From assembly GCA_017472925.1 (NCBI GenBank), contig JAFUNS010000003.1, forward strand, positions 1 through 34,347: DNA of 34,347 nt, read 5' to 3'. Both the position numbers and the translations under genes were made by a program. Under the pieces are notes generated by a model. The model saw nothing but the letters and a program-made list of their open reading frames with translations, was not told the DNA's origin and did no database searches. This document shows positions 1-34,347 of the stretch, piece after piece (positions within the stretch are counted from its first letter, which is position 1; every line of letters begins with the position of its first letter). The DNA is from Bacteroides sp. Its GTDB lineage: Bacteria; Bacteroidota; Bacteroidia; Bacteroidales; Bacteroidaceae.

Positions 1-778
1 CTTCCCAGTTGACGGAAAACAGCAGGATAAGGACAGCCGCACTGAGGGAGGCGATGACGATTCGCTTGTAGGACTTCTTGTTGTCCGGGGCTTTCGTCGG
101 CCGGGCTTCATGGACGGCGGCACGGTGTACGGGCGACATTCCGATAGGCATTCCTTCGGGTGTACGCAGCCATTTGTCTTTCAGCAGTTGGAAAACAGCC
201 GCGCCTATCAACATGCCGATGCACGACGACAGGAATCCCCACTTGAAGTCCTCGGGATGACCGGTATTCCCCACCAGTCCGCACCACAGCGGCGCAATCA
301 TGGCGCCCACATTCACTCCCATATAGAAGATCGTGAAGGCAGCATCCTTCCGCGTGTCGGTTTCGCTATAGAGGCTGCCCACCATGGTGGAGATGTTGGG
401 CTTGAAAAGGCCGTTGCCCAAGATAAGTGCCCCCAAGCCAATCATCATCAGCGGTTGGGCCAGTGCCACCTGCTCATAGTTGCAGGCACTCAGAAACAGC
501 AGGAGCTGGCCGACGGCCATGACGATAGCTCCCCACACGATAGAGCGGCGGTTGCCCCAATAGCGGTCGGAGATATAGCCGCCAATCAAGGGGGTGAGAT
601 ACACCAGTCCCGTATAACTTCCGTAAATTTCGGAGGCGGCCTCCTTGTTGAGTAATAAAGCCTGGGTCATATAGAGCATGAACAATGCTCTCATACCATA
701 ATAACTGAAACGTTCCCACATTTCAGTCACAAAAAGCAGATAAAGCCCTTTCGGGTGTCCTTTTGGTTGTTTTTCCAT
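1..778 (-). CDS. POT-family peptide MFS transporter (5' part, runs off left edge)
   Basis: Proton-dependent oligopeptide transporter of the inner membrane, expected to import di- and tripeptides. The frame opens with ATG at 778 and stays open to the window edge (259 codons), so the C-terminal half is missing from view. Residues 18-28 hold the POT signature, E-x-x-E-R-F-x-Y-Y-G, the proton-coupling motif of the family. It is followed by several hydrophobic helices with short loops, including the L-x-G-G-Y-x-x-D-R-x-x-G type loop after helix 2 and a G-N-G-L-F-K-P-N-I stretch typical of helix 4. It lies 55 bp after the histidine kinase on the same strand, so it may be co-transcribed with, or a target of, the two-component system upstream. 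Family assignment is firm; the substrate is inferred from the family. Confidence 0.93.
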   Translation of the reverse strand, partial: MEKQPKGHPKGLYLLFVTEMWERFSYYGMRALFMLYMTQALLLNKEAASEIYGSYTGLVYLTPLIGGYISDRYWGNRRSIVWGAIVMAVGQLLLFLSACNYEQVALAQPLMMIGLGALILGNGLFKPNISTMVGSLYSETDTRKDAAFTIFYMGVNVGAMIAPLWCGLVGNTGHPEDFKWGFLSSCIGMLIGAAVFQLLKDKWLRTPEGMPIGMSPVHRAAVHEARPTKAPDNKKSYKRIVIASLSAAVLILLFSVNWE

Positions 779-833
779 TTGTTGGTTAGTATTAGATTTA
801 AATTTTGCGTAAAGATAAGCAAAATTTTCTACA

Positions 834-2153
834 CTAACAAGCCGGCAGACGCAGAGTCACGACGAAAGTGGTCCATGCGTCGGGCGAAGTGTAGGGACGG
901 AGGGTGAGCGTGCCGCCGCTGATGCGCATGATTTGCTTGCTCAGGCTCAGGCCAATGCCGCTTCCTTCCTCCTTGGTGGTGAAGAAGGGCACGAAGATTT
1001 GTCCGGCCATTTCCTCGGTGATGCGGGGACCGTCGTTGGCCACCTCGATGCACACGGTGTTTTCCTCCCGGTAGGCGGTGAGGCGGATGTGTCCCTCCTG
1101 TGGGCCGATGGCCTGCAGGGCGTTGGACAGCAGATTGGTGAGCACTTGCGCCAACAGATGTTCGTCGGCCCATACGATGAGTCCGTCGGCTACGTGCTGC
1201 TCGAAAGCGATGTGCGGACAGGGATGTTGGTGGGTGGCAAGTTGCGTCATGCGCTTCAGGAAAGGCTCCACATAAAAGAGCGAAGGTTCCGGCTGGGGCA
1301 GACGGGTGAGGCGGCGGTAGGAGTTGACGAAGTTCATCAGTCCGCTGCCCGTGGCGCGAATGGTTTCCAAGCCCTGCTTCATTTCCTTGTCTTCCGCACC
1401 GGGGAGGTGCATCAGCGTTTCGCTCAGCGAGGTGATCGGACTGAGGGAATTCATGATTTCGTGCGTCAGCACCCGGGTAAGGCGAATCCACGAGTCGATT
1501 TCGCGTTCGTCCAACTCGCTGTTGATGTCGCTCAGGGCGATGATGCGCAAATCCTCGTCCTTGATGCGGATGCCCGACACACGGAGCAGCAGGCTCATCG
1601 TGCCTCGTTCGGTGGGGTAATCCACCTGCAGCCTTTCGCCGGGGTTGGCCTCGGTCAGGGCGATTTCTAAGATGTCGGATACACGGGAGAGCTGGCGAAC
1701 GTGCGTAAAGATATCCATGCCGAGCAACTGCATCGCCTTCTTGTTCTTCTGAAAGACGGCTCCCGCATCGTTCAGCACTACGATGGCCGTCTCCACAAAG
1801 TCCAGTATCAGCTCATAGTATTTCTCGCGCTGGGCGGTTTCTATCTTTACATTGTATAAGATGCGTGCGATGCGGTTGAGCATCCGGTTGACTTGCGAAC
1901 TTTCGTCGTCCCTCACTTTCTCGTAGAAATGTACGGCAGGGTTGTTGTTCTCAATGGCATCGAGCAGGAAGGCTATCTTTTGGTTGTTGTGCCGATAGAG
2001 CTTGTAGAATCGCCATACGGCCACGAGCAGACACAGCGACACGACGGGCAGCCAAAGCCAGTTGCGCACCATGACGAGCCACGTGCAGACGGCGGCCAAC
2101 AGAAGGACGACGGCCAGGCACACGCCGAATGTATCGAGCACCCTGCGCATCAT
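834..2153 (-). CDS. Sensor histidine kinase (NtrB/AtoS type)
   Basis: Membrane sensor kinase that should phosphorylate the adjacent sigma54-type regulator. About 439 residues: two N-terminal transmembrane helices (about 8-30 and 32-50) with almost no periplasmic loop, a PAS-like region (about 110-210), the H-box with phospho-acceptor His231 (T-H-E-I-M-N-S-L-S-P), the N-box (about 333-349, N340 and N344), G1 (N-D-G near 373-375) and G2 (G-S-G-I-G-L-S-L, 397-404). The start ATG overlaps the TGA of the response regulator as ATGA, so translation is likely coupled. With essentially no external domain it probably senses something in the membrane or cytoplasm. A second ATG directly follows the first and could be used instead. 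Signal unknown. Confidence 0.95.
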   Translation of the reverse strand: MMRRVLDTFGVCLAVVLLLAAVCTWLVMVRNWLWLPVVSLCLLVAVWRFYKLYRHNNQKIAFLLDAIENNNPAVHFYEKVRDDESSQVNRMLNRIARILYNVKIETAQREKYYELILDFVETAIVVLNDAGAVFQKNKKAMQLLGMDIFTHVRQLSRVSDILEIALTEANPGERLQVDYPTERGTMSLLLRVSGIRIKDEDLRIIALSDINSELDEREIDSWIRLTRVLTHEIMNSLSPITSLSETLMHLPGAEDKEMKQGLETIRATGSGLMNFVNSYRRLTRLPQPEPSLFYVEPFLKRMTQLATHQHPCPHIAFEQHVADGLIVWADEHLLAQVLTNLLSNALQAIGPQEGHIRLTAYREENTVCIEVANDGPRITEEMAGQIFVPFFTTKEEGSGIGLSLSKQIMRISGGTLTLRPYTSPDAWTTFVVTLRLPAC

Positions 2154-3487
2154 AGGCCGAATTTCTTCAGTTTGTTGTAGAGTGTCTGACGGGTGATGCC
2201 CAGTTCGGCGGCTACGGCGGTAAGGTTGCCGTCGTTGCGCTCTATGGCCCGTTTGATCATCTGCACCTCCATTTCCTCAATCGTGCCCGGCGCGGTGTCC
2301 GGCAGCGGCGTGAGCGACTTGCGGGGGAAGTGGAAATGTTCGTCGGTCAGGGTGTCTCCCTCGGCGATGATGACGGCCTTCTCCACAGCGTGCTCCAATT
2401 CGCGGATATTGCCATACCACGGATGCTCCTTCAACTTCTGACCGGCGCTGTGCGAGAGGTATATCCGTCCCTTGCCGTATTGTCCGGCGAAACGTTCCAC
2501 GAAGCGTGTGGCCAGAGGGAGGATGTCCTCCTTGCGCTCGCGCAGCGGGGGGATTTCCATGTGTATCGTATTGATGCGGTAGAACAAGTCCTCGCGGAAT
2601 TTGCCCTGCGCTACCATTTCCTCCAGACGGCAGTTCGTGGCACATATCAGGCGGATGTCGATAGGAATGGGCGTGTTGCTGCCCACCCGTACGACGCTCC
2701 TCCGCTGTAGCACGGTGAGGAGCTTGGCCTGCTGGTGATAGGGCAGGTTGCCTATCTCGTCCAGGAAAAGCGTGCTGCCCTCGGCCGCTTCGAATTTGCC
2801 GGGGCGGTCGGCCCGTGCATCCGTAAAGGCTCCCTTCACATGGCCGAACAGCTCGCTCTCGAAGAGCGTCTCCGTCACGGCTCCCATGTCCACGGCCACC
2901 ATTTCCTTGTCCGAGCGTCTCGACAGGGCATGAATCTCGCGTGCCAACATTTCCTTTCCCGTACCGTTTTCGCCGGTGATGAGGATGTTGGCATTGGTTC
3001 CGGCCACCACTTCCACCAGCGAACGGAGGCTCTTCATGCTCTTGCTTTCTCCCCAAAACATGGTGGGCACGTAGGTTTCTTCCACGATGCGTTTCCTCCG
3101 TTTGCCGGTGTCGCAGGCATCGAGCAGCGTCTCTATCAGGCGGTCGTTGTCCCAAGGCTTCACCACAAAGTCGGCGGCCCCTTCCTTGATGCCATGCACG
3201 GCGAGGTCGATGTCGGCGTATGCGGTAAAGAGCACCACGGGGAGCGACGGATAACTTCGCTTGATTTCGTGCAACCAGAACAACCCTTCGTTGCCCGTAT
3301 TGAAGCTGCCTACGAAATTCATGTCGAGCAGCACCACATCGGGCCGTTCCTCGCGGAGGACGGTGGGGAGCGATGCGGGATAGCGGAGTGTCACCACCCG
3401 TTCGAAAGCATTCTTCAGCAGGAGTTGCAGGGCGGTGAGTACGTTCTTGTTGTCGTCGACAACCACAATGGTTTTCTTTTTCTTCAT
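2150..3487 (-). CDS. Sigma54-dependent response regulator (NtrC family)
   Basis: Cytoplasmic transcription activator of 445 residues. Receiver domain at about 5-120 with the acidic pair D11-D12, phospho-acceptor D55 (V-V-L-L-D-M-N) and K110. AAA+ domain at about 145-375 with Walker A G-E-N-G-T-G-K-E (172-179), the sigma54-contacting loop G-A-F-T-D-A (219-224) and Walker B F-L-D-E-I-G (241-246). A Fis-type helix-turn-helix sits at the C-terminus, ending in T-R-Q-T-L-Y-N-K-L-K-K. The loop reads GAFTDA instead of classical GAFTGA; this variant is common in the family and should still engage sigma54. First gene of the operon; the kinase start overlaps its stop codon. I could not find a convincing GG/GC sigma54 promoter upstream. 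Targets are unknown, the adjacent POT transporter being the nearest candidate. Confidence 0.96.
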   Translation of the reverse strand: MKKKKTIVVVDDNKNVLTALQLLLKNAFERVVTLRYPASLPTVLREERPDVVLLDMNFVGSFNTGNEGLFWLHEIKRSYPSLPVVLFTAYADIDLAVHGIKEGAADFVVKPWDNDRLIETLLDACDTGKRRKRIVEETYVPTMFWGESKSMKSLRSLVEVVAGTNANILITGENGTGKEMLAREIHALSRRSDKEMVAVDMGAVTETLFESELFGHVKGAFTDARADRPGKFEAAEGSTLFLDEIGNLPYHQQAKLLTVLQRRSVVRVGSNTPIPIDIRLICATNCRLEEMVAQGKFREDLFYRINTIHMEIPPLRERKEDILPLATRFVERFAGQYGKGRIYLSHSAGQKLKEHPWYGNIRELEHAVEKAVIIAEGDTLTDEHFHFPRKSLTPLPDTAPGTIEEMEVQMIKRAIERNDGNLTAVAAELGITRQTLYNKLKKFGL

Positions 3488-3501
3488 TCCTATTTCGATT
3501 T

Positions 3502-3625
3502 CTCCCCCTTATGAAGGGGGCAAGGGGGATGTAAAAATATTCACGTTGCATCCGGTTAATAGGGATAGCCCTACGATTCATGCCTTATGGAACATCCCCC
3601 TTAAATCCCCCTTCACAAGGGGGAA
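3502..3625. repeat. Inverted pair of CCCCCTT..AAGGGGG palindromic repeats
   Basis: Two arms, 3502-3532 and 3592-3625, are near-perfect reverse complements of each other (CTCCCCCTT..AAGGGGG..AAGGGGGATGT versus ACATCCCCCTT..). Each arm also contains its own small palindrome. They are separated by about 59 bp and could form a long hairpin in RNA just upstream of the regulator. It looks like a dispersed intergenic repeat rather than a terminator. Confidence 0.75.
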
Positions 3626-3705
3626 CTGCCAAAAGGCTCTACAAAAATAGAGAGAAGTGCGGGATTGTCCTATACTTTGTCTAATTATTGGACAGATTTT
3701 TTTTC

Positions 3706-3736
3706 TCACCACAGATTACACAGATTTTCACAGAGT
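3706..3736. repeat. Half copy of an ACAGATTACACAGATT intergenic repeat
   Basis: CACCACAGATTACACAGATT followed by TTCACAGAG is related in pattern (tandem ACAGATT/ACGGATT units) to the larger GGCACGGATTACACGGATT elements in this window, but no matching inverted arm follows. Probably a solo or decayed copy. Confidence 0.5.
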
Positions 3737-3782
3737 TATTATTTTTTTTGTGGATGTCTCGAAAATGTATGTCATAAATATT

Positions 3783-3873
3783 TTTTAGGCACGGATTACA
3801 CGGATTGCACGGATATAGTTGGTGTAAACATACACTAAAAACCGTGTTAATCCGTGTAATCCGTGCCTAAAAA
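3783..3873. repeat. GGCACGGATTACACGGATT inverted-repeat element, copy 1
   Basis: The left arm TAGGCACGGATTACACGGAT and the right arm (ending ATCCGTGTAATCCGTGCCTA) are inverted copies around a core of about 45 bp. Three further copies occur at about 14322, 22547 and 25013 with different cores, which shows a dispersed family. It lies between the repeat cluster and the 3' end of the ECF sigma operon and may also act as a transcription end on both strands. Confidence 0.85.
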
Positions 3874-3903
3874 TATGTGGATGTGTATTTTAACACACCC
3901 ACA

Positions 3904-4335
3904 TTATTTTTTATTCTGATTCTTCTGCATGATTTTCAGCATATTGCGGTGGAACTTGATTTCTGCCCGATAGAGTTTGTATATCTTTTTGGCAGAAAGG
4001 AAGGTCTTGCACTTCTGGATAAAGTCCTTATCCAACATGCTGTTCTGGATTTGTGCTTCAACAAAACCGTCTACAACGGCTTCATAATCAGCATCGGTAG
4101 CGGTTTCTTCCTTTAGTTTGGCTTTTTGCCAGGCCTTTCCGTTGGTGGCAGCCTTCTTTTCTTGAAGTTCGAAATAGAGGGGGAAGAACTTGTCGGCTTC
4201 TTCGGGAGTGAGCGCCGCTTTTTCACTCATGTATTCTCTTTTCTTGGCTTGAAATTCTTCTTTCGAAGATCTTTCTTGTGCAAAAGTGGTGAGACTTATG
4301 CATATGGTTATGAGGAGTATAAAATATCTTTTCAT
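3904..4335 (-). CDS. Small exported protein of the ECF sigma operon (Spy/CpxP-like pattern)
   Basis: 143 residues with an N-terminal signal peptide (M-K-R-Y-F-I-L-L-I-T-I... cut near T-F-A-Q, residue 19-20), so it should be periplasmic. The rest is highly charged and alpha-helical, with Y-M-S-E-K-A-A-L-T-P-E-E-A and a Lys-rich tail. The 'LTPEEA' helix pattern resembles small periplasmic sensor or chaperone proteins of the Spy/CpxP/ZraP kind, but I cannot confirm membership. It starts 11 bp after the probable anti-sigma gene and is the last gene of the rnz-sigma-anti-sigma operon, so it may tune or sense for that sigma factor. Function otherwise unknown. Confidence 0.85.
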   Translation of the reverse strand: MKRYFILLITICISLTTFAQERSSKEEFQAKKREYMSEKAALTPEEADKFFPLYFELQEKKAATNGKAWQKAKLKEETATDADYEAVVDGFVEAQIQNSMLDKDFIQKCKTFLSAKKIYKLYRAEIKFHRNMLKIMQKNQNKK

Positions 4336-4346
4336 ATATCTATATT

Positions 4347-4715
4347 TTAATCATCGTATTCTTCTGCATCGGTCAGGAACTGGTAGAGTGAATAATCGTC
4401 TATCAGAGAAGGGGTACTCAAGTTTTCCCAGTCTTCGTCCGACATGTTTTCCATTTCTACCAATTGGGCGGATTCCATGCTTTTGGGATTTCCTACAAAT
4501 ATTCGTACGGAAAGCATAATACCACAAAACATGGCCGTCATGTATATCCATGGCTTTACCCGTTGCCATAAGGTAACTTCCTGAGTGGCAAATTGCATTT
4601 CTTTTTCAGGCAATTTGCTCATCAGCTCTTGGGTAAAGTCAGTAAAGTAGCCGTCGGGAACCTTGAACGGGTTCTTTGTTCCAACTTTACTGAGTATTTT
4701 GTTTTCTTCTTTCAT
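4347..4715 (-). CDS. Probable anti-sigma factor, single-pass membrane protein
   Basis: 122 residues with no signal peptide. One hydrophobic helix lies at about 53-72 (W-I-Y-M-T-A-M-F-C-G-I-M-L-S-V), with a charged cytoplasmic-side N-terminus containing N-P-F-K-V-P-D-G-Y-F, a motif common at the start of Bacteroidetes proteins paired with ECF sigma factors. The C-terminus is acidic (E-M-E-N-M-S-D-E-D-W, ending E-E-Y-D-D). It lies 36 bp after the ECF sigma gene. The role as anti-sigma factor is inferred from size, topology and position; there is no recognisable zinc-binding HxxxCxxC motif. Confidence 0.82.
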   Translation of the reverse strand: MKEENKILSKVGTKNPFKVPDGYFTDFTQELMSKLPEKEMQFATQEVTLWQRVKPWIYMTAMFCGIMLSVRIFVGNPKSMESAQLVEMENMSDEDWENLSTPSLIDDYSLYQFLTDAEEYDD

Positions 4716-4751
4716 ACGTTATTTCCTCTATTTATTAGATTCAATTAGGTT

Positions 4752-5318
4752 TCAAAGGTTTAAATCTTCCTCTTTAAAAAATGCTTCTATTTTTTTCACG
4801 GCATGGTGATACGAAGCTTTTAAGGCTCCGATGCTTGTGCCTAAGATTTGGGAGATGTCTTCGTATTTCATTTCCTTGAAATATTTCAAGTTAAAAACCA
4901 TCCGTTGTTTTTCGGGTAATGATTGGATGGCCTTCAGGAAAGTCTTTTGTATTTCGTCACCATCAAAGTAAGGGTCTCCTTCCAGTTTGGTTACCATTTC
5001 GGCATCGCTGTCGTCTATGGACAACTGGTTGCTGGTCCGTTGCTTGTTCAAGAAGGTGAGGCATTCATTCAGGGCTATGCGATAAAGCCAAGTAGACATT
5101 TGAGCATCTCCCCGGAAATATTCAATATTCAGCCAAGCTTTGATGAATGTATTCTGTAGAATGTCATTGGCATCGTCGTGCGAAAGTACCATTCGTCTGA
5201 TTTGCCAATAGAGTTGTTCACTATATTCGTTGACAATACATTCAAAGGCTTTCCGTTGATGCTCGGGCTCTTGCAGAAGGGCTATTATTTCTTTTTCGTT
5301 GTAATTCTTCATCTGCAA
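4752..5318 (-). CDS. ECF RNA polymerase sigma-70 factor
   Basis: 188 residues. Region 2 is at about 25-95 (E-Q-L-Y-W-Q-I-R-R-M-V, then D-A-N-D-I-L-Q-N-T-F-I-K-A-W, and M-S-T-W-L-Y-R-I-A), and region 4 is at about 125-182 (L-P-E-K-Q-R-M-V-F-N-L-K-Y-F, E-D-I-S-Q-I-L-G-T-S-I-G-A-L-K-A-S). No other domains are present, which is the classic two-domain ECF layout. It begins 4 bp after the RNase Z stop codon and is followed by a single-pass membrane protein and an exported protein, a layout suggesting cell-envelope stress regulation. The precise regulon is unknown. Confidence 0.95.
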   Translation of the reverse strand: MQMKNYNEKEIIALLQEPEHQRKAFECIVNEYSEQLYWQIRRMVLSHDDANDILQNTFIKAWLNIEYFRGDAQMSTWLYRIALNECLTFLNKQRTSNQLSIDDSDAEMVTKLEGDPYFDGDEIQKTFLKAIQSLPEKQRMVFNLKYFKEMKYEDISQILGTSIGALKASYHHAVKKIEAFFKEEDLNL

Positions 5319-5322
5319 GGGG

Positions 5323-6237
5323 TTATAGGGTGATTCTTAGGTTTTCTTTGGCCAACAAGGTGTTGGGGAAGAGGCTTTGGGTTTCTTCCAACAATAGGGC
5401 TTCGTTTTCATAACGGGCTGAAAAGTGTCCGATAACCAGTTGCTTGACTTCGGCATCACGGGCTATTTCTGCAGCTTGTAGGGTAGTGGTATGGAATGTT
5501 TCTTTAGCACGTGCAGCATCTTCGTGCATGAAGGTGGCTTCGTGAAAGAGCAAGTCCACTCCCTTTATTTGTGAAAGGATATTCCGTTGGTAAACGGTGT
5601 CCGAACAGTAAGCGTAGCTTCGTGGGCTGGCTGATGGGGTAGTAAGCCTTCCGTTGGGTACAATCGTACCATCGGGACATACATAATCGGCTCCGTTCTT
5701 GATGCGGTTCAGTTCAAATACCGGTATTTGGTAGAAGTCAATCATATCGCGGATGATATGGTTTGGCGTCTTCTTTTCCTGGAATAGGAAACCGCATGAA
5801 GGAATGCGATGGCGCAAAGGAATGGTGGTGACGCTGACCGATCGGTCTTCGTATATCATTTCGGCCTTTGTAGGGTCTATGTGATGGAATTTTACTTCGT
5901 AAGTCATACCTTTGCAGAAGAATTCGAGTTGGGGTTGTAGTAACCTTTCCAGTTCTTCGTGCGCATAGATATGGAGGGTGGCTGTTCTACCTAACAGGCC
6001 GAAAGTGGAAATAAGACCCATCAATCCAAAACAATGGTCGCCATGCAGGTGTGAGATAAAGATATGGTTGAGGCGGGTAAACTTCAGTTTGGAACGACGG
6101 AGTTGTAATTGTGCTCCTTCACCACAATCTATCATAAACAGCTTTTCGCGAATGTTCACTACTTGAGACGACGAGAAGTGTCGGGTAGTGGGCAATGCGG
6201 AACCGCAACCTAATATGTTAACCTCAAATTTTTCCAT
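5323..6237 (-). CDS. rnz: Ribonuclease Z (tRNA 3'-processing endonuclease)
   Basis: Metallo-beta-lactamase-fold endonuclease that removes 3' trailers from tRNA precursors. 304 residues from ATG at 6237; an upstream in-frame TTG exists but the ATG gives the expected N-terminus (M-E-K-F-E-V-N-I-L-G-C-G-S-A). Motif II is H63-L-H-G-D-H68 (H-x-H-x-D-H). Further family marks are the C-G-S-A-x-P-T near 11-17, S-D-T in the Y-C-S-D-T-V stretch, the H-E-A-T metal site, and the C-terminal G-H-F-S-A-R-Y. Length is typical of the short bacterial form. TATCTTTG, a perfect Bacteroidetes -7 box, sits only 6 nt upstream of the ATG (6244-6251), which would make a near-leaderless message; no clear -33 box is seen. 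It appears to be the first gene of the ECF sigma operon. Confidence 0.96.
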   Translation of the reverse strand: MEKFEVNILGCGSALPTTRHFSSSQVVNIREKLFMIDCGEGAQLQLRRSKLKFTRLNHIFISHLHGDHCFGLMGLISTFGLLGRTATLHIYAHEELERLLQPQLEFFCKGMTYEVKFHHIDPTKAEMIYEDRSVSVTTIPLRHRIPSCGFLFQEKKTPNHIIRDMIDFYQIPVFELNRIKNGADYVCPDGTIVPNGRLTTPSASPRSYAYCSDTVYQRNILSQIKGVDLLFHEATFMHEDAARAKETFHTTTLQAAEIARDAEVKQLVIGHFSARYENEALLLEETQSLFPNTLLAKENLRITL

Positions 6238-6280
6238 CAATTGCAAAGATAATTCTTTTTTGTGTAATTGTATATTTTTT

Positions 6281-6363
6281 TAGTGTCATTCTGAGCAAAG
6301 CGAAGAATCTGTGTGCATAAAGTGGATGTAATCAGATCCTTCGTATTGCTCAGGATGACACTA
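6281..6363. repeat. GTCATTCTGAG...CTCAGGATGACA repeat element, copy 1
   Basis: The arms AGTGTCATTCTGAGCAAAGC and GCTCAGGATGACACT are inverted, and the inner parts GAAGAATCTG and CAGATCCTTC also match, giving a long imperfect hairpin of about 80 bp. A second full copy is at 21326-21406, a half copy at 23302-23337 and a fragment inside a gene at 24700-24726. Dispersed intergenic repeat family. Confidence 0.85.
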
Positions 6364-6365
6364 TA

Positions 6366-6398
6366 ATAAAAAAGAGGATGTGCAAAACACATCCTCTT
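6366..6398 (-). terminator. Rho-independent terminator of rpsA
   Basis: Read on the minus strand: an 11-bp perfect stem AAGAGGATGTG / CACATCCTCTT with a 5-nt loop, followed at once by a T run (TTTTATTATAG, preceded by stem T residues). It lies 22 bp beyond the rpsA stop codon. Confidence 0.92.
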
Positions 6399-6420
6399 AA
6401 AATATTCAGGTTTTAAAGAA

Positions 6421-8220
6421 TTACTTCTTACCTTCCAATTGTTGCTTCAAAGCAGCCAAAGCGTCGATATCGCCCAAAGTAGTAGAAGCTGCCTGATTTT
6501 GAATCATCGGAGTTTCTTCTTGTTGTTGCTTCTTAGCTTTTCTTTCCTTAGCAGCTGCCTTCTTTTCTGCCTTTTCTTCAGCCTTAGCTACATCTTCGAA
6601 AATGCGGCTGTGAGAAAGGATGATGCGCTTAGCGTCCTTGTTGAATTCGATAACCTTGAATTCCAACTTTTCTTCCATTTGAGCTTGCTTGCCATCTTCC
6701 TTAACCAAGTGCTTAGGAGTAGCGAAACCTTCAACACCGTAAGGCAATGCAACTACAGCACCCTTATCCAACATTTCGATGATAGTACCTTCGTGTACTG
6801 AACCTACAGTGAATACAGTTTCGAATACATCCCATGGATTTTCTTCCAATTGTTTGTGGCCGAGGCTCAAACGACGGTTTTCCTTGTCGATTTCAAGAAC
6901 TTGTACTTCGATGTCAGCGCCAATTTGAGTAAATTCAGATGGGTGCTTGATCTTCTTAGTCCAAGACAAGTCAGAGATGTGAATCAAACCATCAACACCT
7001 TCTTCGATTTCAACGAATACACCGAAGTTAGTGAAGTTGCGAACCTTAGCAGTGTGCTTAGTACCTACTGCATACTTATCTTCGATTGATTCCCATGGAT
7101 CTTGCTTCAATTGCTTGATACCCAAAGACATCTTACGTTCTTCACGGTCGAGAGTCAAGATTACAGCTTCTACGTCATCACCTACCTTCATGAAGTCTTG
7201 AGCTGAACGCAAGTGTTGTGACCAAGACATTTCTGAAACGTGAATCAAACCTTCAACGCCTGGAGCGATTTCGATGAATGCACCGTAGTCAGCCATAACA
7301 ACTACCTTACCTTGTACCTTGTCGCCAACCTTCAATTCAGCGTTCAAAGCATCCCATGGGTGTGGAGTCAATTGCTTCAAACCAAGAGCGATGCGCTTCT
7401 TTTCATCATCGAAGTCAAGGATAACAACGTTCAACTTCTGATCCAATTCAACAACTTCCTTAGGATCGCTTACACGGCCCCAAGATAAGTCTGTGATGTG
7501 AATCAAACCGTCTACGCCACCCAAGTCGATGAATACACCGTATGATGTGATATTCTTAACAGTACCTTCAAGTACTTGTCCTTTTTCAAGTTTACCAATG
7601 ATTTCTTTCTTCTGCTGTTCAAGTTCAGCTTCGATAAGAGCTTTGTGAGATACAACCACGTTCTTGAATTCTTGGTTGATCTTAACCACTTTGAATTCCA
7701 TTGTCTTACCAACGAATACATCGTAGTCACGGATAGGCTTAACATCAATTTGAGAACCCGGCAAGAATGCTTCGATACCGAATACGTCAACAATCATACC
7801 ACCCTTAGTGCGGCACTTGATGTAACCCTTAATGATTTCTTCATTTTCGAGAGCAGCGTTAACACGATCCCAAGAACGAGTAGCACGTGCCTTCTTGTGA
7901 GACAAAATCAACTGTCCCTTCTTGTCTTCCTGATTTTCGATGTATACTTCTACAGTATCACCAACTTTCAATTCAGGATTGTAACGGAATTCATTCAAAG
8001 GAATGATACCGTCTGATTTGTAGCCGATGTTTACAACTACTTCACGCTTGTTCATAGCGATAACAGTACCATCTACAACCTCACGGTCGTTTACTTTGTT
8101 CAAAGTACCGTCATAGGCCTTTTCAAGGTCTTCGTGGCTCATGCCTGTCAAGGCTTCACCGTTTTCATACGCTTCCCAATTGAAGTCTTCAATAGGAGCA
8201 ATGTTCTTTAAATTTTCCAT
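6421..8220 (-). CDS. rpsA: 30S ribosomal protein S1
   Basis: 599 residues with six consecutive S1 (OB-fold) RNA-binding repeats. The best conserved ones carry G-x-V-x-x-x-x-x-Y-G-V/A-F-I/V-x-x-x-x-x-V-x-G-L-I-H-I/V-S, seen four times (about 215-290, 300-375, 385-460, with weaker copies before and after), and each is followed by the A-L-G-L-K-Q-L / S-L-G-I-K-Q-L type linker. The C-terminus is Lys/Ala/Gln-rich and charged. S1 unfolds and docks mRNA on the small ribosomal subunit; Bacteroidetes largely lack strong Shine-Dalgarno sites, which makes S1 especially relevant there. The coding sequence shows the strongly biased codon use of a highly expressed gene. Single-gene unit with its own promoter and terminator. 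Confidence 0.98.
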   Translation of the reverse strand: MENLKNIAPIEDFNWEAYENGEALTGMSHEDLEKAYDGTLNKVNDREVVDGTVIAMNKREVVVNIGYKSDGIIPLNEFRYNPELKVGDTVEVYIENQEDKKGQLILSHKKARATRSWDRVNAALENEEIIKGYIKCRTKGGMIVDVFGIEAFLPGSQIDVKPIRDYDVFVGKTMEFKVVKINQEFKNVVVSHKALIEAELEQQKKEIIGKLEKGQVLEGTVKNITSYGVFIDLGGVDGLIHITDLSWGRVSDPKEVVELDQKLNVVILDFDDEKKRIALGLKQLTPHPWDALNAELKVGDKVQGKVVVMADYGAFIEIAPGVEGLIHVSEMSWSQHLRSAQDFMKVGDDVEAVILTLDREERKMSLGIKQLKQDPWESIEDKYAVGTKHTAKVRNFTNFGVFVEIEEGVDGLIHISDLSWTKKIKHPSEFTQIGADIEVQVLEIDKENRRLSLGHKQLEENPWDVFETVFTVGSVHEGTIIEMLDKGAVVALPYGVEGFATPKHLVKEDGKQAQMEEKLEFKVIEFNKDAKRIILSHSRIFEDVAKAEEKAEKKAAAKERKAKKQQQEETPMIQNQAASTTLGDIDALAALKQQLEGKK

Positions 8221-8286
8221 TAATAAATTAGTTAATAAAATTGTTAATTACGTTAGACTTTATATTGATAATATCTAAATCGGCCG

Positions 8287-8316
8287 CAAAGATACAATAA
8301 TTTCCTGAAACACAAA
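8287..8316 (-). promoter_or_regulatory. rpsA promoter (TTTG-N18-TATCTTTG)
   Basis: On the minus strand TTTG (8316-8313), 18 bp spacer, TATCTTTG (8294-8287), about 66 bp upstream of the rpsA ATG. The -7 box is perfect; the spacer is one base shorter than the usual 19-21. Confidence 0.75.
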
Positions 8317-8335
8317 TGCATTTCAGGAAATTATT
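8296..8335. promoter_or_regulatory. Perfect 15-bp inverted repeat over the rpsA promoter
   Basis: AATAATTTCCTGAAA, a 10-bp loop, then TTTCAGGAAATTATT. It covers the -33 box and most of the spacer of the rpsA promoter and lies 8 bp before the end of the upstream kinase gene (read on the minus strand, just after its stop). It could be the terminator of the GH43-kinase operon, an operator, or both. The T run is better on the plus strand (TTATTTTCTT) than on the minus strand. Confidence 0.7.
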
Positions 8336-8349
8336 TTCTTGATAAATCG

Positions 8350-9174
8350 TTAATTTTGATGATATTTCAGCAATTCTCCAATCGGACTTTGGATGAATTT
8401 GCCGGTATGGATGCCTAAAAGTTGGGCGGCTTCTTTCACTTCTTCCTTAAAATGCCAGGCTATGGAGCCGACAAAGTGTACAGGAGTGTCTTGGTAAGGG
8501 TATTGCATCACATTTCTGTGGAAGAAATCCGTGAAACTGGATACTAACAACTCATGAATTTGTGGAACTTCTCGGTGTGCCGATAAGAAGGGAGTCAGGC
8601 TTGCTAAAAAACGGTTGGCTTGTGGTTGGCGATATACCTTTTCTATAATGGTAGACGGAGTAAGTCCGAAGGTTTCAAGGAAAGCGTTGCAAATATCTTG
8701 GGGCAATTGGTTCTTCAAACAATCGCCTACCAATCGTTTTCCTAATACGGCACCACTTCCTTCGTCGCCTAAAATGTAGCCTAATGGCGATACATTTTGT
8801 ACAATCTGTTCTCCGTCATAGTAGCAGGAGTTGGAACCGGTCCCCAAAATGCAGGCTATGCCTTTGGTCTTACCACAAAGAGCATGTGCGGCCCCTAATA
8901 AGTCGCTCTTTACATGAATGGAAGCTTGTGGAAACAAAACTTCGAGTGCTTCCTTTACAATGACAGATTTTTCGGGGGTACATCCGGCACCATAAAAGTG
9001 GATTTCGTCTAACAGGATTTTTTCGGGTAATTGTGGCAAAAGTTCGTTGCAAAGAATCTGTCGGATATTTTCTGCCGATTGGTGGAAAGGGTTGATACCC
9101 ATGGTGTGGATAACGGGGCCGTTATCCACACTCCAATCGGTTTTAGTAGAGCCACTGTCTGCTATCAGTATCAT
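8350..9174 (-). CDS. BadF/BadG/BcrA/BcrD-type ATPase, N-acetylglucosamine-kinase-like
   Basis: 274 residues from ATG at 9174, chosen because the ASKHA phosphate-1 motif sits right at the start (M-I-L-I-A-D-S-G-S-T-K-T-D-W) and because this ATG is 1 bp after the stop of the upstream glycosidase gene. Phosphate-2 is I-L-G-T-G-S-N-S, and the G-Y-I-L-G-D-E-G-S-G-A-x-L-G-K motif is typical of the GlcNAc-kinase/BadF group. A cytosolic sugar kinase (probably an amino sugar) is the likely role. Its tight coupling to a GH43 lipoprotein suggests co-expression, although GH43 substrates are arabinose- or xylose-containing, so the pairing does not itself define the substrate. Confidence 0.88.
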   Translation of the reverse strand: MILIADSGSTKTDWSVDNGPVIHTMGINPFHQSAENIRQILCNELLPQLPEKILLDEIHFYGAGCTPEKSVIVKEALEVLFPQASIHVKSDLLGAAHALCGKTKGIACILGTGSNSCYYDGEQIVQNVSPLGYILGDEGSGAVLGKRLVGDCLKNQLPQDICNAFLETFGLTPSTIIEKVYRQPQANRFLASLTPFLSAHREVPQIHELLVSSFTDFFHRNVMQYPYQDTPVHFVGSIAWHFKEEVKEAAQLLGIHTGKFIQSPIGELLKYHQN

Positions 9175-9175
9175 T

Positions 9176-10678
9176 TTATAAGGCTCTATATACAAAGTTG
9201 GTAATCTTGGCTTCGCCTTCACCTCCTACATAAATACCGGGGCGAACAGAGAGGAACCCTCCCAATGTATTATGATGGTATCCTTGCATGTCGAATCCCC
9301 ATGGATATTTATGCCATGTCTTTCCATCTTCGCTATACCATCCGTTGACGATGTGTTCTGTATAACGTAACTTTACCCATAATTTGCATACTCCATCTTT
9401 CATTTCAATGTTGCATTTGGGTTGATGGCGATGTACGGCTCCACGACGGTATCTTAACAATTGACCGGGTTTGAAACCAAGGCCGAAGTGCATGTTCTTA
9501 TCATAATAAGTAACAAAACCGGCCGATGCCTTTTCATTGTTCAGCTCTATACATGCTTCCACTTCATAGCTGTGGTCACCGGCGCGGAGCAGCAAGGGTG
9601 AGCCTTCTTGTGGACTGTTTCCTTTCCCTTTAATGATGATGGCATCATCTGTAATGGTGAAACGGTCGGCCAGACGTTCCTGAGTAGTTTGCCAGATGTA
9701 GTCCTTGATACCTCTTTCTTTCACAACCGGAGGTTGGGGGAGAGATATTTGTCCATCCTTTAAATGAATCCATCCGTCTTCACCCACTTCTACTTCACGC
9801 ATCAATGTTTGTCTACCTAAAGTGAGATAACCTTTTTCATAACCGTGGAAAAGAAGATATAACTTTCCGTCGGGAGTATCGATAAATGAACCATGTCCTT
9901 GACTCCACCATTTTTCTTGTGGAGACTCGGTGCGGAGCAAAGGGTTGGCTGGTGCATTTTCCCACGGACCCTTGATGTCTTTGGAACGGGCTTGGACTAT
10001 CATGTGACCGGTAGGAGGACCGGCAGTTCCCCCTTCGGCGGCAAGCAGATAATAGTAATCACCAATTTTCTTGACATTCAAACCTTCGAGTGAAAAACTT
10101 TCAATGTCCCATTCTTCGGGAATTTCCCATCCTTTATAAATAATTTCGGGCTTGCCGATAATGCTGCATCCATCTTCTGAAAGGGGGTGCAAGTCGCCGG
10201 CACTCAGTAATAAATATCGTTTGCCATCGGGGCCGGCTACGTGTTCGGGGTCTATACCGCCTACATGCAAATTGACAGGTTGGCTCCATTCACCTTCCGG
10301 ATTGTCTGTCCATACTACCATATTGGTCTTTCCCTTTTCGTCACGGGTAGGGAAGTAAATATAGAAACGGTCATTATGCACGCAAATATCCGGTGCCCAA
10401 ATATCACCGGCATATTCGGGTAAAGCAACGGAACAAGGTGTCCAGTTAATCAGGTCAGTCGATTTGTAGACCACTAACCCGGGTGTATAGATAAAGGAAG
10501 AGTGAACCATGTAGTACGTATCCTTGTATCTTACAAGTGAAGGGTCTGGGTTGTCTCCTTCGAACAGTCGGATGGTGGTGACTGGTTCTTCGGGAATTGT
10601 TTGTTGGCTGCTGGAAGGCGTACATCCGCTCCATAAGGCTGTTGTAGCCAATAGAAATAGACTTGCAAATGCTTTCAT
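9176..10678 (-). CDS. GH43 family glycoside hydrolase, lipoprotein
   Basis: 500 residues from ATG at 10678, chosen because it gives a lipoprotein signal (M-K-A-F-A-S-L-F-L-L-A-T-T-A-L-W-S-G-C, lipid-bearing Cys19). An upstream in-frame start would add 13 residues with no purpose. N-terminal five-bladed propeller at about 35-330 with the expected catalytic triad: base D45 (D-N-P-D-P), pKa modulator D97 (W-A-P-D-I) and acid E198 (S-L-E-G-L-N). C-terminal beta-sandwich at about 340-500 (H-F-G-L-G-F-K and W-H-K-Y-P-W-G-F-D), as in xylosidase/arabinofuranosidase members. Likely surface or periplasm-facing and active on arabinose/xylose linkages; exact specificity is unknown. It starts the operon with the sugar kinase. 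Confidence 0.92.
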   Translation of the reverse strand: MKAFASLFLLATTALWSGCTPSSSQQTIPEEPVTTIRLFEGDNPDPSLVRYKDTYYMVHSSFIYTPGLVVYKSTDLINWTPCSVALPEYAGDIWAPDICVHNDRFYIYFPTRDEKGKTNMVVWTDNPEGEWSQPVNLHVGGIDPEHVAGPDGKRYLLLSAGDLHPLSEDGCSIIGKPEIIYKGWEIPEEWDIESFSLEGLNVKKIGDYYYLLAAEGGTAGPPTGHMIVQARSKDIKGPWENAPANPLLRTESPQEKWWSQGHGSFIDTPDGKLYLLFHGYEKGYLTLGRQTLMREVEVGEDGWIHLKDGQISLPQPPVVKERGIKDYIWQTTQERLADRFTITDDAIIIKGKGNSPQEGSPLLLRAGDHSYEVEACIELNNEKASAGFVTYYDKNMHFGLGFKPGQLLRYRRGAVHRHQPKCNIEMKDGVCKLWVKLRYTEHIVNGWYSEDGKTWHKYPWGFDMQGYHHNTLGGFLSVRPGIYVGGEGEAKITNFVYRAL

Positions 10679-10706
10679 GTATTTTATAATTAAAGTTTTA
10701 TAAAAG

Positions 10707-10737
10707 CAAAGGTACAAATATTCTCTTACAATGCAAG
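10707..10737 (-). promoter_or_regulatory. Promoter of the GH43-kinase operon
   Basis: On the minus strand CTTG (10737-10734), 19 bp, TACCTTTG (10714-10707), 28 bp upstream of the GH43 ATG. The -7 box is perfect, and the -33 box is one mismatch from TTTG. Confidence 0.7.
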
Positions 10738-10765
10738 AGACTTCCTATTAATAAATGGCAGGATT

Positions 10766-10966
10766 CTATTCTTTCCATGCATCGCCCAATTCTTTCAAAT
10801 CTTTGAGCATAGAGTTCAATGCGCAAAGCATAGCGAAAACTATGGCATAACCTATACTTAATTTTTCATAACCTATTATGCCTGTCAATACACTGAATGC
10901 AATGGATACACTGATGATAATGCGTTGATAATCCATACTCTTAATTTTCTTGATGATTGTTTTCAT
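10766..10966 (-). CDS. Small two-helix membrane protein, unknown function
   Basis: 66 residues. A basic N-terminus (M-K-T-I-I-K-K-I-K-S) is followed by two hydrophobic stretches (about 17-34 and 37-50) separated by G-Y-E-K-L-S-I-G-Y, and a charged tail L-K-D-L-K-E-L-G-D-A-W-K-E. The composition is protein-like and no gene overlaps it, so it is probably real, but I do not recognise a family. It stands alone between the GH43 operon and the divergent exported-protein gene. Confidence 0.5.
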   Translation of the reverse strand: MKTIIKKIKSMDYQRIIISVSIAFSVLTGIIGYEKLSIGYAIVFAMLCALNSMLKDLKELGDAWKE

Positions 10967-11178
10967 GGCTCAAATGTTGAATGATTATGGTGCAAAGTAA
11001 AACGCAACCTGTCTTATTTCGTGTTACAGGTTCAAAAAAAGATTCATTTTTTTGAAAAAATCATCTAAATACCTTTAATTTGTAACCATAATTCAATGAA
11101 TTAAAGCTGGTGCGACATATAATTAAGTATGAATCATCGTTTATATTTAGTTTGGTTGTAAAATCTAATTTTTGATAT

Positions 11179-14100
11179 ATGAAGAACATTATTCTCTATT
11201 TGTGCTTGATTTCTTTGTTGTGTTTGAACTTTATTCCTGTCCAAGCGCACTTTAAGACAACTCCCAATTCTCCTGTTCATATTACAGAAGAAGGTAAATT
11301 GGTTTATAAGGCGTATCCGAATGGAGACAGAGTGCCCGATTTCTCGTTTTGCGGATATCGTCAATCCGATGTGCAAATTCCTTTGGTTGAGGCAAAAGTC
11401 TTTGTACCTGTTGTGGAAGGAGATGCAACGGCAACTATCCAGAAAGCTTTGGATTATGTCGCTTCTTTACCGATAGATGAGAATGGATTTCGCGGAGCAG
11501 TTCAGTTGGCTCCAGGGATTTTTGAAATACAAGGGAAATTATTGATGCGTCATAGTGGAGTGGTGCTTCGTGGATACGGATGCAAAGCCGAAGGCGGCAC
11601 GGTGCTTCGTGCCATGGGACCGATGAAAGACGAATTGATCCGAGTCTTTGGAAGCAAAGAAATGAAACTGGGTGACACCCTTCGAGTGGCCGAAACGTAT
11701 GTCCCACTTAATGCAACTGTTATACCTATGAAATTTGTTGGAAATGTAAAGGTGGGTGACAGAATACGTGTGATACGTCCATCTACGGCAGAATGGTTAG
11801 CTGTTTTAGGAACCGATAAGTTAGGGAATGAACAAGAGTATAATTTCTCCAAATGGAAACCAGGAGAATATGATATGGTATGGGAACGCACTGTGAAGGA
11901 AGTGTCAAATAATAGCATAACATTGGATGTTCCTTTGACTATGAGTTTGGACCCAGTCTATGGAGGAGGGTATGTGCTCCCGGTTATCCAAGAGGGTAAG
12001 ATAGAAAATGTAGGGATTGAAAACCTTTGTTGTGATTCGGAATTTGATGTGAACAACCCGAAGGATGAAGACCATCGTTGGCAGGCTGTAACCATGAATC
12101 ATGTTAAGAATGCATGGGTTCGCCGAATGGAAGCACATCATTTTGCCGGTTCTGCTGTCATGTTATTGGAAGGCGCCTTGCAAGTAACTGTAGAAGATTG
12201 TAAATTCTTGAATCCGATTTCCGAAATAGGCAATCATCGTAGGTATGCTTTCCATACATTGGGACAAATGACTTTGTTCCAACGCTGTTATTCCGAAGAG
12301 GGATATCGTGATTTTACGGTGGGTCGCAGTGTGCCCGGTCCTAATGCATTTGTACAATGTCATTCAGAACGTCCTTATAGCTTCAATGGTTCTACGGGAG
12401 GCATGTCGAATGGTATTTTGATGGATAAGGTGACCTTCTCGGGTGGTGTGTTGCAATTTGGCTATCGGGATATGGCCGATAAAGGAGCTGGTTGGGTGGC
12501 CGCTAACTCTATGTGTTGGCAGGGACGTATTTCAAGAACGGAATGTGTCACTCCTCCCATGGCTTATAATTGGGCATATGGATTATGGACACAACCCTTG
12601 GGCAATGGACATTATGAACTTTCGCATACATTTGTCAAACCCGAAAGTTTCTATTACGCCCAGTTGGAAGCACGAACTGGAGTGAAATCGGTTGAACAAG
12701 ATAAAATCTTTGTATATACGACAAGTGAATCTACACGTGTAGATGGCGAATATGCTCATAAAATGTCGGTTTGGTCTTTGTTGCCGGATATGCGGATGGA
12801 TGTCTGGGTGGATAGTATGATGGTAAAATATCCCTTGGATATAAATGCCGGGGAAATCATCAACGTTGCCGATGTAAAGTTGAAGACCATACAGAAAAAA
12901 CAGGAAAAGGCAGCTCCGCTGGAAGTGAAGAACGGCTGGATTGTACGAGGGAATCGGGTGATGACTACAGGTTCTTATACACGCCAAAGAGTGCCCGGAA
13001 CTACGGGATGGCAAGGAAGTGGCTCGTTGACGTTATTTGTTCCCGGCCGTACAGGAATGGGGTATACAGAAGAACCGGATAGTGTAGCCGACCGTTTGTT
13101 GAAATCGGGCGGGAAGGTGCTTCATCATCGCACAGGATTATGGTATGAAGTTCGCCGTTATGATCATGAACGTAACATGCAAGCCGATGCGGAAGTGTGG
13201 GCGCCTTTCAATGAAATGCCATATAGCCGTAGTGGAATAGGGGAGGCACAAGACCGTTTGAGCAAATACGATTTGAACAAATTCAATCCCTGGTATTGGA
13301 ATCGATTGAAGCAGTTTGTGGATTTGGCCGACAAAAAAGGCTTGGTGTTGCTTCACGATCATTATAACCAACATAACATCATTGAAGAAGGGGCGCATTG
13401 GTGCGATTATCCTTGGCGATCGGCCAATAACATCAATGAACTGGGATTCCCTGAAAAGGTGCGTTTTGCCGGTGACAAACGTGTATATATGGCCGAGCAG
13501 TTCTATGATATTTCACGTGAAGTAATTCGTCATTATCATAGTAAGTTTATTCGTCATAGTGTAAATACATTCGATGGCAATAATGGAGTGGTGCATAGCA
13601 TCGGATTGGAATATACAGGTCCTTTGTTCTTCATGAATTTCTGGTTGGAGGAGGTAAGTGCGTGCAACAATCATCAGTTGGTGGCTTTGTCGGCAACAAA
13701 AGATGTACAAGATGCGGTTTTGAATGATGATTCCCATGCTCCAATGGTTGATGTCATTGATATTCGCCAATGGCATTATCGAGCTGATGGAACCACTTAT
13801 GAACCTCTAGGAGGAGAAAGTCTGGCTCCTCGTCAGCATGCCCGTCTGATTCCTAAGGGCGAAGCATCGTGTGCCAGTGTATATCGTGCGGTGTATGAAT
13901 ATCGCAAGGCATATCCGCAGAAAGCGGTTGTCTATAACAGCCTTTTGCCTCGTGTCCCACAAAATGCAGCCAATTGGGCGGCGTTCATGGCAGGTGGCTC
14001 TTTTGCCAAGGTTCCTCCTGTAGATGGCGTTCCTTTCTACGAATTGGCATCAACAATGCTTCCGTTGGAAAGTCAAACTATAATGGATGAACAATGGGTG

Positions 14101-14313
14101 ATGGGAGCTATGGATAAAGGCTACATCGTATGCTCTATGAATGGAGTGGTTAAATTGGATTTAACGGATGATAAGCGTAAGTATAAAGTGGCATGGATTC
14201 ATCCGGTGACGGGTGAACTTGTTCAAACCAAAGGATTGACTAAGCGGGTGGCTGGTGGAAGCCTGTGCGAATGGAAGGCGCCCGAAGGTTTTGCCGTTTG
14301 TCTGCTTTACTGA
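11179..14313 (+). CDS. Large exported beta-helix / barrel-like protein, probably carbohydrate-active
   Basis: 1044 residues with a signal peptide (about 1-24, ending V-Q-A). The N-terminal half (about 60-500) reads as a right-handed parallel beta-helix of the pectate-lyase kind: a D-A-T-A-T-I-Q-K-A-L-D-Y opening, V-V-L-R-G-Y-G, then short turns with aligned V/I and N/D positions (V-T-V-E-D-C-K-F, M-T-L-F-Q-R-C-Y). The C-terminal half (about 690-960) looks like a glycosidase-type barrel with W-Y-W-N-R-L-K-Q-F-V-D-L-A near 702 and L-L-H-D-H-Y-N-Q-H, and it closes with a small beta domain (W-I-H-P-V-T-G-E near 1004; W-K-A-P-E-G-F-A-V). It may belong to the DUF6298 group, which I cannot verify. 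Expected outside the cytoplasm, acting on plant or host glycans; no reaction can be assigned. The promoter is not clear. Confidence 0.85.
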   Translation: MKNIILYLCLISLLCLNFIPVQAHFKTTPNSPVHITEEGKLVYKAYPNGDRVPDFSFCGYRQSDVQIPLVEAKVFVPVVEGDATATIQKALDYVASLPIDENGFRGAVQLAPGIFEIQGKLLMRHSGVVLRGYGCKAEGGTVLRAMGPMKDELIRVFGSKEMKLGDTLRVAETYVPLNATVIPMKFVGNVKVGDRIRVIRPSTAEWLAVLGTDKLGNEQEYNFSKWKPGEYDMVWERTVKEVSNNSITLDVPLTMSLDPVYGGGYVLPVIQEGKIENVGIENLCCDSEFDVNNPKDEDHRWQAVTMNHVKNAWVRRMEAHHFAGSAVMLLEGALQVTVEDCKFLNPISEIGNHRRYAFHTLGQMTLFQRCYSEEGYRDFTVGRSVPGPNAFVQCHSERPYSFNGSTGGMSNGILMDKVTFSGGVLQFGYRDMADKGAGWVAANSMCWQGRISRTECVTPPMAYNWAYGLWTQPLGNGHYELSHTFVKPESFYYAQLEARTGVKSVEQDKIFVYTTSESTRVDGEYAHKMSVWSLLPDMRMDVWVDSMMVKYPLDINAGEIINVADVKLKTIQKKQEKAAPLEVKNGWIVRGNRVMTTGSYTRQRVPGTTGWQGSGSLTLFVPGRTGMGYTEEPDSVADRLLKSGGKVLHHRTGLWYEVRRYDHERNMQADAEVWAPFNEMPYSRSGIGEAQDRLSKYDLNKFNPWYWNRLKQFVDLADKKGLVLLHDHYNQHNIIEEGAHWCDYPWRSANNINELGFPEKVRFAGDKRVYMAEQFYDISREVIRHYHSKFIRHSVNTFDGNNGVVHSIGLEYTGPLFFMNFWLEEVSACNNHQLVALSATKDVQDAVLNDDSHAPMVDVIDIRQWHYRADGTTYEPLGGESLAPRQHARLIPKGEASCASVYRAVYEYRKAYPQKAVVYNSLLPRVPQNAANWAAFMAGGSFAKVPPVDGVPFYELASTMLPLESQTIMDEQWVMGAMDKGYIVCSMNGVVKLDLTDDKRKYKVAWIHPVTGELVQTKGLTKRVAGGSLCEWKAPEGFAVCLLY

Positions 14314-14321
14314 TTGTCCAT

Positions 14322-14445
14322 ATTTTTAGGCACGGATTACACGGATTGAGACGGTTTTCAGTGCATGCTTACATCAACTTTATTCGTGACGTGTGTTGAA
14401 CAAAGCGAAAAAATCCGTGTCAATCCGTGTAATCCGTGCCTAATT
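14322..14445. repeat. GGCACGGATTACACGGATT inverted-repeat element, copy 2
   Basis: The left arm TTAGGCACGGATTACACGGA and the matching right arm ending CCGTGTAATCCGTGCCTAA flank a core of about 75 bp. It sits between two convergent genes (the beta-helix protein ending at 14313 and the SIMPL protein ending at 14467), where it may serve as a two-way transcription stop. Confidence 0.85.
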
Positions 14446-14466
14446 GATGTTTATGACACAGCTTTA

Positions 14467-15168
14467 TTAATTCTTCAACGAATAATCAATGGTCGTAACC
14501 ACTCGTACATGTTTGATGTAGGGAGTGTTGGCATCGCGGTTGCCAATGCTGAACTGACCTTGATTGGCTCGTTTGATTTTCCCTAATTTGCTGTCGGAGT
14601 CCTTGGCGAACTTTTCTGCAGCCTCACGGGCGTTCTTGGTGGCCTCTTCAATCATTTGTGGCTTTATTGCATTCAATCCGGTAAAATCATATTCTACGTT
14701 ATAACGATAATCACCTCCTGTAATGGCCACTCCTTGTTTCAACAGTTCTCCTTGTTCGCTGATGAGGCCACGCACCAGTTCCACCTTGTCGGATGTAACT
14801 GTAATGACGGTGGTTACATTATAGCGATAGGGCACATGATTGTTGTTGTAACGTTCGGCCTGCATGTCAATGATTTCCGGAGCATTGATGCTGATTTCTT
14901 CTTCACTGATTCCTTTGCTCTTTAAGAAACCTACAATGGTTTGATTGGTTGCCTTTATCTTGTCATAAAGGTTTCCGAGGTCGTTTCCCACTTCTTTATA
15001 GACCAGAGGCCACGTCACTTTATTGGCGGGCACTTCCATTTCGGCCAACCCTTTGACGGTGACTACGCGGTCTTTTTCCACAAATTTGTTGATTCCTTGT
15101 TTTATTTGTCCACCCAGTACAGTCATGCCGATGGCCACAATGATTGCTTCTGTTTTCCAACTTGCCAT
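14467..15168 (-). CDS. SIMPL (DUF541) domain protein, membrane-anchored
   Basis: 233 residues. A single N-terminal hydrophobic segment (about 5-22) without a clear cleavage site suggests a signal anchor, with the rest in the periplasm. The body (about 35-233) matches SIMPL/DUF541: V-T-V-K-G-L-A-E-M-E-V-P-A-N-K at the start, the Y-x-Y-x-N/V-x-T-x-x-x-V-x-x-x-x-L-V pattern in the middle (Y-R-Y-N-V-T-T-V-I-T-V-T) and A-R-E-A-A-E-K-F-A-K-D-S near the end. The biochemical function of the family is poorly known. It lies 20 bp after the AmpG-like permease and is the last gene of that operon. Confidence 0.9.
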   Translation of the reverse strand: MASWKTEAIIVAIGMTVLGGQIKQGINKFVEKDRVVTVKGLAEMEVPANKVTWPLVYKEVGNDLGNLYDKIKATNQTIVGFLKSKGISEEEISINAPEIIDMQAERYNNNHVPYRYNVTTVITVTSDKVELVRGLISEQGELLKQGVAITGGDYRYNVEYDFTGLNAIKPQMIEEATKNAREAAEKFAKDSDSKLGKIKRANQGQFSIGNRDANTPYIKHVRVVTTIDYSLKN

Positions 15169-15188
15169 ATTTAATACATGTTTTTAGG

Positions 15189-16436
15189 TTAATCTTCCAG
15201 TTTTAACAAAGCGGTCACTCCAAAGGTTGCCAGTGTGCAAACCATAATCCAGACAAAGAACAGCTGATAGCCCATCCATTCCTGCAACCAACCGGCAAAC
15301 ATGCCCGGAATCATCATGCCCAGTGCCATAAAGGCTGTACAGATGGCATAATGGGCTGTTTTATGTTCGCCATCGGCAAAACGGATCAAGAAGAGCATGT
15401 AGGCAGTGAAACCGAAACCGTAACCAAATTGTTCAATGAATACACATGCATTGACTATGGTGAGCGATTCGGGGAGGGCATAACTGAGGTAAACATACAC
15501 CGCATCGGGGATGGAAATGGCACAAACCATCGGCCATATCCAACGTTTCAGTCCGTGACGGGCTACGGCAATGCCTCCCAAAATGCCTCCTAAGGTAAGC
15601 CCTATAATCCCCACTGTGCCTTGTACAAAGCCTATCTGTTCGGTGGTAAGTCCCAATCCGCCTTCGTTTATCGGGTCAACCAAGAAGGGGATGGACATCT
15701 TGGCCAACTGTGCTTCGGGGAAGCGGTAGAGCAGCATAAAAAGAATGGCAATCCATGCATGTTTCTTTTGGAAAAAGGTGGCGAATGTCTGCCAAAATTC
15801 CTTTAGGATGTTCGAAGCCGAAATGTGTGCAGCCGATTTATCCGTATCCGGGCGTGGCAGAATGAATTGATGGTAGGCCCATGTGGCCAGAAAGAGACCA
15901 GCCAATACATAAAAGGTGATTGACCACGCAAAAGGAATATCTCCCGTAGTGGTTTCCAGATGTCCTGCAAGCATAATAAGAAGTCCTTGCCCAGCGATGG
16001 TGGCTATCCGGTAGAAGGTGCTTCGGATGCCCACAAACAAAGCCTGATTCTTGTTGTCGAGTCCCAACATATAGAATCCATCGGCAGCTATGTCATGGGT
16101 GGCCGAACTGAAGGCCAATAACCAGAAGGCTGCCAAGGTCAGCTGGAAGAAATGTTCCGTAGGGATGGTGAAGGCAATGCCTGCCAAGCCTGCTCCGATG
16201 AGCAGTTGCATGGAGGTTATCCACCAGCGTTTGGTCTTTATCAAATCAACAAACGGGCTCCACAAGGGTTTGATTACCCAGGGAAGGTTCAGCCAACCGG
16301 TATAGAAAGCCACGTCGGCGTTGCTGATGCCCATGCGCTTATACATAATCAGTGATATGGTCATCACGGCTATATAGGGAAGCCCTTGTGCAAAATATAG
16401 GGTGGGCACCCACGCCCACGGAGAAGTCTTTTTCAT
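15189..16436 (-). CDS. AmpG-like muropeptide MFS permease
   Basis: 415 residues with about 12 hydrophobic helices. The opening W-V-P-T-L-Y-F-A-Q-G-L-P-Y and the loop N-L-P-W-V-I-K-P-L-W-S-P-F-V-D are AmpG hallmarks, as are A-T-H-D-I-A-A-D-G-F-Y and the second-half F-I-E-Q-F-G-Y-G-F-G-F-T-A-Y. In Enterobacteria AmpG imports GlcNAc-anhydroMurNAc peptides released in wall turnover; the same role is inferred here. It starts 3 bp after the SpoIID-type gene and precedes the SIMPL gene. Confidence 0.88.
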   Translation of the reverse strand: MKKTSPWAWVPTLYFAQGLPYIAVMTISLIMYKRMGISNADVAFYTGWLNLPWVIKPLWSPFVDLIKTKRWWITSMQLLIGAGLAGIAFTIPTEHFFQLTLAAFWLLAFSSATHDIAADGFYMLGLDNKNQALFVGIRSTFYRIATIAGQGLLIMLAGHLETTTGDIPFAWSITFYVLAGLFLATWAYHQFILPRPDTDKSAAHISASNILKEFWQTFATFFQKKHAWIAILFMLLYRFPEAQLAKMSIPFLVDPINEGGLGLTTEQIGFVQGTVGIIGLTLGGILGGIAVARHGLKRWIWPMVCAISIPDAVYVYLSYALPESLTIVNACVFIEQFGYGFGFTAYMLFLIRFADGEHKTAHYAICTAFMALGMMIPGMFAGWLQEWMGYQLFFVWIMVCTLATFGVTALLKLED

Positions 16437-16439
16437 GAT

Positions 16440-17756
16440 TTAATAAACACGGCGGATGTCCGCACCTTTATAGTAATGCAATAATATTTCTTCGTAGCTA
16501 TAACCTTTTTCACCCATTACGGCTGCTCCAATTTGGCAAAGTCCTACTCCATGGCCCCAACCGGCTCCTGTCAGGACAAACTCTTGCGGTATACCTTTTT
16601 TCAATTCGCCTTTTTCAACAATGAAAGCCGAGCTGAACAGATGGGTGTCAGAAAGTGTACGTCGGATTTCCAACTCCTTACCAATAATGAGTGTTTTCTT
16701 GGTTCCTACGATTTGAAGTTTGCATAAACGTCCCGATTTACCTCGTTCTATAGGAATCAAGTCAATAATTTGTCCATAATCGGTTTTTGTATTCTTACGG
16801 ATGAGCTCAGCCAGTTCTTCTTGGCTATAGTGCACTTGCCAGCGATAGAAATGGGTTGTCTCCTGATCGTAATTGTTCAAAATTTGCGAAAGAATTTTAG
16901 AATCGTTCGTGTCGCAAAAGGAAGGGGGAGTGCTTCGTATCCAACGCTCAGCTTCCGCCTCATTGGTTAAGTCGGGCAATGTCTGCTGATTGCTTTCTTT
17001 GGAATCACGGACAGCTTCCAAATACGGAAAATGTTTGTCCTCCCAACAATATTCAAACTCTTCGGTGGCACCGCCGCAACATTTGGAGAAACGGGCGTCG
17101 CACACTTGGTTGCCGTACATCAACAATTGGCCGCGTGTAGCTTTTACGGCTTCCACCACTGTTTGGTTGGATGCTTTGGTGATTCCCTGATAGCGTTGGC
17201 AATGGTCGTCGGCGCATACGTCGAATATGGTATGGTCTTCGCGGTCGTACCAACGAATATATTCACTGTCTGTCTTTACAAAGGAGAAGAAACCGTCGTT
17301 TTTGTTGCCTAACGCTTTCCGCTTCTCTGTTTGGGCAAAAAGCCAACTGCGTGAAATGACTGCATGTGCTTTCAGGAATTCCAATGACGATGTGGCACTC
17401 ATTTCCGATGAGATGACACTTACCAGATAATCTTCAACGGGCAATATGTTGATGGCACAAATCTTCCCTTCTTCCACCACCAGTTTCAAGGAACCCATAA
17501 ACACTTGTGTTTCCTGGCGTTCCCAATGGAAGTTGATGCCGATGGTCACATCGTATAGCGAGAAGGAGTTTCCTTGCTCTTCTGGGGTAAAGGTAAGCTC
17601 ATGATAGAGGTTGTCTTTCCATAAGATTCCTCCTTCGCTGAAGCAAACCGTTTGTTTGCCTTGTATGCTTTCTCCTTTGGCATGGAAATGTCCGTTCAGC
17701 GTAAAGTTGATTTCTTGTGCGCTGACTATGCCTACGTTTATTTCGGGTTCTTTCAT
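16440..17756 (-). CDS. SpoIID/LytB domain protein without signal peptide
   Basis: 438 residues with no signal peptide or transmembrane helix (it begins [12 protein letters not shown]). The SpoIID core is at about 95-260 and 370-438: [14 protein letters not shown], then [12 protein letters not shown], and the C-terminal [25 protein letters not shown]. SpoIID is a lytic transglycosylase on glycan strands lacking stem peptides. A cytoplasmic version next to AmpG suggests it works on imported wall fragments, which is inference. A pair of Cys (K-C-C-G-G) lies mid-protein. The start overlaps the stop of the upstream gene (ATGA), so coupled translation is likely. Confidence 0.9.
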
Positions 17757-20173
17757 GGATTCAGGTCGGATTTAATTTTTCTTGCAATGTCCATGGCTTC
17801 CCCTTTCGAAAAGCCCACTTCGCAGATGATGTTTTCAATGTCGGTGGTTGTAATCTTATGGAAGTCTTCTTCGCGTGGAGTGACAATGAGCCCCGCCATG
17901 TCGAGTGCTCCCGGGCTCACCAGCAGCTGTTCTTCGCCTTCGGCAAAATAGCGGTCGGGACGGTGCTTGCTTCTTGGAATTACGATGGCATATTCCTTGT
18001 TCTGCTTTTTGTCCAGCCAAATGAAGATGTTTACTTTGGGTTCGTTCTTGGCATCATGTGGCAGATAGTTGAGCAACATGTCAATCATTATCGGTGCTGT
18101 ATCGCAAGTCGATTCAACCACAAACAAGGGGCACAGATAGTTGTCTGCGTAATAAAGAGTTGTGCCTCTTCGTCCATCCTTGATTGAGCCCAGTTTCTTC
18201 TTGCTCAGTTTGTCGTATGCCGCAATCAGTGGCACATGTCTATGATAGACGGCCTGAAGGTGGGCATGGTCGGGTGCCGATGCTCCGCAGAGTGGTCCGT
18301 TATAGAACAAGGCATAATCCTCCGATATGTATGCATAGGGATTTGTATAGTTGTCCAGCATCGTATCCACGGTTTGTGGCTTATGCTTCTTGGCAACCAG
18401 GGTGAGATGTCTGGGCAGAATGGGGTATGGGTTTACACACAAATCCAAATCAGAGGTTATCGACATTCTTTTCTGCTCTTTCGGTTGGTTCTTCTTGCAA
18501 AGGAAGCACGGGCGTTCCTTGGTGCTTTGGTCATCGGTCTTGGCTGTGGCCGATGCCATTCGGGCGGGGTTGAACTGTACTTTCACATTGAATTCGCCGA
18601 TGTTTTCCTTTTTCACCTTGGCTTGTTTCAGTTCGCGATGATTCTTGGCGGCCAGTTCCCATTCTTTCAGTTGTTTGTCTATGAATGTTTCCGCTTTTTG
18701 TCCCATCTCATTCAGCAGGTTCAGCCCTATGCGGATTTTTATTTCTTGCATGCGCAGGCTGTCCTTATACTTGTTGTTCTGGTTTATCTTTTCTATGCTC
18801 AGAGCTGCATCCGAGTTTCCTCCCCAGCGGCGGCACAAATACAGTTCTTCGTAAATGCGTCCAATCTTGTAGGTGCGCGAGAATGCCAACCCCAGTGCAT
18901 AATCTTCGCCATAGCTCACATTGGGCACCCCGATTTCGCGCAATATGGGGGTGAAGAAGGCGCGTGGAGCTCCCAGTCCGTTGATGCGCAAGGCGTTGTT
19001 CATTCCGTTTTCTTCGGTCCATTCCTTGTGGTCGATGAGGCCCGGTGGCAGCGGGTTCAGGTCGAAGTCGGTCAGACTGTACGAGCCAATCAGCATGGCA
19101 CATTCCTGTTCGTAGAATCCGTCCACTATTTTTTGCAAGGTATGCTGACTGCTATACAGGTCGTCGCTGTCCAGCTGTACGGAGAAGCGTCCGCATTTGG
19201 GGTGGTTGATGGCTACATCCCAGCATCCGCCTATGCCCAAATCGTTACGGTCGGGGCAGATGTGAACCACCTTCGGGTTTTCCTTATAAGATTCAATGGC
19301 CTCGGTGGTGCCGTCGGTCGAATGATTGTCCACCACGATGACATTGTAAGGGAAATTTGTTTCTTGCGACAAGGCCGATTCAATGGCACACTTGATGGTT
19401 TCCACCCGGTTCTTTACAGGGATGATGACCGATGCTTCGTATTCGAACGCCTCGTCCTTGAAATCGGTTATTTCCCTTCCGGGCTTGATGTAGGCATCCA
19501 TTTCCTTTAGATGGCGGGTGCAAACCTCTTCCATTTCTATCTGAACCTCGCGGTTTCGTGGGTCTACATAGTCAAATTGTTTTTCGCCCGATGTGCGCAG
19601 GTCTTCCTCGGTTTTGGTGTAAAGAAATTCGTTGACGTGTCCTACGCTGAATTGGCGCATGTAGTATAGTTGTACATCATACAAGGCTGCATACTTGTAA
19701 TTGCCCGTTTTACGCTGTTCCTTGTAGGCCTCTTTCAGCTCGGTCTTGTTAAGCATCAGCAGTGGCCCGAAGTCAAAGTCGTTTCGCACACTTCCTAAGC
19801 CATAATCCAGCACGGGGTGTGGCAGTTTCTGTCCGTTCTTCACTTCGTAATAATCGGAATAAACCATGCTGTCCAGACATCGTATCTGATTGCACATCCT
19901 CTCCAGTGCCTTGTAACCCAGTTGCAGGGGTGCTGTGTCGGTGTATAGCAATATGTATTGCGTCTTGGTGTTGTTTACCAGCGCCTGAATCATTTCGGTG
20001 CTGTACATGTGTTCTATTTTCAGGATGGGGCATCCGTCCAGCGATGCTCTGTCCGAATGGCTCGAGAACAAGAAAATTCTACTTACAGCCAAGTTTCCGC
20101 GCAGTGCGGCTATATTATTCAAAGTTGTTTTTTCGTTTCCTAACGGAAGAAAGCAAGTAATGGTGTTCTTCAT
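17753..20173 (-). CDS. Glycosyltransferase family 2 fused to HIT/GalT-like DUF4922 domain
   Basis: 806 residues, cytoplasmic. Three parts are visible: an N-terminal GT-A-like region (about 1-240, with [10 protein letters not shown]); a clear GT2 domain (about 245-470, [19 protein letters not shown], metal-binding D-S-D-D at 335-338); and a C-terminal HIT/GalT-like domain (about 550-806) with C556-F-L-C559 and the active-site-type H636-A-H-L-Q640, preceded by I-L-P-R-H-L-T-L-V. The C-terminal type of domain moves nucleotidyl groups or cleaves nucleotide-sugar phosphodiesters, so the protein might both make or break an activated sugar and transfer a sugar. First gene of the SpoIID-AmpG-SIMPL operon. 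Substrate unknown. Confidence 0.87.
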
Positions 20174-20200
20174 ACTCGTAAAAAAATGTAATTATGTTCG

Positions 20201-20238
20201 CAAATATAAGTATTATCTATTGAATTTTGCTACCTTTG
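20201..20238. promoter_or_regulatory. Divergent -7 boxes for the DUF4922 operon (minus) and rlmN (plus)
   Basis: TATATTTG on the minus strand (20208-20201) and TACCTTTG on the plus strand (20231-20238) both fit TAnnTTTG; neither has a clean TTTG at the -33 position. The 5' ends of the two divergent transcripts would be within about 40 bp of each other. Confidence 0.5.
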
Positions 20239-20261
20239 TCCATGTGTTTTTATAAAAAGTT

Positions 20262-21302
20262 ATGATGGAAACAATGAAGACTCCTTTATTGGGAAAGACA
20301 TTATACGAACTTCAACAGATAACCGCCAATCTGGGAATGCCCAAATTTGCAGCCAAGCAAATAGCTGCATGGCTGTATGACAAAAAGGTCTTTTCGATTG
20401 ATGAAATGACCAACTTGTCCTTGAAGCACAGAGAAGCGTTGAAGGAAGGCTACGAAGTGGGGGCAACAGAACCCGTTGAGGCCATGCGCTCGGTGGATGG
20501 CACGGTGAAATATTTGTTCCGTACTCCTACAAACGATTATGTGGAGGCCGTCTATATCCCCGACAATGACCGGGCCACCTTGTGTGTGTCTTCACAAGTT
20601 GGTTGCAAAATGAACTGTAAGTTCTGTATGACCGGCAAGCAGGGTTTTACCGCCAATCTTACGGCCAACCAGATATTGAATCAAATCTATTCCATTCCCG
20701 AGCGGAACACTTTGACCAATTTGGTGTTTATGGGAATGGGTGAACCTTTCGATAATCTGGACGAGGTGCTGAAAGTGCTCGAAATCCTGACGGCCGATTA
20801 TGGTTACGCATGGAGCCCCAAACGCATCACCGTCTCGTCGGTGGGACTGAAGAAAGGATTGGAACGTTTCTTGAACGAGAGCGATTGCCACTTGGCCATC
20901 AGTATGCACTCGCCCATTCCTTCACAACGCCGTGAGCTGATGCCTGCCGAAAAGGCTTTCTCCATAACCGATATTGTGGAAGTGCTGAGCCGTTACGATT
21001 TTACCAAACAGCGCCGCTTGTCGTTCGAGTATATCATGTTCAAAGGGGTGAACGACTCGTTGGTGTATGCCAAGGAAATTGTCCGCTTGCTCAAGGGTAT
21101 TGAATGCCGCATGAATCTCATTCGCTTCCATGCCATTCCGAATGTCGATTTGGAAGGAACGAATATGGAACATATCATTGCCTTCCGCGATTACCTTACC
21201 CAGCATGGTGTGTTCGCCACCATCCGTGCATCGCGTGGAGAAGACATTTTTGCCGCTTGTGGTATGCTTTCCACCGCCAAGCAGCAGGAAGAAAAAAAAT
21301 GA
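20262..21302 (+). CDS. rlmN: 23S rRNA (adenine-2503-C2) methyltransferase RlmN
   Basis: Radical-SAM enzyme that methylates C2 of A2503 in 23S rRNA (and A37 in some tRNAs), affecting peptidyl-transferase fidelity. 346 residues. The cluster motif C115-K-M-N-C119-K-F-C122 (CxxxCxxC) is present, as is the downstream cysteine in the F-A-A-C-G-M-L-S tail that forms the methyl-carrier intermediate. The G-M-G-E-P SAM-binding motif (F-M-G-M-G-E-P-F-D-N) is also present. The N-terminal accessory domain (about 1-100) contains K-F-A-A-K-Q-I-A-A-W-L-Y, as expected. The A-G-E-P-style differences that mark Cfr are not seen. Three ATGs lie within 12 bases (20262, 20265, 20274); the third matches the usual start slightly better. 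Confidence 0.97.
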   Translation: MMETMKTPLLGKTLYELQQITANLGMPKFAAKQIAAWLYDKKVFSIDEMTNLSLKHREALKEGYEVGATEPVEAMRSVDGTVKYLFRTPTNDYVEAVYIPDNDRATLCVSSQVGCKMNCKFCMTGKQGFTANLTANQILNQIYSIPERNTLTNLVFMGMGEPFDNLDEVLKVLEILTADYGYAWSPKRITVSSVGLKKGLERFLNESDCHLAISMHSPIPSQRRELMPAEKAFSITDIVEVLSRYDFTKQRRLSFEYIMFKGVNDSLVYAKEIVRLLKGIECRMNLIRFHAIPNVDLEGTNMEHIIAFRDYLTQHGVFATIRASRGEDIFAACGMLSTAKQQEEKK

Positions 21303-21325
21303 AGGCATAAACTGGAAAGGAAAGC

Positions 21326-21406
21326 TTGTCATTCTGAACGGAACGAAGTGTAGTGAAGAATCTGTTGATATATACAGATCCTTCGCTGACGCTCAGGATG
21401 ACAACT
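21326..21406. repeat. GTCATTCTGA...CTCAGGATGACA repeat element, copy 2
   Basis: Left arm TTGTCATTCTGAACGGAACG..GAAGAATCTG and right arm CAGATCCTTCG..CTCAGGATGACAAC form an imperfect hairpin of about 80 bp, 24 bp after the rlmN stop. The left arm contains an extra GTGTAGT stretch compared with copy 1. Confidence 0.83.
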
Positions 21407-21464
21407 AATGGGTAAGAATGATATAAATAATGAACAATAATTGATCAAGAAAAAATAAAGAATT

Positions 21465-22532
21465 ATGAAAAAGTTTGCATTTTATTTAAGTGTGGCGGTA
21501 TGCTTGTTGCTTGCATTGCCGTCCTGTAAAAAAGAGGGCAAGAGTGTGTTTACACCCACATCCAGTGGCCGCCCTTACGAAGTGTTGGTAGTGATGGACA
21601 AGAACATGTGGGAGGCACCAACCGGTAGAGCCTTGTACAATGTGCTCGACCGCGATGTGCCCGGACTTCCGCAATCCGAGCGCTCGTTCCGCATATCTCA
21701 GATTCCTACGGATAGAATGGTACGTTCATTCAAGATTTTCCGCAACATTATCATGGCCGATATCCAGCCTATTTATACTCAGCCTAAGATGAAGTATTCT
21801 CGGAATACATATTCGGTTCCGCAGATGATTCTGACCATTCAGGCTCCCGATACGGCTTCTTTCGCTTCGTTTGTTGAGAAGAACGGACAGACCATTATCG
21901 ACTTCTTTACCAAGACCGAAATGAACCGCCAGATCAACCAACTGAAGGAGGAGCATAATCCGGTTATCAGCACTAAGGTTGGAAGTATTTTCGGCTGCGA
22001 TGTAATGGTTCCCATGGAAGTGCAGAAGTATAAACAGGGCAAGGATTTCATCTGGGCTTCGACCGACCGTGCCAATGCCGATATGAACTTCGTGATGTAT
22101 TCTTATCCGTATACCGACAAGAACACCTTCACTAAGGAATATTTCATCCATAAGCGCGATTCGGTGATGAAAATCAACATCCCCGGTGCTCGCGAAGGTA
22201 TGTACATGACCACAGCCGACTCCATGTTTGTCGATGTAAAGAACATCAACGTGAAGGGCGAATACGCTTTCGAAGCCCGTGGCTTGTGGGAAATGGAAGG
22301 CGATATGATGGGTGGCCCGTTTGTATCGCACGCTCGTGTAGACCGTCCTAATGGCAGAGTGGTGGTGGTTGAAGCCTTCATCTATTCCCCAAAAGGCTTG
22401 AAGCGCGATTTGATGCGCCGCATGGAAGCTGCTCTCTACACCCTTTCGTTGCCACAAGAACAGCAAATAGACGAAATTGTGGTTTCACCGGAAATTACCG
22501 AAGAGGTTGTAGATACTACTGCGGTAAATTAA
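21465..22532 (+). CDS. DUF4837 family lipoprotein
   Basis: 355 residues with a lipoprotein signal (M-K-K-F-A-F-Y-L-S... L-P-S-C, lipid-bearing Cys21). The body matches DUF4837, found almost only in Bacteroidetes: R-P-Y-E-V-L-V-V-M-D, then W-E-A-P-T-G-R-A-L-Y, F-R-N-I-I-M-A-D-I, and the late R-G-L-W-E-M-E-G-D-M-M-G-G-P-F. No reaction is known for the family. It lies downstream of rlmN and separated from it by a repeat element, so it may be a separate unit. The C-terminus is acidic and Val/Thr-rich. Confidence 0.9.
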   Translation: MKKFAFYLSVAVCLLLALPSCKKEGKSVFTPTSSGRPYEVLVVMDKNMWEAPTGRALYNVLDRDVPGLPQSERSFRISQIPTDRMVRSFKIFRNIIMADIQPIYTQPKMKYSRNTYSVPQMILTIQAPDTASFASFVEKNGQTIIDFFTKTEMNRQINQLKEEHNPVISTKVGSIFGCDVMVPMEVQKYKQGKDFIWASTDRANADMNFVMYSYPYTDKNTFTKEYFIHKRDSVMKINIPGAREGMYMTTADSMFVDVKNINVKGEYAFEARGLWEMEGDMMGGPFVSHARVDRPNGRVVVVEAFIYSPKGLKRDLMRRMEAALYTLSLPQEQQIDEIVVSPEITEEVVDTTAVN

Positions 22533-22546
22533 TTAAATAGATAAAT

Positions 22547-22662
22547 TTTAAGGCACGGATTTTTTCGGACGGAGTCCTCAACAACACGTCACGGATTAAC
22601 ACGGTTCTTTAGTGTGTGAAGCATTAATTGACCGTGAAATCCGCGTAATCCGTGCCTATTAT
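22547..22662. repeat. GGCACGGATT element, copy 3 (diverged left arm)
   Basis: Left arm TTAAGGCACGGATT then a run of T and unrelated bases, and right arm CCGCGTAATCCGTGCCTATT. The inner tandem ACGGATT units of the left arm are displaced (ACGGATTAACACGG at about 22591). It lies between the convergent DUF4837 and P5-like genes. Confidence 0.78.
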
Positions 22663-22691
22663 TTTATGTCAACAGATATGAGCTTTCTTCA

Positions 22692-23240
22692 CTAATCACC
22701 GTTATATGCTTGGGGCGACCAGTCCCAGTATTCATCCCATATCACATTCGTTTCATCTTGAGGGCCATTGTTGTCCTCTTCATCCATTTCCTCTGTAGGG
22801 AAAGGACGGTCAAAGGCCAGCGTGTATCCTTTCTTGATGGCTTCCGTGTCCACCTCTTTGGGTTCTATCCCACATTCCACCACCGTCATAGCGGCCAGCA
22901 GACTGCTCAGCTTCCACACACCCAGTTCGTTGTAGGGAGGGTAGAGGCGTTCGTTTCCACCCATTCCCGTGAGTTGCAGCACCCGGTCAATGTAGGCTTT
23001 GGTAGGGTTTTCGGTGGGGGGTGCCCATCGGTCGATGATGGTGCTCACCGTGAACGGTGTTTTCAAACTCAAGAAGCGGTAGAAGTAAGTGAAGAGTATG
23101 CGCCAAGCAGCCCTGTATCCGTATGCCATGCTGTTGAACTCCACAAACTCTTTGTCGGTCACTTCTTTTTTCATTCCTTTCCACACCGTTTGGGTGCGGC
23201 GTATATTCAGTGGGTTGTTGTTTCTTATTCCTCTTTTCAT
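22692..23240 (-). CDS. Phage-type 'structural protein P5' / lysozyme-like protein
   Basis: 182 residues without a signal peptide. The N-terminus R-G-I-R-N-N-N-P-L-N-I-R is the hallmark of a phage and prophage family often called structural protein P5, with a lysozyme-like fold in some members; W-K-G-M and Y-G-Y-R-A-A-W-R-I-L follow, then I-I-D-R-W-A-P-P-T-E-N and the late acidic tail (E-E-M-D-E-E-D-N). Lack of a leader argues against independent export. It follows the VirE/DUF3987 gene on the same strand after about 150 bp. Whether it acts on peptidoglycan here is inference from the family. Confidence 0.8.
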   Translation of the reverse strand: MKRGIRNNNPLNIRRTQTVWKGMKKEVTDKEFVEFNSMAYGYRAAWRILFTYFYRFLSLKTPFTVSTIIDRWAPPTENPTKAYIDRVLQLTGMGGNERLYPPYNELGVWKLSSLLAAMTVVECGIEPKEVDTEAIKKGYTLAFDRPFPTEEMDEEDNNGPQDETNVIWDEYWDWSPQAYNGD

Positions 23241-23301
23241 TATGATTTTTGATTTATGATTTATGATTTTTGTGGGTGGTTTCTTTTTCCCCTTTTGTCT
23301 T

Positions 23302-23337
23302 CAGATCCGTTCGTCACGATGTTCCTCAGGATGACAG
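23302..23337. repeat. Half copy of the CTCAGGATGACA repeat family
   Basis: CAGATCCGTTCGTCACGATG followed by TTCCTCAGGATGACAG matches the right arm of the GTCATTCTGAG elements. No left arm is present. It lies between the VirE/DUF3987 gene and the P5-like gene. Confidence 0.65.
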
Positions 23338-23343
23338 GGAAGA

Positions 23344-23391
23344 GGGGGCAAAATAAAACTGAAACTTCTGTAACTTCTGTAACCACCTTCG
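23344..23391 (-). repeat. GTTACAG direct-repeat tract after the VirE/DUF3987 stop codon
   Basis: On the minus strand directly after the stop: GGTGGTTACAGAAGTTACAG, then AAGTTTCAGTTTTATTTTGC. A related tract occurs in the opposite orientation at 34256-34300. The GTTACAGAA unit is repeated in tandem. Confidence 0.6.
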
Positions 23392-23392
23392 T

Positions 23393-25726
23393 TCAAGACC
23401 GGCTGTCGGGATGCTTTTTAGTCTTGTAAAATTCCCCCGTACATTCGTCCTTACAGATGTATCCCCTGTGCACCCACGTTTTCAGCATGGGTTTTACGTT
23501 GCTGTCTTTTCCCAACTGTCGGCGCACTTCTACGGCATCGGCCGTTGTAAAGCGTTCGGGCAGCAGGCAAAGCATGTTTTGTGGGCCTCGTTGGTTTACC
23601 CAGTTCTCCTTTTCCATCTCCACTTTCATGGATTCCCCGAAGAAACGAAGCTTGTAATAGAGGTCGTATCGCTCACTCCATCGGATGAAGTCCTCAAACC
23701 GTTTGTCCCACACGCATCCGTTGGCCACATACAGTGTCATGGCTTTGAGATAAGCGATGACGTTGGCTCTGTACGACAGACTTTCGTACACCTCATCGTC
23801 CGAGAGCAAGGCCGTTTCAGCATTCTCTTTCAGCAATTGCCGGGCCAACTCTTCCGCCTCCTTGCATTCCACCAATCCCGTGGCTTCGTTCAAGTGGTCT
23901 ATGTAAGGCTTTAAGGCTTCGGCAAAGGCATCGTCGTAGGTGCCGTACACGGGAATCTCCCCGTTGTTCTGCGGCTCTATGGAGCAGAAGTTTATTCGGC
24001 TCAATGTGCCGTCCGAAAGGGCATTGCGAAAAAACTGGCATCCCCGTTGGATGGTGCTTGATGCATTCCAATTCCACCTCACCTTAACCCTTGCGGTGAC
24101 TGACGAGGTGCCTACGCGCTCCTGTCCGTACAGTCCGCAGTCGAAGGCCAGTCGGATAATTTGGCTCACCTGATTGGCACGGTTCGATGTCTTGAGTTGG
24201 TTCATCAGCTCCAGCTCTTCGAGGTTTGTATAAAGAAATTTTCCGTTCGCATCACTGAGTCTTTGGACGAAGGCGGCATTGGTCATATCACTTACCAGCA
24301 CTTGTATGCAGAGGTCCTCCGGTCGTTTCGGTTTCTCCTTGTTTGCCCCTTTCTGGTTGATGGAGTCCTTCCAGGCCTGTTCCCTCCGTCGGTTCTCTTC
24401 ATCGCGCTCCACTATGTCGGCCAAAATAAACTCTATGGGCTTGTTCACCGCACTCTTTCCGCTGCTCATTTTGGCCAACAGGCAACACATGAATGTGGCC
24501 TCTCTGAGGGTGTTGTCCACGTAGCGGAACGAAACTCTTTTCAGATGTGCTCCCAAAGGCGGGAACACTGCGTTTGCCACGGCCGGTTTCATGGGTGCGG
24601 GCACCTTGCTGGTGAGCAGTTCGATGAGTGGAGGCAAATTCGCAGGCATTTCGGGCGGAGCGGAGACATTGCTTGCCGAAGCCTGGGCATCGCCTTGCGA
24701 TTCATCCTGAGTGTAACGAAGCATCTTTTTACATACACTCAGTGTCCGTAGCATGATGCGTGGCATCACTTTGGCTTGGTTGCGTGCACATGCGCTCCGT
24801 ATGCTTGCCATCCACTTTTCGCTTGCTTCGCCGTAGGTGGGTAGGATAGAAGCTATCCAATCAGCGTCATCGTTACAGATATAGCGAAGATGGCACGCCA
24901 TAGAGAAAATGAAATTGTTGCGGCTCCCATGCTCCGGTTTTCCACCCATTTGTTCCTCCAGTGTCTCCACAATTTGTGTGTACGGTATTCCGTTGTAGGT
25001 TTGTGGGTACATTTTTAGGCACGGATTCCACGGATTGCACGGATTTTCATTTTCTTGTGCCTCCGTAGCCTTCGGCTGATTGGATGACGCGGATTTGTTT
25101 TTGCTTTCGTTTAACAACATGTCACAGATTTCGGTGTCATCGTTATGGCCGGAGGCCTCGTTAGGCAGCGGACGGGTTCCGTGTAATCCGTGTAATCCGT
25201 GCCTAAAATCAAAGAGTTTTTCACTCACATACAGCGTATTCGCAGCCGGCACCATGTAGATGCATCTTGAGGCCACATCCTTTAGGGCAGGGTCGGCCTG
25301 GAAGCCTACATCCTTCGAGAAGAGTGTCTGTGCCTCTTGCGGAGTCATCCCCTTGGGCAAAGTTATCAGCACGTGCGTGCCTTTGCGCACACTTTCCTCC
25401 ACCAATAGGATTTCCCATTTGCCCTGTTCCTGCAGCTCCAATGCCTTTTTCAAAATCTCTGCCGAGTGCCCTTTCTCGTCGAAGTCCAGCATCAGTCGGG
25501 GCAACGGTTTCAAGGCATCGGCCATGCTGCGGTGGTTGTCCTTGAATTCTGCACAGCCCGGTGTCCATACGGGCAACTTCGCCTTCAGCCGTTCGTCGCC
25601 TTGCAGAATGCGTTTGCACATCTTGTCCAGCCACGGCTCGTTTCTCAGTTCTTCCCATTCCTTGCGGGTGACGGGCAGAGTGGGGGCACCGTGCCCCCTG
25701 CCTATGCATGTAAACACTTCACTCAT
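23393..25726 (-). CDS. VirE N-terminal (BT4734-like) / DUF3987 primase-helicase-like protein
   Basis: 777 residues. An N-terminal VirE-N/BT4734-like domain (about 20-170, primase-like, with P-R-L-M-L-D-F-D-E-K-G) is followed by a low-complexity linker (about 174-238) and, from about 245, by a BT4734-associated helical region and a DUF3987 ATPase-like part with Walker A S-S-G-K-S (421-425) and M-T-N-A-A-F. Proteins of this build occur widely in Bacteroides accessory regions and are thought to act in element replication; the activity is unproven. Linker residues 174-238 are encoded by an entire intergenic repeat element, and 334-346 by part of another. The start ATG overlaps the preceding stop (ATGA). 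It ends K-K-H-P-D-S-R-S. Confidence 0.88.
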   Translation of the reverse strand: MSEVFTCIGRGHGAPTLPVTRKEWEELRNEPWLDKMCKRILQGDERLKAKLPVWTPGCAEFKDNHRSMADALKPLPRLMLDFDEKGHSAEILKKALELQEQGKWEILLVEESVRKGTHVLITLPKGMTPQEAQTLFSKDVGFQADPALKDVASRCIYMVPAANTLYVSEKLFDFRHGLHGLHGTRPLPNEASGHNDDTEICDMLLNESKNKSASSNQPKATEAQENENPCNPWNPCLKMYPQTYNGIPYTQIVETLEEQMGGKPEHGSRNNFIFSMACHLRYICNDDADWIASILPTYGEASEKWMASIRSACARNQAKVMPRIMLRTLSVCKKMLRYTQDESQGDAQASASNVSAPPEMPANLPPLIELLTSKVPAPMKPAVANAVFPPLGAHLKRVSFRYVDNTLREATFMCCLLAKMSSGKSAVNKPIEFILADIVERDEENRRREQAWKDSINQKGANKEKPKRPEDLCIQVLVSDMTNAAFVQRLSDANGKFLYTNLEELELMNQLKTSNRANQVSQIIRLAFDCGLYGQERVGTSSVTARVKVRWNWNASSTIQRGCQFFRNALSDGTLSRINFCSIEPQNNGEIPVYGTYDDAFAEALKPYIDHLNEATGLVECKEAEELARQLLKENAETALLSDDEVYESLSYRANVIAYLKAMTLYVANGCVWDKRFEDFIRWSERYDLYYKLRFFGESMKVEMEKENWVNQRGPQNMLCLLPERFTTADAVEVRRQLGKDSNVKPMLKTWVHRGYICKDECTGEFYKTKKHPDSRS
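24700..24726. repeat. Fragment of the GTCATTCTGAG repeat family inside the VirE/DUF3987 gene
   Basis: TTCATCCTGAGTGTAACGAA followed by GCATC closely resembles the GTCATTCTGAG..AACGAAG..ATC left arm seen at 6281 and 21326. It is read in frame as part of residues about 334-343 (L-R-Y-T-Q-D-E). Confidence 0.6.
25013..25208. repeat. GGCACGGATT element, copy 4, inside a coding sequence
   Basis: Left arm TTAGGCACGGATTCCACGGA, right arm CCGTGTAATCCGTGTAATCC followed by GTGCCTAA, about 195 bp overall with an unusually long core. It lies fully inside the VirE/DUF3987 gene and keeps the frame open, encoding residues about 174-238, including G-L-H-G-L-H-G at one end and N-P-C-N-P-W-N-P-C at the other. 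Confidence 0.88.
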
Positions 25727-26112
25727 GCCACGCCCTCCTTCAAGATTACGAAGAATGCTTCTACGGCCGGCTGTTCACGTCGGCGGATGTCGCACACCTG
25801 GTGGATGGAGAGGTTCTTCTTGAATTTCCATCGTTCAATGAGCTGACCGCCTTGCGTGCGGATGATGTCGCAATGTTCGGTGGAGAACAGTTTGCAATAG
25901 AGTGGCAGTTGCGAGCCGATGTGATAACGCTTCACCTCAGCCTGTCCGTCCTCCATCATGGTGATTCTTCCTCGGTAAGACACCTTCCGTTCCGGCATGA
26001 TGGGTGCTTTATCCGCCTCCCATGTTTCCGGCCAGATGTTGATGTCACCGTTTACGTTCATAGCCACTTGTGCATCCATCTGCACGTTTCCGAATAAAAT
26101 TTCTTTTTTCAT
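25723..26112 (-). CDS. Small protein of the VirE/DUF3987 locus, unknown function
   Basis: 129 residues from ATG at 26112, picked because the protein-like sequence begins there (M-K-K-E-I-L-F-G-N-V-Q) and a -7 box lies about 42 bp upstream; longer in-frame starts give low-quality N-terminal sequence. No signal peptide. A mixed beta/alpha composition with R-K-V-S-Y-R-G-R-I-T-M and a charged C-terminal helix. It overlaps the VirE/DUF3987 start by 4 bp (ATGA), so the two should be translated together. I do not recognise the family. Confidence 0.8.
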   Translation of the reverse strand: MKKEILFGNVQMDAQVAMNVNGDINIWPETWEADKAPIMPERKVSYRGRITMMEDGQAEVKRYHIGSQLPLYCKLFSTEHCDIIRTQGGQLIERWKFKKNLSIHQVCDIRRREQPAVEAFFVILKEGVA

Positions 26113-26153
26113 AAAATCAAAATCTTTAAAAGTGTTTTTGTCGGCCGACGTTG

Positions 26154-26161
26154 CAAAGATA
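26154..26161 (-). promoter_or_regulatory. Probable -7 box of the 25.7-26.1 kb operon
   Basis: TATCTTTG on the minus strand, 42 bp before the ATG at 26112. No TTTG is found at -33, so support rests on the -7 box and position alone. Confidence 0.45.
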
Positions 26162-26194
26162 GAATGACTTGTTCGATGTATTGATTTCTTGAAA

Positions 26195-26215
26195 TTCCCG
26201 TAAATCATACGGGAA
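26195..26215 (-). terminator. Hairpin between the 198-aa gene and the VirE operon
   Basis: Perfect inverted repeat TTCCCGTA-aatca-TACGGGAA, 25 bp after the stop of the gene ending at 26240. The trailing T tract on the minus strand is short (TTTC), so termination is plausible but not strong. Confidence 0.5.
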
Positions 26216-26239
26216 AAAGTCGAAAAGAAAGATACAGCT

Positions 26240-26833
26240 TTACGAACCGGAATTGGTCTGAAGGAGCTTGGATACATAGTTGTCCTTTTTCAGCAGTTGT
26301 TCGGCCGCGTTGAACATTTGGCTCCAAACGCTGAATTCATCCCCGTTCATTTCTCCTTGGGATTGTTTCTTTTGGAAGATTGCGGGGGTGAGCCGATGAA
26401 AATCCTTCCCGGTTCGCAGCACCTTGTTTAAATGATTGTTGAATGTCTTTTCGCAGTCGCAAGGCTGTATGTGGCATTTCTCCTTCAGGAAATGGTAGAA
26501 CCCCTTGTTCATCCCTCCGCCAATAAGGCTGGGCGAAAGTCCGTGCTTCACACAAGCATACAGCAGGCATAGCAGAAAATCCGTTTCGCTGTAACATTTA
26601 TTGTCCACCTCCATTTTTCGGGACGTGCGACTGAAATATCCTTTATGTAAGTCTTCGAAGCACGCAGCCATTTGCTCTTCGTCCACCCATTCGTTGAATA
26701 TGGGTGTCTTTTTCTTGCCTTTGGTTGTAGAAATGCCCCGAATTGCTTTGCCATCCCAATTCACCCCGATTTCATCCAGATTGTTGCATCTGATTGTCTG
26801 TAATGTTTCTTCGTTAATGATTAAATAACTCAT
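26240..26833 (-). CDS. Unknown cytoplasmic protein associated with the VirE/DUF3987 locus
   Basis: 198 residues from ATG at 26833, where the sequence becomes protein-like (M-S-Y-L-I-I-N-E-E-T-L); upstream in-frame starts would add 46 residues, mostly hydrophobic or low-quality. Charged N-terminal half, then a helix-rich C-terminal half with H-I-Q-P-C-D-C-E-K-T-F-N-N-H-L and, near the end, D-N-Y-V-S-K-L-L-Q-T. No signal peptide and no motif I recognise. It is the first gene of a minus-strand group with the 129-aa protein and the VirE/DUF3987 protein, although a hairpin and a separate -7 box lie between. Confidence 0.78.
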   Translation of the reverse strand: MSYLIINEETLQTIRCNNLDEIGVNWDGKAIRGISTTKGKKKTPIFNEWVDEEQMAACFEDLHKGYFSRTSRKMEVDNKCYSETDFLLCLLYACVKHGLSPSLIGGGMNKGFYHFLKEKCHIQPCDCEKTFNNHLNKVLRTGKDFHRLTPAIFQKKQSQGEMNGDEFSVWSQMFNAAEQLLKKDNYVSKLLQTNSGS

Positions 26834-26919
26834 ACTAACAAGTGTTGCGAGGAAGAGAAAGAAACGGCCCAAGTCTATAGAATCTCTTTCCTGCTTCACT
26901 CTGGTTAATAATTTCAATA

Positions 26920-26942
26920 GACCAGACAAAACAAGTCTGGCC
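26920..26942 (-). other. Hairpin in the 251-bp gap upstream of the 198-aa gene
   Basis: GGCCAGAC-ttgtttt-GTCTGGTC on the minus strand, 8 bp with one G-T pair. The gap 26834-27084 otherwise holds only A+T-rich sequence without a clear gene or a full promoter match. Confidence 0.4.
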
Positions 26943-27084
26943 GGCAACGTTCTTGTCTGTTGCTGGCACAAAATAAGTAGATGAAAATTTTGTAAAAAGT
27001 AGACTCTACTGAAACTCTATTATTTATTTAACAGATAATAACAGTTTTGTTTGTTACGAAATATAAATATTACTGTTGATAGAA

Positions 27085-28182
27085 TTATTTCTTTTCTTGT
27101 TTTTTCTTATAATCCTTAGCAAACGTATTACTCATACTGTCGAAAATTTCCAAATGTGTTGGGAGTTCTACATCTTGTTTTGAATAGTTATTAGGTCTGG
27201 AAAATTTCTCATGTAAGAACTCTCCGAAAGCAATAAAAACTTTATTTATATCCATAGTCTTCCCCGTATTGTCATTAAAAGCTTCCATTTTACACAAAGA
27301 ATAAATAATTCTTCCCATATCGGTTTTGTTGATGTTTTTACTTAAATAAATAGGACTATAATCTATGTGGGTTAAAGAATTGTTTACTTTGTTATTCTCA
27401 TTGCTTTCGTTGAATTTATTGTTGATAAGCTCTGATTCTATTTTTATTTTCGCTTCTTCATATAGGGGATAAAAAGAGTCATCTAATAGCACTTCTTTCG
27501 CTGCTTCCCCGTATACATATTCAACTTCTTGTTTTTTCCCACGGTATTTTTTTTCAAAATAATCCTTAATCATTTCAAGAACAACTAATTGATCGCTTTT
27601 ATCCCTCCAAGGTAGATTTAAGAAATCGTAGAAATGCGTATCGACAAAATTACCACAAACAGAAATCTGCAAGGCATCACTGAAATCATCGAGTTCCCAA
27701 CAATAAATATGCTCGTTTATTCCTAATTTTATGGAAAAATTAAATATATACCGCGATTCAGTCTGCTCTACAAGTTCTTTAAAATGATGAAAGAAATTAT
27801 AATTGTCTAAAAAACGTTCCAAATCGTCCAAAAACTCAGAAGTCCCATCGATTCGTTTCTCTTGGACTGAAAAAATAGCATAAACCATTCCTGCAACAAT
27901 AAGCGCACAAGCCTCTTCGCCCATAGGAGAGAGTTCGGTATAAAAAGTTTTTTTATATTCATTGAAACTGCAACATCTCCCTGATATAGTCATACCTCCA
28001 CATTGTGAATATGTAGGATGAAAAAATAATGCTTTATGCCAATTGATACAATCAGGTAAGTGTTCTCTTAAGCATTCATTCAAAGTTTTTCTAAGCTTTT
28101 CATTAAAGGCATTATCACCAAGAATTTCATCATAATTCTTGTCTGTTCCAAAATGTTGTGCTATAATCTTATGTCTTATCAT
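27085..28182 (-). CDS. Unknown 365-aa protein, RteC-like C-terminal pattern
   Basis: 365 residues, A+T-rich codon use unlike the genes to the left. No signal peptide or clear membrane segment. The middle is rich in aromatic residues (W-H-K-A-L-F-F-H-P-T-Y). The C-terminal part has the helical pattern seen at the end of RteC-type and other Bacteroidetes mobile-element proteins (K-T-D-M-G-R-I-I-Y-S-L-C, then I-N-K-V-F-I-A-F-G-E-F-L). The family assignment is tentative. It stands alone and divergently from the structured RNA at 28.3 kb; a TACTTTTG -7 box is at 28210-28203. Confidence 0.82.
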   Translation of the reverse strand: MIRHKIIAQHFGTDKNYDEILGDNAFNEKLRKTLNECLREHLPDCINWHKALFFHPTYSQCGGMTISGRCCSFNEYKKTFYTELSPMGEEACALIVAGMVYAIFSVQEKRIDGTSEFLDDLERFLDNYNFFHHFKELVEQTESRYIFNFSIKLGINEHIYCWELDDFSDALQISVCGNFVDTHFYDFLNLPWRDKSDQLVVLEMIKDYFEKKYRGKKQEVEYVYGEAAKEVLLDDSFYPLYEEAKIKIESELINNKFNESNENNKVNNSLTHIDYSPIYLSKNINKTDMGRIIYSLCKMEAFNDNTGKTMDINKVFIAFGEFLHEKFSRPNNYSKQDVELPTHLEIFDSMSNTFAKDYKKKQEKK

Positions 28183-28202
28183 ATTTGTAAACTAATTTTT
28201 TA

Positions 28203-28210
28203 CAAAAGTA
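28203..28210 (-). promoter_or_regulatory. Probable -7 box of the 365-aa gene
   Basis: TACTTTTG on the minus strand 20 bp upstream of the ATG at 28182. No TTTG at -33. It lies back-to-back with the RNA promoter at 28239. Confidence 0.45.
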
Positions 28211-28238
28211 GAAATTATAAATAAATAAGCACTCATTT

Positions 28239-28271
28239 TTTGTTGTAAATTAAATATTATCACTACATTTG
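28239..28271 (+). promoter_or_regulatory. Promoter of the 28.3-28.5 kb structured RNA
   Basis: TTTG (28239-28242), 21 bp, TACATTTG (28264-28271): a perfect match to the Bacteroidetes housekeeping promoter form. Transcription would start near 28278. Confidence 0.88.
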
Positions 28272-28277
28272 CGATAA

Positions 28278-28499
28278 TTCCGAAAGGAAAACATATTGAA
28301 ATGTGAGCGTTTAAGATATTATCCTGTTTGAGAATCTGGACAATTCTTCGATAGTGGATAATAAACAAGGACGCTCACGCCGTGGTTGTATATATCCTTA
28401 TAGTTATATACTTCATAGGGCGTGAGCTATTGTTTGTTACACTATCAAGGCAGTCCAGAGCCTTCAAACAGTGACATTCAATAGTCTTGCGCCTTTTTG
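28278..28499 (+). ncRNA. Structured RNA with long interrupted hairpin, 6S-RNA-like
   Basis: No protein frame fits. After the promoter comes a small hairpin (TTCC-GAAA-GGAA, 28278-28289), then one long stem-loop built of paired blocks: AAGATATT 28313-28320 with 28480-28488 (one bulge), CTGTTTGA 28324-28331 with 28464-28471, TCTGGAC 28335-28341 with 28453-28459, GATAGTG 28350-28356 with 28440-28446, GCTCACGCC 28373-28381 with 28419-28427, and GTATATA 28388-28394 with 28405-28411. Between the GATAGTG and GCTCACGCC stems is an asymmetric A+T-rich bubble (16 and 12 nt). A GCG/CGC pair followed by CTTTTTG (28494-28500) closes it as a terminator. Long hairpin plus central bubble is the plan of 6S RNA; the Bacteroidales-1 Rfam motif is a possible match. 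Identity not confirmed. Confidence 0.75.
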
Positions 28500-28534
28500 T
28501 TGTATGTATATTTAGAAACATTAAATTAATAATT

Positions 28535-29218
28535 ATGAACAGAATTGTTTTATTTCTATGCTTTTATTTTATAAGCATGATTATGTATGCACAAGAGTAT
28601 ACTTGCGAAAAATTGAAGGAGGATATCACTGCTTGGAATGCTTGTACGAATAATAATAATACTAAATGGGCGAAAGCAATTTTAGAACAAGGAGCTTTTA
28701 AACAAAACGTTGATGGAAGTTTTGAGTATGTATACATTATGAATACAGAAGATAGCGTAGATATTAAAGCTTTAAGAAATATAAGTTTTAATTATATTGG
28801 ACTAAATTTCAATATTGATAACGCTGTGCGTGCTGATATGGAAACAAACAGTCCGGATAATGGGGTTATATTTCAAGGAAAACTTATAGGAATAGGAGAA
28901 TTTGTAGGTTTTGGTGAATATAATAAAATTAATGGTAATGTTCATTTTGATATCAGATTTAAACCAGATAGGGTGAGATTCTCTGTGAAAATACAAGATT
29001 ATCAAGTTCTAAAATATATTGATGGAACTTTAGTTCAAAACTACATAGCATTAGTGAAAGACACTTTCCCTTTAAATCCAGATTCTAATCATAAAAAAAG
29101 TTATGCTATGGCTTTTATTAATGCCAATAGTAAATGTCTGAACTTTGCAAGCAGCTATTTAAGCCACTTAAATAAGCATGTAAAAGTAAGCCAACCAACA
29201 GATTTAGAAGATTGGTGA
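28535..29218 (+). CDS. Exported protein, possibly DUF4468-like
   Basis: 227 residues from ATG at 28535, which gives a signal peptide (M-N-R-I-V-L-F-L-C-F-Y-F-I... M-Y-A-Q, cleavage near residue 19-20). An earlier in-frame TTG at 28487 lies in the RNA terminator and is unlikely. The mature part has an N-terminal helical piece followed by beta-rich segments, with V-H-F-D-I-R-F-K-P-D-R-V-R-F-S-V-K-I, a pattern like DUF4468 (TBP-like fold); that is tentative. Possibly transcribed together with the next two exported proteins, starting 36 nt after the RNA's T run. Confidence 0.8.
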   Translation: MNRIVLFLCFYFISMIMYAQEYTCEKLKEDITAWNACTNNNNTKWAKAILEQGAFKQNVDGSFEYVYIMNTEDSVDIKALRNISFNYIGLNFNIDNAVRADMETNSPDNGVIFQGKLIGIGEFVGFGEYNKINGNVHFDIRFKPDRVRFSVKIQDYQVLKYIDGTLVQNYIALVKDTFPLNPDSNHKKSYAMAFINANSKCLNFASSYLSHLNKHVKVSQPTDLEDW

Positions 29219-29258
29219 TTTATAAAGCATATCGCTAGATTATTAAATAAATAATAGT

Positions 29259-29804
29259 ATGAAAAAGATTATTATTTTTACATTGTTGGCTATAGTTTCG
29301 TCAAGTGTAACATATGCACAAAACAGTTCTAAAAGTTTTATAAGGTGGAATAAAGCTGTAGGAATTGGTGTCGGATACACTAATATGTTTCAAGAATTTA
29401 CTACACAATACGAGGGTATTTCTGCACCCCAAGATTTAATACATTTTGATTTTACTATTTATGGTGCATACATAGGAGTTGATGCCAAAGTTAAGAACAC
29501 CGGTTATGATGTTTTTGGATATGATGAACAATTAGGGACATGGGCTATTAAGGTCGGTCCTTCATTCAGAATTGGACGTTTTGAGAATTGGAGATGTATT
29601 TTTACTCCATATGTTGGTGCAACTTTTTATACCTTATCCGATACTTCTAATAATGCCATAGGTGCACGTGATGAATATGGAGCAAAAGAAACTAAATTTT
29701 TGGGAGGGTATAGAATTGCAGCAGCTTATGATTGGTATTATATAAGTTTTCATTTTTCCACAAGAGAGTTAGGATTCTCTGTTGGCATTGATTTTGAGTT
29801 GTAA
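29259..29804 (+). CDS. Outer-membrane beta-barrel-like protein, unknown
   Basis: 181 residues with a signal peptide (about 1-20, ending V-T-Y-A-Q). Alternating hydrophobic/polar strands rich in Gly, Tyr and Phe (G-I-G-V-G-Y-T, G-A-Y-I-G-V-D-A-K, F-T-P-Y-V-G-A-T-F-Y) and an aromatic-acidic C-terminus (S-V-G-I-D-F-E-L) suggest a small porin-like barrel. The gap to the previous gene is 40 bp and to the next 38 bp on the same strand, so the three are likely one unit. No specific family recognised. Confidence 0.8.
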   Translation: MKKIIIFTLLAIVSSSVTYAQNSSKSFIRWNKAVGIGVGYTNMFQEFTTQYEGISAPQDLIHFDFTIYGAYIGVDAKVKNTGYDVFGYDEQLGTWAIKVGPSFRIGRFENWRCIFTPYVGATFYTLSDTSNNAIGARDEYGAKETKFLGGYRIAAAYDWYYISFHFSTRELGFSVGIDFEL

Positions 29805-29842
29805 GTTGGTGCTATTTTTATGTTAGATTTTAATTAATAAAT

Positions 29843-30487
29843 ATGAGAAAAATTATAATGGGCATGGTTTTAACCATGAGTTTGGCTTCATGTTCTGTGC
29901 AACAGTTTACAACTACGAATATTATCGATTATTCAGAATTTGCCAAACAGGGTATTTTTGTGAGTGAATCCAATTCTGTAAGCTTCGATTATCAGCCATT
30001 GGGCAGTGTGGTTTCTGTAACTCAAGGGGCAAACTCGTTGTTCTTTATGCAGAAAATTGATGCAAACAAGGCTTTTAAGGAAATCAGTGCAAAAGTGAAG
30101 TCTGTAGGAGGAAATGGCCTTATTAACTTTAAATACAATGTGATGGCTGCAAAGTCGTCTTATTTAATGACGGTTACAGGAATGGCAATTCGAATAGACA
30201 ATCCTCCAATCGTGGAGGAAAGTCTTCCCGTTGTTGAAAAGCCAAAAACTGATATTCATGTGGATGGAATACATTGTTTCATCTATAAGAGGTTTCAGTC
30301 GGGGATTGCTGTGATGACAGATGGGGTTCTTACAGTTGGCCAAGCAAAGATTGTTTATAAAGAGTTTGCATTAAAAAGAATAGAATATCAATTCTTCTTG
30401 CCTAATACTAAGGCTCCATACATGGCAATTACAGACAATGGATATATTGTAGATTACAAGACCAATGAATTCATTCCTTTGGAATAG
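29843..30487 (+). CDS. Lipoprotein of unknown function
   Basis: 214 residues with a lipoprotein signal (M-R-K-I-I-M-G-M-V-L-T-M-S-L-A-S-C, lipid-bearing Cys17). The N-terminal domain (about 30-135) contains the repeated pattern F-K-E-I-S-A-K-V-K-S-V-G-G-N-G-L-I-N-F, seen in small heavy-metal-binding-like (YbjQ-like) folds, which I note only as resemblance. A Pro-rich linker (V-E-E-S-L-P-V-V-E-K-P-K) joins it to a C-terminal part of about 70 residues. Last gene of the exported set, followed by a strong terminator. Confidence 0.78.
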   Translation: MRKIIMGMVLTMSLASCSVQQFTTTNIIDYSEFAKQGIFVSESNSVSFDYQPLGSVVSVTQGANSLFFMQKIDANKAFKEISAKVKSVGGNGLINFKYNVMAAKSSYLMTVTGMAIRIDNPPIVEESLPVVEKPKTDIHVDGIHCFIYKRFQSGIAVMTDGVLTVGQAKIVYKEFALKRIEYQFFLPNTKAPYMAITDNGYIVDYKTNEFIPLE

Positions 30488-30491
30488 AAAT

Positions 30492-30515
30492 TTATCAAAG
30501 TAAAAGTGATGCAAT
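30492..30515 (+). repeat. 24-bp direct repeat, copy 1
   Basis: TTATCAAAGTAAAAGTGATG plus CAAT, identical over all 24 bp and in the same orientation at 32380-32403. The two copies bracket the HTH gene and the YoeB-type pair. Confidence 0.85.
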
Positions 30516-30526
30516 AACCCACAAAT

Positions 30527-30562
30527 AAACCGGCAGCCGCCAAATGGTTGTCGGTTTTATTT
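30527..30562 (+). terminator. Rho-independent terminator after the exported-protein unit
   Basis: AAACCGGCAGCC pairs over 12 bp with GGTTGTCGGTTT (two G-T pairs), loop of 7, followed by TATTT. It lies 40 bp after the lipoprotein stop. Confidence 0.85.
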
Positions 30563-30634
30563 CCTCGTCATGATATAAGCTTTTGTTTCCGATAAATGCA
30601 AAATGGCTAATGCTTTTATTTTATGTGAGGATAA

Positions 30635-30666
30635 TTTGATTCTCGCACCAAACATAATTATATTTG
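30635..30666 (+). promoter_or_regulatory. Promoter of the HTH gene
   Basis: TTTG (30635-30638), 20 bp, TATATTTG (30659-30666): a perfect Bacteroidetes promoter 56 bp before the ATG at 30723. Confidence 0.85.
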
Positions 30667-30722
30667 CAGCAGATAAATAAAGATAATAAAAGGATAGTAA
30701 ATAACCAAAAGCACACATCTAT

Positions 30723-31205
30723 ATGGGAAATGATAAAATCAGACAAGAGGTATACCAGTACTTGCCCGAACTGTTGAAGTATGTAAAGTCAAAAGCCTTA
30801 GCAGCCGAGATGGGAAAGTCTATTCAGTGGCTTACTTCCAGAGTAAACCGTCAGAAGAATGGTAAGTACAGCATCCGTCAGTTTCGCCCTGAAGATATGG
30901 AACTACTGAACAAGGCCATTGAGCGAATAGCCAACCGCTTGCTGGCTGTAACCATTAATTACAGTGATGACCGACAAGAGGTGATTGACGAGATTCGCAG
31001 CAAACTTAACGAATTGTTTATCAAGTCGATAGTAGTAGATAAGATGGGTTGGACAGATTCCAAGCTGAGAGTTACGATGTCGAACAGTACAAGTAAGGGA
31101 CACATTCTTACTTTCACCGCATCCGATGTACAGCAGATAACCCTCGCCGTTCGTGAGATTGCCATGCGAATGCTTTCTGTAGAATACTACCTGGACCAAG
31201 AGTAA
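30723..31205 (+). CDS. Small helix-turn-helix protein with internal duplication (DUF5053-like)
   Basis: 160 residues, cytoplasmic. The two halves look alike: A-L-A-A-E-M-G-K-S-I-Q-W-L-T-S-R-V followed by L-N-K-A-I-E-R-I-A-N-R-L-L-A-V in the first, and V-V-D-K-M-G-W-T-D-S-K-L-R-V-T-M followed by I-T-L-A-V-R-E-I-A-M-R-M-L-S-V in the second. Each half reads as a HTH plus a long helix, so a DNA-binding role is likely. DUF5053, a small family of Bacteroidetes mobile DNA, fits but is not certain. Own promoter; followed by two hairpins. Confidence 0.82.
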   Translation: MGNDKIRQEVYQYLPELLKYVKSKALAAEMGKSIQWLTSRVNRQKNGKYSIRQFRPEDMELLNKAIERIANRLLAVTINYSDDRQEVIDEIRSKLNELFIKSIVVDKMGWTDSKLRVTMSNSTSKGHILTFTASDVQQITLAVREIAMRMLSVEYYLDQE

Positions 31206-31229
31206 TTCCATACCTATATATATAATAAA

Positions 31230-31257
31230 GGTGGGCGGACAGCTCCGCACCTCTCTT
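31230..31257 (+). terminator. Terminator 1 after the HTH gene
   Basis: GGTGGGCGGA-cagc-TCCGCACC stem-loop with one bulged G, then TCTCTTT. It is 25 bp after the stop codon. Confidence 0.75.
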
Positions 31258-31263
31258 TAGATT

Positions 31264-31293
31264 GCCCGGACAGACCAGTTCGGGCTATTTTTA
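31264..31293 (+). terminator. Terminator 2 after the HTH gene
   Basis: GCCCG, a 12-nt loop, CGGGC, followed by TATTTTTA. Tandem with the previous hairpin. The rest of the gap to the next gene (31294-31544) shows no convincing gene. Confidence 0.65.
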
Positions 31294-31545
31294 TGTCCTT
31301 GCCTTACTTCCCCAAAAAAAGCGTAACTCATTGGATGCTAGTAAAATTGCCGATCAAAACTTCCCGATTTCACGAAAGCGACCAATGAATATACTTACAT
31401 CATTGTCTGTCCTCGCTATAGTTGTATCACATTATTCGTTTCAATAACACATCATCGGTCGTTTATACATATTCCACTTCGTTTAGAATTTGATATAGCC
31501 TAAAACAGCTTCGATAAATTGTTTGTCTTTCATGTTTTAATTATA

Positions 31546-31598
31546 TTAATTATTATCATTTCGGTTACGTTTTAATTATTATTTCAGTTACGTTTTTT
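31546..31598 (+). promoter_or_regulatory. Operator-like direct repeats upstream of the YoeB-type pair
   Basis: TTAATTATTAT-CA-TTTCGGTTACGTTTT (31546-31573) and TTAATTATTAT-TTCAGTTACGTTTT (about 31572-31597) are near-identical tandem copies, about 25-27 bp apart. The second runs into the -33 box of the promoter at 31596. This is the expected layout for autorepression by an antitoxin. Confidence 0.65.
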
Positions 31599-31626
31599 GC
31601 TTTTTTAAAACTTATGTCTACATTTG
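31596..31626 (+). promoter_or_regulatory. Promoter of the YoeB-type pair
   Basis: TTTG (31596-31599), 19 bp, TACATTTG (31619-31626), 26 bp before the antitoxin ATG. Confidence 0.87.
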
Positions 31627-31652
31627 CATTCAAACCAATAAACTGATTCAAT

Positions 31653-31919
31653 ATGAACACTTCGCAAATTAATGCTGAAATATTCCGTAACCTTGCTGCT
31701 TTAGCAGAAAGCGAGGATATGCTTGCCCGTGCTGCCAAATATCTGCGTAAGTTAGTAAAGGAACAACAGCAGAAGGCCGACTCCACATTGATGAGTAAGG
31801 AAGAATTCTTTGAAAAGCTCGACAAAGCGGAAGAAGAATATCGCCAAGGGAAATACACCACTTTGTTGCCCGGCGAATCTGTAGCCGATATGCTAAAACG
31901 TTGTGGTTATGGCATATGA
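31653..31919 (+). CDS. Type II antitoxin of the YoeB/Txe pair
   Basis: 88 residues, highly charged and helical. The N-terminal stretch (M-N-T-S-Q-I-N-A-E-I-F-R-N-L) would dimerise and bind DNA, and the acidic C-terminal part (K-L-D-K-A-E-E-E-Y-R-Q-G-K) would wrap the toxin. It overlaps the toxin start by 11 bp. It should neutralise the toxin and bind the tandem repeats in front of the gene. The family inference comes from partner and size; no classic Phd/RelB motif is distinct. Confidence 0.83.
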   Translation: MNTSQINAEIFRNLAALAESEDMLARAAKYLRKLVKEQQQKADSTLMSKEEFFEKLDKAEEEYRQGKYTTLLPGESVADMLKRCGYGI

Positions 31920-32184
31920 AATCCGATTCACAGACTTGGCTAATCAAGGTTTGGCCAAGTTGGCCAAGAGCGAACCAAAAGCCTTTCAGAAGGCTTTGCG
32001 TTTTGTTGAAGAACTGAAGGTTAATCCTCGTATGGGTACGGGACATCCTGAACCTCTCAAAGGTGAACCTCAAGGGCGTTGGAGTCGCGAAATAACCAAG
32101 AAGCATCGTATGGTTTATCGCATCTTCGAGAACGAAGTGCTGGTGCTTGTCATTTCTGCGTACGGGCATTATGATGATAAATGA
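31909..32184 (+). CDS. YoeB/Txe-family mRNA-interferase toxin
   Basis: 91 residues from ATG at 31909; a GTG two codons earlier is also possible. Family pattern: G-T-G-H-P-E-P-L-K-G, then G-R-W-S-R-E-I with R60, K-H-R-M-V-Y, and the C-terminal G-H-Y at 86-88, which contains the general acid/base His of YoeB. The expected action is ribosome-dependent cleavage of mRNA. All expected catalytic positions look intact (E48, R60, H87), so it should be active. Confidence 0.92.
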   Translation: MAYEIRFTDLANQGLAKLAKSEPKAFQKALRFVEELKVNPRMGTGHPEPLKGEPQGRWSREITKKHRMVYRIFENEVLVLVISAYGHYDDK

Positions 32185-32379
32185 TGTCATAACTGTTGTT
32201 TTATTATCCTATTACCAATCTAAGATTGAAGAAATTTGCCGAATCGCAAAGTCTTTTGGAACAATACGTGTAGAAATTAAGCGAAATGGAAATTTCCCTG
32301 AAAGAGATAGAAAGTGATGTCACTTGGGATTCCAATTATGAGTTTATCACGACTGAACGTGATTGGGCATAACGGATGC

Positions 32380-32403
32380 TTATCAAAGTAAAAGTGATGC
32401 AAT
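32380..32403 (+). repeat. 24-bp direct repeat, copy 2
   Basis: Identical to 30492-30515 and in the same orientation. Confidence 0.85.
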
Positions 32404-32659
32404 GTTCCACAATCAATCGTCAGTCCTTTAAAATCAAAAAGTGAATCAATAATTACTTTGTATTGCATAAAAAACATACTATTTTATGCAGTACAAGATA
32501 ATTATTGAATAAAATCGATTCTGAAATTCTTTATTCTCTCAGCCGGAACTCTCCGGAAAGTTACCGAGGTTTAACCTTCATCGAATTCGGTAGGATTGTA
32601 TAATATCCATTCCTAAAGTTATTTTTTAAGAAAATCGGACGGGGCAACCGAAATTCTTG

Positions 32660-32690
32660 TTTGTTTTCTCGAAGATTCTTATTACTTTTG
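32660..32690 (+). promoter_or_regulatory. Promoter of the DUF3791-DUF3990-DUF3791 operon
   Basis: TTTG (32660-32663), 19 bp, TACTTTTG (32683-32690), 60 bp before the first ATG. Confidence 0.87.
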
Positions 32691-32750
32691 TTCCTATTAT
32701 GGCATAAGCCTGAATTATAAATGCCTGTTCAGTAATAAAAAGAAATTGCT

Positions 32751-32969
32751 ATGGATAAAAAGACACTTGAATTTGTGACATTCTGCATCGGAAAACTTTC
32801 CGCTCTACTGAATTTGCCACAACAAGAAATATACAAACGTCTGAAACGTTCTGGCATCTTGTATGATTACATCGTACCCTCATACGATGTGCTCCATACA
32901 TTCAGCTCACGCTATTTGATGGAAGACCTTACTGAATACATGAGGGAGAAAGGGGTTTTGGAAGTATGA
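32751..32969 (+). CDS. DUF3791 small protein, first of two
   Basis: 72 residues, helical, no signal. F-V-T-F-C-I-G-K-L-S at the start, then L-P-Q-Q-E-I-Y-K-R-L and V-L-H-T-F-S-S-R-Y-L-M-E-D-L, a pattern of the DUF3791 family, which is regularly encoded next to DUF3990. The stop overlaps the start of the DUF3990 gene by 4 bp (ATGA). Possible antitoxin or accessory role; unproven. Confidence 0.85.
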   Translation: MDKKTLEFVTFCIGKLSALLNLPQQEIYKRLKRSGILYDYIVPSYDVLHTFSSRYLMEDLTEYMREKGVLEV

Positions 32970-33439
32970 AACTATACCATTCATCAAACGTTATTGTTGA
33001 GAATCCGGATACCAGACATTCTCGCAAATACCTTGATTTTGGACGTGGATTTTATCTTACTTCATTGCATGAACAGGCTGTAAGATATGCACAACGTTTT
33101 AAAAGAAGGGGTCAGCAGGCTTGGCTCAATACATACGAGTTTTTTATGGATGATGATTCGCAATGGAACATCATGAAATTTGACACTTACGATAAGCATT
33201 GGCTTGATTTTGTAGCTCAATGTAGGGATGGTAAAGATGTTGGCGATTACGATATGATTATAGGAGGCATTGCCAATGACAGAGTTATCATTACTCTTGA
33301 CAGATATTTTGCCAATGAAATTTCGCAAGAAGAAGCGCTTGGATTTTTACGGTTCGAAAAACCCAATATACAATATTGCATACGTTCAGAACGTATGCTG
33401 CAGGAATGTCTTACCTATCTTGATAGTGAACAGATATGA
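32966..33439 (+). CDS. DUF3990 protein, ADP-ribosyltransferase-like
   Basis: 157 residues, cytoplasmic. The N-terminus M-K-L-Y-H5-S-S and D-F-G-R-G-F-Y30-L-T fit the His and Tyr of an H-Y-x ADP-ribosyltransferase NAD site; then D-Y-D-M-I-I-G-G-I-A-N-D-R-V and the family's C-terminal P-N-I-Q-Y-C-I-R-S-E. A third catalytic residue cannot be assigned with confidence. Position between two DUF3791 genes with 4-bp overlaps at both ends suggests a toxin with bound partners. The toxin role is inferred, not shown. Confidence 0.85.
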   Translation: MKLYHSSNVIVENPDTRHSRKYLDFGRGFYLTSLHEQAVRYAQRFKRRGQQAWLNTYEFFMDDDSQWNIMKFDTYDKHWLDFVAQCRDGKDVGDYDMIIGGIANDRVIITLDRYFANEISQEEALGFLRFEKPNIQYCIRSERMLQECLTYLDSEQI

Positions 33440-33672
33440 GCGAGGACAGTAAACAAATAATGAAAAGCGCCCAATGCGCCAGGATTATTTTATGTATCAG
33501 TGAAATGTTCGGTGTTACCCTCAATGAAGCAACCGACATTTACTATAATTCTGAAACTGCCAATATGATAGAGGAGGGGGTGGCCGATTTGCATTGCCGT
33601 AGCGACAAATATTTGGCCGAAGAAATATGGAATGAACATCAAGAAGCTGGACAATCAATGAACAAGCCTTGA
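33436..33672 (+). CDS. DUF3791 small protein, second of two
   Basis: 78 residues, helical and acidic. L-C-I-S-E-M-F-G-V-T-L-N-E-A-T, then D-L-H-C-R-S-D-K-Y-L-A-E-E-I-W-N-E, aligns in layout with V-L-H-T-F-S-S-R-Y-L-M-E-D-L of the first DUF3791 protein, so the two are distant paralogues. It begins inside the DUF3990 stop (ATGA overlap). Diverged enough from the first copy that they may do different jobs. Confidence 0.83.
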   Translation: MSEDSKQIMKSAQCARIILCISEMFGVTLNEATDIYYNSETANMIEEGVADLHCRSDKYLAEEIWNEHQEAGQSMNKP

Positions 33673-33709
33673 TTTTTCATCTCCGCATCATCGGGCACAA
33701 TAATCGGTT

Positions 33710-33763
33710 TGCCGAAAATCTCATAATTTAAAACCCGTAAAATGCCGAAAATCTCATAATTTA
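33710..33763. repeat. 33-bp tandem repeat that ends the RelE-type toxin gene
   Basis: TGCCGAAAATCTCATAATTT(A) occurs at 33710-33730 and again at 33743-33763, a period of 33 bp with AAACCCGTAAAA between. The stop codon of the toxin on the minus strand (TAA, 33763-33761) is the first three bases of the second copy. May be the remaining end of an insertion sequence; no transposase is present. Confidence 0.75.
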
Positions 33764-33952
33764 GGGCATAAGAGGTTCTTTGTAGATGTTTAGTCTGATT
33801 TTCCATATATCTTCGAGGATTTCCACACCCTGGCGTGGATTGGCTTGGAGTGAAACTAACAATGCCTCAAAATCGGCCTCCAAAGATTTGTGTTTCTTCT
33901 TTAATCGCTTGTAGGCCGATTTGAACTCGTCGGAAATTCTGATTTTCATCAT
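33761..33952 (-). pseudogene. RelE/ParE-type toxin, C-terminally truncated
   Basis: 63 codons from ATG at 33952. The N-terminal RelE/ParE pattern is clear: I-S-D-E-F-K-S-A-Y-K-R-L-K-K-K, L-V-S-L-Q-A-N-P-R-Q-G-V-E, W-K-I-R-L-N-I. Complete members go on for about 30-40 residues (usually a G-K-G-x-S-G-G-x-R-V-I-T stretch plus strands of the active site), all missing here. The reading frame instead ends P-L-M-P at the tandem repeat. It overlaps the antitoxin stop by 4 bp. Likely non-toxic; it could still bind the antitoxin. Confidence 0.75.
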
Positions 33953-34143
33953 AGGGCGCGCAATGCTTCTATGGCTTCTTCCATACTCATGGCAGGTGCC
34001 TTTTCCGCTTGCTTCATGCCTTTGCGAATGGATGCAGCCACCTTGTATGATTCTTCCAATTTTTGAAGATGATTCCAACGGCGTCGGCTCATCCGTACGG
34101 TTACTAAATTGGCTTCTTGTGATATGACAGATGTTTGCAGCAT
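33949..34143 (-). CDS. Antitoxin of the truncated RelE-type pair
   Basis: 64 residues. The N-terminal strand/helix (A-N-L-V-T-V-R-M-S-R-R-R-W-N-H-L) looks like a small ribbon-helix-helix DNA-binding part, and the tail (M-S-M-E-E-A-I-E-A-L-R-A-L) an amphipathic toxin-binding helix. The gene is intact and has its own promoter, although the toxin is cut short. Confidence 0.78.
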   Translation of the reverse strand: MLQTSVISQEANLVTVRMSRRRWNHLQKLEESYKVAASIRKGMKQAEKAPAMSMEEAIEALRAL

Positions 34144-34166
34144 AATTTTATCTTTTTAGGTATATG

Positions 34167-34197
34167 CAAAAATATCAATTATTTCTTTATCTGCAAA
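34167..34197 (-). promoter_or_regulatory. Promoter of the RelE-type pair
   Basis: TTTG (34197-34194), 19 bp, TATTTTTG (34174-34167) on the minus strand, 24 bp before the antitoxin ATG. Confidence 0.87.
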
Positions 34198-34255
34198 GAA
34201 AATGCAGAAACTTCATTTGAGAGTTAACCTCATTTAATGGTTTGTCTTATCCGAT

Positions 34256-34300
34256 AAAGTGGTTACGGTTACAGTAGTTACAGTTTATTTTGCGCACACA
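34256..34300 (+). repeat. GTTACAG-type tract, relative of the one at 23344
   Basis: AAAGTGGTTACGGTTACAGT then AGTTACAGTTTATTTTGCGC aligns with the minus-strand tract after the VirE/DUF3987 stop (GTGGTTACAG..AGTTACAG..TTATTTTGC). Inverted relative to that copy. Nothing else is recognised from 34201 to the right edge. Confidence 0.55.
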
Positions 34301-34347
34301 TAGTACCCTTGAAATAATTTAAAACCGAATTATTATATTTATATATA

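Follow-up and report, generated by a model that had tools for sequence, protein, structure and literature searches.

Three overlapping genes in the window, the stretch of 34,347 nucleotides of Bacteroides sp. DNA that was analysed, form an operon in which the gene for a DUF3990 protein (B) lies between the genes for two proteins of the DUF3791 family (A and C). B carries a conserved set of residues that is predicted to be an ADP-ribosyltransferase (ART) site. The set is already catalogued by PADLOC as PDC-M13, a candidate phage defence system. What we add here is a two-module rule, namely that nearly every DUF3990 gene of the B type has two DUF3791 modules, split or fused, together with a likely link between PDC-M13 and PDC-M10. 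It follows from this rule that the A/C pair is probably the unit that restrains B.

The operon and its promoter

The features of the operon are as follows.

32660..32690, + strand: Bacteroidetes-type promoter, TTTG-N19-TACTTTTG (pattern match, 60 bases ahead of the ATG of A)
32751..32969, + strand: A, DUF3791 protein, 72 aa (Pfam PF12668, 3.4e-22; PADLOC PDC-M13A, 7.9e-25)
32966..33439, + strand: B, DUF3990 protein, 157 aa (Pfam PF13151, 6.4e-49; PADLOC PDC-M13B, 3.6e-53)
32978..32980, + strand: codon of H5 of B, position 1 of the predicted ART site (H in all 72 rows that have a letter there)
33053..33055, + strand: codon of Y30 of B, position 2 of the predicted ART site (Y in all 73 rows)
33371..33373, + strand: codon of Q136 of B, candidate for position 3 of the predicted ART site (Q in all 73 rows)
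33436..33672, + strand: C, diverged DUF3791 protein, 78 aa (PADLOC PDC-M13C, 1.2e-24)

The original prediction described three genes joined by two ATGA overlaps under one perfect promoter. The open reading frames and both joints were confirmed, each joint being an ATGA with a 4-base overlap (A/B at 32966-32969, B/C at 33436-33439). The promoter was found as well, with TTTG at 32660, a spacer of 19 bases, and TACTTTTG at 32683-32690, which fits the Bacteroidetes-type consensus. The plus strand of the window has five such two-part patterns, compared with 0.39 in mononucleotide shuffles. A sigma-70 promoter was rejected for the operon, since a sigma-70 scan gave nothing at its promoter region, and the Bacteroidetes-type promoter fits instead. 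In related loci, the -7 element TAnnTTTG is present within 200 bases upstream of A in 42 of 72, the expectation from shuffles being 7.1; both parts of the pattern together are present in this interval in only 6 of 72, with 0.2 expected.

The 4-base overlap recurs in the relatives, at 60 of 75 A/B junctions and 57 of 78 B/C junctions, when the start codons are set by script. The dN/dS ratio is 0.045-0.073 where it could be computed, which, among the seven relatives tried, was for A in three, for B in six, and for C in none, because dS was saturated for C. Since the gene order and the overlaps recur in relatives and dN/dS is low, the A-B-C operon is not a chance arrangement. The contig ends at 34347, which is also the end of the window, and the view downstream stops there.

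The predicted ART site of B

B matches Pfam PF13151 (DUF3990) over residues 1-149 with 166 bits, above the gathering score of 32.2. The alignment of B was made with 73 non-redundant relatives, taken from the 144 rows of at least 125 aa among 162. H5, D24, Y30, R87, G100, and Q136 never vary in these relatives (for H5, among the 72 rows that are not gapped there), G26, G28, F29, A38, and W79 each vary once among the 73, and D105 is D in 65 of the 73. The residues given for the Tox-ART-HYD2 family in the available text of Zhang 2012 (PMC3482391) are H, D, GFY, W, and R, and B has the whole of this set, as H5, D24, G28-F29-Y30, W79, and R87. H5 and Y30, the H and Y that the original prediction assigned to an ART-type NAD site, are both invariant.

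A profile comparison (hhalign) of B with 36 ART-PolyVal domains gave 96% and E 1.9e-9 over the first 43 residues only, and this match, together with the Tox-ART-HYD2 motif, upholds the description of B as an ART-type protein. ART-PolyVal is matched by 25 of 55 aligned B members at E <=1 (best 2.4e-5), and the window B has a match of its own of 14.5 bits, far under the Pfam cut-off of 31.2. A listing of the ART clan includes DUF3990, as far as can be told from the accessible part of PMC7955679. The triad of the CmdT toxin is given as HY-[E,D,Q] in the portion of PMC11618068 available, and for this reason H5-Y30-Q136 is a plausible, predicted ART site of B. In a forced global profile alignment, Q136 is placed over E116 of ART-PolyVal, just ahead of a conserved, strand-like 'YVAF', with low local confidence, and the ART-PolyVal column aligned with Q136 is itself variable, with E in 9 of 36. 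Q124 of ART-PolyVal was dropped as the counterpart of Q136, since the global alignment set Q136 over E116.

We infer that B is an ADP-ribosyltransferase of the HYD2 clade, with the fold and the NAD pocket being predicted from sequence. Links between this clade and toxin-antitoxin systems had been drawn before the present work. In the accessible sections of PMC3482391 and PMC5512222, the likeness of Tox-ART-HYD2 to B is in the residue set H, D, GFY, W, and R and in an overlapping spread over phyla. Unlike B, however, its members are described there as effector domains and as parts of polyvalent proteins, and the ARTs of the polyvalent proteins have D in strand 5 as the third residue, whereas B has the invariant Q136, which the forced global alignment sets close to that position with low local confidence. 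Searches of NCBIfam gave no match for A, B, or C at E <=10, and PHROGs gave weak matches only, the best being 0.0036 for B over residues 2-49. A sequence search of the PDB found no solved structure of a relative; one match each to ribosomal protein L16 (E 2.1) and to bat ACE2 (E 0.016) were set aside as chance matches.

Pairing of B with two DUF3791 modules

C alone matches no Pfam family, and in the alignment of C, 17 of the 42 members match PF12668 (DUF3791), the best at 4.2e-5. The profiles of A and C align with a probability of 76% and E 2.2e-5. By these profile matches C is classed as a diverged DUF3791 protein of the same family as A, in agreement with the earlier view of the outer two genes as diverged paralogues. 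Pfam finds no DNA-binding domain in A or C, with the members of the C family included, and a SecB-like chaperone family is matched by none of A, B, and C in Pfam, NCBIfam, or PADLOC. Among relatives, C varies most, with a mean distance of 0.52, compared with 0.43 for B and 0.39 for A. The pairwise distances over 68 loci are correlated, by 0.94 for A-B, 0.93 for B-C, and 0.91 for A-C, these values being without an outside control.

A genome scan gave 76 loci, mostly from metagenome-assembled genomes (MAGs) of Bacteroidales, many of them ruminant, and also from Treponema, Lachnospiraceae, Oscillospiraceae, and others. The gene orders were tallied for 141 distinct B, with ART-PolyVal loci and duplicates excluded, by means of competing A and C profiles, since the iterated A profile crossed into C. 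Both modules are found beside B in 122 of the 141. The order A-B-C accounts for 91 (3 at contig edges), B and then an A~C fusion protein for 8, B-C-A for 5, a fused C~A protein followed by B for 5, and C-A-B for 4 (1 at a contig edge). There are 9 longer, tandem, or B~C-fused forms, and A followed by B~C is among the orders found. One or both modules are missing for 19 B, which are 10 lone B, 2 A-B, 1 B-C, and 6 at contig edges. Among the 8 listed of the 10 lone B, which lie away from edges, 6 are on viral contigs and 2 are of the HTH subtype.

The pairing is also seen when whole genomes are counted. Among 295 Bacteroidales genomes, B is above the cut-off in 35, A in 36, and both in 30 (hypergeometric 5.6e-30); when the sampling is widened to the phylum, with 296 genomes, B is above the cut-off in 3 and A in 2. 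A Pfam DUF3791 gene lies within 600 bases of 56 of the 69 full-length B in the 295 Bacteroidales genomes, on the same strand in all. Nine of the 13 B with no nearby Pfam DUF3791 have a fused A~C partner, and the remaining four are two of a deviating subtype, one (L235) cut by the contig end, and one (L237) 39 bases from the contig start. In the same genomes, 62 of 77 A genes have B or a fragment of B within 600 bases, and 15 do not. This 600-base test omitted 14 of 83 B rows, which were fragments or below the cut-off, and 4 of 81 A rows; seven B fragments were restored when the A genes were examined for a nearby B.

The fusions occur in both orders, as C~A in L086, L087, L131, L137, L138, and L238 and as A~C in L003, L123, L125, L126, L130, L131, and L232-L234. 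The N-terminal half of the fused A~C partner is matched by the A profile and the C-terminal half by the C profile, the matches being weak in several copies. One locus without B has HTH_3~A~C in a single protein of 238 aa (L150:2674-3390), with a nearly identical copy in L151, and by its domains this protein has the usual shape of an antitoxin regulator. Since A and C share a family and occur fused in either order, they are most simply seen as the two parts of a single antitoxin. The deviating DUF3990 subtype has 221-225 aa and overlaps the gene for a protein of 211-215 aa (L165:2073-3381, L166:2924-4208). A C-terminal HTH_3 domain was found in this partner in L166, and L165 is alike by eye.

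The genome of the window has four B; three are in A-B-C sets, and the fourth (L003) has a fused A~C protein after it. The most DUF3990 matches per genome are up to 10 in G567 and 8 in G535, some of them fragments. Broken copies of B are found among the relatives (e.g., L054, L079, L089, L095, and L162); their pieces were searched separately and left unrepaired.

The PDC-M13 profiles for A, B, and C are matched by the three adjacent genes of the window. A also matches an M13C model (3.9e-10), and B also matches M13A and M10A models, as is expected for PDC-M13 models if gene order varies. No feature was found to distinguish the window copy from PDC-M13, the assignment being by profile names and matches. 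PDC-M13 is counted 3324 times in the rumen survey of PMC13356809, in the part available, which makes it a comparatively abundant candidate defence system there. PDCs derive from a 'guilt-by-embedding' approach and remain unvalidated, according to the accessible text of PMC12988326. In the literature searched, with preprints outside it, we found no functional study of a DUF3990-DUF3791 operon and no test of PDC-M13.

Genomic context and proposed function

Upstream of the operon, at 31653-32184 on the plus strand, there is a toxin gene of the RelE/YoeB type (Pfam YoeB_toxin, 3.9e-15), overlapped by a small gene ahead of it. By these matches the two are classed as a type II toxin-antitoxin (TA)-like pair, and neither has a PADLOC match. 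Downstream, at 33761-34143 on the minus strand, an ORF of 64 aa without a convincing family is followed by an ORF of 63 aa, which seems short, is weakly ParE-like (Pfam 0.037), and has no Pfam match at 1e-4. Of the two type II TA loci between which the operon had been placed, the downstream one is weak. The description of the region as defence-like is unsupported, as none of the 10 neighbouring proteins of the window matches PADLOC at 1e-3. The GC content is 0.30-0.32 at window positions 27001-30000, compared with 0.36-0.60 in the other 1-kb steps, which suggests foreign DNA upstream of the operon.

The flanks of the relatives were sampled by picking 250 proteins, 216 of which had at least 90 aa. 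After 26 were omitted (L101-L120, L150 and up), 148 of the remaining 190 were taken at random and 145 analysed, each cut to 330 aa, with no control set. No recurrent neighbour family was found among these 145 proteins. Among the best 25 of 160 Pfam families, the highest count is 4 of 145; among the best 25 of 102 PADLOC families, it is 3 of 145, for PDC-M10B. We infer that the three PDC-M10B matches are the A~C fusion proteins of L003, L126, and L130, and PDC-M13 and PDC-M10 may be one system in a split and a fused form.

Positions 29751 to 34347 of the window were compared by BLASTN with the 76 loci, and DNA similarity was found in 61. All of the matches lie within 32734-33647, except for one that starts at 32623 (L007). 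The 3 kb upstream and the 0.7 kb downstream in the window gave no match in the flanks of up to 3 kb at each locus. DNA similarity that stops near the ends of the operon looks like that of a mobile cassette. Relatives are present in 71 of 72,556 plasmid records; 42 of the 71 are named Bacteroides, and 28 are conjugative. On the plasmids of L086 and L090, a ParA gene is nearby, with one gene between, and on the conjugative plasmid pBF9343 (L238), a zeta toxin gene lies downstream of the C~A-B pair, with one small gene between. In a plasmid of Moraxella osloensis, hsdM, B, C, A, and hsdS follow each other with 4-base overlaps, and then come a transposase gene and hsdR. Of the four other Moraxella records, three list an RM subunit M gene under the match as well. 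Viral contigs, scanned with a pattern-based method, gave 26 relatives, none with more than 44% identity, and 7 of 50,697 phage records match, so phage carriage is not favoured as the main habitat. With one C~A fusion protein as the query, no match in the viral contigs was confirmed.

An ART-like enzyme with a regular partner unit, cassette borders, plasmid-maintenance genes, and a restriction-operon setting together indicate a TA module. The layout is also that of a type II TA system, with adjacent, overlapping small genes for an enzyme-like putative toxin and a protein partner and with one promoter-like site. We propose that A-B-C is a type II-like TA cassette that moves between genomes, with B as an ART toxin and A plus C as a two-part antitoxin, and we judge this proposal as a whole to be moderately probable. 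Several findings weigh against it: the window B is far under the Pfam cut-off for ART-PolyVal and its strong profile alignment spans 43 residues only, Pfam gives no DNA-binding domain for A or C, 19 of 141 B lack one or both modules, A-C pairs occur without B, and the flank sample has no recurrent neighbour family. B would be a small cytoplasmic enzyme of the ART fold with an H-Y-Q site that consumes NAD, either in marking a vital cell component or merely in destroying NAD. A and C, as diverged copies of one module, would jointly bind B and hold it off. If the A/C pair were lost or drawn off, because the element was lost, expression stopped, or a phage infected the cell, B would act and growth would stop, so that the element would be stabilised and a phage infection probably aborted. 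If B is toxic, this would be a widespread NAD-using growth-arrest switch for the plasmids and genomes of gut Bacteroidales. The motif, the ART-PolyVal profile, and the PDC-M13 matches agree with the original prediction to the extent that it saw a TA-like or defence-candidate system, made up of an ART-type protein and two paralogous partners. RES-Xre modules pair an NAD-degrading toxin with a protein antitoxin. Their toxin is of a family other than that of B, and their antitoxin is Xre, whereas the candidate antitoxin here is the DUF3791 pair.

The same mechanism could serve purely for the addiction of cells to mobile elements, with no function in defence. The odds of this reading overlap with those of our proposal, and we regard it as a real, though less than even, prospect. 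It would fit the cassette-like borders, the 71 plasmid records with 28 conjugative plasmids among them, the ParA or zeta toxin genes nearby, the lack of a recurrent neighbour family in the flank sample, and the 0 of 10 PADLOC matches around the window copy. However, the Moraxella copy is inside a type I restriction operon, PADLOC lists the set as candidate defence, and up to 10 matches per genome are poorly explained by addiction alone.

What is the function of the second DUF3791 protein? One of the pair might inhibit B while the other detects infection and controls the inhibitor, as in the toxin, neutraliser, and sensor first envisaged. In the available account of CmdTAC (PMC11618068), three genes encode an ART toxin, with the HY-[E,D,Q] triad, and its partners, and the system works with three parts. 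The separate, diverged genes that flank B in 91 of 141 cases, the greater variability of C (0.52, compared with 0.39 for A and 0.43 for B), as a sensor might have, and the Moraxella set inside a restriction operon would be consistent with such a division of labour. However, CmdT is partnered, by the same account, by a SecB-like chaperone and by an antitoxin whose C-terminal part is long and unstructured, whereas A and C are both DUF3791 modules of one family and match no SecB-like chaperone family, and a SecB-like gene is absent here. Furthermore, A and C are fused to each other, in both orders, in several relatives, and no defence genes were found among the 10 neighbours of the window copy. 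We consider this reading unlikely. One neutraliser and one sensor are less well supported than two halves of one antitoxin, which the C~A and A~C fusions fit better, although a sensor half would be compatible with the latter. It is more doubtful still that A and C form an obligate heterodimer, a split double-domain antitoxin with one half as a detachable sensor of phage or damage, which in type I restriction operons would be a guard that fires when restriction is blocked.

We think it quite improbable that B lacks toxicity and is an NAD-dependent regulator that uses its own DUF3791 partners as substrate. The regular pairing and the purifying selection would also fit this, but the cassette borders, the plasmid and restriction contexts, and the HTH partner of the sister subtype typify conflict systems. 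Bxa, with Bsi and BAH, is a Bacteroides ART with two cognate protective proteins, as described in the accessible part of PMC11699363; unlike B, it is a MuF-fused prophage protein with a catalytic glutamate, E820, and its partners, an ADP-ribosyl hydrolase and a structural blocker, are unlike A and C and are not described there as paralogues. A secreted antibacterial effector with two immunity proteins of this kind is the least credible reading of A-B-C, for although DUF3990 is found at the tip of Rhs proteins of Serratia and Enterobacter and is recognisable in the C-terminal part of Serratia Rhs5 and Enterobacter RhsA (PMC4524185 and PMC10763514, in the text available), B is a stand-alone protein of 157 aa with a Pfam match over 1-149 and thus no room for a trafficking domain, and A comes before B in the same overlapping operon.

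The proposed two-part antitoxin also has copies apart from B. A-C pairs without B are present in L153, L154, L155, L157, L158, L160, and L169, the last of these being in the window's own genome. It is possible that they are orphan antitoxins or that they serve another toxin. From these pairs and the 15 of 77 A genes without B, it follows that the pair has some use or persistence without the toxin. In L155, an ORF of 42 aa takes the place expected for B between A and C (L155:2799-2927, minus strand), with an ART-like 'YHGG' stretch near its start, and this ORF is perhaps a remnant or a different small partner.
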